From Hyphomicrobiales bacterium (GTDB lineage: Bacteria > Pseudomonadota > Alphaproteobacteria > Rhizobiales > NORP267): a DNA stretch of 64,000 nt. A program made the position numbers and the translations under genes. The notes under the pieces are model-generated. The model did not search any database, was not told the DNA's origin, and saw only the letters and a program-made list of their open reading frames with translations. This document shows positions 1 through 64,000 of this stretch, in pieces. The stretch spans positions 1-64,000 of the forward strand of contig JAJFGZ010000057.1 of the NCBI GenBank assembly GCA_021775855.1, in the 5' to 3' direction. The number at the start of each line of letters is the position of its first letter. Position 1 is the first letter of the stretch.

Positions 1-312
1 GCTGCCCATCCCGTCCTGCCTTTTATGGCACAGGGTGGCGCGATGGCGATCGAGGACGCGGAAGCGATTGCAAAGGCCCTCGTGGAAACCGATTGCAAAG
101 TCCCCCAAGGGTTTAGGCTCTACGAAAACTGGCGGCTCACGCGGATCGCCCGGGTCTGGCAGGAATCCCGCACGAACAGCCGGATTTACCACCTGCCATT
201 CCCATTGAGTATCGCCCGAGACCTAAAACTCAGGAACACCCGCCCGGAAGATCTGCTCACCCGGTACGACTGGCTCTATGGCGGCGGAAAAACCTGGAGC
301 CAGTCTTCATAG
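1..312 (+). CDS. FAD-dependent monooxygenase, C-terminal fragment (5' end outside window)
   Basis: The frame is open from the first base of the window, so only the last 103 codons of the gene are seen. The fragment begins with AHPVLPFMAQGGAMAIEDA, which matches the third FAD-contacting motif of class A flavoprotein hydroxylases (the salicylate / 3-hydroxybenzoate hydroxylase group). The short helical tail that follows, ending near YDWLYGGG, is also usual for that group. These enzymes hydroxylate aromatic or related rings using NAD(P)H and O2. The substrate cannot be told from this fragment. The crotonase at 398 follows on the same strand 85 bases later and may share the transcript. The family call is firm; anything more precise is inference. 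Confidence 0.85.
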   Translation, partial: AAHPVLPFMAQGGAMAIEDAEAIAKALVETDCKVPQGFRLYENWRLTRIARVWQESRTNSRIYHLPFPLSIARDLKLRNTRPEDLLTRYDWLYGGGKTWSQSS

Positions 313-397
313 ACGCGGGGCATGGCAGTGAACCCCGTTCGACTGCAACTACCAAATCGATTGATCGGGTGGTGAACTAAATCAGGAAGGAAAGAAA

Positions 398-1273
398 ATG
401 GATTTTACCGTGCTTGAATATGCGGTCCGTGGACGCACCGCGTATATAACACTCAATCGGCCCGATCGGCTCAACGCAATTGCCCCGGAAACACCGGGAG
501 AAATCAGCAACGCCGTCGCCCTCGCCAACGATGACGACAATGTTCATGTCATCGTTCTGCAAGGTACCGGAACATCATTTTGCTCCGGATACGATCTCAA
601 AATCTATGCTGAAAACGCTAGCACCGTTATGCAGACAGAAATGCCCTGGGACCCGATGATCGACTACAAGATCATGAAGGCCTTTACTGATGATATCGTC
701 TCGCTATGGCGCAGCTACAAACCGACCATTTGTAAGGTCCAGGGGTACGCCGTCGCGGGCGGTAGCGATATCGCGCTGTGCTGCGATCTGCTGATCATGG
801 CCGAGGATGCAAAAATTGGATACCCGCCCGCGCGCGTTTGGGGTTGCCCCTCGACCGCGATGTGGCTCTACCGCCTGGGGCCACAACTTGCCAAACGGAT
901 GTTGTTCACCGGCGATCTTATTGACGGAATTGAAGCCCAGAAGATCGGACTGGCCCTTGAAGCCGTCCCGGAATCGGATATGGACGACACCGTATTGAAA
1001 CTCACACAGCGGATCGAAGGGGTACCGAAAAACCAGCTGATGATGCAGAAACTGATGATCAATCAGGCCTACGACAATATGGGAATCGGCAACACGCAGA
1101 TGATTGCGACCCTGTTCGACGGCATAACCCGCCATTCGCCGGAAGGCATGTGGTTCAAGCAATATGCCGAAAAGGAAGGATTTGCGGCAGCCGTGGCCCA
1201 CCGCGATTCCGGCCAGGCGATCCCCGAAGGTGGCGCTGCTCGCGAAGCAACCGAAAAAATCGGGAAAAGCTAA
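398..1273 (+). CDS. crotonase / enoyl-CoA hydratase-isomerase family protein with altered active site
   Basis: This 291-residue protein has the crotonase fold signatures. The first oxyanion-hole segment is CSGYDL (residues 62-67) and the second is AVAGGSDIALCCD (118-130). A strong purine-rich ribosome site (AGGAAGGAAAG) sits just before the ATG. In classical enoyl-CoA hydratase two glutamates (E144 and E164 of the rat enzyme) do the hydration. By my alignment the corresponding positions here are proline (IGYPPARVWG, 140-149) and arginine (LAKRML, 164-169). The CoA-thioester binding fold is therefore kept, but ordinary hydratase chemistry is unlikely. An isomerase, hydrolase, decarboxylase or C-C lyase role is possible. 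The neighbouring monooxygenase suggests an aromatic or acyl-CoA catabolic setting. Confidence 0.85.
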   Translation: MDFTVLEYAVRGRTAYITLNRPDRLNAIAPETPGEISNAVALANDDDNVHVIVLQGTGTSFCSGYDLKIYAENASTVMQTEMPWDPMIDYKIMKAFTDDIVSLWRSYKPTICKVQGYAVAGGSDIALCCDLLIMAEDAKIGYPPARVWGCPSTAMWLYRLGPQLAKRMLFTGDLIDGIEAQKIGLALEAVPESDMDDTVLKLTQRIEGVPKNQLMMQKLMINQAYDNMGIGNTQMIATLFDGITRHSPEGMWFKQYAEKEGFAAAVAHRDSGQAIPEGGAAREATEKIGKS

Positions 1274-2220
1274 ATATTGCGCTGCTGCGACCGGGCAATC
1301 ACGATTGCCCCGGCGAGGATAAAACCAAGGCCCGCGAACGATAGCAGTTGGATCTGTTCGCCCACAAAGAACACGCCGATCATGGTTGCGAAGATCGGCA
1401 TGAGGAGCGGAATAATCGCGACGCGGGTTCCACCGATCATACGGATCAGCAAAAACATTAGGGTCGGTGCGGCTGCAGTTCCCAGCACGCCGATCCCGGC
1501 AACTCCGATCCAGGATCGGGTCGACGGCATGACCTGCCACGGCGCATCCAGATAAATTGCAAATGCCAGCAATACGGCACCGCCCCAAACCAATTGCCCG
1601 ACAATCATCGCAATCGGGTGGATCGCTTTGTTGCGCCGGGCATACCCGATACCTGCTGCATAGGATATGGCGGCGAAAACGATCAACAGCATCGATATAA
1701 GGTTTGTATCCATGCCACCGGAATATTTTGGCGCCATGACCAGAAGCAAGCCCACAAACCCGATCATTGCGCCGAGCAGGCGGATCGGATGAAACGCCTC
1801 ATCCTTTGCGATCAACGGGACCAGCAGCACATTGAAAACCGGCAACGCCCCAAACAGCATGCCGCCGAGCGCGGTTTCGATATTGCCCTGCCCGTAGGCG
1901 ATGGCCGCGAAGGGTAGCGCAGCGGTCAAAATGCCGAGAACCGAGAACAGACGCCAGGAGTCTTTGAAGGTCGGCATCGACCCGCCGACAATTTTTAGTA
2001 CGGCCCACGCTACTGGAGCCGCTACAACGCACCGCAATGCAGCCACCGACATGGGCGGGATATCGGTCAATGACATTTTGACAAACAGGAAGGATACACC
2101 GAACAGCGACGCGGCCCCCAACACCATGGCCCAGTGCAACAGGGATAGCCGGGCAACGCTCTCGCCCGACAGTAGCCCGGACTGCGCGCGTTCGGTCACG
2201 CGGGTTTTAGCCCCGAGCAA
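1270..2220 (-). CDS. EamA/DMT-family permease (drug/metabolite exporter)
   Basis: The protein has 316 residues and about ten hydrophobic helices arranged as two EamA repeats. The first repeat starts near WAMVLGAASLFGVSFLFVK and the second near MLLIVFAAISYAAGIGYARR. This is the usual length and layout of RhaT/YdcZ/EamA-type inner-membrane exporters, which move amino acids or metabolites. The substrate is not predictable. The chosen start overlaps the end of the upstream methyltransferase by 25 bases, suggesting co-transcription. A shorter start at a later methionine is possible, because the first 30 residues are hydrophilic and not typical. Its stop overlaps the end of the convergent crotonase gene by four bases. 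Confidence 0.85.
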   Translation of the reverse strand: MLGAKTRVTERAQSGLLSGESVARLSLLHWAMVLGAASLFGVSFLFVKMSLTDIPPMSVAALRCVVAAPVAWAVLKIVGGSMPTFKDSWRLFSVLGILTAALPFAAIAYGQGNIETALGGMLFGALPVFNVLLVPLIAKDEAFHPIRLLGAMIGFVGLLLVMAPKYSGGMDTNLISMLLIVFAAISYAAGIGYARRNKAIHPIAMIVGQLVWGGAVLLAFAIYLDAPWQVMPSTRSWIGVAGIGVLGTAAAPTLMFLLIRMIGGTRVAIIPLLMPIFATMIGVFFVGEQIQLLSFAGLGFILAGAIVIARSQQRNI

Positions 2221-3059
2221 ATCCGCGAATGCATCGAAATATGATATTTCCCATCGGTGATCATCTTCCCGAACCGGCGCTCAACCTCAGCGTCAAAGGC
2301 AGCCCGTTCCTCTGGGCTGGCTGCGTCGCGCGCCCGTCCCGCTGCCATATCGACCAAAGGACCCCAGAACGGTTTGTCCGCAGGCAATTTGGGTGAAAGT
2401 ACAACATCCTGTTCGCCGTCGCACTCGAACCCAGCACCCCGAACAAGTGCTTCTAGCGACCCAGCGGCGGCCAGGCTGAAGGGGCGTTCCAGATCATGCA
2501 GCGGGTTGTCGGCGCCAAAGATGGATTTGGCGGCCTCGTCTATAATGTCAAAAGACAGGTTATCCCGCTTTGAAGCCCAGACCATCCAGGCCGCGCGCCC
2601 GCCCGGTTTCAAAACCCGGTAGGCCTCTGATATTGCCTTAGGTTTTTCGGGACAAAACATCAGGCCGAAACGGCAGATTGTCCGGTCGAACTGGGCATCG
2701 CCGGACGGCAAATCCGCCATGTCGCTAATGACAAATTCGATATTGGTAAGTCCTTGCTCGTCCGCCCGCCGTTTCGCCGTAGCGATCATTTCGGGAACCA
2801 TGTCGCTCATCGTGAGGTGCCCATTGGGACCGATCATATTGGCAACGGTTAGCCCAGGTTCGCCCGCCCCCGTTGCGATATCCAGCACGGTCTGACCGGA
2901 CCGGATGTCGGCCGCCTCAATCAGGGGCACGTTCATGCGCTCTGCCGGTTCTGCAACTTGGTCTGCACGGTTGTCCCAGTGTTTGGCCCGCCCGGCCCAG
3001 TCCTCGCGGACGGCCTCGCGCTGCCGAGACATTGAATCTGCGGTCATAGGATTCTCCAA
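2196..3059 (-). CDS. class I SAM-dependent methyltransferase
   Basis: The protein has 287 residues. Motif I of the class I methyltransferase fold is clear as VLDIATGAGEPGL (about residues 58-70). It is followed by an acidic SAM-ribose region, the motif II/III stretch FDRTICRFGLMF and the post-motif LKPGGRAAWMVW. The family resembles UbiE/Methyltransf_11-type small-molecule methyltransferases. Residues before 40 form a helical cap (REDWAGRAKHWDNRADQ). The acceptor is unknown. It is followed, with overlap, by the EamA exporter at 1270, so the pair may modify and export a compound; that pairing is inference. A second methionine at residue 5 is an alternative start. Confidence 0.85.
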   Translation of the reverse strand: MENPMTADSMSRQREAVREDWAGRAKHWDNRADQVAEPAERMNVPLIEAADIRSGQTVLDIATGAGEPGLTVANMIGPNGHLTMSDMVPEMIATAKRRADEQGLTNIEFVISDMADLPSGDAQFDRTICRFGLMFCPEKPKAISEAYRVLKPGGRAAWMVWASKRDNLSFDIIDEAAKSIFGADNPLHDLERPFSLAAAGSLEALVRGAGFECDGEQDVVLSPKLPADKPFWGPLVDMAAGRARDAASPEERAAFDAEVERRFGKMITDGKYHISMHSRICSGLKPA

Positions 3060-3160
3060 TAGACAAAAGAGTTAGCCGGAACGCTAATCGGTTTCGTCCA
3101 GGCGAACCAGCAGAATGGCGGTAAAATCAGGTAAATTATTTTTGCGTTGACGCGCGCCCG

Positions 3161-4801
3161 TCAGCTTTCGGCGATCTTTTGAATGGCCAGATAATCCATT
3201 TTCCCTGTCCCCAGGACCGGCAGTACATCGACGAACATTATTTTCTTCGGCAAATGCAGCTCGGGAACCCCGTTGGCCTTGGCCCATTTCTGTAACGCTG
3301 ACCTGTCGGCCTTGACCCTGTCGGTCACCAGCACAAGCTGCTCGCCTTTTCTCTTGTCAGCGATCGCGGCAACCGCATGGACATTGTCCGGCCAAACTGC
3401 GGCGATGTGATTTTCAACTGCCACCAGCGACACCATTTCCCCGCCCAACTTGGCAAAACGCTTGGCACGGCCCTTGATCTGCACAAAACCGTCGCTATCG
3501 ATTTCAACGATATCGCCGGTATCGTGCCAGCCGTCTTTGGGCGGCTGCAACTCTCCGGGCTTCTCGTGGGTCATGTAGCCGGACATAACGTTCGGGCCTT
3601 GGACCACCAACCGCCCGCCGTCTTTCAGGGCCGGCACAGGGTCAATTCTGTGCTTGATCCCGACGAACAGTTTCCCAACCGAACCATCTTTGGCCGCGCC
3701 CGGGATATTGCAGGCGAGCACCGGTGATGCCTCTGTAGCACCGTAACCTTCGTAGAGTTCGATTCCGAATTTCTCGCGCCACATTTCCCGGGTGGCACTC
3801 TTGACCCGCTCGGCCCCGAGCACAATGAAACGGATAGTCGCGAAATCTTCCGGCTCGGCCACTTTCCCCCATCCAACAGCGAAGGTGTCTGTGCCAAACA
3901 GGACGGTCGCGCCGAATTCCCGTACAAGCGGCGGGATTTGCTTGTAGTGCAGCGGCGACGGATACATGAAGACAGACATGCCAGTCACCACCGGAAGGAT
4001 GAACGCAGCCGTCATGCCAAACGAATGGAACATCGGCAATGCGTTGAACACCCGGTCGTCTTCGTGCAACGCACCGGTCGCCATGATCTGGCTGATATTT
4101 GCCAGAATGTTGCGGTGGCTGAGGACAACGCCTTTGGGAATTCCTTCGGTGCCAGACGTAAACAATACCACCGCCGGATCGGTCGAAACGGTGTCTATTT
4201 TGGCGAGCATTCGGCGTGGAAATTTAGACCGAATTAAACCAGATATCTTCTCGATCGATGTAATCGATTTGCGTACATCTTCGAGCCAAACTATGCGGAC
4301 CTCCTTTTCAAGCGCTTCGACCAGGTCTTCCAGTTTGCCCAGCGCCACGAAACGCCGCGACGTGAAGACGGTTTTAATCTGGGCGGTCTGGCAGCAGGAA
4401 ATCAGGTTCCTGATGCCGGACGAAAAATTCAGCATAGCCGGCACACGCCCCGCCGCGTGGCAGGCAAAAAACACCACCGCCGCGCCGTTGCTGTTGGGGA
4501 GCAAGAGCCCGACCCGTTCCTTCGGCGCACTCATGGCGGCGATTTTGCCGGACAATACGCCGGCACCGAGCACTAACCGGTCAAACGTCATCGGTTCGCG
4601 TTCGGCATCCTCGATAAACTCGAACTTCCCGCCGCGCCGGTCTCGCGTGTCAAGCAGGGCTTCGAACAGGGTCCGGTTTATGAATGCCGGATCCAAATCT
4701 TCAACGTCTGTACTGTCCTTGGAAATTACGTCCACGAAGCCCCTCCCCCGCCAGTTACAACGGCCACTTTTACGTTCCCAGAAGTTTGACACAAGCCGCA
4801 A
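3161..4801 (-). CDS. AMP-dependent acyl-ACP/acyl-CoA synthetase (Aas synthetase-domain-like, stand-alone)
   Basis: The protein has 546 residues and the ANL-superfamily signatures. These are the P-loop LFTSGTEGIPKGV (about 213-225), the acyl-pocket region MFHSFGMTAAF, the A5 motif YEGYGATEASPV, the A7 motif DGWHDTGDI, and the A8 hinge GRAKRFAKLGGEMVS. The overall sequence looks most like the C-terminal acyl-ACP synthetase half of the bifunctional enzyme Aas, which reloads free fatty acids onto ACP for lysophospholipid repair. The PlsC acyltransferase half normally fused ahead of it is absent, and none is adjacent. The first 25 residues (rich in R/W) look atypical, so translation may start further in. 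Fatty acid is the likely substrate, but the carrier (CoA or ACP) is not settled. Confidence 0.85.
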   Translation of the reverse strand: MRLVSNFWERKSGRCNWRGRGFVDVISKDSTDVEDLDPAFINRTLFEALLDTRDRRGGKFEFIEDAEREPMTFDRLVLGAGVLSGKIAAMSAPKERVGLLLPNSNGAAVVFFACHAAGRVPAMLNFSSGIRNLISCCQTAQIKTVFTSRRFVALGKLEDLVEALEKEVRIVWLEDVRKSITSIEKISGLIRSKFPRRMLAKIDTVSTDPAVVLFTSGTEGIPKGVVLSHRNILANISQIMATGALHEDDRVFNALPMFHSFGMTAAFILPVVTGMSVFMYPSPLHYKQIPPLVREFGATVLFGTDTFAVGWGKVAEPEDFATIRFIVLGAERVKSATREMWREKFGIELYEGYGATEASPVLACNIPGAAKDGSVGKLFVGIKHRIDPVPALKDGGRLVVQGPNVMSGYMTHEKPGELQPPKDGWHDTGDIVEIDSDGFVQIKGRAKRFAKLGGEMVSLVAVENHIAAVWPDNVHAVAAIADKRKGEQLVLVTDRVKADRSALQKWAKANGVPELHLPKKIMFVDVLPVLGTGKMDYLAIQKIAES

Positions 4802-4842
4802 CGCGTATCACGCTGCAGTGCAGTACTGCTGGAATTATGTTG

Positions 4843-5748
4843 CTAAAACCTGTCCCATTCAGGCGTTGCAGTGAACCGGTTGGCCATAAAGTCGACAAAG
4901 GTTCTCACCTTTGTCGACAGATATCGATTGTGGGCATACAAGGCATAGATGCCGAGACCAGAAGTTTCGTATGCTTCGAGAACCACCGCCAGACGGTTCT
5001 GTCTGATATCTTCACCGACGGCATAACTGGGAATGAGGCCAATCCCGGCACCCTTCAGCAACATCTTGCGGGTCGCTGCTGCGCTATTGACTGAAATCCG
5101 ACCGTTGACTTTTACATTATTTTTTTCGCCATTGACCGAATAGGGCCATAGGGGTCCGTTCCGGAAATTTGTGTCGATGATGCAGGAATGCTGGATCAAA
5201 TCCTCCGGCTGATCGGGCACCCCGTGTTTTTCGAAATAGGATGGTGCGGCACATGTCACAAGGCGGATCGGCGAAAAACGGCGTGCAATCAGGGATGAAT
5301 CCTCAAGTTCGCCAATTCTAATCGCGATATCCACACCTTCATCGATTAGACGGATAAATCGATCCGTCAGGCGCAGATCTACTGTGATGGCTGGTTGCAG
5401 CTCCTGAAATTCGACGATCGCCGAGGCAAGGTACATTTCACCAAAGGTGGCCGGCGCAGTGACAATCAGCTTTCCGCTCGCATTAGCATTTTTGTTCCGG
5501 ATGGCGGCTTCAAGTTCATCGAAATTGTCAACAACCTGCCTGCATTGCTCGAAATAGGCCCTACCGATTTCAGTGAGAGCCAAAGATCTTGTTGTCCTAT
5601 TCAAAAGCCGCGTGCCGAGCCGTTCTTCAAGTTGACCAACATACTTGCTGACCAGCGCCGTCGACATATCCAAACGATCGGCCGCGCCTGTGAACGAGTT
5701 TGCATCGACCACAGCCACAAAGGTACGCATTCCAACGATTATATCCAT
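4843..5748 (-). CDS. LysR-family transcriptional regulator
   Basis: The protein has 301 residues. The N-terminal winged helix-turn-helix (about residues 4-62) is typical of LysR regulators: MRTFVAVVDANSFTGAADRL, then a recognition helix in STALVSKYVGQLEERLGTRL. The C-terminal half is the periplasmic-binding-like effector domain, including GKLIVTAPATFGEMYLA and DLRLTDRFIRLIDEGVDIAI. It is of the CrgA/DmlR-like subgroup, which often responds to aromatic or quinone-type compounds. It diverges from the secreted SnoaL-like gene at 5883 across a 134-base intergenic region that holds an inverted repeat, so that gene and the reductase at 6546 are its likely targets. Confidence 0.93.
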   Translation of the reverse strand: MDIIVGMRTFVAVVDANSFTGAADRLDMSTALVSKYVGQLEERLGTRLLNRTTRSLALTEIGRAYFEQCRQVVDNFDELEAAIRNKNANASGKLIVTAPATFGEMYLASAIVEFQELQPAITVDLRLTDRFIRLIDEGVDIAIRIGELEDSSLIARRFSPIRLVTCAAPSYFEKHGVPDQPEDLIQHSCIIDTNFRNGPLWPYSVNGEKNNVKVNGRISVNSAAATRKMLLKGAGIGLIPSYAVGEDIRQNRLAVVLEAYETSGLGIYALYAHNRYLSTKVRTFVDFMANRFTATPEWDRF

Positions 5749-5763
5749 TTATAATCAATGTGA

Positions 5764-5801
5764 TGTTGATAGACATTTGTCAATATGACTGTTTATCAAC
5801 A
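5764..5801. promoter_or_regulatory. inverted repeat, candidate LysR operator
   Basis: The perfect 8-base arms TGTTGATA (5764-5771) and TATCAACA (5794-5801) lie in the AT-rich divergent region between the LysR gene and the SnoaL-like gene. A nested TTGA-N10-TCAA pair sits at 5766-5783. LysR proteins usually bind dyads of this kind between themselves and a divergent target. The repeat is seen directly; the regulator assignment is inferred from position. Confidence 0.5.
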
Positions 5802-5882
5802 TTTAGTAATTTGTCACTGTCCAGTGAAGCATTGGAACGACCCCAAGCTCACGACAAAATCAAACGAATAAGGACACCAAAA

Positions 5883-6425
5883 ATGAAAACCCTAGTCACA
5901 GCTATCGCATTCTCTGCAAGCCTGGTACCCGCAATAAGTGGAAACCTGACGGCTCAGGCCGCGACAGACACACCGTTGAGTTGTTGGAACCAGGTGGGTT
6001 CAGAGACCAACCTCCAGATTTTCGACGATCTTGATTTCAATGTGTTCACAAATCAAAAATGGGACGAGCTCAATAGGAGCCACAGTGAAAATATTATTGT
6101 CCATTGGCCTGACGGACGGACCACAACCGGGATCGATGTTCATATCGAGGACCTCAAAAGACTTTTTGTTTTTGCGCCCGACACCCGCATACTGGAACAT
6201 CCAATTCGAATTTCCTGTGGTGATCTGACAGCGGTTACCGGTGTATTCGAGGGAACGTTTACTGAGCCAATGCCAATTGGAGATGGCCAAACCATCGCAC
6301 CCACCGGACAGGCCTTTCGCATCGACATGGCAACAATCGGCAAATGGGAAAATGGTACGATGAGCGAAGAATGGCTGTTCTGGGACAACCAGACCTACAT
6401 GAATCAAATTGGGCTCGGACAATAG
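5883..6425 (+). CDS. secreted SnoaL-like (ester cyclase/polyketide-cyclase fold) protein
   Basis: The chosen ATG gives 180 residues with a Sec signal peptide (MKTLVTAIAFSASLVPAISG, cleavage near AQA-A at about residues 25-27). The ribosome site AAGGACACC supports this start over the longer open frame that begins at 5700. The mature part fits the NTF2/SnoaL-like cone fold: an N-terminal helix, then NIIVHWPDGRTTTGID, a central strand region, and MATIGKWENGTMSEEWLFWD near the end. Such domains act as cyclases, isomerases or small-ligand binders; no catalytic assignment is safe. It is divergent from the LysR gene and is followed 120 bases later by the glutathionyl-hydroquinone reductase, so a periplasmic role in handling a quinone- or lactone-like compound is a reasonable guess. 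Confidence 0.75.
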   Translation: MKTLVTAIAFSASLVPAISGNLTAQAATDTPLSCWNQVGSETNLQIFDDLDFNVFTNQKWDELNRSHSENIIVHWPDGRTTTGIDVHIEDLKRLFVFAPDTRILEHPIRISCGDLTAVTGVFEGTFTEPMPIGDGQTIAPTGQAFRIDMATIGKWENGTMSEEWLFWDNQTYMNQIGLGQ

Positions 6426-6545
6426 GTCGTCTGAACCGGTCTTTGCCACTTGGAAATACTATTTGATTCCATCAGTTTAGGAAAAAGCCTGGACGCGGAT
6501 ATACCGCCTCCAGGCGTCCAAAAATACCTGCCAAGGAGATCTATC

Positions 6546-7508
6546 ATGCTTGTGAATGGAAAATGGGCCGCCGATTGGCAACCTATTCAATCAAAAGACA
6601 AGATTGGCCGGTTTGTCCGGGAAACGTCCAGTTTCAGAAACTGGATCACCCCGACGGGAGAACCCGGCCCTGCCGGTGAAGGCGGGTTTAAAGCGGAGAC
6701 CGGGCGCTACCACCTTTATGTCGCGTTGATCTGCCCCTGGGCATCGCGCGCCCTCATGGTCCGCAAATTGAAGAAGCTCGAAGACGTGATCGATGTGACG
6801 GTGACCGAGCCGATCCTGACCGATCAAGGCTGGAAATTTGGAGACTATCCGGGATCCGGATACGACACCCTGCTCAACACCACCTACATGCATGAAATTT
6901 ATACCAAGGCCGACCCGGTTTTTTCCGGACGCGCATCGGTCCCGGTACTTTGGGACAAACAGCTGGAGACGATCGTCAACAACGAATCCGCAGATATCAT
7001 TCGCATGTTGAACTCGGCGTTTGACGCGTTCGGTGATACGTCCGTCGATCTTTATCCCCACCACTTGCGCGATGAAATCGATGATCTGAACGCAACTCTC
7101 TATGAACCACTAAACAACGGTGTCTACAAATCAGGCTTCGCCTCCACCCAGGACGCCTATGACGAAGCCGTTGCTGGCGTTTTCGAGACATTGGACAGCA
7201 TTGAAACACGGTTGTCCGACGGCCGAGACTATTTGTTGGCGAACCAGCTCACCGAAAGCGACATCCGCCTGTTCGTTACCCTCATACGGTTTGACGCGGC
7301 GTACCATGGAATTTTCAAATGCAACCTTAAACGGGTCATAGATTACGACGGGTTGCGCGAATATACCGGTCGAATATTAGCCATTCCCGGAATTGACGAG
7401 ACCGTGAACATTGATCACATCAAGACCGGCTACTATTCGGTCAAAGCGCTCAATCCATCGGGTATTGTTCCTGCCGGTCCAAGTCATTCTTTCGAAACTC
7501 GACCTTGA
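6546..7508 (+). CDS. yqjG: glutathionyl-hydroquinone reductase (Xi-class GST, YqjG/ECM4 family)
   Basis: Starting at the ATG preceded by a strong AAGGAG site, the protein has 320 residues. It carries the Xi-class active-site motif C63-P-W-A in LYVALICPWASRALMV, where the cysteine attacks glutathionylated (hydro)quinones and releases free glutathione. The residues usual for the family follow, including GRASVPVLWDKQ (thioredoxin-fold cis-proline region) and the C-terminal helical domain with LTESDIRLFVTLIRFD. It is cytoplasmic and dimeric in known members. It lies downstream of the secreted SnoaL-like gene on the same strand and probably in the same LysR-controlled unit, pointing to detoxification of quinones. 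The family is certain; the physiological substrate is not. Confidence 0.92.
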   Translation: MLVNGKWAADWQPIQSKDKIGRFVRETSSFRNWITPTGEPGPAGEGGFKAETGRYHLYVALICPWASRALMVRKLKKLEDVIDVTVTEPILTDQGWKFGDYPGSGYDTLLNTTYMHEIYTKADPVFSGRASVPVLWDKQLETIVNNESADIIRMLNSAFDAFGDTSVDLYPHHLRDEIDDLNATLYEPLNNGVYKSGFASTQDAYDEAVAGVFETLDSIETRLSDGRDYLLANQLTESDIRLFVTLIRFDAAYHGIFKCNLKRVIDYDGLREYTGRILAIPGIDETVNIDHIKTGYYSVKALNPSGIVPAGPSHSFETRP

Positions 7509-7583
7509 CGACATAAGACCGGAAAAGTCGAAAAATTCTCCCACAAACCTGTTCTCTCCAGGTGGCGGTCTACCAGTGTGATT

Positions 7584-7671
7584 TGGTGCGGACGGCGGGA
7601 CTCGAACCCGCACGGAGCTCAGCTCCTCAAGATTTTAAGTCTTGTGTGTCTACCAGTTCCACCACGTCCGC
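7584..7671 (-). tRNA. tRNA-Leu (anticodon UAA)
   Basis: On the minus strand an 88-base tRNA can be folded. The acceptor stem is GCGGACG paired with CGTCCGC, followed by discriminator A and an encoded CCA. The D-arm contains TGGTAGAC. The anticodon stem CAAGA/TCTTG encloses the loop CTTAAAA with anticodon TAA. A long class II variable arm (GGAGCTGAGCTCC region) follows, then the T-arm GCGGG-TTCGAGT-CCCGC. The long variable arm and UAA anticodon identify it as the leucine tRNA reading UUA codons. It lies between the reductase at 6546 (convergent) and gpt. Confidence 0.97.
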
Positions 7672-7811
7672 CAATGCGACAGAGGTTTGTCACAAGTTCA
7701 AGTCAAAGACCAGTCTAGACCGTTTCTGTTCCCGTAGAAGTAGTTGGTCGCGACTGCGACCGGTCAGGCACGCACAAGGTGCGGAATAACTGCGAGCCAT
7801 ATCAAGCCAGT

Positions 7812-8321
7812 TCAATCGCCCGACCCGCGCAACGGCGGGGCGAATTGCAGCTCCATATCCCAGGGGAAAAATATCCAGGTATCTTGCGATACTTCGGTTA
7901 CGAACGTATCGACCCGCGGAACCCCCATGGGCTTGGCGTAGACGGTGGCGAAATGTGCTTTTGGCAGCATGCCGCGCACGAGCTTGGCGGTCTTCCCGGT
8001 GTCAACCAGGTCGTCGACGATAAGAATCCCCTCGCCGTCCCCGCTGCCCACATTGGCGACATCTTCGCTGATGGTCTTCAATACATCGAGTTCACCCTGC
8101 GACTGGTGATCGTAGGACGCGATGCAGACCGTCTCGATCAGCCGGATTTCAAGCTCGCGCGCCACGATCGCTGCGGGTACAAGTCCGCCTCGGGTAATCG
8201 TGACAATCGCTTTGAAGTCGCCCTCTTTGCGGTCGGACAACCGCCACGCGAGCGCTCGGGCGTCGCGGTGAAACTGGTCCCACGAAACGGGAAAACTTTT
8301 TGGGCTTGCTTCGTCGGTCAT
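7812..8321 (-). CDS. gpt: xanthine-guanine phosphoribosyltransferase
   Basis: The protein has 169 residues, a little longer than the enterobacterial Gpt. The PRPP-binding loop [14 protein letters not shown] (residues 99-112) is intact. The first flexible-loop region ([16 protein letters not shown]) and the purine-side segment [11 protein letters not shown] near the C-terminus match Gpt rather than hypoxanthine phosphoribosyltransferase. It salvages xanthine and guanine to XMP and GMP. Its ATG overlaps the stop of the upstream CinA-like gene (ATGA), so the two are translationally coupled. The protein is cytoplasmic or loosely membrane-associated. Confidence 0.95.
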
Positions 8322-9124
8322 TTTCTCTTCCCTGATCTGCTTGTCGTCCCGGTCAGTTTTTCCAGTATTTCGCGCACATCCGCGCTGGCCTGTTCCAGCG
8401 CCGTTTCATCGCGGCTGCGCAAAACAATGTTGGTGCCGTACTTGCCGTCCCTGAACCACGGATAGCTGCCAATCAGCACGTTGTCGTAGCGCGATTGCAC
8501 TTCCCCGAGACTGGGCGCGAAGTCACCTTCCGTGATCCGCGATTCTATGGTCTCGCTCATCATCACGACGCCGCCCTTGAGCAGCGGCGCGGCGGCATCG
8601 AGCATCACCTGCATGATCGCCGGGACACCTGCAAAGACAAATACGTTGCCGATATGAAATCCAGGCGCCGCGCTGATGCTGTTGGGAACGAGTTTCGCGC
8701 CAAACGGGATACGGGCCATGCGCATCCGCGCCTCGTTCATCTTGAACCGGCCGGTTTTTTTCATACGATCTTCAAGAAGCGCAACGGCTTCCGGGTCGTG
8801 ATCGATCCCGACCCCGAAAGCTTTCGCCACCGCGTCCGCCGTGATGTCATCGTGCGTCGGGCCTATACCGCCAGTCGTAAAGACGTAGGTATACCGAGCA
8901 CGCAATTCATTAAGCGCTTCGACAATCCTGTCTTCGTCATCAGAAACCACCCTGGCTTCGCGCAGGTCGATCCCCATTTTGGTGAGGTATTCGGCGATGA
9001 ATCCGATATTCTTGTCCCTGGTCCTGCCGGACAATAATTCGTCGCCGATCGCCAGCACGGCGGCTGTCGCCACCTGGTCCGGCGCCGGGTCATTTTCAGG
9101 GTTGCTGGAATCTTTCTTCGTCAT
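8318..9124 (-). CDS. CinA-like molybdopterin-binding-fold protein
   Basis: The protein has 268 residues and contains the MoaB/MogA-like nucleotide-binding fold of CinA's N-terminal half. It begins with [13 protein letters not shown] (residues 21-33) and has the signature [16 protein letters not shown] (83-98). The C-terminal nicotinamide-mononucleotide deamidase domain of full CinA is missing, and the remaining 100 residues follow the YfaY-like pattern ending in [12 protein letters not shown]. Short forms like this are common in alphaproteobacteria, are sometimes annotated as competence/damage-inducible proteins, and have no settled reaction. It is coupled to gpt by an ATGA overlap, which hints at a nucleotide-metabolism role. 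Confidence 0.88.
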
Positions 9125-9230
9125 GGTCTTCTATAGCAGCGCTTCCCCGTGAAAAAAATGCCGGATTGCAGCTATTCACAACCTTAAACCAATCCCTTGC
9201 TCGGCCTGCCTCCCCAAGATATCCAATGCC

Positions 9231-9950
9231 ATGCGATTTGATCAGTCCCTCACTAGCGGAATTTTGGAAAAGCGCTACAAGCGCTTTCTGGCGGATATCC
9301 GCCTGGAAACCGGGGAGACAATCACCGCCCATTGCGCCAATCCCGGATCAATGCTCGGGCTAAATGCACCCGGGTCCAAAGTCTGGCTGACCAAGTCGAA
9401 CAACCCGAAGCGAAAATTACCCTGGTCCTGGGAATTGTTGGAGGTCGACCTTGGCGACGGGCCCGTCCTGGTCGGCATAAACACCAACTACCCAAACGGA
9501 ATTGTAACCGAGGCAATCCAATCGGACCTGATCCCGGAACTTGCGGGCTATGCAGACTTGCGCCGGGAAGTGAAATACGGCGTCAACAGCCGGATCGACA
9601 TCTTGCTCGAAGACAAGAGTCGCCCGCCTTGTTACGTCGAGATCAAAAATGTCCACTTGATGCGCCGGTCGGGGTTGGCCGAATTTCCAGACTCGGTGAC
9701 CAAACGCGGAGCCAAGCACCTGGTCGAACTCGGCGACATGGTGGAAGCCGGCCACCGCGCTGTCATGCTGTTCCTGATCCAGCGCATGGACGCCCAGGCC
9801 ATGACCCTCGCCCGCGATATCGACCCGGTCTATGGGGAGACTTTCGACCACGCCATGTCCCGGGGCGTCGAAGTCATGGTCTACGATACCAGTATCGATT
9901 TTAAATCGATTGTAGCCCGCCGGCGGGTCCCGTTTGATGCCGGGTCATGA
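9231..9950 (+). CDS. sfsA: SfsA family protein (DNA/RNA nuclease fold)
   Basis: The protein has 239 residues, the usual SfsA length. The N-terminal OB-like part contains RYKRFLADIRLETGE and HCANPGSM (residues 35-42). The C-terminal half carries the PD-(D/E)XK-type elements SRIDILLED and CYVEIKNVHL, followed by RGAKHLVEL, which are the conserved SfsA blocks. SfsA was named for stimulating maltose use in E. coli and is now seen as a nuclease-like protein of unclear role. It is divergent from the CinA-like/gpt pair, with 106 bases between them, and precedes map. The family call is secure. Confidence 0.95.
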   Translation: MRFDQSLTSGILEKRYKRFLADIRLETGETITAHCANPGSMLGLNAPGSKVWLTKSNNPKRKLPWSWELLEVDLGDGPVLVGINTNYPNGIVTEAIQSDLIPELAGYADLRREVKYGVNSRIDILLEDKSRPPCYVEIKNVHLMRRSGLAEFPDSVTKRGAKHLVELGDMVEAGHRAVMLFLIQRMDAQAMTLARDIDPVYGETFDHAMSRGVEVMVYDTSIDFKSIVARRRVPFDAGS

Positions 9951-10056
9951 CCGATTGCCGATGATCCGCCTGTCCAAATCCAAGAGGAAGTCTTGCATAC
10001 GCCCATCCAATGTTTAAATTCATAAGCATACCGCGATCAACGGAACATTTTCTCGA

Positions 10057-10890
10057 ATGACCTACATTACTGCTAACGACGCACCGGACCGCAATACCGG
10101 TCTGATCAAGCTCCACGGAGAGGACGCGTTTGCCGCCATGCGACGTGCCGGCCAGTTGGCCGCGCAGGCGCTCGACATGCTGGCGGGCGAAGTCCGCCCC
10201 GGCGTGCCGACCAAACGGTTGGACGATCTGGCATTCGAATTCGCGCGCGATCACAATGCAATTCCGGCAACCCTGTTTTATCGTGGCTTCCGCTATTCGA
10301 CCTGCACCTCGATCAACCACGTCGTATGCCACGGCATGCCCAACACCAAACCGATGCGAGAAGGTGATATTCTCAATATCGACGTCACGCTTGTTGTTGA
10401 CGGGTGGCACGGTGATACCAGCCGCATGTACCCCGTTGGCGAAATCACACGCCGCGCTGATCGCCTCCTCAAGGTCACCCACGAATCCATGATGCGCGGC
10501 ATCGCGGCCATTGTTCCAGGCGCAACCACCGGCGATATCGGGGCTGCCATCCAGGAATATGCTGAGCGGGAACGCACCAGCGTTGTCCGGGATTTTTGCG
10601 GCCACGGCCTCGGGCGGTTATTCCACGACGTCCCCAACATCCTGCATTACGGCCGCAGGGGCGAAGGTGTGTTGCTGAAACCGGGGATGCTGTTCACGGT
10701 CGAACCGATGATCAATCTGGGCCGGCCCCACGTCAAAATCCTCTCCGACGGATGGACCGCAGTCACCCGCGACCGCTCGCTATCTGCCCAGTTCGAGCAC
10801 ACGGTCGGCGTTACCAAGGAAGGCGTTGAAATATTCACGCTGTCGCCAGCGGGCCTGCACCAGCCACCCTACGGCGCTCTGGATGCGTGA
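10057..10890 (+). CDS. map: methionine aminopeptidase, type I
   Basis: The protein has 277 residues. All metal ligands of type I enzymes are present: D109 (ILNIDVTL), D120 (WHGDTSRMY), H183 ([10 protein letters not shown]), E216 (FTVEPMIN) and E247 (QFEHTVGV). The substrate-side histidine is at H92 in HVVCHGMP. The enzyme removes N-terminal methionine from nascent proteins in the cytoplasm. There is a 12-residue shift relative to E. coli Map from a short N-terminal extension. Its end overlaps the start of radC by eight bases, so the two are probably one transcription unit. Confidence 0.97.
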
Positions 10891-11590
10891 GCCTGCAAAA
10901 GCGGGAGGGCGGGCGGCTACGCCTCACTATCATGGCCATAGGGAAAGACTGCGCGGTAAACTTCGTGACAACGGCGCAGGCGCGCTTGCCGACTATGAAC
11001 TTCTCGAATTGATTCTATTTCGCGCTGTCCAGCGCGCAGATACCAAACCTCTCGCCAAACAGTTGATTGCCAAATTCGGCAGCTTCGCCGAAGTCCTCGC
11101 GGCGCCGCCCGCAAGATTGCTTGAAGTTGACGGGATTGGCGAAGCCATCATTACCGAACTAAAAATTGCCGCCGCTGCCACCGAGCGGATGACCCGGGAT
11201 ATTGTCCGGGAGAAAAAGGTACTATCGTCCTGGAAAAACGTCCTCGACTATTGCCGGGTCTCGATGGCGTTTGCCGACCGCGAACATTTCCGCATCCTGT
11301 TTCTGGACAAGAACAACGCCCTGATCGCCGACGAATTGCAGCAGTCGGGCACGGTCGACCATACCCCGGTCTATCCACGCGAAGTGGTCAAGCGTGCGCT
11401 CGAATTATCCGCTAGCGCGATTATCCTCGTGCACAACCACCCAAGCGGTGATCCGACTCCCTCGAGCGCCGATATCGCCATGACAAAGAAAATCGTCGAC
11501 ATCGCAGCGCCACTCGGCGTCGAGATCCACGATCACATCATTGTGGGACGCGACGGCCATGCCAGCATGCGTGGACTACAGATTTTATAG
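10883..11590 (+). CDS. radC: RadC family JAB/MPN-domain protein
   Basis: Starting at the ATG that overlaps the end of map, the protein has 235 residues. A helix-hairpin-helix-like UPF0758 N-terminal domain (about residues 15-100, with [12 protein letters not shown] and [16 protein letters not shown]) precedes a JAMM metalloprotease-like motif, [14 protein letters not shown] (184-197), whose two histidines and aspartate would bind zinc. RadC was historically linked to DNA repair, but its biochemical role is unresolved. The open frame continues upstream inside map; the shorter start is preferred because the family begins close to it. The last six bases overlap the convergent cueR-like gene. Confidence 0.93.
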
Positions 11591-11983
11591 GCGCGGTGCG
11601 GCCTGAGCCAGATCATCCAGAATTGGACAATCCGGGCGATCATCCCCGTGACAGGCTTCAGCGAGATGCGCCAGGGCATTGCGCAAGGACTGCATTTCCA
11701 CAATCCTGCGATCGATATCGGCGATCTTTTGAGTCGCGAGCGTCTTAACGTCGGCGCTGGCCCGGTTGGTGTCCTCATAAAGTCCGAGAAGCTTACGGCA
11801 TTCCTCGACCGAGAATCCAAGGCTGCGCGCCCGCTGGACAAACTGCAATGTGTGCAGATCACCCATCGCATAATCTCGGTATCCGTTATCCTGCCTGTCA
11901 GGAATGACCAGCCCGATTTCTTCGTAATAACGTATCGTTTTGGTCGAAAGACCGGATCGCTCCGCGACGCCACCAATATTCAT
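11585..11983 (-). CDS. cueR: MerR-family copper-responsive regulator (CueR-like)
   Basis: From the internal ATG this is a 132-residue protein, the usual MerR length. The helix-turn-helix starts at residue 1 ([20 protein letters not shown]). The metal loop has C111 and C119 in [10 protein letters not shown], the C-x7-C pattern of CueR. A serine at position 76 (RASADVK) matches the residue that makes CueR selective for monovalent Cu/Ag/Au, where mercury sensors have cysteine. Such proteins sit on promoters with long spacers and switch on copper efflux genes. No copper ATPase or oxidase gene is near, so its targets lie elsewhere. The frame extends 19 codons upstream, but those residues are not family-like. 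Confidence 0.9.
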
Positions 11984-12036
11984 GACATTGCTCCATGTTG
12001 ATTTTTCACGAATTAGACCTTCCAGCAAGGTAAAGG

Positions 12037-12948
12037 TCAACCACCGGGCCTGCCACGCGCGACCTTGTGCGGTGGGCTTTTCGCTTCCAGCGCCAATAAC
12101 GCGGCCGAATGGTCTAAATGGCCGCCGTCTAAATCGTCGCGGACAAATTCAAAAATGTCCCGCATGGCGCTGACCAACGGCAATGCCAACCCCAACGCGG
12201 CTGCTTCTTCCAGGATATTATTCAGATCCTTGATCTGAGTACGGATTTCCCCTCCGGGTGTGAAATTCCTGTCCAACATGCGTTTGCCGTGCTGCTCCAG
12301 GATAGCGCTGTCGGCGAAGCCTCCTTTCAACGCATCACGCACGCCAGCCGGATCTGCCCCACCTGCACTTGCCAGCAGCAAGGCTTCAGCAACCCCACCG
12401 ATATTGATGGCGACAATTGCCTGATTGGCGAGCTTTGACAATTGTCCCGCGCCGGATGGTCCGACCCGCTTGACCCGGCCCAGGGGTGAAAATACGTCCA
12501 TTAAGGCCTCAATCACATCCGCGTCACCGCCAGCCATGATTGCCAGCGTGCCGTCTTCCGCCCCGCGCGTCCCGCCGGAGACCGGGGCGTCCACATGCTT
12601 GAGGCCCGATGCGGTCAGCTTTTCGGCATGGTCGCGCGCTTCCCCCGGTTTGATCGAGCTCATATCGACCAAGACCGACCCGGCTTTCATTGATTTGGCA
12701 ACGCCCTGGGAAAACAGGACATCAGCCACAGCCGGTCCGTCGCTCAACATTGTGACGACAATATCTACACCCTCGACCGCATCGGCAGGTGTCGAGGCGA
12801 CACAGGCACCGTCCTGGTCAAGCGCAACTGCCTTATCGTGGGTGCGGTTCCACACGGTCACCGGAAAGCCGCCCTGCAGGAGCCGCCGCACCATCGGCGC
12901 ACCCATCAAGCCGATACCCAGAAACGCAATCTTTTTGAATTCCGCCAT
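12037..12948 (-). CDS. NAD(P)-dependent beta-hydroxyacid dehydrogenase (3-hydroxyisobutyrate / tartronate semialdehyde reductase family)
   Basis: From the ATG preceded by GGAGATCGGG the protein has 303 residues. The Rossmann motif IAFLGIGLMGAPMVRRL is at the N-terminus (about 7-23). The substrate motif DAPVSGGTRGAEDGTL and the catalytic lysine in GAGQLSKLANQ are present, so it should be an active member. The family covers 3-hydroxyisobutyrate dehydrogenase (valine breakdown), tartronate semialdehyde reductase (GlxR/GarR) and succinic semialdehyde reductases. The sequence alone does not decide between them, and the neighbours give no pathway. It lies 53 bases upstream of the cueR-like gene on the same strand. 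Confidence 0.88.
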   Translation of the reverse strand: MAEFKKIAFLGIGLMGAPMVRRLLQGGFPVTVWNRTHDKAVALDQDGACVASTPADAVEGVDIVVTMLSDGPAVADVLFSQGVAKSMKAGSVLVDMSSIKPGEARDHAEKLTASGLKHVDAPVSGGTRGAEDGTLAIMAGGDADVIEALMDVFSPLGRVKRVGPSGAGQLSKLANQAIVAINIGGVAEALLLASAGGADPAGVRDALKGGFADSAILEQHGKRMLDRNFTPGGEIRTQIKDLNNILEEAAALGLALPLVSAMRDIFEFVRDDLDGGHLDHSAALLALEAKSPPHKVARGRPGG

Positions 12949-13080
12949 GTCCCGATCTCCGGTATCTGTGAAAAATGCCAAGCCTTCTCATCGCATTCTC
13001 AGCACGTATTCATCAAGGCCGGATTTATACTGCCTGCGCCCAGCCAATTCGCTTGACTTGTTTCTTCAATTGGTCTTACC

Positions 13081-13103
13081 TGCAAATGCTAATCGTTCGC
13101 AAT
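13081..13103. promoter_or_regulatory. Fur/Irr-like box upstream of the iron-binding protein gene
   Basis: The stretch GCAAATGCTAATCGTTCGCA (13082-13101) resembles proteobacterial iron-regulator sites (AATGAGAATCATTCTCA type): half-site AATGCTAAT, then CGTTCGCA in inverted arrangement. It lies about 80 bases before the start of the iron ABC substrate-binding protein, the position expected for iron repression. The match is imperfect and was judged by eye; which regulator would bind (Fur, Mur or Irr) is open. Confidence 0.45.
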
Positions 13104-13184
13104 AGCAAAAAGAAACCACGCTGAATTTACGAATTTGGTTCTTGAAGGTTTCGGGACCTCTAGTCGTGAACAATGGAGCGAAGT

Positions 13185-14243
13185 ATGAGCTCAAGGTTGA
13201 CGTTCGGACTACTCGGTATTGTCATGATCCTCATGGCTTTGGGCACTGGCCTGATCGCTCCGTCTGATGCCGAAAACGCTGGTGAGGTGAACGTTTATTC
13301 CTACCGCCAACCTCAGCTAGTCGAAAGTCTGTTTGCAAAATTCACGGATGCAACCGGGATCCGGGTTAATACGATATACGCCAGCAAGGGTCTGATCGAA
13401 CGAATGGCGGCCGAGGGCGAAAACAGCCCTGCCGATATTCTGCTGACAACCGATATCAGCCGTTTGACGGCGGCGACCGAAGCCGGCCTGGCACAACCAG
13501 TCGAATCTGACATTCTGGATGCAAATATCCCGGAGGCGTGGCGCGACCCGGACAATGAATGGTTCGCCCTCACCTTACGTGCCCGGGTCATTTACGCCTC
13601 CCGCGAACGGGTCGAGCAGGAAAATATCAGCTACGAAGATCTGGCCGATCCCGAATGGCGCGGCCGTGTCTGCACCCGCTCGGGTCAACATTATTATACT
13701 CTCGGCCTGATCGGATCCATGGTCGCCCACAATGGTGTCGCGGATACCGAAGAATGGCTCGACGGTCTGCGTGCAAATCTGGCCCATAAACCAACAGGCA
13801 ACGACCGTGCCCAAGTGCGCAGCATTTATTCAGGGGAATGCGATATCGCGCTCGGCAACACCTATTATATGGGCCGCATGGAAACCAATACCAACGAGAC
13901 CGAACAGCAGGATTGGGCCCGTGCGGTACGGATCATCTTTCCGAACGCGAATGACCGCGGCACCCACGTCAACGTCTCCGGTGTTGTGATGGCCCGTTAC
14001 GCACCGCACCCCGAAGCCGCCCTCGCCCTGATGGAATTCCTGGCGGGCGACGAGGCCCAGCAGATCTATGCTGAGGTCAACCACGAATATCCGGTCAACC
14101 CGGATGTACCCGCATCCGAGCGGGTCCTGTCATGGGGCGAGCTCCGGCCCGACCAGATTTCGATCAGCGACATAGCCGAGCATACCAAGGAAGCAAGCGA
14201 AATGGTTGACAGGGTCGGCTTCGACGACGGCCCGAATTCTTAA
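13185..14243 (+). CDS. periplasmic Fe(3+)-binding protein of an ABC transporter (FbpA/FutA family)
   Basis: The protein has 352 residues from the ATG preceded by GGAGCGAAG; an in-frame ATG four codons earlier is possible. A signal peptide (GLLGIVMILMALGTGLIAP, cut near residue 30) precedes VNVYSYRQP, the start of the type 2 binding fold. The paired tyrosines in GNTYYMGRM are the iron ligands of FbpA/FutA proteins, and NANDRGTHVNVSGVVMA is the usual following block. It would capture ferric iron in the periplasm. No permease or ATPase gene is adjacent, so it is an orphan or works with a distant fbpBC. A Fur-like site lies upstream. Confidence 0.92.
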   Translation: MSSRLTFGLLGIVMILMALGTGLIAPSDAENAGEVNVYSYRQPQLVESLFAKFTDATGIRVNTIYASKGLIERMAAEGENSPADILLTTDISRLTAATEAGLAQPVESDILDANIPEAWRDPDNEWFALTLRARVIYASRERVEQENISYEDLADPEWRGRVCTRSGQHYYTLGLIGSMVAHNGVADTEEWLDGLRANLAHKPTGNDRAQVRSIYSGECDIALGNTYYMGRMETNTNETEQQDWARAVRIIFPNANDRGTHVNVSGVVMARYAPHPEAALALMEFLAGDEAQQIYAEVNHEYPVNPDVPASERVLSWGELRPDQISISDIAEHTKEASEMVDRVGFDDGPNS

Positions 14244-14270
14244 ACAATAAATTTCCGAAGCCGATCGAGA

Positions 14271-15893
14271 TCAGTCGCGGTGGTCCCGGAAATTTGCCAG
14301 CGCCTCCGGTGTATCAATATCTCGCAGGACGGTCTCGCCGGTTTCCAGTTCGAATACCACATCTTCGTTTCGGCCAATCAGATATTTCGCGCCCATATCG
14401 CCGCCGAGATCGGACATCGCGTCCCGGAACCGGTTTGAAAACAGAACAGGGTTGCCACGCTTTCCCTGAAAAACCGGCACGATGATCAGGCGGCCCTGAT
14501 CGGGATCGTATGCTGCCATCATATCATCGAGCAGTTGAGCGGAGATGCCCGGCATATCCCCGAGACAAACCAGAAATCCGTCATAGGCGTCATCCAGCCC
14601 GGCGATCCCGGCTTTGAGGGAAGCGCTCAACCCATCGGCAAAATCCGGATTGTGAACCAGGGTGATATCGAGACCCGACAATTCGCCGGCAATCCTATCA
14701 CGCTCGTGACCGGTAACGATCAACGTCGCCGCCGACCCACTCGCGTTGGCGGCTTCCGCCACGTGCCGCACCATGGCCTTGCCGTCGATTTCCTGCAGCA
14801 ATTTGTTGACCGGGCCCATCCGGCGAGATTGCCCAGCCGCAAGGATGATGACGGCAAAACGCATTTTGTCTTCCGTCTCCGGCTGCTGGCCGGCGGTGCG
14901 CGGTTGCGGCCGGGAATGGATTTCCTTGTAAAGTCCGCCCGCACCCATCACGACAATTGACTGCCTGGTGACCGGTTGAACGGCCATCATTTGCTCCAGC
15001 ACACGGTCAAAACCATTTTCAGCCGGGCTGCGGGCACACCCCGGAGCTCCCAAAACCCGTACATCTCCGAGGTGCCCGATCAGCAGCAAATTGCCGGGAT
15101 CGACCGGCATACCAAAATGATCAAGTTCGCCCCCGGCGGAAACGATTCCCGACGGCACCATATCGCGCCGGTCCACGGTTGCCGACGCACCGAAGATGAT
15201 AACTGGTTCGTGTCCGCGCGCCACAAGGTCTGAGATCGCGGCTGCGATCGCCTTCTCCTCGTGGTTACAGCGGATTTCTTCACCAAGACTGGAGCCAAGA
15301 CGCGTCAGCCGGGCAGACAACAACTTTGCCGATTTGTCGAGCATCTTGTCCGGCGTGCCCGCAACCCGTGTCGCGACCAGCCCCACCTTGTGGGCCTTGA
15401 ATGCCGCGACCGACAAGCTGTTCTCAGGTGCGGAAATTTCTTCGAGAACGTGCCCCAAGATATCATTCGCGACAGCAAAGGGGATGATCTTGATCGTCGC
15501 AATCACCTGCCCTTCGCTAACCAACGCGCCGGGCGCCAGGGTCGCGAGGGTCACGGATTCGTGGACTTGATTGACCGCGTGCACGAGCGCCGCATCAAAT
15601 ACGAGGACGCCGGCAGCGCTGGCAAAGAGATTGACGCGCCCGGTAAAAGCGTCCGCAACGCGGGTCTTTTTGCCCCCGAGTGCAATTGCGATTTTTTGCG
15701 CTGCTTCGTCTTCGTGGATATCACCGCTTTCCAGGCTGGCAACGACAATATTCTTTACTCCGGACGCGCGAAGCGCGGCTATATCGTCGGCATCAAGAAA
15801 TTTTCCCTTGGGGATCTTACCGTTTTCTGTTCGCACTGAATGCGCGTTGATGGTGCCTTTGGCAGCCTCCAACGGAACCGGTCCGAATTTCAT
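14271..15893 (-). CDS. fused molybdopterin-binding domain / MocA-like molybdenum cofactor cytidylyltransferase
   Basis: The protein has 540 residues in two domains. Residues 1 to about 335 form a MoeA/CinA-like molybdopterin-binding region with an N-terminal arm (GTINAHSVRTENGKIPKGK) and PVIIFGASATVDRRDMVPSG. From residue 344 an NTP-transferase begins (MRFAVIILAAGQSRRMG), with the LGDMP metal site and KRGNPVLFSN, as in MocA/MobA. MocA adds CMP to molybdopterin to give MCD, the cofactor form used by CO-dehydrogenase and xanthine-oxidase family enzymes. Being the last gene of the coxSLM operon, with an ATGA overlap with the preceding XdhC-type gene, it most likely makes the cofactor for that enzyme. 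Confidence 0.9.
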   Translation of the reverse strand: MKFGPVPLEAAKGTINAHSVRTENGKIPKGKFLDADDIAALRASGVKNIVVASLESGDIHEDEAAQKIAIALGGKKTRVADAFTGRVNLFASAAGVLVFDAALVHAVNQVHESVTLATLAPGALVSEGQVIATIKIIPFAVANDILGHVLEEISAPENSLSVAAFKAHKVGLVATRVAGTPDKMLDKSAKLLSARLTRLGSSLGEEIRCNHEEKAIAAAISDLVARGHEPVIIFGASATVDRRDMVPSGIVSAGGELDHFGMPVDPGNLLLIGHLGDVRVLGAPGCARSPAENGFDRVLEQMMAVQPVTRQSIVVMGAGGLYKEIHSRPQPRTAGQQPETEDKMRFAVIILAAGQSRRMGPVNKLLQEIDGKAMVRHVAEAANASGSAATLIVTGHERDRIAGELSGLDITLVHNPDFADGLSASLKAGIAGLDDAYDGFLVCLGDMPGISAQLLDDMMAAYDPDQGRLIIVPVFQGKRGNPVLFSNRFRDAMSDLGGDMGAKYLIGRNEDVVFELETGETVLRDIDTPEALANFRDHRD

Positions 15894-16591
15894 CGCTTGG
15901 CGCTTTCCTGCGGCCCCTGCCGGAGCGCCGCTGTCAGTTGCGCGAGGATTGATACAGCAATCTCGGCGGGACTTTTTGCCCCGATATCCAGACCAACGGG
16001 CGCCGCAATCCGGGACAGCCGGTCTTTGTCAAACCCCTTATCGGTTAGCCGTTCAACGCGCTTGCCGTGGGTTTTCCGGCTACCCAGAGCGCCGATATAG
16101 AAAGCATCCGTCGACAACGCATATTCGAGTGCGGGATCGTCGATTTTAGGATCGTGGGTCAGGGTGACGATGGCGGCGTAGCGGTCGATCCCGAGGTTCG
16201 GAAAAAGATCCCCCGGCCAGCCAACGATCAGTTCCACACCGGGAAACCGTTCGGGCGTGCCGAACGCAGCGCGCGGGTCCACGATCACGGTGTCATGGCC
16301 GCAGGCAACAGCCATCGGGTAAAGCGCTTGAGAAATATGCACCGCGCCAGTCATGATCAGCCGGGTCGGCGGCGTATGCACGTTGAGGAACAGTTCTTCG
16401 CCCTCGTGTAGGAAGGTCTGACTGCGCCCACCGCGAAGCGCCGCGATCAGCGTATCGTGGAGTGGATCGTCTGATCCCAACTCCGATTCACGAACAAGGC
16501 GTTGCACGCCGCTTTTGAGGTTGGTTATGAGGATAACCGCTTGCCGGTTGGCGCGGTTCTCGTTGATCGCCTTAAGGAGTTGGAGGTTCAT
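15890..16591 (-). CDS. XdhC family protein, C-terminal Rossmann-domain type
   Basis: The protein has 233 residues. The C-terminal XdhC domain is clear: DTVIVDPRAAFGTPERFPG, AAIVTLTHDPKIDDPALEYAL, and FYIGALGSRKTHGKRVERL. In XdhC this part binds nucleotide, while the protein as a whole holds molybdenum cofactor and hands it, after sulfuration, to the target apoenzyme. The small N-terminal XdhC/CoxI half is encoded separately just upstream (16598-16918), so the two genes together cover a full XdhC. It overlaps the next gene by an ATGA and is part of the Mo-hydroxylase operon. Confidence 0.9.
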   Translation of the reverse strand: MNLQLLKAINENRANRQAVILITNLKSGVQRLVRESELGSDDPLHDTLIAALRGGRSQTFLHEGEELFLNVHTPPTRLIMTGAVHISQALYPMAVACGHDTVIVDPRAAFGTPERFPGVELIVGWPGDLFPNLGIDRYAAIVTLTHDPKIDDPALEYALSTDAFYIGALGSRKTHGKRVERLTDKGFDKDRLSRIAAPVGLDIGAKSPAEIAVSILAQLTAALRQGPQESAKR

Positions 16592-16597
16592 TCCGCT

Positions 16598-16918
16598 TTA
16601 CGCAACCTTCTCAACGTAAACCCGGATCTGGCCGCCGCAGGAAAGGCCCAGCTCCCAGGCATTCTCGTCCGCGACGCCGAATTCCAGTAATTCCGGCTTC
16701 CCGCTTGAGATCACATCCATGGCTTCGGTGATTACGGCCCCTTCGACGCACCCGCCGGAGACTGATCCTTCAAAATTGCCTTGCGCATCAATTACCAGCC
16801 GGCTTCCCGTTGGCCGGGGGGCGGAACCCCAGGTGGACACCACCGTCGCGAGCGCGACTTCGCGCCCGTCGTCACGCCATCTCTCTGCAATTTCGAGGAT
16901 ATCTTCACGAATTTCCAT
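16598..16918 (-). CDS. XdhC/CoxI N-terminal-domain protein
   Basis: This 106-residue protein is a complete XdhC_CoxI domain: LATVVSTWGSAPRPTGSRLV, then SVSGGCVEGAVITEA and LGLSCGGQIRVYVE. The two short cysteine-glycine loops are the conserved marks of the family. The domain is thought to help insert the sulfurated molybdenum cofactor into the hydroxylase. It lies five bases after the CoxE gene and six before the second XdhC-type gene, so the split pair is co-translated in the operon. It is complete and not a degraded fragment. Confidence 0.9.
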   Translation of the reverse strand: MEIREDILEIAERWRDDGREVALATVVSTWGSAPRPTGSRLVIDAQGNFEGSVSGGCVEGAVITEAMDVISSGKPELLEFGVADENAWELGLSCGGQIRVYVEKVA

Positions 16919-16923
16919 AATAT

Positions 16924-18141
16924 TCAGCCTGCTTCCCTGATCCAGTCCATGGGGTGTTTTACCACAACATGGCGTCCATCGAGTGATTTGGCCAGATCGG
17001 TGACCGATTCCAGATTGTGGATCGGCCGGAATTCGTCCACGTGCGGCATGATTGCCCGAACGCCCGAGGCAAGCGCTTCGAAGCGATCGAACCGCAACAG
17101 CGGGTTGAGCCAGACCAGCCGCCGGCAGGATTTCCCAAGGCGCTCGGATTCCCGGTCTAGCTGGTCAATGTCGCCGCGCTCCAGTCCGTCAGATATCAGC
17201 AACACAATTGCCCCCTGCCCAAGAACCCGGCGCGACCAAACCCGGTTGAACGTGTGCAGGCAATCCGAGATCCGCGTTCCCCCTGACCAGTCACGCACGT
17301 GCCCGGAGACCGCATCGAGCGCCTCATCGGGATCTTTTGCGCGCAATTGGCGGGTCACATTTGTCAACCGTGTCCCGAACAGAAAGGTATGCACGTCTGG
17401 CCGCGCGGCGGTCAGCGCGTGCATGAAATGCAGCAGGATTTCCGAATAACCGCTCATGGAGCCTGAAATATCCATCATTGCAACGACGGGAGGATAGCGC
17501 AGCCGGGGCTCGCGATATTTGAGACGGATCACATCGCCGCCAGCGCGAATGCTTGCCCTGATCGTCGCCATCGGATCAATCTGCAATTTGCGCTTCGACC
17601 GCATCAAGCGCCGGGTTTTGATCAGGTCGACCGGCAGCACCAGATCCCGCACCAGCCGCCGCGCGGTCTCCATTTCCGCAGCGCTCATCTGCTCAAAATC
17701 CTTGGCCTGCAACAATTCGCGGTCTGAAAAGGTAAACCGCGCGTCGACTTCGGTCTCCTCGGTCGCTACTTCACGCGGTTTGCTCCGGGTCTCAAGGGCG
17801 TCCGCTATGCGGCGGGTGGCAGGTTTTGTTTTTTTCTTTTCGGGTGGTGCAAGCGTTTCCGGCAGCATGCTTGCCATCATTTTTTCAATCAGCCCGCGGC
17901 GGCGCCAGAATAATTCAAATGCGGCATCGAAGACCGGGCGTTGTTCGCGTGCGGTGACCAGCGTTGCGTGCAGGACCCAATAAAAATCACGCTTTTCGCC
18001 GATCCCCACGGCTGCCAGCGCCTGCAATGCGCCAAGCGCCTGACCGGGGCCGACTTTCAGGCCGGCGTCACGGAGTAGCCTTGTGAAATGTATCACGTTG
18101 TCGGCGAGCCTGCCGCCACCTGGTGTGAGGGCGTCAACCAC
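16924..18141 (-). CDS. coxE: CoxE-like von Willebrand factor A domain protein
   Basis: The most likely start is a GTG four bases after the coxD stop, giving 405 residues; an ATG 39 bases further upstream would overlap coxD. The N-terminal part (NVIHFTRLLRDAGLKVGPGQ) and central region (TFSDRELLQAKDFEQMSAAE) are typical of CoxE. The C-terminal VWA domain has the MIDAS motif DISGSMS in VVAMMDISGSMSGYSEIL, then SGGTRISDCLHTF and LLISDGLERGD. With the MoxR ATPase CoxD, CoxE assembles the active-site metal centre of CO dehydrogenase. It sits directly after coxD, as in known cox clusters. Confidence 0.92.
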   Translation of the reverse strand: MVDALTPGGGRLADNVIHFTRLLRDAGLKVGPGQALGALQALAAVGIGEKRDFYWVLHATLVTAREQRPVFDAAFELFWRRRGLIEKMMASMLPETLAPPEKKKTKPATRRIADALETRSKPREVATEETEVDARFTFSDRELLQAKDFEQMSAAEMETARRLVRDLVLPVDLIKTRRLMRSKRKLQIDPMATIRASIRAGGDVIRLKYREPRLRYPPVVAMMDISGSMSGYSEILLHFMHALTAARPDVHTFLFGTRLTNVTRQLRAKDPDEALDAVSGHVRDWSGGTRISDCLHTFNRVWSRRVLGQGAIVLLISDGLERGDIDQLDRESERLGKSCRRLVWLNPLLRFDRFEALASGVRAIMPHVDEFRPIHNLESVTDLAKSLDGRHVVVKHPMDWIREAG

Positions 18142-18145
18142 CGGC

Positions 18146-19054
18146 CTATTCCGCCGCGGTCTGGCCGGCCCGCACCTCATCGATCACCTGCTGGACCATG
18201 CCGCCCCGAAGCCGCTCGATATCGTCCTGGTATTTAAGCAGAACCCCGAGCGTATCGGTTACCGTTGCCGGGTCGAGTGCAACCGTATCAAGCTCGCTAA
18301 GCGCAGTGGCCCAATCGAGGGTCTCGGCAACGCCGGGCGCCTTGAACAGGTCCTGACCGCGCAGCGCCTGGACAAAGCCGACAATCTCGGACGACAAAAG
18401 ATCGGCAACGCCAGGCACCTTGAGCCGGACGATTTCCAGTTCGCGCGCAGCATCCGGGTAATCCACCCAGTGATACAGGCAGCGCCGTTTCAGCGCGTCG
18501 TGGATTTCGCGGGTCCGGTTCGACGTGATGATCACCAGGGGCGGTTCCGCCGCCGTGATTGTCCCAATTTCAGGAATCGTGATCTGGAAATCCGACAGGA
18601 TTTCCAGGAGAAAGGCTTCGAATGCCTCATCGGTCCGGTCCAGCTCGTCGATGAGGAGAACCGGTGGACCGGATTCGTGGGGTTCAATCGCTTCCAGCAA
18701 GGGCCGCCGGATTAAAAAATCTTCGGAAAATACGTCCTCGGCTTTTTGTGTGGCGCCGCCCGCCTCCGCCATGCGGATCGAAATCATCTGGGCCGGAAAA
18801 TTCCATTCGTAAAGCGCTGACGCGGTGTCCAGCCCTTCGTAACATTGTAGCCGGATCAACCGGCGGCCTAGCGACGAGGCCAGCACCTTGGCGATTTCAG
18901 TTTTGCCTACGCCCGCCTCACCTTCAAGGAACAGGGGACGCCCGAGTTTCAGGCCAAGAAACAAAATGGTCGCCAGCGATCGGTCGGCAATATAGTCGCC
19001 GCTTTCCAGCAAGGACTGAGCTTCGGCAATCGATTGTGGCAGGGATGCTGGCAT
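18146..19054 (-). CDS. coxD: CoxD-like MoxR family AAA+ ATPase
   Basis: The protein has 302 residues. Walker A is LFLEGEAGVGKTEIAKVLA (about 41-59), Walker B is VLLIDELDRTDEAFEAF, and sensor 1 is LVIITSNRTREIHDALKRR. The subgroup-specific block LIRLQCYEGLDTASALYEWN identifies the MoxR/CoxD class. CoxD is an ATP-driven chaperone that, with CoxE, matures the Mo hydroxylase in the cytoplasm. It follows coxM after an 80-base gap and nearly abuts coxE. All nucleotide-binding residues are present, so it should be active. Confidence 0.94.
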   Translation of the reverse strand: MPASLPQSIAEAQSLLESGDYIADRSLATILFLGLKLGRPLFLEGEAGVGKTEIAKVLASSLGRRLIRLQCYEGLDTASALYEWNFPAQMISIRMAEAGGATQKAEDVFSEDFLIRRPLLEAIEPHESGPPVLLIDELDRTDEAFEAFLLEILSDFQITIPEIGTITAAEPPLVIITSNRTREIHDALKRRCLYHWVDYPDAARELEIVRLKVPGVADLLSSEIVGFVQALRGQDLFKAPGVAETLDWATALSELDTVALDPATVTDTLGVLLKYQDDIERLRGGMVQQVIDEVRAGQTAAE

Positions 19055-19134
19055 AGTCAGTGAAAACCTTCCATGGCAAATACAAACGGCGGAAGATTTG
19101 ACCTCCCGCCGCTTCTTGTTATTACGCTCTGCGC

Positions 19135-19935
19135 CTACCCGTTGGCGGCGTCAACCGCGCGGCGGGCCATTACACCTATCAGATGGGCGCGGTAGTCTGG
19201 GCTCGCGTGGATATCGTTGTTGAGCCCATCGCTCGAGACGGATATCCCGGCAATCGCCGCAGATGAAAAATCGCCCGCGAGGGCTGACTCCATCTCTTCG
19301 ACCCGGAACACCCCGTCCTCGCCGGCGCCGGTCACCGCAACGCGAACACCTTCGCCTGTCTTCGCAACGAACACGCCAACAAGCGCGTACCGTGATGCCG
19401 GGTTGGCGAATTTCATATAGGCCGCCTTATCCGCTCTGGGGAAGGTCACGCCGGTGACGATTTCGTCATTTTCAAGCGCCGTATCGAACAGCCCGGTGAA
19501 GAAATCATCCGCCGAGATTGACCGGTTATTGGTCGTGATGGTTGCGCCCAATGCGAGGCAGGCCGCCGGGTAATCCGCCGCCGGATCGTTGTTCGCGATC
19601 GACCCGCCAATTGTGCCCAGATTGCGCACGTGTGGATCGCCAATGCCACCTGCCAATGCGGCAAGCGCCGGAATGGCCTTGTTGACATCGCCAGAGCCCG
19701 CAACCGTGGCGTGGGTCGTGGCGGCGCCAATCGTGACACCGTTACCGTCCGCCGAAATACCGCTCAACTCGTCCAGAGACCCAATGTCGATCAGGTCCGA
19801 GGGACTGGCAAGCCGTTGCTTCATGGTCGGCAGTAACGTCTGTCCACCCGAAATTACGGTGCCGTCTTCCGCCTTGCCAAGCGCACTGAGGGCGTCGGCA
19901 ACGCTTGACGCGCGATGATAATCAAATTCGTACAT
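19135..19935 (-). CDS. coxM: Mo-hydroxylase FAD-binding medium subunit (CoxM-like)
   Basis: The protein has 266 residues. The FAD-binding blocks of the family are present: the first as ISGGQTLLPTMKQRL with DLIDI, the second as LGTIGGSIANNDPAADYPAA. It would transfer electrons from the 2Fe-2S clusters of CoxS to FAD. It lies 11 bases downstream of coxL. The size is slightly below the roughly 285 residues of the Oligotropha CoxM, but the domain is complete. The gene order is S-L-M, whereas the classical CO dehydrogenase cluster is M-S-L. Confidence 0.93.
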   Translation of the reverse strand: MYEFDYHRASSVADALSALGKAEDGTVISGGQTLLPTMKQRLASPSDLIDIGSLDELSGISADGNGVTIGAATTHATVAGSGDVNKAIPALAALAGGIGDPHVRNLGTIGGSIANNDPAADYPAACLALGATITTNNRSISADDFFTGLFDTALENDEIVTGVTFPRADKAAYMKFANPASRYALVGVFVAKTGEGVRVAVTGAGEDGVFRVEEMESALAGDFSSAAIAGISVSSDGLNNDIHASPDYRAHLIGVMARRAVDAANG

Positions 19936-19946
19936 ATCTGTTGCTC

Positions 19947-22310
19947 CTACTCAGCAGCTTGTTTGGTGGATGACTGGATCGCCTGCCAGACGGTCGCCGG
20001 GGAAGCCGGCATGGCAATATCCTTGATGTTTAGCGCATCGGTCACCGCGTTTATGACTGCGGCAGGTGCTGCAATCGCACCGGCTTCGCCGCAACCCTTG
20101 ACTCCGATAGGATTGGACGGACAGACGGTTTCGGTAAATCCGAGGGTGAAGCTCGGCAAGTCGTCGGCCCGGGGCATGCAATAATCCATGAAGGACCCGG
20201 TCAGCAACTGACCGGTATCGGCATCATACACCGCCCCTTCGGTCAGCGCCTGGCCGACCCCCTGGGCGATCCCGCCATGGACCTGGCCTTCGACAATCAT
20301 CGGATTGATGATGGTACCGAAATCATCGACTGCGACCCAGGATGCGATTTCCGTGGTGCCGGTCTCAGGATCGATCTCGACCTCGCAGATGTGACACCCG
20401 GCCGGGAAGGTAAAGTTGGCGGGGTCATAAAACGCCCCCTCTTTCAACCCCGGTTCAACGCCCTCGGGCATGTTGTGGGCAACGTATGCCGCGAGCGATA
20501 CTTCGCCAAAGGCCAGCGATTTATCAGTGCCCTTGACTGAAAAACTGCCGTTTTCAAATTCGATATCGCCTTCGGACGCTTCCAGCAGATGCGCAGCAAC
20601 CTTGGTGGCTTTCGCAATCACCTTGTCGACCGCCTTGCTGATGGCCGACATGCCAACCGCGCCGGACCGCGATCCATAGGTCCCCATCCCGAATTGCACC
20701 TTGTCAGTGTCGCCGTGGACAACACTGACCTGATCCATCGGGATCCCGAGCCGCGCCGCCGTGAACTGGGCAAACGTTGTCTCGTGGCCCTGCCCGTGGG
20801 AATGCGAGCCGGTCAGCACTTCTACGTTGCCGGTTGGGTTGACGCGGACTTCAGCAGACTCCCAGAGGCCAACGCCGGCACCAAGCGATCCGACCGCAGC
20901 CGACGGCGCGATACCGCAGGCTTCGATGTAGGTGGAAAATCCTATTCCGCGCAATTTACCGCCTGACTCAGACGCCGCCTTGCGTTTGCCAAAGTCGGCA
21001 TAGTCGCCAAGCTCCAACGCCTTGTCGAGGGACGCCCCGAAATCACCCGTATCGTAGGTCATGATGACTGGAGTTTCGTGGGGGAACTCAGCAATAAAGT
21101 TGCGCCGCCGCAATTCAATCGGATCGAGGTTCAATTCCCGCGCGGCGGTTTCCACCAGCCGTTCGACAACGTAGCAGGCCTCTGGCCGGCCGGCGCCGCG
21201 ATAGGCGTCCACCGGCGCGGTGTTGGTATAAACCGCATCCACCTCGCAATAGATCGAGGGCAGATTATACTGGCCCGACAACAGGGTTGCATAAAGGTAT
21301 GTGGGCACAGCCGACGAGAAGGTCGAGAGATAAGCCCCCAGATTGGCAACCGTCTTGACCCGCATCGCGAGCATCTTGCCGTCTTTGTCGAGCGCCAGTT
21401 CTGCCATGGTCTCGTGGTCCCGGCCATGGGCGTCGTTCAGAAACGCGTCGGCGCGTGACGAGGTCCACTTGATCGGGCGGGCGATTTTGCCAGCCGCCCA
21501 GACACACAAGGTCTCTTCGGCATAGACGAAAATCTTGGACCCGAAGCCGCCACCAACGTCAGGCGCGATCACGCGGAGCTTGTGCTCGGGCGCAAGGCCC
21601 AGAAACGCCGACATGATGAGCCTTGCCACATGCGGGTTCTGGCTTGTGGTGTGGAGGGTATAACCTCCGGTACCGGGATCAAAATCTCCGATCGCCGCGC
21701 GCGGCTCCATCGGGTTCGGCACCAGCCGGTTGTTGACGAGATCAAGACTGGTCACATGGTCCGCCGCCTTGAAGGCCGCGTCCACGGCGTCCTTATCACC
21801 GATTGCCCAATCGTAAACCGAATTACCGGGCGCTTCGTCATGGATCTGAGGCGCATCCTTATCCTTGGCCTTTCCGGTCACCACAACGGAATCGAGAATA
21901 TCGTAATCGACAGCCACGAGTTCCGCCGCTGCCCGGGCCTGGGCCAGGGTTTCGGCGATTACCATGGCCACATGGTCGCCCACATAGCGCACCCTGTCGA
22001 GGGCGAGCGCCGGGTGTCCTCCGGCCTGCATCGGGCTGCCGTCCTTGTTGTGGATCGTCCAGCCGCAAATTAGACCGCCGATCCCCGCATCAGCCACGTC
22101 CTGACCTGTAAATACCGCCACAACACCAGGCGCTGCAGCGGCTGCCTTGGTATCGATGCTTTTGATCTTTGCGTGCGCATGGGGCGACAGCACAAAACTG
22201 GCATAGGTCTGATGCGCTACGTTGATATCGTCGGTATACCGGCCGTTGCCAGTGACAAACCGCTGATCTTCGGTCCGTCTTACCGGAGCTCCAATTCCTG
22301 ATTCTGACAT
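19947..22310 (-). CDS. coxL: form II CO-dehydrogenase-like molybdenum hydroxylase large subunit
   Basis: The protein has 787 residues, typical for aerobic CO-dehydrogenase-type large subunits. It begins [19 protein letters not shown] and has the MCD-binding stretch [15 protein letters not shown] (252-266). The active-site loop reads AYRGAGR (369-375), the form II signature; true CO dehydrogenases (form I) have AYXCSFR with a cysteine that carries the copper. The conserved catalytic glutamate is E742 in [13 protein letters not shown]. It should therefore be a functional molybdenum hydroxylase of unknown substrate that binds MCD and pairs with CoxM and CoxS. It is ten bases from coxS. The gene symbol marks family membership only. 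Confidence 0.94.
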
Positions 22311-22319
22311 GATGACCCC

Positions 22320-22793
22320 CTACTTGCCCATGGCCGCGGCACCAGCCGCGATTGCCGTGACGATGTTGTGATACCCAGTGCAACGGCAGATATTGCCGTC
22401 GAGCTCGTGGCGAATGGTCTCTTCATCCACTTTGCCGCCATGGCGGTTGGCGATATCGACCGCCGCCATGATCATGCCAGGCGTACAGAACCCGCACTGG
22501 AGGCCGTGATTTTCGCGAAACGCTTCCTGCATCGGGTGCAGGTCGGCGCCGTTCGCGAGGCCTTCGATCGTTGCAACTTCAGCGCCCTCGCATTGAACAG
22601 CAAGCCGGGTGCAGGATTTGGCGGCTTTGCCGTCAACATGCACCACACACGCGCCGCACTGGCTTGTATCGCACCCCACATGGGTCCCGGTCAGCCCCAG
22701 TGTTTCACGCAAAAATTCGACGAGTAGTGTGTTCGCCGGCACTTCGCCCGAAACACTTTTCCCGTTCACCGTCATCGATACGGTTGGCATCAA
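22320..22793 (-). CDS. coxS: Mo-hydroxylase 2Fe-2S small subunit (CoxS-like)
   Basis: The protein has 157 residues. The plant-type ferredoxin cluster is held by C41, C46, C49 and C61 ([16 protein letters not shown], then SCTRLA). The second, helical cluster is held by C100, C103, C136 and C138 ([13 protein letters not shown], then [12 protein letters not shown]). All eight ligands of the xanthine-oxidase-type small subunit are present. It is the first gene of the operon running coxS-coxL-coxM-coxD-coxE-xdhC parts-mocA fusion. About 190 bases separate it from the TetR gene upstream on the same strand, and the promoter is presumably there. Confidence 0.95.
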
Positions 22794-22983
22794 CGTCCCT
22801 CCTCACAAAACAAACAAATCCTGATAAAAATAAATTCAGACCCCTTCGGCGGCTTACCTCTTGGGACACCACCTTAACTTATGCCTTGAGTTTTACGCGT
22901 TGCTGGACTCCGGTCAAGGCCAACCGGAAATTGCGTTGTGAAAATCGTGCATTTACATTTTTCTGGCCATTCAGTCGGTTAGC

Positions 22984-23580
22984 TCAGGTGGAATCAGCCA
23001 GCGAGCGCAAAGCACCGCTCGCGGCAGGTGCCAGGGCAGCAATCAATTCCGGGTCGTTATTTGCCTTTGCCATCAGCAAACTGCCCTGAATCATGGCAAT
23101 TATACAGCGTGCCCCCTCGGCAGGGTCGAGATCGCCGAGCATCTCGGAACCTGCAAATTCCGCGACAATCGGCTCCACGGATTTAGACCACAAACTCAAG
23201 GCCGCATTCGCGGCCTGGCAAACGTCCGGGTCGACCGTCGCCAACTCAAGGGCCATGTTCCCGACCAGGCAACCCTGCGCGAAGCCGTTCGCACTATACC
23301 ACCGCCGGTTGGCTTCGCAGGGAACCTCGAATAGCGAAACAAGCTTTTCGGCCACCGGCGCCTCGCTGCGCGCGATCCCTTCAAAAAGGTCGTTGAACGA
23401 CACCGCGTACGTCTCAATCGCTGCAACGAGAAGCGCCGATTTAGACGGGAAAAAATGGTAGAAAGTCCCCTTGTTCACCTTCGCATTTGTACAGATGTGT
23501 TGGGTACCAACGGTGCCGTATCCCTTGTGCAGGAATAGATCCGCTGCTGTTTTGATCAAGCGCGTTCGCGTGTCAGACAT
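22984..23580 (-). CDS. TetR-family transcriptional regulator
   Basis: From the internal ATG this is a 198-residue protein; the frame extends 12 codons upstream, but those lie in the operator region and are not family-like. The helix-turn-helix is typical: RLIKTAADLFLHKGYGTVGTQ, then VNKGTFYHFFPSKSALL. The C-terminal ligand domain resembles TetR_C members (AcrR/YfiR-like), with NGFAQGCLVGNMALELA. A near-palindrome at 23602-23615 lies just upstream, fitting autoregulation. The divergent neighbour is pcaD (23808), and coxS follows downstream on the same strand. Either could be a target. Confidence 0.9.
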   Translation of the reverse strand: MSDTRTRLIKTAADLFLHKGYGTVGTQHICTNAKVNKGTFYHFFPSKSALLVAAIETYAVSFNDLFEGIARSEAPVAEKLVSLFEVPCEANRRWYSANGFAQGCLVGNMALELATVDPDVCQAANAALSLWSKSVEPIVAEFAGSEMLGDLDPAEGARCIIAMIQGSLLMAKANNDPELIAALAPAASGALRSLADST

Positions 23581-23601
23581 AGGTTGGACATTATCGTCAA
23601 C

Positions 23602-23615
23602 TGACCGACCGGTCA
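23602..23615. promoter_or_regulatory. TetR-type operator candidate
   Basis: The sequence TGACCGACCGGTCA is a palindrome except for its central bases (reverse complement TGACCGGTCGGTCA). It lies 22 bases upstream of the TetR gene start and resembles known TetR/AcrR-type sites built on GACCGGTCGGTC. Further GGTCAA half-sites follow at 23611-23616 and 23621-23626. It is in the divergent region with pcaD. Confidence 0.6.
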
Positions 23616-23807
23616 AGTGCGGTCAACGTTCTGGCAAGTAGACCTGGAAATGGCCTGGCCAGATTGTGCTTCGCCTGGTTCTGCGCTACGCAACCGGGCC
23701 TGAGTTGCAGCCAATCTGGAATTTTCAGTCGCCATATCGTCAGGCCGGGGGAAATTCCAATTAGGTATTGAAACGGAATTACGAGCAAGTTTGACAGGGA
23801 GACTGCC

Positions 23808-24593
23808 ATGCCCACTGCCGAAATCAACGGCACGACAATCAACTACCAGGTCGACGGATCCGACGACGCCCCGGCATTGCTGATGTCCAATTCGCTGGGT
23901 ACAAATTTCAACATGTGGGACGATCAGGTTGAAGATTTCACCAAATCGTTCCGGATGATCCGCTACGACAGCCGCGGCCACGGCGATTCCGGTGCCCCGG
24001 ACATGGCCTATTCCATGGAGATGCTGGCGAACGACGCACTCGGCCTGCTCGATCATCTGGGCATCGGCAAAGCCTATTATTGCGGACTATCCAAAGGCGG
24101 TATGATCGGCCAATGGATGGCGAACCACGCGCCTGAACGGTTTCACCGCATGGTTTTCGCCAACACGTCCGCATTTATGCCACAGGGCGCGACCACGTGG
24201 GAAGATCGCGTCAACCGCGTCACCAACGGCGGCATGACCGAAATCGTCGACATGGTTGTCGACATCTGGTTCACGGACAAGTTTCGCGGTGCCAACCCGG
24301 ACACCGTAACCAAAGTACGCAAGATGATTCTGGCTACACCGCCGGAGGGGTATTGCGGTTGCTGTTGGGCAATTGCCGGGATGGACAATCGCGCAACCAA
24401 CAGATCAGTTGAAATCCCGGTATTGGTCATCATCGGTGAACACGACATCGCCACCCCGCCCGATCACGGCGCGGCCATCGCCGATGCTATCCCCAATGCC
24501 CAAACCGTGATCCTCGACGGCGCCCACCTGTCCAATATCGAGGATGCAACCAATTTCAACAAAGCCGTCCTGACATTTCTGAACGGGGCTTGA
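23808..24593 (+). CDS. pcaD: 3-oxoadipate enol-lactonase-like alpha/beta hydrolase
   Basis: The protein has 261 residues. The alpha/beta-hydrolase triad is S95 (YCGLSKGGMIGQ), D213 (GEHDIATPP) and H240 (GAHLSNIED), and the oxyanion region is SNSLGTNFNMWDDQV. The PcaD-type pattern RYDSRGHGDSGAP and the cap-region block EGYCGCCWAIAG are also seen. PcaD hydrolyses 3-oxoadipate enol-lactone in the protocatechuate branch of the beta-ketoadipate pathway. No other pca gene is in the window, so this could equally be a related lactonase or ester hydrolase. The elbow reads GLSKGG where many members have GLSMGG. It is divergent from the TetR gene. Confidence 0.85.
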   Translation: MPTAEINGTTINYQVDGSDDAPALLMSNSLGTNFNMWDDQVEDFTKSFRMIRYDSRGHGDSGAPDMAYSMEMLANDALGLLDHLGIGKAYYCGLSKGGMIGQWMANHAPERFHRMVFANTSAFMPQGATTWEDRVNRVTNGGMTEIVDMVVDIWFTDKFRGANPDTVTKVRKMILATPPEGYCGCCWAIAGMDNRATNRSVEIPVLVIIGEHDIATPPDHGAAIADAIPNAQTVILDGAHLSNIEDATNFNKAVLTFLNGA

Positions 24594-24780
24594 TACAACA
24601 GGCGATGACGTCCAGAACAATGCTGATACGAAGGTGCGTGGCGAAGTCCCTGGCGACACATATTTGGACCAAGCAATCCCCGACGCGGTGCACAAGAACC
24701 CGCGCTGTACGCTAAATTTTGCGATAAGGGGAGTGGCCATATAGCCGTACAAGACAGTGATAATGTGCCCGGGAAACGCT

Positions 24781-25674
24781 CTAGTCGCGACCGGGATCGC
24801 TGCGGAATTGCTGGGGGGTCTGGCCGGTTGATTTGCGGAAGAACCGTGAAAAATACGACGGATCTGAAAAATTGAGGTCGTACGCGATCTCGCTCACCGA
24901 CAAGTCGCTATACACAAGCTGACGCTTAGCTTCGATCAACAGGCGCTGGCGGACCATCGATCCGGCGGTTTTGCCGGTAATCCGCTTGCAATGTTCGTTC
25001 AGCCGGTCGGGCGTCATGTTGAGCCAGTTGGCGTAATCCGTCAGGTGCCGTGTTTCGTGAAAATTTTCCTCGATGAGTTGGCGTAACCGTTCAATTTTTT
25101 CGTCGACATAGATCGGATGCGTGGAATTTTCGGTGCTACCTTCTCTGATCAGTCGCGAAATTTCGACCAGGACAATTGCCAGCTGTGACCGCATTGCAAT
25201 CTCATAGCCGTCACGCCGCAATGCGATTTCCCCGACCAGATCGCCCGCTATCCGCGTCAGCCGCCGGGCGACACGGTCCTCCGTAATGTTGACAAACAGG
25301 TGCATCTGCGCCGCCATCAGCCGTTCGTGCAGCCCTGAGCGAAGTCCGGTCTTGCCGCGAACAACGTCGTCGGTAAAACTGATCACGACGCCTTCAGCCG
25401 CCCGATCAAACTTAAACCCGTGTGCCACGTCGGGCGGTGGCAGGATCAACACCGGGCCCTGTAAATTGAATGAATTTGTTTCAATCGTGCAGCTACATTC
25501 CCCGCGCGACACATAAACTACCTGCTGCAGGTATTTGTGGCTGTGAAGGGATATCAGGCCGCCCGCCTGCCGCGCTCGCACCTGTATTGGTTCAGCATGG
25601 ACAAAGTCGTATGCCGAGTCGTTCGTATCTTCCCCATACAGATGGAACTGCGGTACCGATAGCAATTCCGTCAT
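24781..25674 (-). CDS. AraC-family transcriptional regulator (PobR-like)
   Basis: From the second start (ATG) the protein has 297 residues; a GTG ten codons upstream is the other option. The N-terminal cupin-like sensor starts LLSVPQFHLYGED and continues EPIQVRARQAGGLISLHSHK, a layout I associate with PobR-type activators of p-hydroxybenzoate hydroxylase. The C-terminal AraC DNA-binding domain is clear: LTDYANWLNMTPDRLNEHCK, then SEIAYDLNFSDPSYFSRFFR. It is divergent from the CDGSH gene across 170 bases that hold an inverted repeat. The ligand is unknown; an aromatic acid is plausible given pcaD nearby, but this is inference. Confidence 0.88.
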   Translation of the reverse strand: MTELLSVPQFHLYGEDTNDSAYDFVHAEPIQVRARQAGGLISLHSHKYLQQVVYVSRGECSCTIETNSFNLQGPVLILPPPDVAHGFKFDRAAEGVVISFTDDVVRGKTGLRSGLHERLMAAQMHLFVNITEDRVARRLTRIAGDLVGEIALRRDGYEIAMRSQLAIVLVEISRLIREGSTENSTHPIYVDEKIERLRQLIEENFHETRHLTDYANWLNMTPDRLNEHCKRITGKTAGSMVRQRLLIEAKRQLVYSDLSVSEIAYDLNFSDPSYFSRFFRKSTGQTPQQFRSDPGRD

Positions 25675-25757
25675 ACCCAAACAATAATTCCTGCGATCCA
25701 GCACGTAAATCCCAAAACCAGCGTATAGGGTAGTATATTTCCTGCCGATTATCTACC

Positions 25758-25770
25758 AATATGACATATT
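25758..25770. promoter_or_regulatory. 13-base palindrome between AraC and CDGSH genes
   Basis: AATATG-A-CATATT is a perfect inverted repeat with a single central base. It lies 84 bases upstream of the AraC gene start and 75 bases upstream of the CDGSH start. It could be a regulator site; no regulator is assigned. Confidence 0.35.
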
Positions 25771-25844
25771 ATTGACTGCACACAGATTGGCGTACAGCCC
25801 GACATGTGGCAGACATATTTTATCGATTCAACGAGGGAGAAACG

Positions 25845-26090
25845 ATGTCCGATTCAAAGCCGGTAGCGGCCCAAAAAACCCCATACAAAGTCGAACTGAA
25901 AGAAGGCAAGAAATACGCCTGGTGTGCCTGCGGTCTCAGCCAGAACCAGCCTTTTTGTGACGGCAGCCATAAAACCACCGATCTCGTTCCCTCATTGTTT
26001 ACGGCCGAGAATTCCGGTGACCACTGGTTGTGCGGCTGCAAAGGTACGGCTAACCGACCGTTTTGCGACGGAAGCCATAAAAACTTATAA
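25845..26090 (+). CDS. double CDGSH iron-sulfur domain protein
   Basis: The protein has 81 residues from the ATG preceded by GAGGGAGAAACG. It carries two CDGSH [2Fe-2S] motifs in tandem: C27, C29, C38 and H42 (CACGLSQNQPFCDGSH), then C63, C65, C74 and H78 (CGCKGTANRPFCDGSH). Each three-cysteine/one-histidine set binds one 2Fe-2S cluster, so the protein is predicted to carry two. Bacterial two-CDGSH proteins of this size are common and are linked to redox or iron balance, with no settled role. It has no membrane anchor. The phosphoesterase gene at 26106 follows 15 bases later and is likely co-transcribed. Confidence 0.93.
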   Translation: MSDSKPVAAQKTPYKVELKEGKKYAWCACGLSQNQPFCDGSHKTTDLVPSLFTAENSGDHWLCGCKGTANRPFCDGSHKNL

Positions 26091-26105
26091 CCAACCACAC
26101 ACCAA

Positions 26106-27896
26106 GTGCCACGCCCCTCAAACACCAACGAATTCCGCGGTCGTCGCATGGTGCGCTGGTACGCGCCACTAGCGCTTGTCGGGATCGGCCTGCGCGCGGC
26201 GGCGGCCCAGGTGGTTGGTGGTCTCGCCGACAATCGCGAATCCCAGGAACCTGGCGACCCCATCAACGGGAACAAGAATTCCGGCATCTACGATTACCGT
26301 ACGGGTCAAAGAGGTAAAGATTTCTGGTTCGATTTCGCCGCCGATATCGGTGACGGGTTCGAACCTGCTCATGCGGTCGCACGATGCCTCGCGCAGGACG
26401 AAATTCAGACGGACGACGAAGCCCTCCCCCGTGGCAAATTGCTGGTCATCGGCGGCGACCTGGTTTACCCGAACCCGTCGAAACAGAATTACGAAGACCG
26501 GTTTGTAACGCCTCTCACAGAAGCGTCGAAGATATCAGATGACGGCGTTCAACCTGAGAAACCGTTCGCCGACCTCTACGCCATCCCGGGCAACCACGAC
26601 TGGTACGACGGGTTGCAGGCCTTTATGGACCTGATCAGCGCCGCGCGATTTGACCGGGCCAGGGAAAAAGACAAATTGGGCCGTGCAATTGGCGGCTGGC
26701 AGACCCGGCAAAGGCGGAGCTACTTCACATTGCGACTTCCGGGCGACTGGTGGGTCATCGGCGCCGACGATCAATTCGGCAACTATCTCGATCGGGCGCA
26801 GACCGAATATTTTGGCCTCATGGCGGATCGTCACCTGATTTCCGGACAGAAAATTGTCCTGTGCACAGCCACCCCGAGCTGGGTCCTGTCCAACCATCAC
26901 GGCAAGCCGGCATTGATGGAGAATTTGCGGACCCTGCACAACATCCTGACCAGGAACGGCGCCAAAGTCAGCCTGCTGATATCGGGGGATCAGCATCATT
27001 ATCTTCGCTACGAAAGTCGCGACAAAACGGCCAACCCCGTTTTAATCACGGCCGGTGGCGGTGGCGCTTTCCTGCACCCGACTCACCCAACGCCGGAGAC
27101 ACTGGATCTTGATATTGATGGCGACGGCCGGCCCGGCTTCTATCGCCGTGTCACCACTTACCCTTCGACTGGGCAATCCCGCCGGCTCTCGTTCCGCAAT
27201 CTTCTCCTGCCTTTCTACAACCTTGATTTCGCGGCGGCAGTCGGGCTCCTCTACGCCTTCCTTGCCTGGTTCCTGCAGACCCGCAGCCTCAACGCGGACA
27301 TTGGCCTCTCGGATTCGTTCCTCGCCCTGCTCGATCACGGCGGCACGTTTAACGCCGTCAAAGAAATATTGGTCAAATTCATTCGAACGCTATTTGTATC
27401 ACCGGAATTTTTTGCTGTTTTCGCCGCCGTTTGGGGTGCCCTGGCAAGCTTTGCGCAGGGACTGGTGGCGGTAAAGATTTTTGCCGGCCTCTGCCACACA
27501 GTCGCCCACGTTGTCGGTCTGCTCCTGGCTTTCTGTTTTGCTGTACAACTGGCAAGAACCAGCGTTGTTGCCCTCGGGATTGATCCAACTCAGGGCTATT
27601 GGCTGATCACCTTCGCCTCGGTTTTCATGGTCACCATCGGCGGCCTGATCGGCGGGACTATCTTCGGCGCCTATTTGTTCACCGCCGTCAATCTGCTCCA
27701 CCACCAATGGACGAATTCATTCTCGTCGTTGCGGATCCGCGACCACAAGAATTTTCTCCGGATGAAAATCAACAAGAAAGGTCAGTTGTTCGTCTACGCG
27801 ATGAAAATCGCGCGGGTCCCCCGGATATTCCGCAAACCCCGCCCCTGGCCTGAACCGGAATGTGACCTGATTGAAAAAATTGGCCCCTTAACCTGA
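26106..27896 (+). CDS. metallophosphoesterase with C-terminal membrane domain
   Basis: This 596-residue protein starts at a GTG; an ATG at codon 15 is an alternative. Calcineurin-type metal motifs are in order: GGDLVYP (116-122), PGNHDWYDG (161-169), and the C-terminal SGDQHHYLRY (293-302). About residues 370-390, 433-455, 460-485 and 498-528 are hydrophobic and look like four membrane helices. The catalytic part is thus anchored to the inner membrane, with a charged tail (RMKINKKGQ) beyond. The substrate is unknown. It ends in TGA, and the frame then continues, without any usual start codon, into the GMC oxidoreductase. The CDGSH gene is 15 bases upstream. Confidence 0.85.
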   Translation: MPRPSNTNEFRGRRMVRWYAPLALVGIGLRAAAAQVVGGLADNRESQEPGDPINGNKNSGIYDYRTGQRGKDFWFDFAADIGDGFEPAHAVARCLAQDEIQTDDEALPRGKLLVIGGDLVYPNPSKQNYEDRFVTPLTEASKISDDGVQPEKPFADLYAIPGNHDWYDGLQAFMDLISAARFDRAREKDKLGRAIGGWQTRQRRSYFTLRLPGDWWVIGADDQFGNYLDRAQTEYFGLMADRHLISGQKIVLCTATPSWVLSNHHGKPALMENLRTLHNILTRNGAKVSLLISGDQHHYLRYESRDKTANPVLITAGGGGAFLHPTHPTPETLDLDIDGDGRPGFYRRVTTYPSTGQSRRLSFRNLLLPFYNLDFAAAVGLLYAFLAWFLQTRSLNADIGLSDSFLALLDHGGTFNAVKEILVKFIRTLFVSPEFFAVFAAVWGALASFAQGLVAVKIFAGLCHTVAHVVGLLLAFCFAVQLARTSVVALGIDPTQGYWLITFASVFMVTIGGLIGGTIFGAYLFTAVNLLHHQWTNSFSSLRIRDHKNFLRMKINKKGQLFVYAMKIARVPRIFRKPRPWPEPECDLIEKIGPLT

Positions 27897-27899
27897 GCA

Positions 27900-29639
27900 A
27901 TATGGATCAAGACCCTGGAACGCCTTTCCAAAGACCGGATCACCGCCGCACCCGCCTACGACGCCATTATTGTCGGATCAGGTTACGGGGCTGGCGCTGC
28001 CGCCTCCAGATTGTCGCGCATGGGGTTGCACGTCGCTATTCTCGAGCGCGGCCACGAAATCCTTCCGGGCGAATTCCCAAGGACCCTTGGCGACGGGATC
28101 GGAGCATTTCAGGCAGATTTGGGCTTTACCAAACTCGGCAGCGATACCGCCCTGTTCGATCTTCATACCAACGCTGGGATCAGCGTTCTGGTCGGCTGCG
28201 GTGTTGGCGGCACGTCGCTCATTAACGGCAACGTAATGCTGCACCCTGACGCGCGCGTCTTTGATAGCGACGCCTGGCCCAGCATACTGCGCGACGATCG
28301 CAGCGCCGGTTTACAAGAAGGTTACACCCGCGCCAGGGCCATGCTCACCCCTGCGATCTATCCTGAAAAAATCAAACTGGCAAAGCTGGAGGCCTTCCGA
28401 AAATCCGGCAAGGCGCTGGGCACCGAAGTTGTTTTGCCTCCGATCAATGTGACGTTCGAAGACCGCACCGAAGGCAACATCGCAGGCATGGTGCAACCGG
28501 CCTGTACGCTCTGCGGGGATTGTTGTTCGGGCTGCAACGTTGGTTCCAAAAACACCATTGCCATGAACTATCTGCCGGACGCAATCGACCACGGTGCAGA
28601 CCTTTTTACCGGTAAGCAGGTCCGGCATATTTCACGGGACGGCGACAAATGGATCTTACATTTCCGCAATCTCGATGGCGACGACGACACCCAGCAAACA
28701 TTGTCAGCCGGGATCGTTGTGCTGGGTGCCGGTACGCTCGGCAGCACCGAAATTCTGTTACGTTCGCTAGAAAATGGGCTCAATCTTTCGCAACAACTGG
28801 GCATGGGTTTTTCCGGCAACGGCGACGTGATTTCGTTCGGCTATAATTGCGACGATCAGGTCGACGCCGTTGGCGTTGGACACCCGCCCGTGATTGACAA
28901 GGCGCCTGTCGGACCGGTCATCGCAGGCTTGATTGACCTGCGCGACACCGACATCCTGGATGAAGGCATGGTTATTCAGGAAGGCGCCATACCAAGTGTC
29001 CTGGCGCCGGCCTTGCCGGAACTGATGGCCGGTACCGGCGCCCTGTTCGGCACCGGCACAGAGAACGGTATCGGCGAATTTTATAAAAAAAATGTGCGCC
29101 AGCTTAAGAGTATGGCGTTCGGTGCCTATAGCGGCGCTGTAAACGCCACCATGACCTTCCTGGTGATGGCCCACGACGGCAGCGACGGGCGCATGAGGCT
29201 GGAAGACGACAGCATCCGAATCGACTGGGACGACGCCGGCAAACGCCCCGTCTTTCAAAGGATCAGCGAGACCCTGGAAAAAGCCACCGCGGCCCTTGGC
29301 GGCACCCACGTTGATAACCCGGCCTGGTCTAAACTCCTGGGGAGAAATCTGATATCGGTGCACCCACTCGGCGGCTGCACCATGGGCGATAGTGCGGATA
29401 ATGGCGTCGTTGATCATAAATGCCGGGTATTTACCGGCGACGGCGATACGGTCCACGAAGGATTGTTCGTATGCGACGGGTCGATCCTGCCACGCTCATT
29501 GGGTGTTAACCCCGCACTGACAATCACCGCCGTAACCGAGCGCGCCATGATGCTGTTCGCCGACGATACCGGTCGTACACTGGATGTTGGATTGAGCCGA
29601 AAGCGACGGATGAGAAACGCCGCGCCGGATAAATCATAA
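27900..29639 (+). CDS. GMC-family FAD oxidoreductase (cholesterol-oxidase-like), start codon unclear
   Basis: The FAD-binding motif AIIVGSGYGAGAAASRLS must belong to the protein but lies upstream of the first in-frame ATG (28011); only CTG (27915) or rarer codons are available after the preceding gene's TGA at 27894-27896. The start given is the non-standard ATA at 27900, used only to include the fold. Other GMC blocks are VLVGCGVGGTSLINGNVM, VLGAGTLGSTEILLRS and HPLGGCTMGD with a C-terminal SLGVNPALTITAVTERA. A cysteine cluster, CTLCGDCCSGCNVGSKNT, is also present. It should oxidise an alcohol such as a sterol. It is in the same frame as the phosphoesterase. Confidence 0.82.
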   Translation: MWIKTLERLSKDRITAAPAYDAIIVGSGYGAGAAASRLSRMGLHVAILERGHEILPGEFPRTLGDGIGAFQADLGFTKLGSDTALFDLHTNAGISVLVGCGVGGTSLINGNVMLHPDARVFDSDAWPSILRDDRSAGLQEGYTRARAMLTPAIYPEKIKLAKLEAFRKSGKALGTEVVLPPINVTFEDRTEGNIAGMVQPACTLCGDCCSGCNVGSKNTIAMNYLPDAIDHGADLFTGKQVRHISRDGDKWILHFRNLDGDDDTQQTLSAGIVVLGAGTLGSTEILLRSLENGLNLSQQLGMGFSGNGDVISFGYNCDDQVDAVGVGHPPVIDKAPVGPVIAGLIDLRDTDILDEGMVIQEGAIPSVLAPALPELMAGTGALFGTGTENGIGEFYKKNVRQLKSMAFGAYSGAVNATMTFLVMAHDGSDGRMRLEDDSIRIDWDDAGKRPVFQRISETLEKATAALGGTHVDNPAWSKLLGRNLISVHPLGGCTMGDSADNGVVDHKCRVFTGDGDTVHEGLFVCDGSILPRSLGVNPALTITAVTERAMMLFADDTGRTLDVGLSRKRRMRNAAPDKS

Positions 29640-30245
29640 CTATGCCCCGCCTGCCGGCGCCAGTTGCAAGCGAATTATCCGGACCGCATCGTGAACCTGA
29701 TCGCCGTCCCCTGTCGCACGCTTGACCAACAGCGCGCCCTGAAGCAAACCGATAATCATACGGGCATATTTTTCCGGCGACGACGGTAGCTTGAATTCCC
29801 CTTTTTGCAGACCTGCCGTCAAGACCTGCGTCAGCCATTTTTGATGAAACGAGAAGAACCGCTTTAGCAGTGTCTGCATCGCGCGTGGTAGCGCAGATAA
29901 TTCACCTGCCAATGCACCGCATAGGCAAATCAGATCCGGATCATTGGCCAATTCGAGATAGGGTGAAAAATACACATCCACCATGTCCCGCCCGCTATAT
30001 GCCCTGTTGCTGGAGGTGTCGGTCATGACCCCCTCAAACATTTTTTCATAGCGCTCGATAACGGCCAACCCAAGATCTGCTTTGGAGGGGAAATGATAGT
30101 GAATGCTGGCTTTCCGGACCCCCAGTTCCCTGGCGATATCGGCATAGCTAATCGCACTGTATCCGCTCAGCTGGATCAGACGCTGGGCGATATCGAGGAT
30201 GCGTTCTCGAGTTCCTGTATCTGAAATTACGCTTACCTTGGGCAT
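29640..30245 (-). CDS. TetR-family transcriptional regulator
   Basis: The protein has 201 residues. The helix-turn-helix is standard: RERILDIAQRLIQLSGYSAI, then LGVRKASIHYHFPSKADLGL. The C-terminal region resembles the AcrR/QacR-like class, with SSPEKYARMIIGLLQGALLV. Its stop abuts the end of the convergent GMC gene. It is the last gene on the minus strand after the MAPEG gene, 80 bases away, and a perfect TetR-type inverted repeat lies before the MAPEG gene. It probably represses that gene and, if co-transcribed, itself. Confidence 0.92.
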   Translation of the reverse strand: MPKVSVISDTGTRERILDIAQRLIQLSGYSAISYADIARELGVRKASIHYHFPSKADLGLAVIERYEKMFEGVMTDTSSNRAYSGRDMVDVYFSPYLELANDPDLICLCGALAGELSALPRAMQTLLKRFFSFHQKWLTQVLTAGLQKGEFKLPSSPEKYARMIIGLLQGALLVKRATGDGDQVHDAVRIIRLQLAPAGGA

Positions 30246-30325
30246 CCCAAATCCCTAACCGGGCTCAAATCAAATGACTTCGCTGGCACTCAAGAATGGT
30301 GCCAGCGCAGCGATTTAAGCTATGG

Positions 30326-30724
30326 TCATATCCATCCAAGGCTAGTCAGAATAACTGCCAATGTTGCCAGCCAGGCCGTGAAAAAACTCAAGGTCCGAAG
30401 GTATGGAATTCCAAATGTATGAAAGAAAAAATGCGCCAGACGTGAATAAAAATAGACCTGGACGGCCAACACCGTAACGCTGCTTCCTGCACCGAGTACA
30501 TGAAGTGCGAGAACCGCAGCACCAAATACGACTAAATTTTCAACCGCATTTGAGTGCGCCGCCCGCGAACGACTACCCCATGGACTGTGTCGCACCTGGT
30601 CAGCACTAGTTTCGGACATTGCAGGACCGAGACCCATCACCATCATCCGATCCAAAATGTATGGAAGCCAAAACAGCGTAGTCATCAATGTGGTCAGCAA
30701 CAGCCAATAAAGTTCTGTAGACAT
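30326..30724 (-). CDS. MAPEG family membrane protein
   Basis: This 132-residue protein has four hydrophobic segments (LYWLLLTTLMTTLFWLPYIL, then NLVVFGAAVLALHVLG, VTVLAVQVYFYSRLAHFFF, and FFTAWLATLAVILTSLGW). The central loop SRAAHSNAVENLVVF and RLAHFFFHTFGIP match the MAPEG family (membrane-associated eicosanoid/glutathione proteins such as microsomal GST). Bacterial members are inner-membrane proteins with poorly known substrates, often linked to detoxification. The upstream inverted repeat 30749-30768, only 24 bases from its ATG, suggests tight repression by the neighbouring TetR protein. Confidence 0.9.
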   Translation of the reverse strand: MSTELYWLLLTTLMTTLFWLPYILDRMMVMGLGPAMSETSADQVRHSPWGSRSRAAHSNAVENLVVFGAAVLALHVLGAGSSVTVLAVQVYFYSRLAHFFFHTFGIPYLRTLSFFTAWLATLAVILTSLGWI

Positions 30725-30748
30725 GATTTCCTCCTATTTATCACTATT

Positions 30749-30768
30749 TCTACCTACTAGAAGGTAGA
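30749..30768. promoter_or_regulatory. TetR-type operator, perfect 7-base inverted repeat
   Basis: TCTACCT (30749-30755) and AGGTAGA (30762-30768) flank the spacer ACTAGA. Arms of this kind around a CTAG-like centre are typical of TetR-family sites. It ends 24 bases upstream of the MAPEG ATG, where bound repressor would block the promoter. The candidate regulator is the TetR gene at 29640. Confidence 0.7.
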
Positions 30769-30816
30769 TTGATTCGTCAAGGTATTTAAATGCCAAATTT
30801 CCACACTGAGTAATTC

Positions 30817-31554
30817 TTACCCGAGTTGCGCGAGGCCCGGGAACTGCTCCAGCAGCCAATAAGCCATGTCGGTCATCGACCCGGTAAAAAACAGAACGCC
30901 GAAAACGACCAGCATTCCACCCATCACCTTTTCAACGGCACCCAGATATTGCCGGAACCCGGCCGCGAATTTTAAAAACGGCCGAACCGCCGCCGCCGCC
31001 AGGAGAAACGGTACGCCAAGCCCCAGAGAATAAATCGCCAGCAACGACATGCCTTCGCCGACAGTTTCCTGACCCGCCGCGACAAACAGGATTGCACCAA
31101 GCACAGGCCCGATACAGGGAGTCCAACCAAATGCGAAGGCGATGCCCATGAGGTACGCCCCCAAATAGGTCCCCGTACCGGTGTCGCCATGATAGCGCTT
31201 ATCTCGATTGAGCAGCGGGATTTTAAAGAGCCCTAAGAAATGCAGCCCCATAATGATGATGATAACGCCAGCGATTTTGGCCAGCGTATCCGGGTTAGAC
31301 ACCAGAAACCGGCCAATTGTCGTAGCGCTGGCGCCCAGAAAAATGAACACGCTGGTGAACCCAGCCACAAACAACATGGCTGAGGAAACAACGCGAAAAT
31401 ATACTGCGCGGGAGACCGCATTTTCCCCTGAAATCTCGTCCAGAGTCGTGCCGGCCAGGTAACAAAGGTAGGGCGGAACGAGGGGAAGAACGCAAGGAGA
31501 TAGAAAGCTGATCAGGCCCGCCAGGAAAACGCCCGATATAGTCAGAGTTTCCAT
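30817..31554 (-). CDS. ccdA: CcdA-like cytochrome c biogenesis / thiol-disulfide transfer protein
   Basis: The protein has 245 residues with six hydrophobic helices. The paired cysteines are in LISFLSPCVLPLVPPYLCYL (helix 1) and FGWTPCIGPVLGAILF (helix 4). Each sits in the PC motif of the CcdA/DsbD membrane domain, which carries reducing power from cytoplasmic thioredoxin to the periplasm. It would support cytochrome c maturation or periplasmic disulfide reduction. There is no signal peptide beyond the first helix. It is followed by the MAPEG gene on the same strand after 92 bases, but the operator suggests that gene is separately controlled. It is divergent from the P1 peptidase gene. Confidence 0.93.
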   Translation of the reverse strand: METLTISGVFLAGLISFLSPCVLPLVPPYLCYLAGTTLDEISGENAVSRAVYFRVVSSAMLFVAGFTSVFIFLGASATTIGRFLVSNPDTLAKIAGVIIIIMGLHFLGLFKIPLLNRDKRYHGDTGTGTYLGAYLMGIAFAFGWTPCIGPVLGAILFVAAGQETVGEGMSLLAIYSLGLGVPFLLAAAAVRPFLKFAAGFRQYLGAVEKVMGGMLVVFGVLFFTGSMTDMAYWLLEQFPGLAQLG

Positions 31555-31649
31555 TTAACTATCGCCCAATGCTGCGCTCGATCATCGAACCCTACATTGA
31601 TTTATCGGGATCGCCCGCGAAAGCAAGCAATGTACACCGACCTCGCTAG

Positions 31650-31668
31650 ATTGTGATTGCGACACAAT
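31650..31668. repeat. inverted repeat in ccdA/P1-peptidase divergent region
   Basis: ATTGTG (31650-31655) and CACAAT (31663-31668) are perfect arms around a seven-base spacer. The repeat lies 95 bases upstream of ccdA and 52 bases upstream of the peptidase start, where a regulator could act on either. It does not fit the CRP spacing (TGTGA-N6-TCACA). Function unknown. Confidence 0.4.
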
Positions 31669-31720
31669 GACCTTATGACAGAATGGTGATTGAAAAACCC
31701 ATATCGAACTGGTGATACCG

Positions 31721-32743
31721 ATGGCGGATACAGGCACGAACAATCTGATTACCGACATCCCCGGCATCCGTATCGGCAACGCCGACGACGCCAATATCCG
31801 TACCGGGGTCACTGTGATTTTACCTGATAAACCGGCGGTTGCGGGCTACGATATCCGGGGTGGCGGGCCCGGCACCATCGAGACTGACGTACTTGATCCC
31901 CAGAACATGGTCGAGCACATCGACTCGATTGTTCTGGCTGGCGGGTCGGCGCTTGGTCTCAGGGCGGCGTCCGGCGTCCAGGACTGGCTGCGCGACAATA
32001 AACGCGGCTTTCCGATCGGACCAGAAGATGCACCGTTCGAGCGCATCCCGATCGTCCCCGGCGCGATCCTGTTCGATCTCCTGAACGGCGGCAACAAGGA
32101 TTGGGGAAACAACTCCCCTTACCCTGCGCTTGGCCGGGCGGCATGCGAAGCAGCAAACCATCAATTCCAATTAGGCAGCGTTGGAGCCGGGTTCGGTGCG
32201 ACAACGTTCGATCTGAAAGGTGGTCTTGGCAGCGCCTCTGAAATGACGGACAGCGGTTTCCTCGTGGGTGCGCTTGCCGTCGTCAACGCCTTAGGCAGCG
32301 CAACGATGGGCGAAGGCCGCCACTTCTGGGCGGCGCCGTTCGAGATCGGCGATGAATTTGGCGGTCACGGATTTCCAGAGACATTGCCTGAAAATGCCCG
32401 CGCCCTCCGCCTCAAGACCCGCTCTCGCGAAAATACCACGCTTGCAATTGTCGCGACCAACGCCGATCTGACCCCCGCCCAGGCGAAGCGGGTCGCTGCC
32501 ATGGCCCATGACGGCATGGCCCGCGCCCTGCATCCGGTCCACACCCCATACGACGGCGATATCGTGTTCTGTCTGGCAACCGGCGAAAAACCGATCGATC
32601 ACGCGCCCAAAGATATCGCCGCCATTGGCACCTCGGCCGCCCACGCCGTTGCCCGGTCAATCGCCCGTGGTGTATTTGAAGCTACGTCCTTTGGTGACGG
32701 CACCTGGCCAACCTGGCAGGAGAAGTTTGGTCCAAAAAGCTAA
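31721..32743 (+). CDS. P1 family (DmpA-type) peptidase
   Basis: From the ATG the protein has 340 residues; a GTG three codons upstream is possible. The N-terminal block LITDIPGIRIGNADDANIRT and the segment DSIVLAGGSALGLRAASGVQ are P1/DmpA hallmarks. DmpA-type enzymes cut themselves in two and use the new N-terminal Ser/Thr as nucleophile; here NTTLAIVATNADL (238-250) gives a threonine at the expected place. DmpA is an L-aminopeptidase and D-amidase/esterase; other members hydrolyse lactam- or beta-peptide-like bonds. The substrate is unknown. The last four bases overlap the convergent DadA-like gene. Confidence 0.9.
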   Translation: MADTGTNNLITDIPGIRIGNADDANIRTGVTVILPDKPAVAGYDIRGGGPGTIETDVLDPQNMVEHIDSIVLAGGSALGLRAASGVQDWLRDNKRGFPIGPEDAPFERIPIVPGAILFDLLNGGNKDWGNNSPYPALGRAACEAANHQFQLGSVGAGFGATTFDLKGGLGSASEMTDSGFLVGALAVVNALGSATMGEGRHFWAAPFEIGDEFGGHGFPETLPENARALRLKTRSRENTTLAIVATNADLTPAQAKRVAAMAHDGMARALHPVHTPYDGDIVFCLATGEKPIDHAPKDIAAIGTSAAHAVARSIARGVFEATSFGDGTWPTWQEKFGPKS

Positions 32744-33993
32744 AACCGCGTCGCGCTGTAGGGAGCGGGATCCGTAAAGGGCTTTTCCCCACACACCATC
32801 TCAGCCATCAACTGGCCAGTGATCGGGCCAAGCGTGAAGCCCACATGACCATGGCCGAAATCCAGCCACAGCCCTTTGTGTTTTGGGGCGCGGTCTATGA
32901 TTGGCAATGAATCGGGGAAGCACGGCCGCCACCCCATCCAGACCGGTTCGTCAATTTTTTCACCCAACGGGAAAACCTTTCGCGCGACCCGCGTCGCCCG
33001 CTCAAGCTGCACCGGCGATGGTGCTGCGTCCCTGTCCGCAAACTCGATTCCCGTCGTCAGGCGAATCCCCTGCTCCATGGGCGAGACTGCATAGCCGAAA
33101 TCGGAATCGACGATCGGGCGGGACAAAGTCTGGTTGCCGCGCGGCGCGAAGTGGGCGTGGTACCCGCGCTTGACCGCAAACGGAAACCGGTACCCGAGTG
33201 GCTTGAGAACATCCATCGACCAGGGACCAAGCGCGACCACCACGTCTTTAGCCGTGGCCCGTCCGGCATCCGTTTCCACGCTCCACCCACCGTTGGTCTT
33301 TTGCGCCAGACCAAGCGCATCACCGATCAGAAAATCTCCGCCGCCCGCCGAGAAACTATCGGCATACGCCTTGGTCACCTTGCCGGGGCTGGATACGCTC
33401 TGGGTATCTTTCCACCAGACGGCGCGGTGAAATACGGGTGCGATATGCGGCTCGATCTCGTTCAGTTCGTCAGGCGTCAAAACCTCATACGACGCGCCAT
33501 ACGTATCGGAAAAATCCAGATGTGTTTTGAGCGCGGTAAAGGACGATTCCTCGCGGAAAAACCTGACCCAACCGGTATCCCTGAAATAATGTTCCGCGCC
33601 CGCCGCCTTGGCCAGTTCGCGGTGCGCACCCACGGCGCCCGCTTCAACGCCGGCAATCGTCTGCGCAAACTTTGCGACCCGCTCCGGGCTCGAGGCTTTT
33701 TTCAGGGACCATAACCAGGGAAGCATTTTCAGCATCGCGCCGAAATGATAGTGCATTTCGGTTTCACGATTTAGGCCGTAGCGGAGAATGGCCGACAGGT
33801 CTGTCGGGAAGGTGATCGGGACAAACCCGTCGCGCTCGATCACGCCCAGATTGCCATGGCTGGTCTCTTCGCCCGCAGGCCGGCGGTCCACCAACGCGAC
33901 CCGGCGTCCCTTGCGCAACAGGTGACTTGCGGCCGAAACCCCGGCGATCCCGGCGCCCAAAACAATCACATCATATTTGTTCTCGACAGACAT
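32740..33993 (-). CDS. FAD-dependent D-amino acid dehydrogenase/oxidase family protein (DadA-like)
   Basis: The protein has 417 residues from the ATG; a TTG one codon upstream is possible. The Rossmann FAD motif is YDVIVLGAGIAGVSAASHLL, followed by VALVDRRPAGEETSHGNLG. The DadA-type C-terminal block (PVWMGWRPCFPDSLPIIDRA, then GLWLDFGHGHVGFTLGPITG) places it in the DadA/DAO superfamily, which oxidises amino acids to keto acids and passes electrons to the respiratory chain. The substrate could be a D-amino acid, glycine or a related amine. No alanine racemase or deaminase gene is adjacent. Confidence 0.9.
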   Translation of the reverse strand: MSVENKYDVIVLGAGIAGVSAASHLLRKGRRVALVDRRPAGEETSHGNLGVIERDGFVPITFPTDLSAILRYGLNRETEMHYHFGAMLKMLPWLWSLKKASSPERVAKFAQTIAGVEAGAVGAHRELAKAAGAEHYFRDTGWVRFFREESSFTALKTHLDFSDTYGASYEVLTPDELNEIEPHIAPVFHRAVWWKDTQSVSSPGKVTKAYADSFSAGGGDFLIGDALGLAQKTNGGWSVETDAGRATAKDVVVALGPWSMDVLKPLGYRFPFAVKRGYHAHFAPRGNQTLSRPIVDSDFGYAVSPMEQGIRLTTGIEFADRDAAPSPVQLERATRVARKVFPLGEKIDEPVWMGWRPCFPDSLPIIDRAPKHKGLWLDFGHGHVGFTLGPITGQLMAEMVCGEKPFTDPAPYSATRF

Positions 33994-34016
33994 CAATTCA
34001 AATCACACTATTGGCC

Positions 34017-34961
34017 ATGAATTACAACCCGATAGCATGGATTGGGAAGCTCGGAACGTTTGGCGTTGCCGTCGGAATTTTTCTTGGCCTCGTGTTGCCG
34101 GACCTTGCGTCATTCTTCCGCCCCTGGCTGGCATGGACGATTTTCACAATCCTGGCGTTGACGATGGCGCGGGTCGACCTGGGACAACTCTCGGAGATCG
34201 GGCGCAGACCCAAACGGATCATCGGCACTACACTTGCTATCATGGTCGCCTTCCCCTTCCTGACCGGGTTCGCTCTACAGGCCCTGGGCATCTGGCAATT
34301 GTGGCCCGATCTTGCGCTGGCAATCCTGATCATGGCTGCCTCCCCGCCCCTCATGTCGGCGCCGGCGCTTATCTACTTGATCGGCCTCGACGGCCCGCTC
34401 GCCATGGCAACCCTGCTCGGCTGCGTCACCATCACGCCGATCACCGTCCCTTTGGTCATGAGCTGGTTCGCAGGCGGGAACATGGATATTTCGGGCCTTG
34501 ATCTGGCCATCCAGCTCTTCGCGATGATCGCCGGTGCGGTGCTCGCCGCCGGACTGTTTCGCGCCCTTGCGGGGAACAATTGGATCGTCGCAAATACAGA
34601 GACCATCGACGGCCTGATGATCATCTCGCTGTTTATTTTCGCGGTCACATTCATGGACGGGATTGGCCAGAAAATTATCAACACCCCGGAACAGATCGGC
34701 ATATTGACGGCCCTCGCATTTGGGCTGGCGACGTTGTTTATTCTGATTTTGGTGAGCATCTATTGGTCCAACGGGCGCGAGCGCGCATTGACCATCGGCA
34801 TTGTCAACGGCAACCGTTCCGTCGGCTTGATCGTTGCGGCGGTCGCGGGCAATATCCCGGACCTCACCTGGACCTATTGCGCCCTCGCCCAGTTCCCGAT
34901 TTACCTGTTGCCCTTTATCCTGAAGCCAATCGCTGGCAGACTGATCCCCCGGGCCAAATAA
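34017..34961 (+). CDS. membrane transporter, bile acid:Na+ symporter (BASS/SBF)-like
   Basis: From the ATG at 34017 the protein has 314 residues and about nine to ten hydrophobic segments. The pattern FFRPWLAWTIFTILALTMAR followed by a charged turn and PKRIIGTTLAIMVAFPFLTG, then MAASPPLMSAPALIYLIG, resembles the BASS/SBF/ACR3 superfamily, where proline-containing helix breaks line the substrate path. Members carry bile acids, pantoate, pyruvate or arsenite. The assignment is by overall feel, and the substrate is not predictable. The gene is 10 bases from the DUF2259 gene that follows, and both are likely one transcript. Confidence 0.65.
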   Translation: MNYNPIAWIGKLGTFGVAVGIFLGLVLPDLASFFRPWLAWTIFTILALTMARVDLGQLSEIGRRPKRIIGTTLAIMVAFPFLTGFALQALGIWQLWPDLALAILIMAASPPLMSAPALIYLIGLDGPLAMATLLGCVTITPITVPLVMSWFAGGNMDISGLDLAIQLFAMIAGAVLAAGLFRALAGNNWIVANTETIDGLMIISLFIFAVTFMDGIGQKIINTPEQIGILTALAFGLATLFILILVSIYWSNGRERALTIGIVNGNRSVGLIVAAVAGNIPDLTWTYCALAQFPIYLLPFILKPIAGRLIPRAK

Positions 34962-34971
34962 GATTGAGGGA

Positions 34972-35694
34972 ATGATCATGCATCGCCTTGCTCTCCACCT
35001 TGCCGTATCAATCTCAATCCTTTTTGGCACCAGCCTGGCAAAAGCCGGCGACTATGCCGAACGACGTATCATTGGCTTTTCCGTGAACGGTGCGTATTTT
35101 GCCTACGAACAATTTGGCGTGCAGGACGGGTCCGGATTTCCCTATTCGGATATTTTCATCCTGAACGTTGCCAGCGACACCTGGGCTGGCGGATCTCCCT
35201 TCCGGACCCGGCTCGACGACGACACACAGGGCGTCAACGCCGCCCGTACCGTCAGCAGAAACAGTGCGGCTTCTGCCCTCGTCTCGCTAGGTATTCAGGA
35301 CGCCGGACGGCTGCTGGCGGCAAACCCGATTACTGAATCCGGCGCCGATGCGCACCAGTTAACCTTCCGGCCAACGCCCCAATTCAGCGCCGAATGGCGC
35401 CTCGATATGAATGAATATCCGATGACGGCAAGCGGGTGTTCGGGGTTTGAATCGGATATCCGCGGCTTTGCCCTGGTTCTCGCCCGCGATGGTGGCCAAC
35501 CGTCATTGAACATGCATGAAGATACGTCGATCCCCTCGTCGCGCAAATGCCCGATCGGTTATGGCATATCCGACGTCATTATCCACGGGGACTATAACGC
35601 ACCAAGCCAGCTGATCGTTCTGGTGCGGGTCCTGAGTGTTGGTTTTGAAGGGCCCAACATGCGTTACATCGCCATTCCGGCAATCATCAACTAA
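34972..35694 (+). CDS. DUF2259 domain secreted protein
   Basis: The protein has 240 residues. It opens with a signal peptide (LHLAVSISILFGTSLAKA, cut after about residue 25). The mature sequence starts GDYAERRIIGFSVNGAYFAY and continues EQFGVQDGSGFPYSDIFI and NVASDTWAGGSPFRTRLDDD, the pattern I recall for DUF2259 (predicted periplasmic proteins of alphaproteobacteria). The last third has two cysteines (ASGCSGFESDI and SRKCPIGYG) that could form a disulfide. No function is known for the family. It follows the BASS-like transporter and precedes purB by 71 bases. Confidence 0.8.
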   Translation: MIMHRLALHLAVSISILFGTSLAKAGDYAERRIIGFSVNGAYFAYEQFGVQDGSGFPYSDIFILNVASDTWAGGSPFRTRLDDDTQGVNAARTVSRNSAASALVSLGIQDAGRLLAANPITESGADAHQLTFRPTPQFSAEWRLDMNEYPMTASGCSGFESDIRGFALVLARDGGQPSLNMHEDTSIPSSRKCPIGYGISDVIIHGDYNAPSQLIVLVRVLSVGFEGPNMRYIAIPAIIN

Positions 35695-35765
35695 CCGGTC
35701 ATTGTCTCACCCAACACTGTCTGGTACGAGGGGGACATCATCACTGAAATCGACAGGTCCGCCTA

Positions 35766-37067
35766 ATGATCCCGCGCTATTCCAGGCCTGAAATGGTCGC
35801 CATCTGGGAGCCTGCCTGCAAGTTCCGCATCTGGTTTGAGATCGAGGCCCACGCCGCGACCGCGATGGCCGAGCTTGGCACTATCCCGAAAGCCGCCGCC
35901 GAGAAAATATGGGACAAGGGCGCCGCAGCCGAATTTGACGTTGCCCGCATCGATGCAATCGAAGCCGAGGTCAAACACGATGTCATCGCTTTCCTGACCC
36001 ACCTCTCCGAAATTGTCGGTCCGGAGGCGCGTTTCGTCCACCAGGGAATGACCTCATCGGACGTGCTCGATACGTGCCTGAATGTACAATTGGTGCGGGC
36101 CAGCGACCTACTGATGGCCGATCTGGATAAATTACTGGAAGCCCTGAAACGCCGGGCGCTCGAGCACAAAATGACGCCGTGCATCGGGCGCAGCCACGGC
36201 ATTCATGCGGAACCCACCACGTTCGGCCTGAAAATGGCCCAAGCCTATGCCGAATTTGACCGCGCCCGCGACCGGCTGGACGCTGCGCGCGCGGAAATAG
36301 CAACCTGCGCCTTGTCCGGCGCGGTCGGGACCTTCGCCCATATCGACCCGCGCGTCGAAGCTTATGTATCGGCAAAACTCGGGCTTACCCCGGAAGCAAT
36401 TTCGACCCAGGTGATTCCGCGAGATCGCCACGCCATGTTTTTTGCGACCCTCGGCGTGATCGCCTCGTCGGTCGAACGTCTGGCGACCGAAATTCGGCAT
36501 TTACAACGTACCGAAGTGCTTGAAGTTGAAGAGTATTTCTCCAAGGGCCAGAAAGGCTCGTCGGCCATGCCGCACAAGCGCAACCCGGTCCTGACCGAGA
36601 ACCTGACCGGTCTGGCGCGTATGGTGCGCAGCTACGCCATGCCGGCCATGGAGAATGTCGCGCTATGGCACGAACGCGATATATCCCACTCATCCGTCGA
36701 GCGTATGATCGGGCCCGACGCCACCATCACGCTGGACTTTGCCCTTGCCCGCCTGACCGGCGTCATCGACAAGCTGTTGGTCTACCCGGACCGGATGCAG
36801 CAAAATCTCGATCGCCTCGGCGGTCTGGTCCATTCCCAGCGTGTCCTGCTTGCCTTGACTCAGGCCGGGGTATCGCGCGAGGACGCCTATAGAATCGTCC
36901 AGCGCAACGCCATGCCCGTATGGGACGGCAAAGGTCAGTTCCTGGATTTCTTGAAGAAAGACGGCGAAGTCACTGATGTGATTCCTGATTCTGATCTGGA
37001 AGACCTGTTCGATCTGGGCTTCCACACCAAAAACATTGATTTGATTTTTATGCGGGTTTTCGACTGA
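35766..37067 (+). CDS. purB: adenylosuccinate lyase
   Basis: The protein has 433 residues. The start MIPRYSRPEMVAIWEP is the usual one for alphaproteobacterial PurB. The fumarase/aspartase superfamily signature is KGSSAMPHKRNPVLTENL. MTSSDVLDTCLNVQLV and CIGRSHGIHAEPTTFGLK supply the other active-site blocks, including the catalytic histidine. PurB catalyses two steps of purine synthesis: cleavage of SAICAR and of adenylosuccinate, each releasing fumarate. It lies about 2.7 kb before the purC-S-Q-L cluster but is separated from it by three genes on the opposite strand. Confidence 0.97.
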   Translation: MIPRYSRPEMVAIWEPACKFRIWFEIEAHAATAMAELGTIPKAAAEKIWDKGAAAEFDVARIDAIEAEVKHDVIAFLTHLSEIVGPEARFVHQGMTSSDVLDTCLNVQLVRASDLLMADLDKLLEALKRRALEHKMTPCIGRSHGIHAEPTTFGLKMAQAYAEFDRARDRLDAARAEIATCALSGAVGTFAHIDPRVEAYVSAKLGLTPEAISTQVIPRDRHAMFFATLGVIASSVERLATEIRHLQRTEVLEVEEYFSKGQKGSSAMPHKRNPVLTENLTGLARMVRSYAMPAMENVALWHERDISHSSVERMIGPDATITLDFALARLTGVIDKLLVYPDRMQQNLDRLGGLVHSQRVLLALTQAGVSREDAYRIVQRNAMPVWDGKGQFLDFLKKDGEVTDVIPDSDLEDLFDLGFHTKNIDLIFMRVFD

Positions 37068-37084
37068 ACATCGAAACCTCTTGC

Positions 37085-38335
37085 CTAAAACAGATGTTCG
37101 CGACCAACTTTCACACGCTGGACGCCATCGTAGGAAATAATATCGGCGGTCGCATAGGTCTCCGATAGCGTCGCGGGCATGAAGCTGCCGGTACCGACGA
37201 AATCAACAGGCACGTTGGTGGCGCCCATCACCTGGCATTTCTGGGAATCAAACCCGGATGACGCGACAATCAACACCTTTTCGTGGCCGGCCTTGTTCAG
37301 CGCCCGGCGCACATGGATTATGGACGCGGCCGATACGCCCTTGCCGAACAGGATCCGGCGAACCTGGTCGACCAGTAAATTGCTGGCGTCAAGCTGGAAC
37401 GCCCGCGCACCCAACACCCGTTCGACGATATTATATTCGCCGTGCACGTCGAGCCATTCACCGACCGCCTGGACGGAGGTTTCGTAATCGAGACCTTCGG
37501 CAAACCGCCCGCCATGGGTATCCAGACGAACGGCAAGCTTGCGGCCATCTTTATCAATTTTTGCGTCCTTGAAAAACCAGTCGGCCGAGCGCAGGGAATC
37601 CGTTACCTCGTGTCCATTATAGTCAACAAGGCCAACAAGCATTTCGACCTGCGGATGCGTTTCCGCGAATAGTTTCAGGGAGTCGACTACGTCCCCGCCT
37701 GTATATCCGACCAGAGCATGGGGCATGGTGCCGGACCCGCGTAGCGCTCCAAAAAACGGCGCGGTCAGATCCTGCGACGAGCCGACAAAGCCTTTGACAT
37801 CCCCATTTTTGACTTTTGCCGCCTCGCTGCCGACTGACGCGCCGTAGGCCGCGAGCAAATTCATTTCGGGGCCGGACGCGTGACGCGCATGCATATCCAG
37901 AAAGGCAGCGTTGGGCATGGCGCGGCACATCTCGTAGGCATTGTTGGCGCAAACACAGGGCACCCCGATCTTCTGCAATACCAGCGTCTCGACCTCAGAC
38001 AATTCGGAATACGGTCCGCGAATTTCCATGATCTTGGTTTCGGACGGGACGATTTCCCCGTCCTCAAAATACGCCTTAATTTCGGCATTTGGCGCCAATC
38101 TCTTCACCAGTCGCTTCGCTGGTTCGAGAGCCGCGATCACTCTGCGGCGTAGGAAAATCGCGTAGACAACCTCACAATCGCCGACATTTTCGACGATCCG
38201 TCTTGAATGGGAAAAATACTTGTCGGTCAGGCTGGCAACAGGTCCAGCCGACAACATCACGTCGATCAGCAATTCGAGGGCATCGTCTCGGCTGCCAACC
38301 GGCTTCGGGCGTAGCTCCATTGTCGCCCCTTTCAT
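37085..38335 (-). CDS. nicotinate phosphoribosyltransferase-like protein
   Basis: The protein has 416 residues, the length of the shorter NAPRT/PncB type. Identifiable blocks are DKYFSHSRRIVENVG, then AFLDMHARHASGPEMNLLAA, a glycine-rich FVGSSQDLTAPFFGA with GSGTMPHALVGYTGGD, and a C-terminal VASSGFDSQKCQVM. NAPRT adds PRPP-derived ribose phosphate to nicotinate to salvage NAD. Sequence features of the family are clear, but a relative with another base is possible. Its ATG overlaps the stop of the upstream HpcH aldolase (ATGA), an unexpected pairing. An ATG five codons further in, after GGGGCGACA, is an alternative start. Confidence 0.85.
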   Translation of the reverse strand: MKGATMELRPKPVGSRDDALELLIDVMLSAGPVASLTDKYFSHSRRIVENVGDCEVVYAIFLRRRVIAALEPAKRLVKRLAPNAEIKAYFEDGEIVPSETKIMEIRGPYSELSEVETLVLQKIGVPCVCANNAYEMCRAMPNAAFLDMHARHASGPEMNLLAAYGASVGSEAAKVKNGDVKGFVGSSQDLTAPFFGALRGSGTMPHALVGYTGGDVVDSLKLFAETHPQVEMLVGLVDYNGHEVTDSLRSADWFFKDAKIDKDGRKLAVRLDTHGGRFAEGLDYETSVQAVGEWLDVHGEYNIVERVLGARAFQLDASNLLVDQVRRILFGKGVSAASIIHVRRALNKAGHEKVLIVASSGFDSQKCQVMGATNVPVDFVGTGSFMPATLSETYATADIISYDGVQRVKVGREHLF

Positions 38336-39099
38336 GATTTTGCGGTTGCGAGCGTCGCTGTCGATCCCGCCTCCATATAGGCTTGATCGTTGCCCACATT
38401 GATAAGCTGAAAACCCATATCGCGATAGACCCGGGCAATTTCCGCGTTATTGGCGTATGCGCCCGCAAACTTCCCATGGGCAACGCATTTCCGGACGATC
38501 AGTTCCAGCGCCTTCAAGACTTCGGGCCGGGTCGTGTCGACAAATTTGCCATCGGTCAGATTGACACAAAGATCATTCGGGCCTGCGAAAATCATATCGA
38601 TTCCAGGCGTCGAGCAGATCGCGTCGATATTTTTCAAGGCAATACCGGTCTCGACCATGGCCATTGTTACCACCAGATCATTCGCCGCGGCGAGGTAGGC
38701 GGCTGCGTCCATTTCGAGTAACGTGAGCGCCCGTTTCGGTGCCCATGACCGCTGTCCGTCGGGCGGATATTTTGTGGAACGCGCGAGCCAGGACGCGTCC
38801 TGACCGGAATTGATCATCGGGCAAATGATACCTTCAGCACCGGTATCGGGCACCCTCCCGAGAAGTCCGTCGTCGCCAACCGGTACCCGCACAACCGGAA
38901 TGCACCCGGCCTTGTTGATGGCGCCGACGGAGGCAAGCATATCGTCATAGGCGATCAGCCCGTGCTGCATGTCCAGGACGATCGCATCCCAACCGTCACC
39001 TGCAAGCGCCTCGGCGTGCAGGGGAGATGGAATCGACATCCAGGCAGAATACAGCGTTTCCCCGGCGGTCAGCCGCTGTTTAAAACTGGGGGCGGTCAT
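38332..39099 (-). CDS. HpcH/HpaI-type aldolase
   Basis: The protein has 255 residues. The class II pyruvate-aldolase pattern is present: DAIVLDMQHGLIAYDD, the metal-binding region MAMVETGIALKNIDAI, and the typical GIDMIFAGPNDL. Members cleave 4-hydroxy-2-oxo acids to pyruvate and an aldehyde, as in homoprotocatechuate (HpcH), 2-keto-3-deoxyrhamnonate or garL-type pathways. The substrate is not decided. It is followed, with an ATGA overlap, by the NAPRT-like gene on the same strand; no other genes of an aromatic or sugar-acid pathway are adjacent. Confidence 0.9.
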   Translation of the reverse strand: MTAPSFKQRLTAGETLYSAWMSIPSPLHAEALAGDGWDAIVLDMQHGLIAYDDMLASVGAINKAGCIPVVRVPVGDDGLLGRVPDTGAEGIICPMINSGQDASWLARSTKYPPDGQRSWAPKRALTLLEMDAAAYLAAANDLVVTMAMVETGIALKNIDAICSTPGIDMIFAGPNDLCVNLTDGKFVDTTRPEVLKALELIVRKCVAHGKFAGAYANNAEIARVYRDMGFQLINVGNDQAYMEAGSTATLATAKS

Positions 39100-39135
39100 G
39101 GGAATTCCTGATGCAGAAAAAGTTTGGAGAGGTTT

Positions 39136-39459
39136 TTAACCTTCCGCCTGAAGTTGCTCGATGGCTTTTGCCATAAATTCATCCATGGTCCGGCGGAGCT
39201 GATGATCGGACTGCTCGACACCGGCATCGTCAAAATCTTTTCTGATCTTGTTGAAAACGTCCTGGTCGCCGGGCATTTCGAAATCGGATTTAATGACTTC
39301 TTTGACATATGCCGCCACGGCGTCGCCGGAATGGCCAAGCAGGCCTGCACCCCATTCTCCGAGCAATCTGTTGCGACGTGCTTCCGCTTTGAATTGCAGC
39401 TCGGCGTCGTGGGCGAATTTGGCCTCAAAACTCTCTTTGCGCTTGTCAAAACTATTCAT
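39136..39459 (-). CDS. F1-ATPase zeta subunit / DUF1476 family protein
   Basis: This 107-residue acidic, largely helical protein begins MNSFDKRKESFEAKFAHDAE and has RRNRLLGEWGAGLLGHSGDA and VIKSDFEMPGDQDVFNKIRK. This is the DUF1476 family, shown in Paracoccus denitrificans to be the zeta subunit that inhibits ATP hydrolysis by the F1-ATPase. The size fits that family. It is not near any ATP synthase gene, which is normal. It is divergent from purC, with 286 bases between them, and lies 36 bases upstream of the HpcH aldolase on the same strand. Confidence 0.9.
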   Translation of the reverse strand: MNSFDKRKESFEAKFAHDAELQFKAEARRNRLLGEWGAGLLGHSGDAVAAYVKEVIKSDFEMPGDQDVFNKIRKDFDDAGVEQSDHQLRRTMDEFMAKAIEQLQAEG

Positions 39460-39745
39460 GAATTCTGCTCCCGACTCTGGGGGTTACGCCCATGTCTTGT
39501 AATTATTCCGATACGACAAAAGTTGTTCCTCCATAGCCTGCGCATCGGCCGAAATCAACAGGCGACAATATCGCTCACACACCTATAAAAGAATCACTGT
39601 ACCACTGGTGTATATATGGTAGTTCCGAATTCAATATATTAGTGGCGTGGCTCTCGATTCTCGGTCTTCGCGGGAACGCATACAAAATCAAGCCTTATGC
39701 CGGCCGTGTAATGAGTTTTTCTTTTCCGTATTCAGGAGGCAAGGC

Positions 39746-40516
39746 ATGAACCGCCGCCGTCGGGTTTATGAAGGCAAGGCCAAGATCCTTTATGAGGGTC
39801 CGGAACCCGGCACTCTTGTGCAGCACTTCAAGGACGACGCAACTGCGTTCAACAAACGCAAGCACGAAGTTGTCGACGGCAAGGGTGTGCTCAACAATCG
39901 GATTTCGGAGTATATTTTTACCCAGTTGGGCGAAATTGGTATCCCGACCCATTTCCTGCGCCGCCTCAATATGCGCGAGCAGCTGATCCGCGAAGTTGAA
40001 ATAATCCCCCTCGAAGTGGTCGTACGCAATATTGCAGCCGGCTCGATTGCCAAGCGCCTCGGCATCGAAGAAGGGACACCCCTGTCCCGCTCGATTGTCG
40101 AATTCTACTATAAGAAAGACGAACTCGACGACCCCTTGGTGTCGGAAGAGCATATCACTGCGTTTGGCTGGGCAGCGCCACCGGAGCTCGACGACATCAT
40201 GTCGCTCTCGATCCGGATCAACGATTTTCTGTGTGGCCTGTTCCTCGGCGTCGGGATCCGTCTTGTGGATTTTAAGATCGAGTTCGGTCGCCTCTACGAA
40301 AACGACATGATGCGGATCGTTCTGGCCGACGAAATCAGTCCCGATTCCTGCCGGCTCTGGGACCGCGAAACCGACGAGAAGATGGACAAAGACCGATTCA
40401 GGCGCGACATGGGCGGAATGCTCGAAGCCTACCACGAAGTCGCGCGCCGGCTCGGAGTCCTGACGGAGAATGAAAACGTCTCGCAGGGCACTGGCCCGGT
40501 TCTGGTCAAAGACTGA
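39746..40516 (+). CDS. purC: phosphoribosylaminoimidazole-succinocarboxamide synthase
   Basis: From the ATG preceded by CAGGAGGCAAGGC the protein has 256 residues; the open frame runs further upstream, but there is no good start there. SAICAR synthetase blocks are [43 protein letters not shown] and [11 protein letters not shown]. PurC ligates CAIR to aspartate. It is the first gene of purC-purS-purQ-purL, and the upstream 286-base divergent region should hold its promoter. An AT-rich stretch near 39612-39640 (GTATATATGG and TCAATATATTAG) lies in that region. Confidence 0.97.
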
Positions 40517-40527
40517 GCATTCGTCAA

Positions 40528-40779
40528 ATGAAAGCGCGTGTTCTCATTACCCTGAAAACCGGCGTTCTGGATCCCCAGGGCAAAGCCGTTCAAAAAGCGC
40601 TTGGCACGCTCGGATTTGATGGCGTAGATAATGTTCGCCAGGGAAAAGTCATCGAGATAGATCTGACCGAGACCGACGAAACGGCGGCCTACGCGAAGGT
40701 CTCAAACATGTGCGACAAGCTGCTCGCCAACACCGTTATCGAGAATTACCAAATCGAATTGTTGCCGGACGGCACATAA
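40528..40779 (+). CDS. purS: phosphoribosylformylglycinamidine synthase subunit PurS
   Basis: The protein has 83 residues, the family size. The sequence runs [20 protein letters not shown], then [20 protein letters not shown] and [12 protein letters not shown]. PurS bridges PurQ and PurL in the three-subunit FGAM synthetase used by alphaproteobacteria. It starts 11 bases after purC. No strong ribosome site is seen before its ATG. Confidence 0.96.
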
Positions 40780-40819
40780 TTATGTGTCACGTGCGCCTGT
40801 AAGACAGGTTTCAAACGCT

Positions 40820-41509
40820 ATGAAAACCGCAATCCTGGTATTCCCCGGCACCAACCGAGAACGCGATGCTGCCGACGCGATCGAGAGTGTCTCTGGTATA
40901 AAGCCAGTCATTGTCTGGCATCAGGAAACCGAAATTCCGGACGTCGACCTGATCATCCTGCCGGGCGGATTTTCGTTCGGCGATTATCTCCGCGTCGGCG
41001 CAATTGCGGCCAGATCACCGATTATCGACGCGCTGCATCGCAAAGCCGATACCGGCGTGACCGTGCTCGGCATCTGCAACGGGTTCCAGATCCTGACGGA
41101 AACCGGCCTGCTGCCCGGCTCGCTGATCCGCAACCGCGATCTCGATTTTATCTGCCGGGATATCAACCTTCGAGTCGTCAACAATTCAACCCGGTTTTCT
41201 CAAAGCTACGCGTTGGACCAGATCATTCGCTTCCCTGTCGCCCATCACGACGGTAATTATTTCGCCGATGCCGAGACCCTGCGGATGGTCGAAGACAATG
41301 ATCAGGTCGTCTTCCGATATTGCGACCCGGCTGGCGAGATCAATGCGACAGGAAACCCGAACGGGTCGGTCAATAATATTGCCGGCATGACCAACAAAGC
41401 CGGTAACGTTATGGGCCTGATGCCCCATCCCGAAAACCTGATCGACCAGCTTCTTGGCGGGATCGATGGCAGGGCCCTGTTCGAAAGTCTGCTCGGACGC
41501 GCCGCATGA
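40820..41509 (+). CDS. purQ: phosphoribosylformylglycinamidine synthase, glutaminase subunit
   Basis: From the internal ATG the protein has 229 residues and starts [19 protein letters not shown], the family pattern. The class I glutaminase nucleophile is the cysteine in [13 protein letters not shown], and the partner histidine and glutamate are in GLMPHPENL. PurQ supplies ammonia to PurL. The 40 bases after purS include a small hairpin (CCTGT-AAG-ACAGG at 40796-40808) and no clear ribosome site. Its stop overlaps the purL start by ATGA. Confidence 0.96.
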
Positions 41510-43734
41510 ATGCCCACGACACGAGAAACAATCCGGAACCGCTGGTCGATGCAGATCTTGCGGCGGACCACGGGTTGTCCCCGGACGAATATCAGAAAGT
41601 TCTTGATCTGATTGGCCGGACCCCGAGTTTTACCGAGCTTGGGATATTCTCCGCCATGTGGAACGAGCATTGCTCGTATAAATCCTCAAAGAAATGGCTG
41701 AAAACCCTACCGACCACCGGCAAACGCGTGGTCCTCGGCCCGGGGGAGAATGCCGGCGTCGTTGATATCGACGATGGCCAGGTCGTTGTATTCAAGATGG
41801 AGAGCCACAACCACCCCTCATTCATCGAACCCTACCAGGGCGCGGCGACCGGGATCGGTGGCATCCTGCGCGACGTATTCACGATGGGCGCCCGCCCGAT
41901 CGCGGCCATGAACGCGCTCCGGTTCGGCGCGGTCGACCACCCGAAAACCCGCCACCTGGTGGCAGGCGTGGTCGCGGGTATCGGCGGGTACGGCAATTCG
42001 TTTGGCGTACCTAACGTCGGCGGCGAGGTGAATTTTCATAAACGCTATAACGGCAATATTCTGGTTAACGCGTTTGCTGCAGGTTTGGCAGACGCCGACA
42101 AGATTTTCCTGTCGAAACCGACAGGCGTTGGACTTCCGGTCGTTTACCTCGGCGCCAAGACGGGGCGTGACGGCATCCATGGTGCAACTATGGCGTCCGC
42201 CGAATTTGACGATTCCATCGAAGAAAAGCGCCCAACGGTCCAGGTCGGCGATCCGTTCACCGAAAAATGCCTGCTCGAAGCCTGCATGGAATTGATGGCG
42301 TCGGGTGCTGTCATCGCCATCCAGGACATGGGTGCCGCGGGCCTCACCTGCTCTGCAGTCGAGATGGGCGCAAAAGGGAATCTCGGGATCCGGCTCGATC
42401 TGGACAACGTCCCCTGCCGGGAAGACGCCATGACGGCGTACGAGATGATGCTGTCGGAAAGCCAGGAGCGCATGCTCATGGTGCTCGATCCGACGCTTGA
42501 GAACCAGGCCCGTGCCATCTTCGAGAAATGGGATCTGGATTTCGCCATTGTCGGCGAGACGACCGATGACCTCCGGTTCCGGGTTTTCAGGGATGGCGTC
42601 GAGGTCGCCGACCTGCCGATCAAGGACCTTGGCGACGAAGCACCGGAATATGACCGACCCTGGACCATGCCGGTGCCAAGGCCCGCGCTTGAGCACAATG
42701 ATTTCGCGGATACCGATATTGCCGCTTCGCTGCTGACGTTGATCGGATCACCTGACCTCGCCTCCAGGCGTTGGGTGTGGGAGCAGTACGACCACCTGAT
42801 CCAGGGCAACACGATTGTCCGGCCCGGGTCCGATGCCGCCATTGTCCGGATCGCGGGGCACGAAAAAAAGGCGTTGGCATTTTCGTCCGACGTGACTCCG
42901 CGCTATTGCGACGCCGATCCATTCGAGGGTGGCAAGCAGGCGGTCGCCGAATGCTGGCGCAATCTGACCGCATCCGGCGCGACGCCGCTCGCTATCACCG
43001 ACAACCTGAATTTCGGCAACCCGGAAAAACCCGAGATTATGGGCACCTTCGTTCGCGCAATACAGGGGATCGGAGAAGCCTGTAAAATTCTTGATTTTCC
43101 AGTCGTTTCCGGCAACGTGTCGCTCTACAACGAGACCAATAACGAGGCGATTTTACCAACCCCCACCATTGCTGGCGTAGGATTGATTTCCGACCTGAGA
43201 AAAATCGTTCCTTCGGGTTTTACCAATATCAGCGACATCGTTCTGCTCGTGGGCGCACCCGACACATGGGGAACTCATCTTGGCCAGTCACTGTATTTGC
43301 GCGAAATCCACAGCCGGGAGGACGGCCCACCCCCTCCGGTCGATCTTGAGCAGGAAAAACAGGCCGGTGATCTGGTTCGCAGTTTGATTGCCGACGGGCT
43401 CGTCAACGCGGTCCATGACTGCTCGGACGGCGGGCTCGGGGTCACACTTGCTGAAATGGCGATCCAGTCCGGTATAGGCGCCGCGATAACACCACCGCAA
43501 ACCCTCTCACCTGTTGCCGCATTTTTCGGCGAGGACCAGGGTCGGTATGTCATGACCGCGCGCCTTGAAGACCGCGCCGAGTTGTGGGATCGTTGCGAGA
43601 AAGCGGGCGTGGCAATCGAGGAGATTGGCTCAACCATCGCAGGTGAGTTGAAACTCGGGAATGCCGACGCCATATTTGTCAAAGAATTGCAGGAGCGGCA
43701 CGAAGCCTGGTTCCCGCAATTCATGAATATGTGA
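41506..43734 (+). CDS. purL: phosphoribosylformylglycinamidine synthase, synthetase subunit
   Basis: The protein has 742 residues, the small-PurL length. Domain blocks include [20 protein letters not shown] near the N-terminus, [20 protein letters not shown], and [20 protein letters not shown]. The second half repeats the fold with [16 protein letters not shown] and [20 protein letters not shown]. PurL uses ATP and PurQ-derived ammonia to convert FGAR to FGAM. It is coupled to purQ by an ATGA overlap. All main blocks are intact. Confidence 0.97.
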
Positions 43735-43746
43735 GGCGATCCTTTT

Positions 43747-43983
43747 ATGGCGATGGCAGCAATCGATATCGAAAACATGATCAGGACTGCCCTACCCGAT
43801 GCCCGGGTGGAAATCCGGGATTTGGCGGGAGACGGCGACCATTATTCCGCTAGGGTCATATCCGAAGCGTTCCGGGGTAAAAACCGCGTGCAGCAGCATC
43901 AGATGGTTTACGACGCGCTGCAGGGCAATATGGGTGGCGAACTGCACGCCCTGGCATTGCAGACAAGCGTGCCGGATGCTTAG
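43747..43983 (+). CDS. bolA: BolA family protein
   Basis: The protein has 78 residues. BolA features are MIRTALPDARVEIRDLAGDG near the start and NRVQQHQMVYDALQGNMGGE LHALAL with the conserved histidine of the class (QQHQMVY). BolA proteins pair with monothiol glutaredoxins to bind a 2Fe-2S cluster, and the partner gene follows at 44062. It starts 12 bases after purL. The purL-bolA-grxD order recurs in alphaproteobacteria, so linkage is not by chance. Confidence 0.94.
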   Translation: MAMAAIDIENMIRTALPDARVEIRDLAGDGDHYSARVISEAFRGKNRVQQHQMVYDALQGNMGGELHALALQTSVPDA

Positions 43984-44061
43984 GGTCCGGAACCTAAAAG
44001 ACTTGTCGAATATTGATCAAACAGTTATTCATTTGGGTAAGATAGTTCAAAGGAGATACCA

Positions 44062-44403
44062 ATGAGCGACGTAAAATCCTGGATCGAAGATCAGGTAAAG
44101 TCGGGCGACGTCATTCTTTTTATGAAAGGCACGCGGGATTTCCCACAATGCGGCTTTTCCGGTCAGATCGTCCAGATACTGGATCATCTCGGCGTCGAAT
44201 ATGGCGACATCAATGTCCTTGCCAATGACGAACTTCGCCAAAGCATCAAGGAATTTACGAATTGGCCGACCATCCCTCAGCTCTATGTGAAGGGTGAGTT
44301 TGCCGGCGGCTGCGATATCATCCGGGAAATGTTCCAGGCAGGCGAGTTGCAGGATTACTTCGTCGAAAAAGGCGTCCCGCTCCACGCAACCGCCAGCGCA
44401 TAA
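44062..44403 (+). CDS. grxD: monothiol glutaredoxin (Grx4/GrxD type)
   Basis: The protein has 113 residues. The active-site motif C30-G-F-S is in [11 protein letters not shown]. The second glutathione-contacting region is [20 protein letters not shown], with the TIP cis-proline turn. Such proteins bind glutathione-coordinated 2Fe-2S clusters and pass them on, usually with BolA. An AAAGGAGATACC ribosome site precedes the ATG. It lies 78 bases after bolA in the same direction. Confidence 0.96.
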
Positions 44404-44454
44404 CCCGATACCTTCGGGCCTGCGCCCCTGGCTGCCAGTCTTGAGGAGTATTCG

Positions 44455-44922
44455 GTGACGGCAAAACGACAGGCATATACCGGCCTGGCGCTTTCGCTGT
44501 TGGCGGGTGCATTTCTGATCTACGGTCTGACCGCTCCGAGCATCGAATTCAACCGGTTCTACTTTCTGACCGACCGCCACTCGATCCTGTCAGTGATCCA
44601 GGGCCTGTGGCTGGAAGGCGAATCTTTTCTGGGCGCCGTTCTGGCACTGTTTTCGGTGGCCTTCCCCATCCTCAAGGTCATTGCCCTCGCCGCCGCCTCG
44701 TTGGTGATGGTCATCACAGGCCGGATCGCCAAACAAGTATTGCGCATATCCATCCTCCTCGGCCGCTGGTCGATGCTCGACGTTCTGGTATTGGCGCTCG
44801 TGATATTTTACGTCAAGAATTCGGGCTTCGGGGATGCCAATACCCTACCCGGCATCTGGTTTTTCGCGGCCGCGGTCATCCTGACGACCCTGGCTGCGTT
44901 TGTCCTCGCCGAAAACCGGTAG
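44455..44922 (+). CDS. PqiA-like (paraquat-inducible protein A) membrane protein
   Basis: The protein has 155 residues from a GTG preceded by TTGAGGAG. Four hydrophobic segments can be seen (LSLLAGAFLIYGLTAP, SFLGAVLALFSVAFPILKV, IALAAASLVMVITG, and WFFAAAVILTTLAAFVLA). LSVIQGLWLEGESFLGAVLA and KVLRI-like parts of the middle, with GRWSMLDVLVLALVIFYVK, are the PqiA-domain pattern. Single-domain PqiA proteins are common in alphaproteobacteria. The E. coli protein is linked to lipid transport across the periplasm, but the role of short forms is unknown. No MCE-type pqiB gene follows. Confidence 0.85.
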   Translation: MTAKRQAYTGLALSLLAGAFLIYGLTAPSIEFNRFYFLTDRHSILSVIQGLWLEGESFLGAVLALFSVAFPILKVIALAAASLVMVITGRIAKQVLRISILLGRWSMLDVLVLALVIFYVKNSGFGDANTLPGIWFFAAAVILTTLAAFVLAENR

Positions 44923-44930
44923 GCGGAATC

Positions 44931-44957
44931 AAAAAAGCCGCCGGAATTGCCGACGAC
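44931..44957 (-). terminator. rho-independent terminator of rpsD
   Basis: On the minus strand an 8-base-pair stem (GTCGTCGG / CCGGCGGC, with two G-T pairs) encloses the loop CAATT and is followed by TTTTTT. It lies 26 bases after the rpsD stop. The structure is also close to the end of the convergent PqiA-like gene. Confidence 0.8.
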
Positions 44958-44982
44958 TTTGAATTCTGTATCGCAAATACGT

Positions 44983-45600
44983 CTAGCGGGAATAAAACTC
45001 AACCACCAGATTGGGCTCCATGATGACCGCATACGGGACGTCCGCCAGGTTGGGCACGCGCGTCAATTTAGCTGTCAACTTTGAATGGTCGGCGTCGACA
45101 TAGTCCGGAACATCGCGCTCCCCGCTCTGGATCGCGTCAATAATCATAACGAGTTCCCTGGATCGGTTTCGTACCTCGATGACATCATCGACCTGGCAGC
45201 GATAACTCGGGATGTTCACTTTTACGCCGTTTACGCGAAGATGCCCGTGGCTGACGAGCTGACGAGCGGCGAAGACCGTCGGTGCCAGCTTGGCGCGGTA
45301 GACAATGGCATCAAGCCGACGTTCCAGGAGCCCGATCAGGATTTCGGAAGTATCCCCGCGCAGGCGCACGGCTTCTTCATACACCCGCTTGAACTGCTTT
45401 TCGTTGATACGACCGTAATAGCCCTTCAATTTCTGCTTGGCGCGAAGCTGGATGCCGTAATCTGAAATTTTGCTGCGGCGGCGCTGGCCATGTTCACCGG
45501 GACCGTATTCGCGCCGGTTGACCGGGCTCTTTGGGCGGCCCCAGATATTCTCGCCCATACGCCGGTCGAGCTTGTATTTTGACTTAACGATCTTGGTCAT
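44983..45600 (-). CDS. rpsD: 30S ribosomal protein S4
   Basis: The protein has 205 residues. S4 features are [20 protein letters not shown] near the start, the RNA-binding region [20 protein letters not shown], and the S4 fold [20 protein letters not shown] with [17 protein letters not shown]4 binds 16S rRNA early in 30S assembly. The N-terminal region lacks the four cysteines of zinc-binding S4, so it is the zinc-independent type. It stands alone, as usual in alphaproteobacteria, with its own terminator. Confidence 0.98.
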
Positions 45601-45751
45601 AATTCGTCCTGAACCTTGTTTTTTTCACGTGTCTTATATCGAAGGCAAACCCTCCTAGAATCCCTGACGGATTCGACAGAATGTGGTTGGTTAGCTCACA
45701 TCCGCGGGTATGCGTGGTATTCCCCGGAAATTGCATACCAGGGAACATGCG

Positions 45752-45780
45752 TCTCTACTGCCTGGCAGGAGCGATGTCAA
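45752..45780 (-). promoter_or_regulatory. sigma-70-like promoter candidate for rpsD
   Basis: On the minus strand TTGACA (45780-45775) is separated by 17 bases from TAGAGA (45757-45752). The -35 element is perfect; the -10 is weak. It would give a leader of about 145 bases before the rpsD ATG. The leader holds two inverted repeats: TGGTAT/ATACCA at 45715-45740 and GAATCC/GGATTC at 45658-45674. Confidence 0.5.
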
Positions 45781-45824
45781 ATTGAATTGCACCCCTGAAG
45801 GACGCATCCTCGTCGGGAAATGGG

Positions 45825-45862
45825 AAAATAAAAAGGGCGCCCAACCGGATGGTTGGACGCCC
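45825..45862 (-). terminator. rho-independent terminator of the outer-membrane protein gene
   Basis: On the minus strand the sequence GGGCGTCCAACC-ATCC-GGTTGGGCGCCC (45862-45835) forms a long GC-rich stem with one mismatch, followed by TTTTTATTTT. It lies 32 bases after the stop of the outer-membrane protein gene at 45895. Confidence 0.9.
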
Positions 45863-45894
45863 AATTTAAATTTATAGATATTCAGATGCGTTGA

Positions 45895-46773
45895 TTAGCT
45901 TCCGTAGCCGTATCCACCGCCGGAATATCCGCCACCCGCGTATCCGCCGCCAAGGCGCCAGCGCAGTCCGAGACGGATTTCATGAGCCGTAATATCGTCG
46001 ATCACAAGCGGCGCCAACGCCCCAACTGGGCAGTTAACTGGCAGTGCACATAGCGCACCGGATTCCGCATCACCCAGATCGATGTAGCGATAGGTGGTTT
46101 CGATAACAAGATTGTCGGAGATATCGTAGCCCAGGCCTGCCTGCACGTTCCAGGCGAAACTTGTGGTCGTGTTGTCGGAAGCAAATCCACCACCGCCGAG
46201 ATCCGATGGGTCAAAGTCAGACACGCCGTGGACCCGGTTGAAAGCAACGCCTACGCCGCCACCGATAAATGGTGTGATACCGCGCCACGTCCCGATGTTT
46301 GCGTAGACATTGGCCATAACTACCTGAGAGGTCAGGCTACCGCGCCACATATTGTTACGCATGATGATGCCGCCGCCGCCGCACGAACCCGAAGCGAGTC
46401 CAGCCGCTGCACAGTCGAAAAAATACTTGTCAACCGCGGCAAAACCCTCGGTGCCACGAATTTCGCCTGTAATGTCGGCGCGGAACCTGTCGTTAAATTC
46501 ATAACCTACGCCAATCCCGATTGAACCTGAACGATCGATTGATTCGTCAAGGAAAAAGCCGCCAGCCGCTGTTACACCGGTATGGCTAAAGTTCGCATCT
46601 TTATAGATATCGTAGCCGATATCCCCACGCAGATACCATCCGCTAATCACAACCGGTGGTTCGATATAAGGTTGCTCGACGATTGGGGGAATGTAATCGG
46701 CTGCGTTCGCAGCGCCGGTCAATAAGACTGCAGCTGCCAGACCGGATAGCAGTTTGTTTCCAATGATGCTCAT
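45895..46773 (-). CDS. outer-membrane beta-barrel protein (Omp25/porin-like)
   Basis: The protein has 292 residues. A signal peptide (LLSGLAAAVLLTGAANA, cut before ADYIPP at about residue 25) precedes a short proline-rich linker (ADYIPPIVEQPYIEPPVVI). The rest alternates strands of beta-barrel type, for example GWYLRGDIGYDIYKDANFSH and SIGIGVGYEFNDRFRADITG, ending HEIRLGLRWRLGGG. This is the Omp25/Omp31-type barrel common in alphaproteobacteria. Unusually, a glycine/tyrosine-rich tail follows the last strand (YAGGGYSGGGYGYGS), so the usual terminal aromatic residue is lost. It has its own strong terminator and an AT-rich upstream region. Confidence 0.85.
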   Translation of the reverse strand: MSIIGNKLLSGLAAAVLLTGAANAADYIPPIVEQPYIEPPVVISGWYLRGDIGYDIYKDANFSHTGVTAAGGFFLDESIDRSGSIGIGVGYEFNDRFRADITGEIRGTEGFAAVDKYFFDCAAAGLASGSCGGGGIIMRNNMWRGSLTSQVVMANVYANIGTWRGITPFIGGGVGVAFNRVHGVSDFDPSDLGGGGFASDNTTTSFAWNVQAGLGYDISDNLVIETTYRYIDLGDAESGALCALPVNCPVGALAPLVIDDITAHEIRLGLRWRLGGGYAGGGYSGGGYGYGS

Positions 46774-46799
46774 AACTCTATTCTCTCTAAACGCGGTAA

Positions 46800-46945
46800 A
46801 TCATTAACCTACGTTCGCATCATCTTGATTATAGATTAAAACAAGATTAACCACGGTAAATAAAGAATTGATTAATAGTTGTTAATACGGTTTTAAAGTA
46901 ATATATATTATGTATTATATAATTATATACTTTGTTCTGGAAGAT
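46800..46945. other. AT-rich control region upstream of the outer-membrane protein gene
   Basis: This stretch is much richer in A and T than its surroundings, most of all in TAATATATATTATGTATT (46901-46918). It contains repeated TTAACC/GGTAAAT words (46805-46815 and 46850-46862) and TTAATAGTTGTTAA (46872-46885). It lies upstream of the barrel gene start (46773) and past the end of murI, so it most likely holds the promoter and regulator sites for the barrel gene. No specific regulator is assigned. Confidence 0.5.
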
Positions 46946-47010
46946 TTTAATCGTTTCCCAGATTCTGGTTCGAATAAAATTCAGGATGAACCGACCAGGT
47001 CAATCTTCGA

Positions 47011-47829
47011 CTAACTCGAAAATTCGAAGATTATTTGGCGTTCGAAGCCAAAGCTGTCGAGGATAGGCTGCGTCGCCTCCTTGTTTACAAGCGCTGTAAA
47101 TACGATTTCGCGCCGTCCGGAGCCGTTTGGATCGACCGCCACATTTCCCTTCACCTCCCGAAGGCGCCGCGCAATAGCCGGAGCCGGGTCGATAAACCGG
47201 ACAGGCCATGGGCTGGCTGCAATCATCTCAGCCTCGATAAGCGGGTAGTGGGTACACCCGAGCACAATGGTGTCGGTTCGCCGTCCGGCCTTTTCAATAA
47301 ACGCGGGTGCAATTATCTCTGACAGTCGCTCAAGATCCACTGCAGTGCCACGCATCCGTTCTTCGGCAATGGCCGCAAGTTGCTCAACACCCACCAGATT
47401 CACATCGCAATCCCCGGCGAACGCCGCGATCAGCGCCTTGGTATAGTCGCGGTGCACTGTTGCTGGTGTCGCAAGAACCGAAAACAACCGGCTCCTGCTG
47501 GTTTCAGCAGCTACCTTGATGGCCGGGACCGTCCCAACGACCGGAATGCCCGGTCCCGCATCGCTATAGGCGTCGCGAAGGGCATCAATAGAAATTGTTG
47601 TCGCCGTATTGCAGGCAATCAGTATCGCGCAGGGGGAAAATTTTTCGATCAGGCCCCCGACCAGAGCGACGTTCCGAGCGGCCAAAGCTGCCTCCTCCCA
47701 GCCACCGTAGGGAAAAGCCGCATTGTCGGCGCAATATAAGACATCGACGCCAGGCATCTGGTCCACCACGTGGCGATAGACTGTCAACCCACCAAACCCG
47801 GAATCAAAAATCAGAACGGGGCCGGTCAC
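47011..47829 (-). CDS. murI: glutamate racemase
   Basis: The protein has 272 residues from a GTG. Both catalytic cysteines are present: C73 in IACNTATTIS and C192 in VLGCTHYPLIEA. The N-terminal DSGFGGLTVYRHV (D9-S10) supplies the substrate loop. MurI makes D-glutamate for peptidoglycan. Its GTG overlaps the stop of trmJ, so the two are coupled. It is normal in length and complete. Confidence 0.96.
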   Translation of the reverse strand: MTGPVLIFDSGFGGLTVYRHVVDQMPGVDVLYCADNAAFPYGGWEEAALAARNVALVGGLIEKFSPCAILIACNTATTISIDALRDAYSDAGPGIPVVGTVPAIKVAAETSRSRLFSVLATPATVHRDYTKALIAAFAGDCDVNLVGVEQLAAIAEERMRGTAVDLERLSEIIAPAFIEKAGRRTDTIVLGCTHYPLIEAEMIAASPWPVRFIDPAPAIARRLREVKGNVAVDPNGSGRREIVFTALVNKEATQPILDSFGFERQIIFEFSS

Positions 47830-48581
47830 CGCCCTTCACCACCAGCGAATGTTCGGGTCAGCGACACAATGATCCCGCGCAGGGTTCGGACATCCTGATC
47901 GGTTAGCTCGGTCCGGTGGAAAATATTGCGGATACTGCGCACCATCGACGGACGTTTTTCGGGCGGGCGCAGAAACCCCGCTTTGTCCAATTCCTCTTCC
48001 AGATGCTCAAAGAAATATACAAGCTCCTGGCGGGTAGCCGGTTGCCTGTCTGGATGATCCGGTACTCCTCCCTCGACTTCCCCGCCAGCATCGGACGCCG
48101 AATACCATTCGTAGCCAAACAGCAATACGGCCTGGGACAGATTGAGAGACGAGAATTCCGGATTGACCGGGTAGGTCAGAAGATGATCGGCATGCGCCGC
48201 CTCATCATTCGTCAGGCCCCATTTTTCGCGCCCAAATAATATCCCGGTTTTTTGGTCGTTGCCTATGCGCTTTTGAAGTTCAGCCGTCATAGCCTTTGGC
48301 CCCGAAACCGGCTTGACCATATCCCGGGCGCGGGCCGTGGTCGCCACCACATACTGCAGGTCGCCGATCGCCTCGGCGACGGAATCAAAGACCTGAACAT
48401 TTTCGAGAATATCCGGTGCGCCTGAAGCCGCGACTTCTGCCCGTTCATTGGGCCATCCGTCCCGGGGATTGACCAGGCGCAATTCGCCAAGTCCGAAATT
48501 AGCCATGGCGCGCGCAGCCATCCCGATATTCTCACCAAGCTGCGGATCGACGAGGACAATAACTGGAGCGGAATTGGTCAT
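47826..48581 (-). CDS. trmJ: tRNA (cytidine/uridine-2'-O-)-methyltransferase TrmJ
   Basis: From the ATG at 48581 the protein has 251 residues; the frame continues 43 codons upstream with no family match. SPOUT/TrmH-type blocks are IVLVDPQLGENIGMAARAMA, then LRLVNPRDGWPN, GILFGREKWGLTNDEA and SSLNLSQAVLLFGYEWY. The last three form the trefoil knot that binds S-adenosylmethionine. TrmJ modifies position 32 of several tRNAs. It is coupled to murI by a GTGA overlap. Confidence 0.94.
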   Translation of the reverse strand: MTNSAPVIVLVDPQLGENIGMAARAMANFGLGELRLVNPRDGWPNERAEVAASGAPDILENVQVFDSVAEAIGDLQYVVATTARARDMVKPVSGPKAMTAELQKRIGNDQKTGILFGREKWGLTNDEAAHADHLLTYPVNPEFSSLNLSQAVLLFGYEWYSASDAGGEVEGGVPDHPDRQPATRQELVYFFEHLEEELDKAGFLRPPEKRPSMVRSIRNIFHRTELTDQDVRTLRGIIVSLTRTFAGGEGR

Positions 48582-48779
48582 GGGCGGCTTGTACTTATTC
48601 AGCGATCCGGGATTGCAAAGGTCCGCGGAACATATCAAATCACCGGCACTGGTCCAGTATTCTTGTCTCCTGCATGAATCTGTTCGAAACCGGACTTTGC
48701 ACCGCAACATAGCTTTGCTATACGGGCGGTAGATTCACCTACGCAAATTCACACAAATCAGCTGGCGATGAGGCACTTA

Positions 48780-49991
48780 ATGGCGAAAATCAAGGTCGAC
48801 AATCCAATCGTTGAAATCGACGGTGACGAAATGACCCGGATTATCTGGCAGATGATCCGGGACAAGCTTATCCACCCGTTCCTCGATATCGATCTTGAAT
48901 ATTATGACCTCGGCATCGAAATGCGTGACAAGACCGATGACCAGATCACCATCGATGCGGCTGAAGCTATCAAGAAGCACAATGTCGGCGTCAAATGCGC
49001 GACGATCACACCGGACGAAGCGCGGGTGGAAGAATTCGGCCTCAAGAAAATGTGGCGCTCGCCGAACGGAACCATCCGCAACATTCTGGGTGGTGTGGTG
49101 TTTCGCGAACCAATCATCTGCAAGAACGTGCCAAAGCTGGTTCCCGGCTGGACCGAGGCCATCGTGATCGGCCGTCACGCCTACGGCGATCAGTACCGGG
49201 CGACGGATTTTCTCGTCCCGGGTAAAGGCAAGCTCACCATGAAATGGGAAGGCGAAGACGGCAACTCGATCGAGCGTGAGGTTTTTGATTTTCCCGAAAG
49301 CGGGATCGCCATGGGGATGTATAATCTTGACGCTTCGATCCGCGATTTTGCGAGGGCCTGCCTGAATTTTGCACTGGCCCGGGGATGGCCGCTTTATCTC
49401 TCTACCAAAAATACAATCCTGAAAGCCTATGACGGACGCTTCAAGGATATCTTTCAGGAGATATTCGATGCGGAGTTTGCCGACAAATATGCCGAAAAAG
49501 GTATCACCTACGAACACCGGCTGATCGATGATATGGTCGCGGCCGCATTAAAATGGTCCGGTGGGTTTGTCTGGGCCTGTAAAAACTACGATGGCGATGT
49601 GCAATCCGACACGCTTGCTCAGGGGTTCGGCTCGCTAGGACTGATGGCGTCCGTGCTGATGTCGCCGGACGGGCGGACGGTTGAAGCTGAAGCTGCCCAC
49701 GGAACGGTCACCCGGCATTACCGGATGCACCAGGCAGGTGAACAAACGTCGACCAATTCCACCGCGTCAATTTTCGCCTGGTCGCGCGGCCTCGCCCAGC
49801 GCGCCAAATTGGACGAAAATGCAAAACTGGCGCATTTCGCCGAGACTATGGAGAAGGCTGTTATCGGAACCATTGAAGGTGGACAGATGACCAAGGATCT
49901 GGCGCTTCTCGTGGGCCCCGACCAACCCTGGCTGACGACCACCGGTTTTCTGGATGCGGTTGAAAGCAATCTGCAAAAGGCGTTGAATTGA
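48780..49991 (+). CDS. icd: NADP-dependent isocitrate dehydrogenase (eukaryotic-type, homodimeric)
   Basis: From the ATG at 48780 the protein has 403 residues; another in-frame ATG lies four codons earlier. The type II IDH pattern is clear: [20 protein letters not shown], then [20 protein letters not shown] and [20 protein letters not shown], with the NADP region [12 protein letters not shown]. It decarboxylates isocitrate to 2-oxoglutarate and makes NADPH. Alphaproteobacteria commonly use this type. The gene is alone, convergent with alaS. Confidence 0.97.
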
Positions 49992-50012
49992 CGCCGATTG
50001 CTAAAGTCCAGT

Positions 50013-50037
50013 CTTAATCCTGGAAGCCCGGATTAAG
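50013..50037. repeat. 8-base inverted repeat at the icd/alaS convergent end
   Basis: CTTAATCC (50013-50020) and GGATTAAG (50030-50037) are perfect arms around a nine-base loop. The right arm covers the alaS stop codon (50033-50035). It may act as a bidirectional terminator or a 3'-end stem, but no T-run follows on either strand. Confidence 0.5.
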
Positions 50038-52693
50038 CGTTGAGTGCCTGTTCGATGGCGTTCAACGCTTCGTCAGCTTTCGATCCGTCCGGGCCGCCCG
50101 CCTGGGCCATATCGGGGCGTCCCCCGCCACCCTTGCCGCCTAATACGGTGGCGCCAGTACGTACCAGATCAACGGCGCTGAATTTTTCCACCAGATCTTC
50201 GGTGACGCCGACCGCGATACCGGCACGCCCCTCGTCGTTGATCCCGATAATAGCGACAATCCCGGAACCGATCCTGGATTTACCGTCATCGACGACGCCG
50301 CGCAGTTCCTTTGACGGTAAGCCCGGTATGGCGCGCGCCAGATATTTGAGGTCGCCGACCTGGCGCACATCCTCAGCATCGTCCGACCCGCCGCCGCCCA
50401 TCGCCAGCTGCCGCCTGGCGTCCGACAACTCGCGCTCGAGCTGCCGGCGCTCCGCCATCAATTGCCCCACCCGGTCGAGCAGGTCCGATGGCGGCGTCTT
50501 GAGCAAATCGGCGGCTGCGCGCACGCGCGCATCCTGCTCCTCGAGGTAATGCCGGGCGACGGTTCCAGCAACCGCCTCAACGCGGCGGACGCCGGCTGCG
50601 ACCGCACCTTCCGAGAGGATTTTGACAAGGCCGATATCGCCCGTGCGCGATACATGGGTTCCACCACACAATTCGAGTGAATAAACCCGGTTGCTGCCAT
50701 CCGTATCTGGATCAGTCCCCATGGCAACGACCCGCACCTCTTCACCGTATTTTTCACCAAAGAGGGCCATTGCCCCCTGCTCGATCGCTTCGTCTACCGA
50801 CATCAAGCGCGTGGAGACCTCGCCATTCTGGACAACTACCCTGTTTGTCAAGTCTTCGATTTTGCGCATTTCAACGTCGTCGATCCCTTTCGGATGAGCG
50901 AAGTCAAAACGCAGGCGGCCCGGCTCAACGAACGAACCTTTTTGGACCACGTGGTCCCCCAGCACCTGGCGCAAAGCCTCGTGCAGCAGGTGGGTTGCGG
51001 AATGATGGATTCTTGTGCCCTGACGGCGGTCGGTATCGATTGAAAGTTCGAGCGCGTCGCCTACAGCAACTCTACCGTTTTCGATCTTGCAATGATGGAC
51101 AAAAAGATCGCCGGCGCGCTTCTGGGTATCCGTGACAGAAATTTTCACATTGTCGCCGATCATTGAACCCCGGTCGCCTACCTGGCCACCAGATTCGCCG
51201 TAAAACGGGGTCTGGTTCAAAACGATCAATCCTGTGTCACCGGCATTGAGTGCTTCGACCCCCTTGTCCTCTTTGACGATCGCCAGAACGATGCCTTCGG
51301 CTTTCTCGGCTGCGTACCCTAGGAATTCACTGACACCCACCTTTTCGCGGATACCAAACCAGATGGTATCGGTCGCCGTGTCGCCTGACCCTGACCAGCC
51401 TTTGCGCGCTTCGGTCTTCTGGCGCTCCATCGACACGTTGAATCCCTCGGTATCCACTGTCATATCGCGCCCGCGTAACGCGTCTTCAGTCAAATCAAGG
51501 GGGAAACCGTAAGTGTCATAAAGCTTGAAAGCGACATCTCCCGGTAGCACGTCACCAATATTCATCGACGATGTTTCGTCATCCAGGATGGCGATGCCGC
51601 GTGCTAAAGTCTTATGAAACCGCCCTTCTTCAAGGCGCAGGGTTTCAGTAATCAGGGGTTCAGCCCGGACCAGCTCTGGAAACGCCCGGCCCATCTGATT
51701 GTTCAGAGCGGGAACCAATTTGTATATCAACGGATCGCTTTCGCCGAGAAGTTGGGCGTGACGCATGGCGCGGCGCATGATCCGCCTGAGCACGTATCCG
51801 CGCCCCTCGTTCGACGGCAACACGCCATCAGCGATCAGAAAACTGGACGCACGCAGATGATCGGCGATAACGCGGAAGCTGGCCTGGGTTTCGCCTGTTG
51901 CCTGACGTCCAACGGCTTCTTCGGTCGCACCGATCAGGGCCTTGAACAGGTCCGTCTCGTAATTGTCATGGGTCCCCTGGAGAACCGCTGAAATGCGTTC
52001 CAAGCCCATGCCCGTATCGATCGATGGGCGAGGCAGGTTGACCCGCTCGCCCGGTGTCACCTGCTCGAACTGCATGAATACAAGGTTCCAGATTTCAATA
52101 AACCGGTCGCCGTCTTCATCGGGACTACCAGGGGGGCCGCCGGGAATCTTATCGCCATGGTCAAAGAATATTTCGGAACATGGGCCGCACGGGCCTGTAT
52201 CCCCCATGGACCAGAAATTGTCGCTAGTCCCGATCCGGATAATCCGGGATTCCGGTAACCCGGCGATCTTCTTCCAGAGATCAAACGCTTCATCGTCATC
52301 CGCATAGACCGTTGCGATCAACTTGTCAGCGGGAAGTCCATATTCCTTGGTGATCAGGTTCCAGGACAACTCGATCGCCACATCCTTGAAATAATCGCCA
52401 AAGGAAAAATTGCCGAGCATTTCAAAAAATGTGTGGTGGCGGGCGGTATAGCCCACATTATCGAGGTCATTATGCTTGCCGCCTGCCCGCACGCATTTCT
52501 GCGATGTGACGGCACGAGAATAGTCCCGCTTTTCGATCCCGGTAAAAACATTCTTGAATTGCACCATGCCCGCATTGGTGAACATCAGGGTCGGATCGTT
52601 GCGCGGGACAAGGGGACCGGACGCGACTATTTCATGGCCATTGGTACCAAAATAGTCGAGAAACGCAGATCTGATTTCGTTGACGCCTGACAT
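50033..52693 (-). CDS. alaS: alanyl-tRNA synthetase
   Basis: The protein has 886 residues, the normal length. Class II catalytic motifs are near the start ([20 protein letters not shown], then [20 protein letters not shown]). The editing domain's zinc residues are in [13 protein letters not shown] and [12 protein letters not shown]. The C-terminal coiled region and DHH-associated C-Ala domain end with [17 protein letters not shown]. It charges tRNA-Ala. It lies downstream of recA on the same strand, an order often seen in alphaproteobacteria, with 248 bases and a terminator between them. Confidence 0.98.
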
Positions 52694-52860
52694 TCAAGAA
52701 TTCCAGTTCAATATTGCTGTTTGCGGGCAGATCATACGCATTCCCGATAGGGCCGATCTTAAAATCTAATGAGTGGCAAACACCTGCCACACAGCCGCAA
52801 CTACATAACCGACCCGCATCCAGCGGTCCAGCCGTGGGGCAAGTGCATCGTCTGATTGAC

Positions 52861-52891
52861 AACAAAAAACCGGAGGCCCAAGCCCCCGGTT
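52861..52891 (-). terminator. rho-independent terminator of recA
   Basis: On the minus strand AACCGGGGGC pairs with GCCTCCGGTT (10 base pairs, one G-T) around the loop TTGG, and T-residues follow (TTTTGTT). It lies about 50 bases after the recA stop and separates recA from alaS. Confidence 0.9.
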
Positions 52892-52941
52892 GTATAGCGT
52901 GTTGCACTGCTTTTGCAGCGAATGGGTTTGGGCCAGCTCTC

Positions 52942-54063
<1,122 letters not shown>

Positions 54064-54112
54064 GATCTTCAATCCTTATTCGATACCCGGTAAATGTGCA
54101 ACGAACCTTATT

Positions 54113-54127
54113 GTACATGTTTTGTTC
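54113..54127 (-). promoter_or_regulatory. LexA (SOS) box candidate before recA
   Basis: On the minus strand GAAC-AAAACAT-GTAC matches the alphaproteobacterial LexA site GAAC-N7-GAAC at seven of eight fixed positions. It lies 50 bases upstream of the recA ATG, the usual place. The SOS control of recA in this class is established; the site itself is judged by eye. Confidence 0.65.
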
Positions 54128-54259
54128 CAATTTGCAATCCCGTGTTAAAGCTTTGAAATCATTTCGATAATCGGTATATGTTCAGACTTTGTTCACAACT
54201 GGTATACCCCAACGCAAACCAACCCGGATACGTGCAGCCGAAGGATTCGAGAAATCTTA

Positions 54260-56950
54260 TTAATTCTGCAGAACGGTTTTGACCGTTTCCGCCATCTTTT
54301 TCATATTGAACGGCTTCTGCAGGAAAGTGAATGTCTCATCGCCATCGAGATTCTTGTTGAACGAATCAAGCGCATGCCCGGACATCAGGATGAACCGGAT
54401 ATCGGGCACCCGCTGGCGCGCCTCTTTCAGGAGGGTTGGGCCGTCCATTTCGGGCATCATGACGTCAGAGACGATTAGGTCGGGAATCTGCCCCTCGTCG
54501 AGCATCTCGAGAGCCTCAACACCGCTCGCAGTCTCGAAGACCGTATATCCCCGTCCGATCAAAATCCGCGCGGTAACGCCACGCACGCCATCGTCGTCTT
54601 CCACCAGAAGGATGGTTTCGTCGCCTGTCGTGTCATCAACGCTCGCGTCGATATCGGGGCCCACGATGCCGCCATTGACCTGCATGACACTCTCGACTGC
54701 CCCATCGCCTAGCAATTCCTGTGGTGCGGCAATTGCGGCCGTAGGTGCCTCGACCTCACCAGGGACATAGCGCGGCAGGAAAATGCGGAACTTGGTGCCC
54801 TGGCCAGGTTCGCTCTCGACAAAAATAAAGCCTTCGGTCTGTTTGATGATCCCGTAGACGGTGGAGAGACCAAGACCGGTCCCCTCGCCCATATCTTTGG
54901 TGGTGAAGAAGGGATCAAATATCTGTTCCCGCACTTCGTTCGGCATGCCGGTTCCGTTATCCTCGATTTCAAGGAGCACAAATTCTCCCGCCGTCATGCC
55001 TTTATAATTGAACGCCCGTGCCTCCTCGGCAGAAATATTCGAGGTCCTGATTGTCAGCAGCCCGCCATCTGGCATGGCGTGCGATGCGTTGACTGCAAGG
55101 TTCATGACGACCTGCTCAAACCGGTTACGGTCAACCCGCACGTCCCACAAGTCCGGCGCGTGCTCCATATCAAGTTCTGCCGTACCTCCCATCAATCGAC
55201 CGAGCCACTGCATCTGGTCTGTCAGGGAATCGGTCAGATTGAGTATTGTGGGCAAAAGCGTTTGCCGGCGGGAATAGGCAAGCAGCTGACCCACAAGCCC
55301 GGCACCACGGAGCGCGTGCTGCCTGATCTGGGTGATATCATGATAGGCCGGGTCGGACGGTTCGTGATCGAGCAGTAGAAAGTCACTGTGGTTGATGATC
55401 ACTGTTAGCAGATTATTGAAATCGTGGGCGACGCTGCCAGCCAGTTCGCCGATCGCGTTCATCTTCAGGCCCTGGGCCACCTGGATTTCGAGTTCGCGTT
55501 GCTCGGTGGTGTCGATAACGTAGAAAATCGCCTTTTCAGACTGGTTTTCGGCGTCACGGATCGGGTTGACGTAAATCCGCGCCGAGCGGTCGCGCTCCCC
55601 CTCCTTGGGAAGCTTGTCGCTGGAGAGGCTGCCATCGCCGTTTGATTTCATATTACGCAGGAGGACTTCGAACGGCGCGATGTCTGCCCGGTCGGCGGCG
55701 GCGGTCTCGAGCGCGCTCCGGATGACATCTTGGTCATCATCGCGCACATATTCGAGCAAATTGATATTACCAACACCCTCCTCCATCCCGATCTGGGTCT
55801 GGAGACGGGCAAAGGCGGCGTTGGTTTGCCCGATCCGACCATCCCCGTCGACGGTTGCAATCGCGAATGGGGCGTTGTTGAAGAACCGTGCAAACCGCAC
55901 CTGCGCTACCCGCACATCCTCCGCAACATCTTCCGCAGTACTGCGATTGAGCACCAGAGTTCGGGATGGGCCGGCCTTGCCCTCGGCGGTAAAGGATACC
56001 CGGTGTAATAGCCGAACCGGCAAGTTGGTACCGTCGTGGCGCAGAAAATCCACATCCAGTATTTCGGTTTTTAATTCGCCCACCTCCGGCACAGCGCGCG
56101 CCAGCAATTCAGCTGAGTCGCCTGTCAGCAATTCCCCCAGCATCAGCGGAGAATCGCTCGGCGTCGTGAGATCCTGGCCAAGCCAGCTGGCCAGTGTGGC
56201 GTTCATATAAAGAACCCGTCCGCCTGCATCTACCGAGAAAAATCCAGCCGGCGCGTGGTCCAGATAATCGATCGCGGATTGTAATTCCTGGAATACGTTT
56301 TCCTGGCGCTCGCGATCTCGTGTGACGTTGACAATGTTCCACACGGCCAGTTTGCCGCTGACCGCGGTCCCATTGACATGGTCGCCCGAGGCCGAATAGG
56401 GGCGCACCGAAATCCGGTACCAGATGACATGGTCGTCATCGTCATCGCCCGCCGCGCGGTTGACGATCCGGAATTCTTCGCTCCAACTGCGCGCTTCGCG
56501 GGCAGCCAGCGAAAGCCGGTAAATAGGTTCGCTGGCATCAGGATGGGCCGCGAACGCGCGCTCCACATTGCTCGGCGCGTCGGTGTCCTTTGCGCCGGTC
56601 ATGTCGCGGTACACATCGTTTGCGAACAGCACCCGGCCGTCTTGGCTGGTGATCAGGCTCCCGTCCGGCATGGCGGCAAACACTCTGGACAACAGATCGT
56701 TCTTTTGAACGTCCCCGAAACGCAATATCCCCAGCGCGATCGCAAATAGACTGACCACGCCTGCCACGGCCAGACCTGCAAGCAGGATCAGAACAAAAGG
56801 CTCCGCTGCCTCCCGGCGCATGATGGAGAGCACAACAGCCGCGCCGATCAACGCCAACGCCAACGCCAAGAGCCACAACAAGCTGCCCTGCCCCCGTCCG
56901 CCCCGGATTTGAGGTTCGATACCGGGCTCTGTTAAATTGGCTTCACTCAT
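54260..56950 (-). CDS. cckA: CckA hybrid histidine kinase (cell-cycle regulator)
   Basis: This 896-residue protein has two N-terminal membrane helices (about 23-44 and 52-76), then PAS-like domains (roughly 85-210, 225-340 and 345-480). The kinase part has the phospho-accepting H509 in [16 protein letters not shown] and ATP-binding blocks [19 protein letters not shown] and [13 protein letters not shown] receiver domain follows, with phospho-accepting D829 in [12 protein letters not shown] and the switch lysine in FLQKPFNM. CckA phosphorylates, through ChpT, the master regulator CtrA. It is directly downstream of flhB, so the kinase and its flagellar targets are linked on the chromosome. Confidence 0.95.
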
Positions 56951-57103
56951 GGCAAGTTCGCTATCCCCTAATTCCCCAAGTCACCGCTCCCAAGGGCGGA
57001 ATGATTCGCGGCAGATATGCCAGCATGGCTAGGCGGGAAATGAATTTCAATGTTCAGTTTGAAATTTGAACGGAATTTGGTGTTGTTTATGCGCCAAACC
57101 GGT

Positions 57104-58189
57104 TCACGAAGCCTTGGCACGCCAACTCTGGCGGCTGCGCATCTGCATCACTACCCCAATTAATTGTGCAACTGCCTTGTAATGTTCAGGTGGAATTTCC
57201 TCGTCGACCTCGACGCCCGCATGGAGTGTCCGCGCCAGTGGCGGATTTTCAATCACGGGGATGTCATGCTCCGTCGCGACTTCCCTGATCTTCAGCGCAA
57301 CCGCATCCGCGCCTTTGGCAACACAGATTGGCGCGTTCATCCCGGGTTCGTATTTAAGCGCCACGGCATAATGGGTCGGGTTGGTTACAATTACCGAGGC
57401 GCCAGGGACACTGGTCATCATGCGCCGGCGACCACGCTCAATACGCACCTGCCTGAGCTTGGCCCGTACCGCCGGATCTCCTTCCATCTGCTTGTGCTCG
57501 TCCTTAATTTCCTTGAACGACATTTTGAGTTTTTTGAACCAGGTATAACGCTGATATGCATAGTCAAAGACCGCGATAACGGTAATGACCGCCATCGCAC
57601 CGACGAGCATCTTTACTATTGTGGACCTGATCGCCGGGAGAAGAGCTGCCGGTTCGATGCGGATGAGATGGGGGAGCGCATCCTGGTCCGCCGCGACAAT
57701 CACGTACATAACCCCGCCAACGATCGAAAGTTTGACGATCCCCTTGACAAAGTTTACGAGACTGGTCGTGGAAAAAAGCCGTTTTGCGCCTGCGAGGGGT
57801 GAAATTTTCGAGAATTTTGGTTTGACGGTTTCAAAACTGAAGACGAGCCTGTGCTGGACCAGATTGCTCGCGACCGCGGCTATCATCAACAACCCGAGCG
57901 GCATCCATAGTGCCCACAGCATAACTCCGCCCATACGGGCAAATAGCTGACGGACCTGTCCATCACTGATCGGAAAGGCATGGGCCTGTCCAAGCAAACT
58001 CGAAAACGGCTGGACCAGGCTTCCAGTCAGATTGCTAGACATCAATCCGATGATGACAGTTGCGGCGAGCAGAATGAACCAGGTACTGACCTCCTGGCTT
58101 TTCGGAACCCGTCCTTTTTTATAGGCGTCGTCGATTTTCTTTTGGGAGGGGTCCTCAGTCTTTTCTGTGTCGTCGTCTTCCTCGGCCAC
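57104..58189 (-). CDS. flhB: flagellar export gate protein FlhB
   Basis: The protein has 361 residues from a GTG. Four membrane helices occupy about 35-215. The self-cleavage site N270-P271-T272-H273 is in VIVTNPTHYAVALKY, and cleavage there switches export specificity from rod/hook to filament proteins. It starts six bases after fliR ends. The N-terminal stretch DDAYKKGRVPKSQEVSTW and charged linker SFKEIKDEHKQMEGDP are typical. It is complete. Confidence 0.97.
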   Translation of the reverse strand: MAEEDDDTEKTEDPSQKKIDDAYKKGRVPKSQEVSTWFILLAATVIIGLMSSNLTGSLVQPFSSLLGQAHAFPISDGQVRQLFARMGGVMLWALWMPLGLLMIAAVASNLVQHRLVFSFETVKPKFSKISPLAGAKRLFSTTSLVNFVKGIVKLSIVGGVMYVIVAADQDALPHLIRIEPAALLPAIRSTIVKMLVGAMAVITVIAVFDYAYQRYTWFKKLKMSFKEIKDEHKQMEGDPAVRAKLRQVRIERGRRRMMTSVPGASVIVTNPTHYAVALKYEPGMNAPICVAKGADAVALKIREVATEHDIPVIENPPLARTLHAGVEVDEEIPPEHYKAVAQLIGVVMQMRSRQSWRAKAS

Positions 58190-58195
58190 GGATCA

Positions 58196-58957
58196 TCACC
58201 CCCCTGTAAACATTCTGACGATTGACTCGAAATGTTCCAGGAACAGGGTCATTCCGGCACCGAACAGAAGCGCAAACAGTACAAACCCGATCCAGATATT
58301 GAGGGGCATGACGACAAAGAAAATCTGGACCTGCGGCATCAACCGCGACAACACACCAACGCCCGCATAAAATATCAGACCAAACGCCAGGAACGGCGCT
58401 GCAATCTGGATGGCAACAGCGAACGAACGGGCCACCGTTGAGACCGCTGTTTGGCTGAAATCACTAACGGGGAGAACCTGGCCTGGCTGAAACAGGATAT
58501 AGCTTTCGCGGATCGCGCTGATCATCAGATAGTGCAGATCGGTAACAAAAATCAACGTGACCGCGGTCACCGACATGAATGTCGCAAAAATCGCGGATTG
58601 GGTGCCCTGGGTCGGATCGACATTCTGGGCGAAGGCGAGACCCGTCTGAAAGGCAATCGCCGTACCCGCAACCTGAAGGGCGCTCATTGACAGGCGGATC
58701 ACAAGCCCGATCGCCGCGCCAACCAAGATTTCTGAAATCAGCAGCCAGATCATGCCGGCCATAGTTTCCGGCAAAACCGGCAACGAGGTCGCAACGATCG
58801 GATAAAGCACAACAGTTACAGTCAGGGCAAAAATAATCCGCACCCGTTGCGGGACGCCGGACTGGCTAATCCCCGGGAGAATCATCAGCATGGCCCCTAC
58901 CCGCCCAAATACGAGAAAAAACGCATAGGTAAGGTCAGGAAGAAAACTGAGGGTCAT
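58196..58957 (-). CDS. fliR: flagellar export gate protein FliR
   Basis: The protein has 253 residues with six hydrophobic helices. FliR blocks include FFLVFGRVGAMLMILPGI at the start, VGAAIGLVIRLSMSALQVAG, and FQTGLAFAQNVDPTQGTQS. FliR joins FliP and FliQ to form the export gate inside the MS ring. Its ATG overlaps the fliQ stop by one base (TGATG), so the two are translationally coupled. Confidence 0.97.
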   Translation of the reverse strand: MTLSFLPDLTYAFFLVFGRVGAMLMILPGISQSGVPQRVRIIFALTVTVVLYPIVATSLPVLPETMAGMIWLLISEILVGAAIGLVIRLSMSALQVAGTAIAFQTGLAFAQNVDPTQGTQSAIFATFMSVTAVTLIFVTDLHYLMISAIRESYILFQPGQVLPVSDFSQTAVSTVARSFAVAIQIAAPFLAFGLIFYAGVGVLSRLMPQVQIFFVVMPLNIWIGFVLFALLFGAGMTLFLEHFESIVRMFTGG

Positions 58958-59220
58958 CAGCCGCCGACGATATGCACTGTCAGGCGTGTCATGAATCCGG
59001 CCATTGCCTGCCCCATGAACGGCAGAGCTACCATCATTGCAATAAATATCGCGATGATTTTCGGCACAAACACCAGGGTCAATTCCTGGATTTGGGTGAG
59101 TGCTTGAAACAGCGCGATGATCAGGCCAACAAACAGCCCGACAAACATGATCGGACTAGCCACTTTGAGCAGCACCCAAATTCCATCCTGGGCAATGTCG
59201 AGTGCTTCTGCACCAGTCAT
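58957..59220 (-). CDS. fliQ: flagellar export gate protein FliQ
   Basis: From the ATG (with GGGGTG ahead) the protein has 87 residues; a GTG three codons upstream is less likely. Two helices are visible (LKVASPIMFVGLFVGLIIAL and VFVPKIIAIFIAMMVALPF), with the loop QALTQIQELTL between them, the FliQ signature. It is the small helical-hairpin subunit of the export gate and is coupled to fliR. Confidence 0.96.
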   Translation of the reverse strand: MTGAEALDIAQDGIWVLLKVASPIMFVGLFVGLIIALFQALTQIQELTLVFVPKIIAIFIAMMVALPFMGQAMAGFMTRLTVHIVGG

Positions 59221-59292
59221 TTCAAACACCCCAAATAGATAGTCCTTCCATTAGGTAACACAAAAATTGCTCCCCCGAGCTATCGGGACGCC

Positions 59293-59598
59293 CTAAATGG
59301 GCATCCGGACTATAGATTCGTATGCCGATATGATCCGGTCTCGTACCGAGACCATGGTCTCCAGTGCCAATTCACTTTCAGCGACCGCAGTCACCACGTC
59401 GACGATATTGGCATTCCCTTCCACAGCCTGGATGGAAACCTGATCACTGACCCGGCCCGCTTCCATGACCTGATCAACGGTGTCTTTAAGAATTCCCGCA
59501 AAATCGCCGGTCGGAGCCGGGGTTGAATCGGCGCCGTCACGCGCGATCTGGGATAAGGCGGTATACGCGTTGGTTGCGGCGGATACTGGTATGCTCAT
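59293..59598 (-). CDS. fliE: flagellar hook-basal body protein FliE
   Basis: The protein has 101 residues. The C-terminal half fits FliE well: VSIQAVEGNANIVDVVTAVA, then SELALETMVSVRDRIISAYE SIVRMPI. FliE links the MS ring to the rod. It lies between flgC and fliQ, as is usual in alphaproteobacteria. The 72-base gap to fliQ holds only a weak 5-base-pair hairpin (59274-59287). Confidence 0.95.
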   Translation of the reverse strand: MSIPVSAATNAYTALSQIARDGADSTPAPTGDFAGILKDTVDQVMEAGRVSDQVSIQAVEGNANIVDVVTAVAESELALETMVSVRDRIISAYESIVRMPI

Positions 59599-59615
59599 TG
59601 GAGATACGCTCCCTG

Positions 59616-60026
59616 TCAGCCTCTGAGAATTTCTATAGTCCGCGCCAGCATTTGCCGGGTCGCAGAGACAATATTGAGATTGGCTTCGTAGCTGCGCTGG
59701 GCCTCTCGCATATCCATCGTTTCAACCAGCGCGTTCACGTTCGGGGTCTGGATATAACCCTGTTCGTTGGCGGCCGGATGTCCCGGCTCGTACCTGGTCC
59801 CGAAATCCGAATTGTCCCGCAGTGTATTTCCCGGGCGAACAATCGTTGCCCCGCTGGCCCGGTCCAACTCAGTAATAAACGTTGGTATTTGCCGCTGATA
59901 AGGATCGACACCTTTCTGGTTCGAGGTTGAATTTGAATTGGCCAGGTTTTCGGCGATCACGCGCATTCGGCTGGACTGGGCGCGAAGGCCTGAAGCGGCT
60001 ACTTTAAGAGAGTTCATTAATTCCAT
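59616..60026 (-). CDS. flgC: flagellar proximal rod protein FlgC
   Basis: The protein has 136 residues. The N-terminal flagellar rod signature is LKVAASGLRAQSSRMRVIAE followed by NLANSNS. The C-terminal helix ends ANLNIVSATRQMLARTIEIL. FlgC is one of the rod proteins, exported by the FliPQR gate. It follows flgB after 47 bases. Confidence 0.97.
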   Translation of the reverse strand: MELMNSLKVAASGLRAQSSRMRVIAENLANSNSTSNQKGVDPYQRQIPTFITELDRASGATIVRPGNTLRDNSDFGTRYEPGHPAANEQGYIQTPNVNALVETMDMREAQRSYEANLNIVSATRQMLARTIEILRG

Positions 60027-60073
60027 GAAAAGACTCCTATTTTTTATTTCCCCTGGGGGCCGACGGCGGATGT

Positions 60074-60478
60074 TCAGCGTCGCGTAATCGCTGTTCTCAA
60101 CAAGCCAAGGCTACGGGAATAAAGGGTGGTCGCCAGCTGATAATCCATTTGGTTTTCTGCAACATTCATCATCTGGTCTTCGAGACTGACGGAATTTCCA
60201 GCGGGGGTTACTTCGTAGCCGGCTGAATCGTCCAGGCGGAAAGACGAAAGCTGGCTCGCACTTCCCCCTATATGCATCGCATTCGTGCGCAACATCGCCG
60301 GCCCATCAGAAGGCCCACTATTCAGCATTTCGGTAAAATCCGGTGGTCGCAATTCCCGTGCCAGGTAGCCGGGTGTATCGGCGTTGGCGACATTCTCGGC
60401 CAAAACATTCTGACGGGTCTGATGCCAGCCCATTTTGATCTTGAGAGCGGATAGAACATTGAGATCAGCCAGAGACAT
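60074..60478 (-). CDS. flgB: flagellar proximal rod protein FlgB
   Basis: The protein has 134 residues. The rod signature is VLAENVANADTPGYLARELR. The C-terminal helix MMNVAENQMDYQLATTLYSR is also conserved in FlgB. It is the first gene of the flgB-flgC-fliE-fliQ-fliR-flhB operon, and its promoter must lie in the divergent region shared with fliO, which holds a CtrA-like site. Confidence 0.97.
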   Translation of the reverse strand: MSLADLNVLSALKIKMGWHQTRQNVLAENVANADTPGYLARELRPPDFTEMLNSGPSDGPAMLRTNAMHIGGSASQLSSFRLDDSAGYEVTPAGNSVSLEDQMMNVAENQMDYQLATTLYSRSLGLLRTAITRR

Positions 60479-60593
60479 TGGCGCTCCTGGTGCGACAGCT
60501 TTATAGTGCTGCCATCGACCATTCTGGGCGACTGACTGGCACAGGAAGGATTAACGTCCATCCTGACGTTAGGCAGATTTTGCCGTGTCATGG

Positions 60594-60608
60594 TTAAGAG
60601 AAGGTTAA
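60594..60608. promoter_or_regulatory. CtrA box candidate (TTAA-N7-TTAA)
   Basis: TTAA-GAGAAGG-TTAA lies in the 277-base divergent region between flgB and fliO. The consensus CtrA site is TTAA-N7-TTAAC, and both half-sites and the spacing match (the last C is G here). Further TTAACCA half-sites sit at 60676-60682 and 60722-60728. CtrA is the usual master regulator of class II flagellar genes in this bacterial class. Confidence 0.65.
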
Positions 60609-60755
60609 GGGTCCGGTGGGAAATTTCCGCTTTTTGCCCCAAAACCACCCAAAAGCGGTTAAACCATCGAAAATGTTAACCATTTGGTAATTATAAACTC
60701 GGCAATTCTTGCCCGGGTCTGTTAACCAAGGGGTCAATTATCCGGAGCGGCAAAT

Positions 60756-61691
60756 ATGGATATGTTTGAACAAATTTTGGCCTTGACCGAGGACCGGACT
60801 GTGCGCATGGCTTTGGCCCTTGCGGCGGTTCTTCTTCTGATTCTGGTTTTCGCTGCAATCTACCGACGGATCGCCCGGCGTGGGCTGTCTACTAAACGGG
60901 GACGGGTCGCTAGATTGGCAATTCTTGAAGCAATTCCGGTCGATCAGCGCAGACGGCTTGTCTTGTTGCGCCGCGACAATACCGAGCATTTGGTGATGAT
61001 CGGAGGTCCGACCGACCTTGTTGTCGAGGAAGGCATCCATCGCCAGGCGCGCCAGCCGGCCAGCAAGCGCCCTGTACCCGAGCGCGCCGTGCCGGAACGG
61101 ACAGCTCCAGAACGTGCAACACCTGAAATGTCAGTGCCAGACCGTGCAACCCCGGAACCGACCGACGTGCCGCGCGTCCCGATTGGCGCCAAACTCAGCG
61201 AACCGGTTGAAACACCAAAACCAGTTACCCCCGTTCCGGAGGTGCGCCACACCCCGGCTCCAAGCCCGGCGCCCGCTGCAAAACCGATAGCCCCGGTAAT
61301 CCCGGCTGCGATCGCAGCAACGGCAATTCTCCCGGATACCGGCACAACTCCGACTACGGCACCGGAAGCGACGGAGTCACTAAAAGCTGTTGCAGATCCT
61401 CTCGGGGAAACGATCGAAGAAGATCCGCAAATTGCTGAAATGGAACGCAAACTTCAGGATGCCCTAAAAGCGCCAACACCAGACGAAACCGACGCGCGCG
61501 TGGGCGATGACACACCAGATAGCCCGGATTTGGAAATGCCGGATTTGGAATCTTCGCTTCAAGCCGCGATCGCCAATGCTGTTGCAAGCGACGCGACGGA
61601 TGCTTCACCCGAACAGCCGGGCGACGGCGAGACGGGCACGTTGTCGGAGGGCCTTGAAAACACTGGTTCCGGAAAGTCGCCGTCTGGATGA
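60756..61691 (+). CDS. fliO: FliO-like flagellar biosynthesis protein with long proline-rich tail
   Basis: The protein has 311 residues. A single membrane helix near the start (ALALAAVLLLILVFAAIYRR, 18-37) precedes the conserved FliO domain: GRVARLAILEAIPVDQRRRL, then VLLRRDNTEHLVMIGGPTDL and VVEEGIHRQ. FliO helps assemble the FliP ring. After residue 95 the sequence is low-complexity: a row of PERA/PERT-type units, then long Pro/Ala/Thr/Glu-rich stretches to the end. That tail is long for the family. It is coupled to fliP by an ATGA overlap. Confidence 0.88.
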   Translation: MDMFEQILALTEDRTVRMALALAAVLLLILVFAAIYRRIARRGLSTKRGRVARLAILEAIPVDQRRRLVLLRRDNTEHLVMIGGPTDLVVEEGIHRQARQPASKRPVPERAVPERTAPERATPEMSVPDRATPEPTDVPRVPIGAKLSEPVETPKPVTPVPEVRHTPAPSPAPAAKPIAPVIPAAIAATAILPDTGTTPTTAPEATESLKAVADPLGETIEEDPQIAEMERKLQDALKAPTPDETDARVGDDTPDSPDLEMPDLESSLQAAIANAVASDATDASPEQPGDGETGTLSEGLENTGSGKSPSG

Positions 61692-62455
61692 AGCCAGCGT
61701 CCAGCGTCAGGCGTCCAGTTTTCACAAGTATCAAATTTATTGTCTTAGTCTTAGCCGGGTTGGTCGTGGCCGCCGAGCCTGCGCTCGCGCAGCAAATAAC
61801 CATCGGGCTCGACGAAGGGATCGGGCTGAACGAACGCGCTATCCAGTTGGTCGCGCTGATCACGATCTTGTCGCTGGCCCCCTCCATCCTGGTGATGGTG
61901 ACATCGTTCACCCGCATTGTCGTTGTCTTATCGCTTTTGCGAACGGCCATCGGGACCCAGCAGGCCCCGCCGAATTCCGTCATGATATCGCTGGCCCTGT
62001 TCCTGACAGCCTTTGTCATGGCACCGGTATTCGAGAATGCCTACCGGGATGGGATCGAGCCACTGATCGCCGACGAAATCGAAATGTCTGAAGCATTCGA
62101 ACTGACATCCGGCCCGTTTCACGAATTCATGCTCACCCATGTTCGCGAAAAAGACCTGGAATTATTCACCGGCCTTGCAGGTGGTGAGCCCCCGGCCAGC
62201 CCCCAGGATATTTCCTTGCGGGTTCTGGTCCCGGCATTCATGATCAGCGAGTTGCGTCGCGCTTTCGAAATCGGCTTTCTTCTGTTTGTACCGTTCATCG
62301 TAATCGACATGGTGGTCGCTTCGGTACTGATGTCGATGGGCATGATGATGCTGCCGCCGGTGCTCATATCGCTACCGTTCAAGCTGATCTTTTTTGTTCT
62401 TGTGGATGGCTGGAATCTGGTGGTCGGCAGTCTTGTCCAAAGCTATTCCGGCTGA
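61688..62455 (+). CDS. fliP: flagellar export gate protein FliP
   Basis: The protein has 255 residues. A signal-like helix (FIVLVLAGLVVAAEPALAQQ) is followed by typical FliP blocks: LVALITILSLAPSILVMVTS, then FTRIVVVLSLLRTAIGTQQA PPNSV, and FEIGFLLFVPFIVIDMVVAS VLMSMGMMMLPP. FliP forms the pentameric core of the export gate with FliQ and FliR, encoded on the other strand of the same locus. It starts in an ATGA overlap with fliO. Confidence 0.97.
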   Translation: MKPASSVRRPVFTSIKFIVLVLAGLVVAAEPALAQQITIGLDEGIGLNERAIQLVALITILSLAPSILVMVTSFTRIVVVLSLLRTAIGTQQAPPNSVMISLALFLTAFVMAPVFENAYRDGIEPLIADEIEMSEAFELTSGPFHEFMLTHVREKDLELFTGLAGGEPPASPQDISLRVLVPAFMISELRRAFEIGFLLFVPFIVIDMVVASVLMSMGMMMLPPVLISLPFKLIFFVLVDGWNLVVGSLVQSYSG

Positions 62456-62473
62456 CAAGACCACGGTCTGTTG

Positions 62474-64000
62474 TTAGCCACTCTGATCCGACATTTCGTC
62501 AATCTGGCTAACGTTGCGGGATTGAATTTCAGCCAAAAATGATTCGAGCGTGTCGATGCTGGCGATCTGGCGGGCAAGTTCACGGAATTCCGTCGCGTCC
62601 GGCTGAATCGGTCCGGTAACAATCTGGAAAGCGTGAGAATCCGGGCTGTCAGACATGGCCTGAGCGAATTTCGTGCGAAGCCGCTCAAGACCAAGATTAT
62701 CTCCGGCAAGCGCATAGGATACGGCTGCCCGCATGACGTCGTAGCGCTGATTGTCGTCGAGTGGCTCCTCCTGTTTCCAGGCGTCCCCAAGCGAGCGTTC
62801 AAGCTGATCGGCAGCGTCCTGCCAGGCCCGGGCCTGCCAAAGAGTGTCGGCTTTCTGTCGCTCCACATCGTCGCCATCCATCGTGGATAAAATATCGAGC
62901 GCAAGTTCCATGCGCCCGCTTTCGGAATAGGCTCTCGCTTCGATTAATTTCCGTTGGCGGCGAACGGTTGCCGGCAACTCGGTCAATCGCGTACGGCGCA
63001 ATACCCGGATGGCCTCCGCCGGGTTCCTGTTCATTAACAGCACCGATGCCAACCTGACTGCGACCTGCGCCCGGCCGACCCCTTCAAGACGATTGTCGAC
63101 CTGATGGGTCAGCAGTTCGGCGGCTTGTTCCAAAAGGTCCACCGATACCAGACGCTCCGCCAATTTGCGGATGATTACATCCCCTTCCCGGCCGATCGGG
63201 GTTAAAACACGATACTCATAGAATAGAGACAAGGCGTCGATTGGCGGCAACGCATCGGCCCCTCCCTCCAGAAATAATTCCTGGAACGCAATGTCGATTT
63301 TGTTGCGCAATTCTTCGACGATTTTATCGTCCGCGTTGAGCACGCTTGCCGACTGCATGACCTCAAACAACCGCTCGAAGTTACTGGTTTCGGCATACAG
63401 ATCAGCAAGCACATTCAGTGTCTCCAGTTCAACGTGGTTGCCGCGCCAGCCCATGCTGACCCCTTCAAGCTGGCGCGTTGCGTCTGCCCGCTCGACGGTG
63501 CCATCAGCAATCATCAGACTGATTTTATGCAACCGCGCTTCTGTCGAAATGGGTCGGACTTCCTGGCTGATTGCCAGATCGTAAACATCCTTCGCGAGTT
63601 CGTATCGGCCTGTCGCCTCGAGATACCTGCCTCGCAGATATTGGTGTTCTGCATAAACCCTCTTATCACCACTGATGTCTTCGAGGATGGCGAGATGATG
63701 GTTCGCAGCCTCGAAATCGTTGCGTTCAAGTGCTCCTCGTGTCGCCGCCAAATGGAGCCGGGCGCGAAGTTCTTCGGGATAGTCCCAGATCAGGCTCTCG
63801 CCGATTTCAATATTCTGTTGGGCCTCCAGCCAGTTTCCCTTGAGGCCCTCGTTGAGGCCACGCCATAGTGTAATCTCAGGTCCATCGCCAACGCCCGGCG
63901 CACTGAACGCCACATCAGCCTCGCGGGTGCGTGCCATCATGACATTGGCTATTCCCGTCAACGCACTCATTATCGCACCCCGGCCAAGACGTTCGCCATC
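62474..64000 (-). CDS. TPR-like helical repeat protein (5' end outside window)
   Basis: The frame is open to the right edge of the window, where it reads DGERLGRGAI before the first internal methionine (63970), so the true start lies beyond. About 508 residues are visible, mostly alpha-helical and built from TPR-like pairs, for example GRYELAKDVYDLAISQE and QARAWQDAADQLERSLGDAW. No catalytic motif is seen. Its stop is 18 bases from that of fliP (convergent). In alphaproteobacteria a TPR protein of this kind is often found by motB or other flagellar genes, so a flagellar link is possible but not shown. Confidence 0.75.
   Translation of the reverse strand, partial: DGERLGRGAIMSALTGIANVMMARTREADVAFSAPGVGDGPEITLWRGLNEGLKGNWLEAQQNIEIGESLIWDYPEELRARLHLAATRGALERNDFEAANHHLAILEDISGDKRVYAEHQYLRGRYLEATGRYELAKDVYDLAISQEVRPISTEARLHKISLMIADGTVERADATRQLEGVSMGWRGNHVELETLNVLADLYAETSNFERLFEVMQSASVLNADDKIVEELRNKIDIAFQELFLEGGADALPPIDALSLFYEYRVLTPIGREGDVIIRKLAERLVSVDLLEQAAELLTHQVDNRLEGVGRAQVAVRLASVLLMNRNPAEAIRVLRRTRLTELPATVRRQRKLIEARAYSESGRMELALDILSTMDGDDVERQKADTLWQARAWQDAADQLERSLGDAWKQEEPLDDNQRYDVMRAAVSYALAGDNLGLERLRTKFAQAMSDSPDSHAFQIVTGPIQPDATEFRELARQIASIDTLESFLAEIQSRNVSQIDEMSDQSG

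Follow-up and report, generated by a model that had tools for sequence, protein, structure and literature searches.

The phosphoesterase (PE) and GMC oxidoreductase (GMC) genes that share a reading frame in the 64,000-nucleotide stretch of DNA analysed here (the window) are two ordinary separate genes, in which the start of GMC is either a one-letter oddity or a one-letter sequence error. Homology makes it moderately probable that GMC starts at CTG 27915 as the result of a TTG-to-CTG start-codon change within a two-gene unit. The junction does not represent a novel expression mechanism.

The junction in the window

The window comes from a draft alphaproteobacterial assembly of 88 contigs that is 94% complete. 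PE (26106..27896, forward strand) matched PF00149 (E 1.4e-7) with 32.6 bits against a gathering score of 21.5, which identifies it as a calcineurin-like metallophosphoesterase, and its C-terminal region is hydrophobic. The start candidates of PE are GTG 26106 and ATG 26148; the ATG, which the congener shares, forms codon 19 within the open frame. Upstream of PE, a gene for a CDGSH-type iron-sulfur protein (25806..26090, forward strand) was recognised by direct reading of two WCxCGxSxxxPFCDGSH-like motifs.

The PE frame ends ...IEKIGPLT at TGA 27894..27896 (forward strand), and the PE frames of both congeners also end with TGA at the aligned place. As the original prediction had stated, the frame continues past this TGA into GMC without another stop, translating as AIWIKTLERLSKDRITAAPAYDAIIVGSGYGAGAAASRL... 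up to the stop at 29637-29639; the residues directly past the TGA are AIWIK TLERLSKDRITAAPAYDAIIVGSGYGAG. It was also correct that no ATG, GTG or TTG lies in frame between the TGA and the FAD motif, and that the first such codon, TTG 28011, is located downstream of GxGxxG. The GMC open frame thus has no canonical in-frame start upstream of the CTG, and the rare candidates from the TGA to the YDAIIVGSG motif are solely ATA 27900, ATC 27906, CTG 27915 and ATC 27939. ATG 27902 lies in a different frame from GMC, as had been noted, and opens an ORF of 107 codons (27902..28225, forward strand) that is absent in the congeners and is probably not a gene.

Counted from the CTG, GMC comprises 574 codons (27915..29639, forward strand) and matched PF05199 (E 1.8e-15) and PF00732 (E 1.3e-11). 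Both GMC_oxred_N and GMC_oxred_C scored above the gathering score, and the FAD motif reads GSGYGAG, as is expected of a GMC oxidoreductase. Given the stop-free gap of 18 nt, the shared frame of PE and GMC is by itself a one-in-three event; the unusual feature of the junction is the missing start only. Orthologues on the matching congener contig were identified for 57 genes of the window, and GMC was the only one of these found without a canonical codon at the homologous start. Other start-less stretches (e.g. at 10736, 14283, 33816, 41410 and 58199) have a canonical start shared with the congener further downstream and are mostly overlaps with the upstream gene in another frame. Each of the 57 genes could be aligned to one uninterrupted open frame on the congener contig, with no broken frame noticed among the 57 pairs; therefore, the assembly is not error-rich in the window.

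The homologous start in relatives

Orthologues were present in two congener genomes, G001 (L032/L003) and G002 (L033/L004), where L032 is JAJFHA010000008.1 and L033 is JAESRU010000151.1; a scan of genome contigs found no further congener. The pairs resemble that of the window in their proteins, which are 73-77% identical to the window for GMC and 74-75% for PE, and the gene order hydrolase, AraC, PE, GMC, TetR is common to L032 and the window. They differ in that the congener GMC starts with TTG and in the distance from the PE stop to the GMC start, and PE and GMC are two genes in both congeners. In L032, PE ends ...CCCCTAAAC TGA and is followed by 30 nt with an in-frame TAA, then TTG AAA AAT CTC TCA AAA AAC. 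In L033, ...GTGAAC TGA is followed by 43 nt and then TTG AAA AAC CTC TCG AAA AAC, and the GMC frame differs from that of PE. In the window, where the two genes share a frame, ...TTAACC TGA is followed by 18 nt and then CTG GAA CGC CTT TCC AAA GAC. The CDGSH gene of the window, located between the AraC gene and PE, is absent there in L032, where PE starts at 3150, too close to the end of the AraC gene at 3119 to leave room for it. L032 also has a 235-aa cupin-like gene (7320-8027) adjoining the TetR gene, for which the window has no counterpart at the equivalent place.

The original prediction had proposed that the junction be compared in related genomes, where an ATG, GTG or TTG at the equivalent place would speak against it; both congeners have TTG there. 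A MAFFT alignment placed the CTG (27915..27917, forward strand) on the congener TTG without a gap, and the Shine-Dalgarno-like triplet GGA (27904..27906, forward strand), 8 nt upstream of the CTG, on the GGA located 8 nt before the TTG in both congeners. The CTG is 14 codons before the YD of the FAD motif, and the same start-to-YD spacing was found in L032, L033, L005, L006, L007, L012 and L013. In L070, L071 and L042, an ATG opens the tblastn alignment precisely at the CTG-encoded residue, so that ten relatives in total have their start at the -14 position; some others start 15-22 codons before YD, which indicates that the -14 spacing is common, not absolute. Of the possible GMC starts, the CTG had the best anti-Shine-Dalgarno pairing, about -3.1 kcal/mol (-3.2 in the congeners), compared with -1.9 kcal/mol at ATC 27906 and at ATG 27902. 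These energies are weak and serve as supporting evidence only.

The GMC frame is intact across the 574 codons from the CTG. Between the window and the congeners, dN was 0.165-0.172 and dS was about 2.2 or saturated, giving dN/dS of about 0.08 or less. Since dN is low relative to dS, GMC is under purifying selection, a measure that describes the lineage as a whole and to which a very recent silencing would be invisible.

According to the reading that we favour, PE and GMC would be carried in one transcription unit, translation of PE would end at TGA 27894, and ribosomes would initiate GMC 18 nt downstream at CTG 27915, with formyl-methionine as the first residue (M-E-R-L-S-K-D...). GGA 27904 may aid this initiation, and re-initiation by ribosomes that finish PE probably helps, which is plausible because of the 18-nt distance between stop and start. 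The CTG would have been derived from a TTG start through one transition, probably with lowered expression. CUG is a real but rare start in bacteria, accounting for 0.024% of starts, and its efficiency in a reporter was 0.86% of that of AUG (PMC11497404). An initiator tRNA was sought for variants tolerating CUG, and the patterns used gave no match in the draft genome.

Alternative readings of the junction

The original prediction had offered four options for the missing start. The rare start is supported at the CTG by homology, read-through and a conserved frameshift are contradicted by the congeners, and a sequence error remains. The last may take two forms. In the first, which we regard as unlikely, a single-base substitution error in the assembly would conceal a fully ordinary gene whose true codon at 27915 is TTG (or ATG). 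The TTG at the equivalent of 27915 in both congeners, the 88-contig draft source and the rarity of CUG starts are in favour of it; given that rarity, a single-base consensus error in such a draft has a prior comparable to that of a CUG start. On the other hand, the remaining window genes show no signs of errors in comparison with the congener, and substitutions in an assembled consensus are rare.

In the second form, rather unlikely in our estimation, one base has been inserted in CCC 27913-27915, either by assembly error or by recent mutation. With two Cs at this place, ATG 27902 is connected to the GMC frame and reads MDQDLERLSKDRI... (beginning MDQDLERLSKD). This ATG is ideally placed, 5 nt past the PE stop, which is a usual coupling distance, and the relatives L009 and L018 have ATG 18-19 codons before YD. 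However, ATG 27902 and the four extra residues are absent in both congeners, the remaining 56 orthologue pairs showed no frameshift, and an insertion would turn the exact -14 match of the CTG and the conserved GGA spacing into coincidences.

It is improbable that initiation occurs instead at ATC 27906, adding three residues, or at ATA 27900, adding five. ATC 27906 is in frame and has GAG 8 nt upstream, but it is off the homologous start position and its anti-Shine-Dalgarno pairing is weaker than that at the CTG. If the CTG is the start, the out-of-frame ATG 27902, located 13 nt upstream of it, would compete for ribosomes. It is very doubtful that this arrangement is a selected device, in which the ATG would act as a decoy diverting most of the terminating ribosomes, so that few start at CUG and the level of GMC is fixed at a small fraction of that of PE. 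Loss of GMC, silenced by the CTG change or an indel, is also a remote prospect; CUG yields about 1% of AUG expression (PMC11497404), whereas the 574-codon frame carries no other damage and its dN is low relative to dS.

Read-through of TGA 27894 to give a fused membrane phosphoesterase-oxidase has next to no probability. The shared frame, the stop-free 18-nt gap and a distant relative, G052, with a single open frame spanning both domains are consistent with it. A fusion of this kind would be expected to retain a single in-frame stop, whereas L032 has two stops in the GMC frame, the second being TAA, and the frames of PE and GMC differ in L033. Congener PE ends homologously at TGA, and in the other tandem pairs read at the junction (L034, L005/L040 and L070-L072) the GMC frame contains a stop, after which GMC has a start of its own. 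Because of the two in-frame stops in L032 and the different frames in L033, neither read-through nor a programmed frameshift is conserved. A programmed frameshift from ATG 27902 as a conserved mechanism is further contradicted by these tandem pairs and by the congeners, neither of which has such an ATG, and in L032 and L033 the aligned alternative frame hits a stop before the FAD motif.

The gene pair in relatives and in comparison with known systems

PE-GMC is a recurrent alphaproteobacterial gene pair whose functions are predicted from sequence. In a first sample of 61 genomes, a strong GMC match was found in 10 of the 11 genomes with PE, compared with 7 of the 50 that lack it. The Fisher p value was 2e-6, and it was 8e-5 when the window's genus was left out; both values ignore kinship. 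PE was present in 23 of the 397 genomes sampled in the order. The two genes are adjacent in tandem in G042, G082, G145, G359 and L034 and head to head in G007 and G029. A literature search found no papers on a GMC/metallophosphoesterase operon. A membrane-associated lipid or a sterol-like compound as the substrate is no more than a guess based on the protein families.

In G052 (L008; C346:1098-5255, reverse strand), a single 1432-codon open frame contains phosphoesterase and GMC, which are connected by about 130 codons of low-complexity linker. From its sequence, this frame is possibly a natural fusion of the pair; an internal TTG is present. Open frames of 1062-1181 codons in other relatives also resembled PE-GMC fusions. 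Those of L006 and L007 proved to be GMC with a C-terminal alpha/beta-hydrolase-like extension, and the GMC start is preserved in both. GMC of the window's subfamily is often one polypeptide with such a domain (L006, L007 and the plasmid matches H1-H4). Plasmid records label these proteins alpha/beta fold hydrolase, by which the oxidoreductase part is hidden.

Gene callers limited to ATG, GTG and TTG would place the start of the window's GMC at TTG 28011, with loss of the FAD-binding motif, or would drop or fuse the gene. GMC adds one homology-supported candidate to the CUG starts, and the recurrent pair with the phosphoesterase is a modest functional lead.

The window protein has GMC fold domains and the FAD motif in common with the cholesterol-oxidase-like GMC oxidoreductases (NF058674), but it scored 147 bits against a cut-off of 850, so that an assignment as cholesterol oxidase failed. 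It also lacks the extra C-terminal alpha/beta hydrolase domain of its relatives on some plasmids and in G029 and G036. Like the rare CUG starts described in bacteria (PMC11497404), the CTG of the window is located at the homologous start, one base from the TTG of its relatives and downstream of a Shine-Dalgarno-like triplet; unlike them, its use as a start is inferred from draft-assembly DNA.
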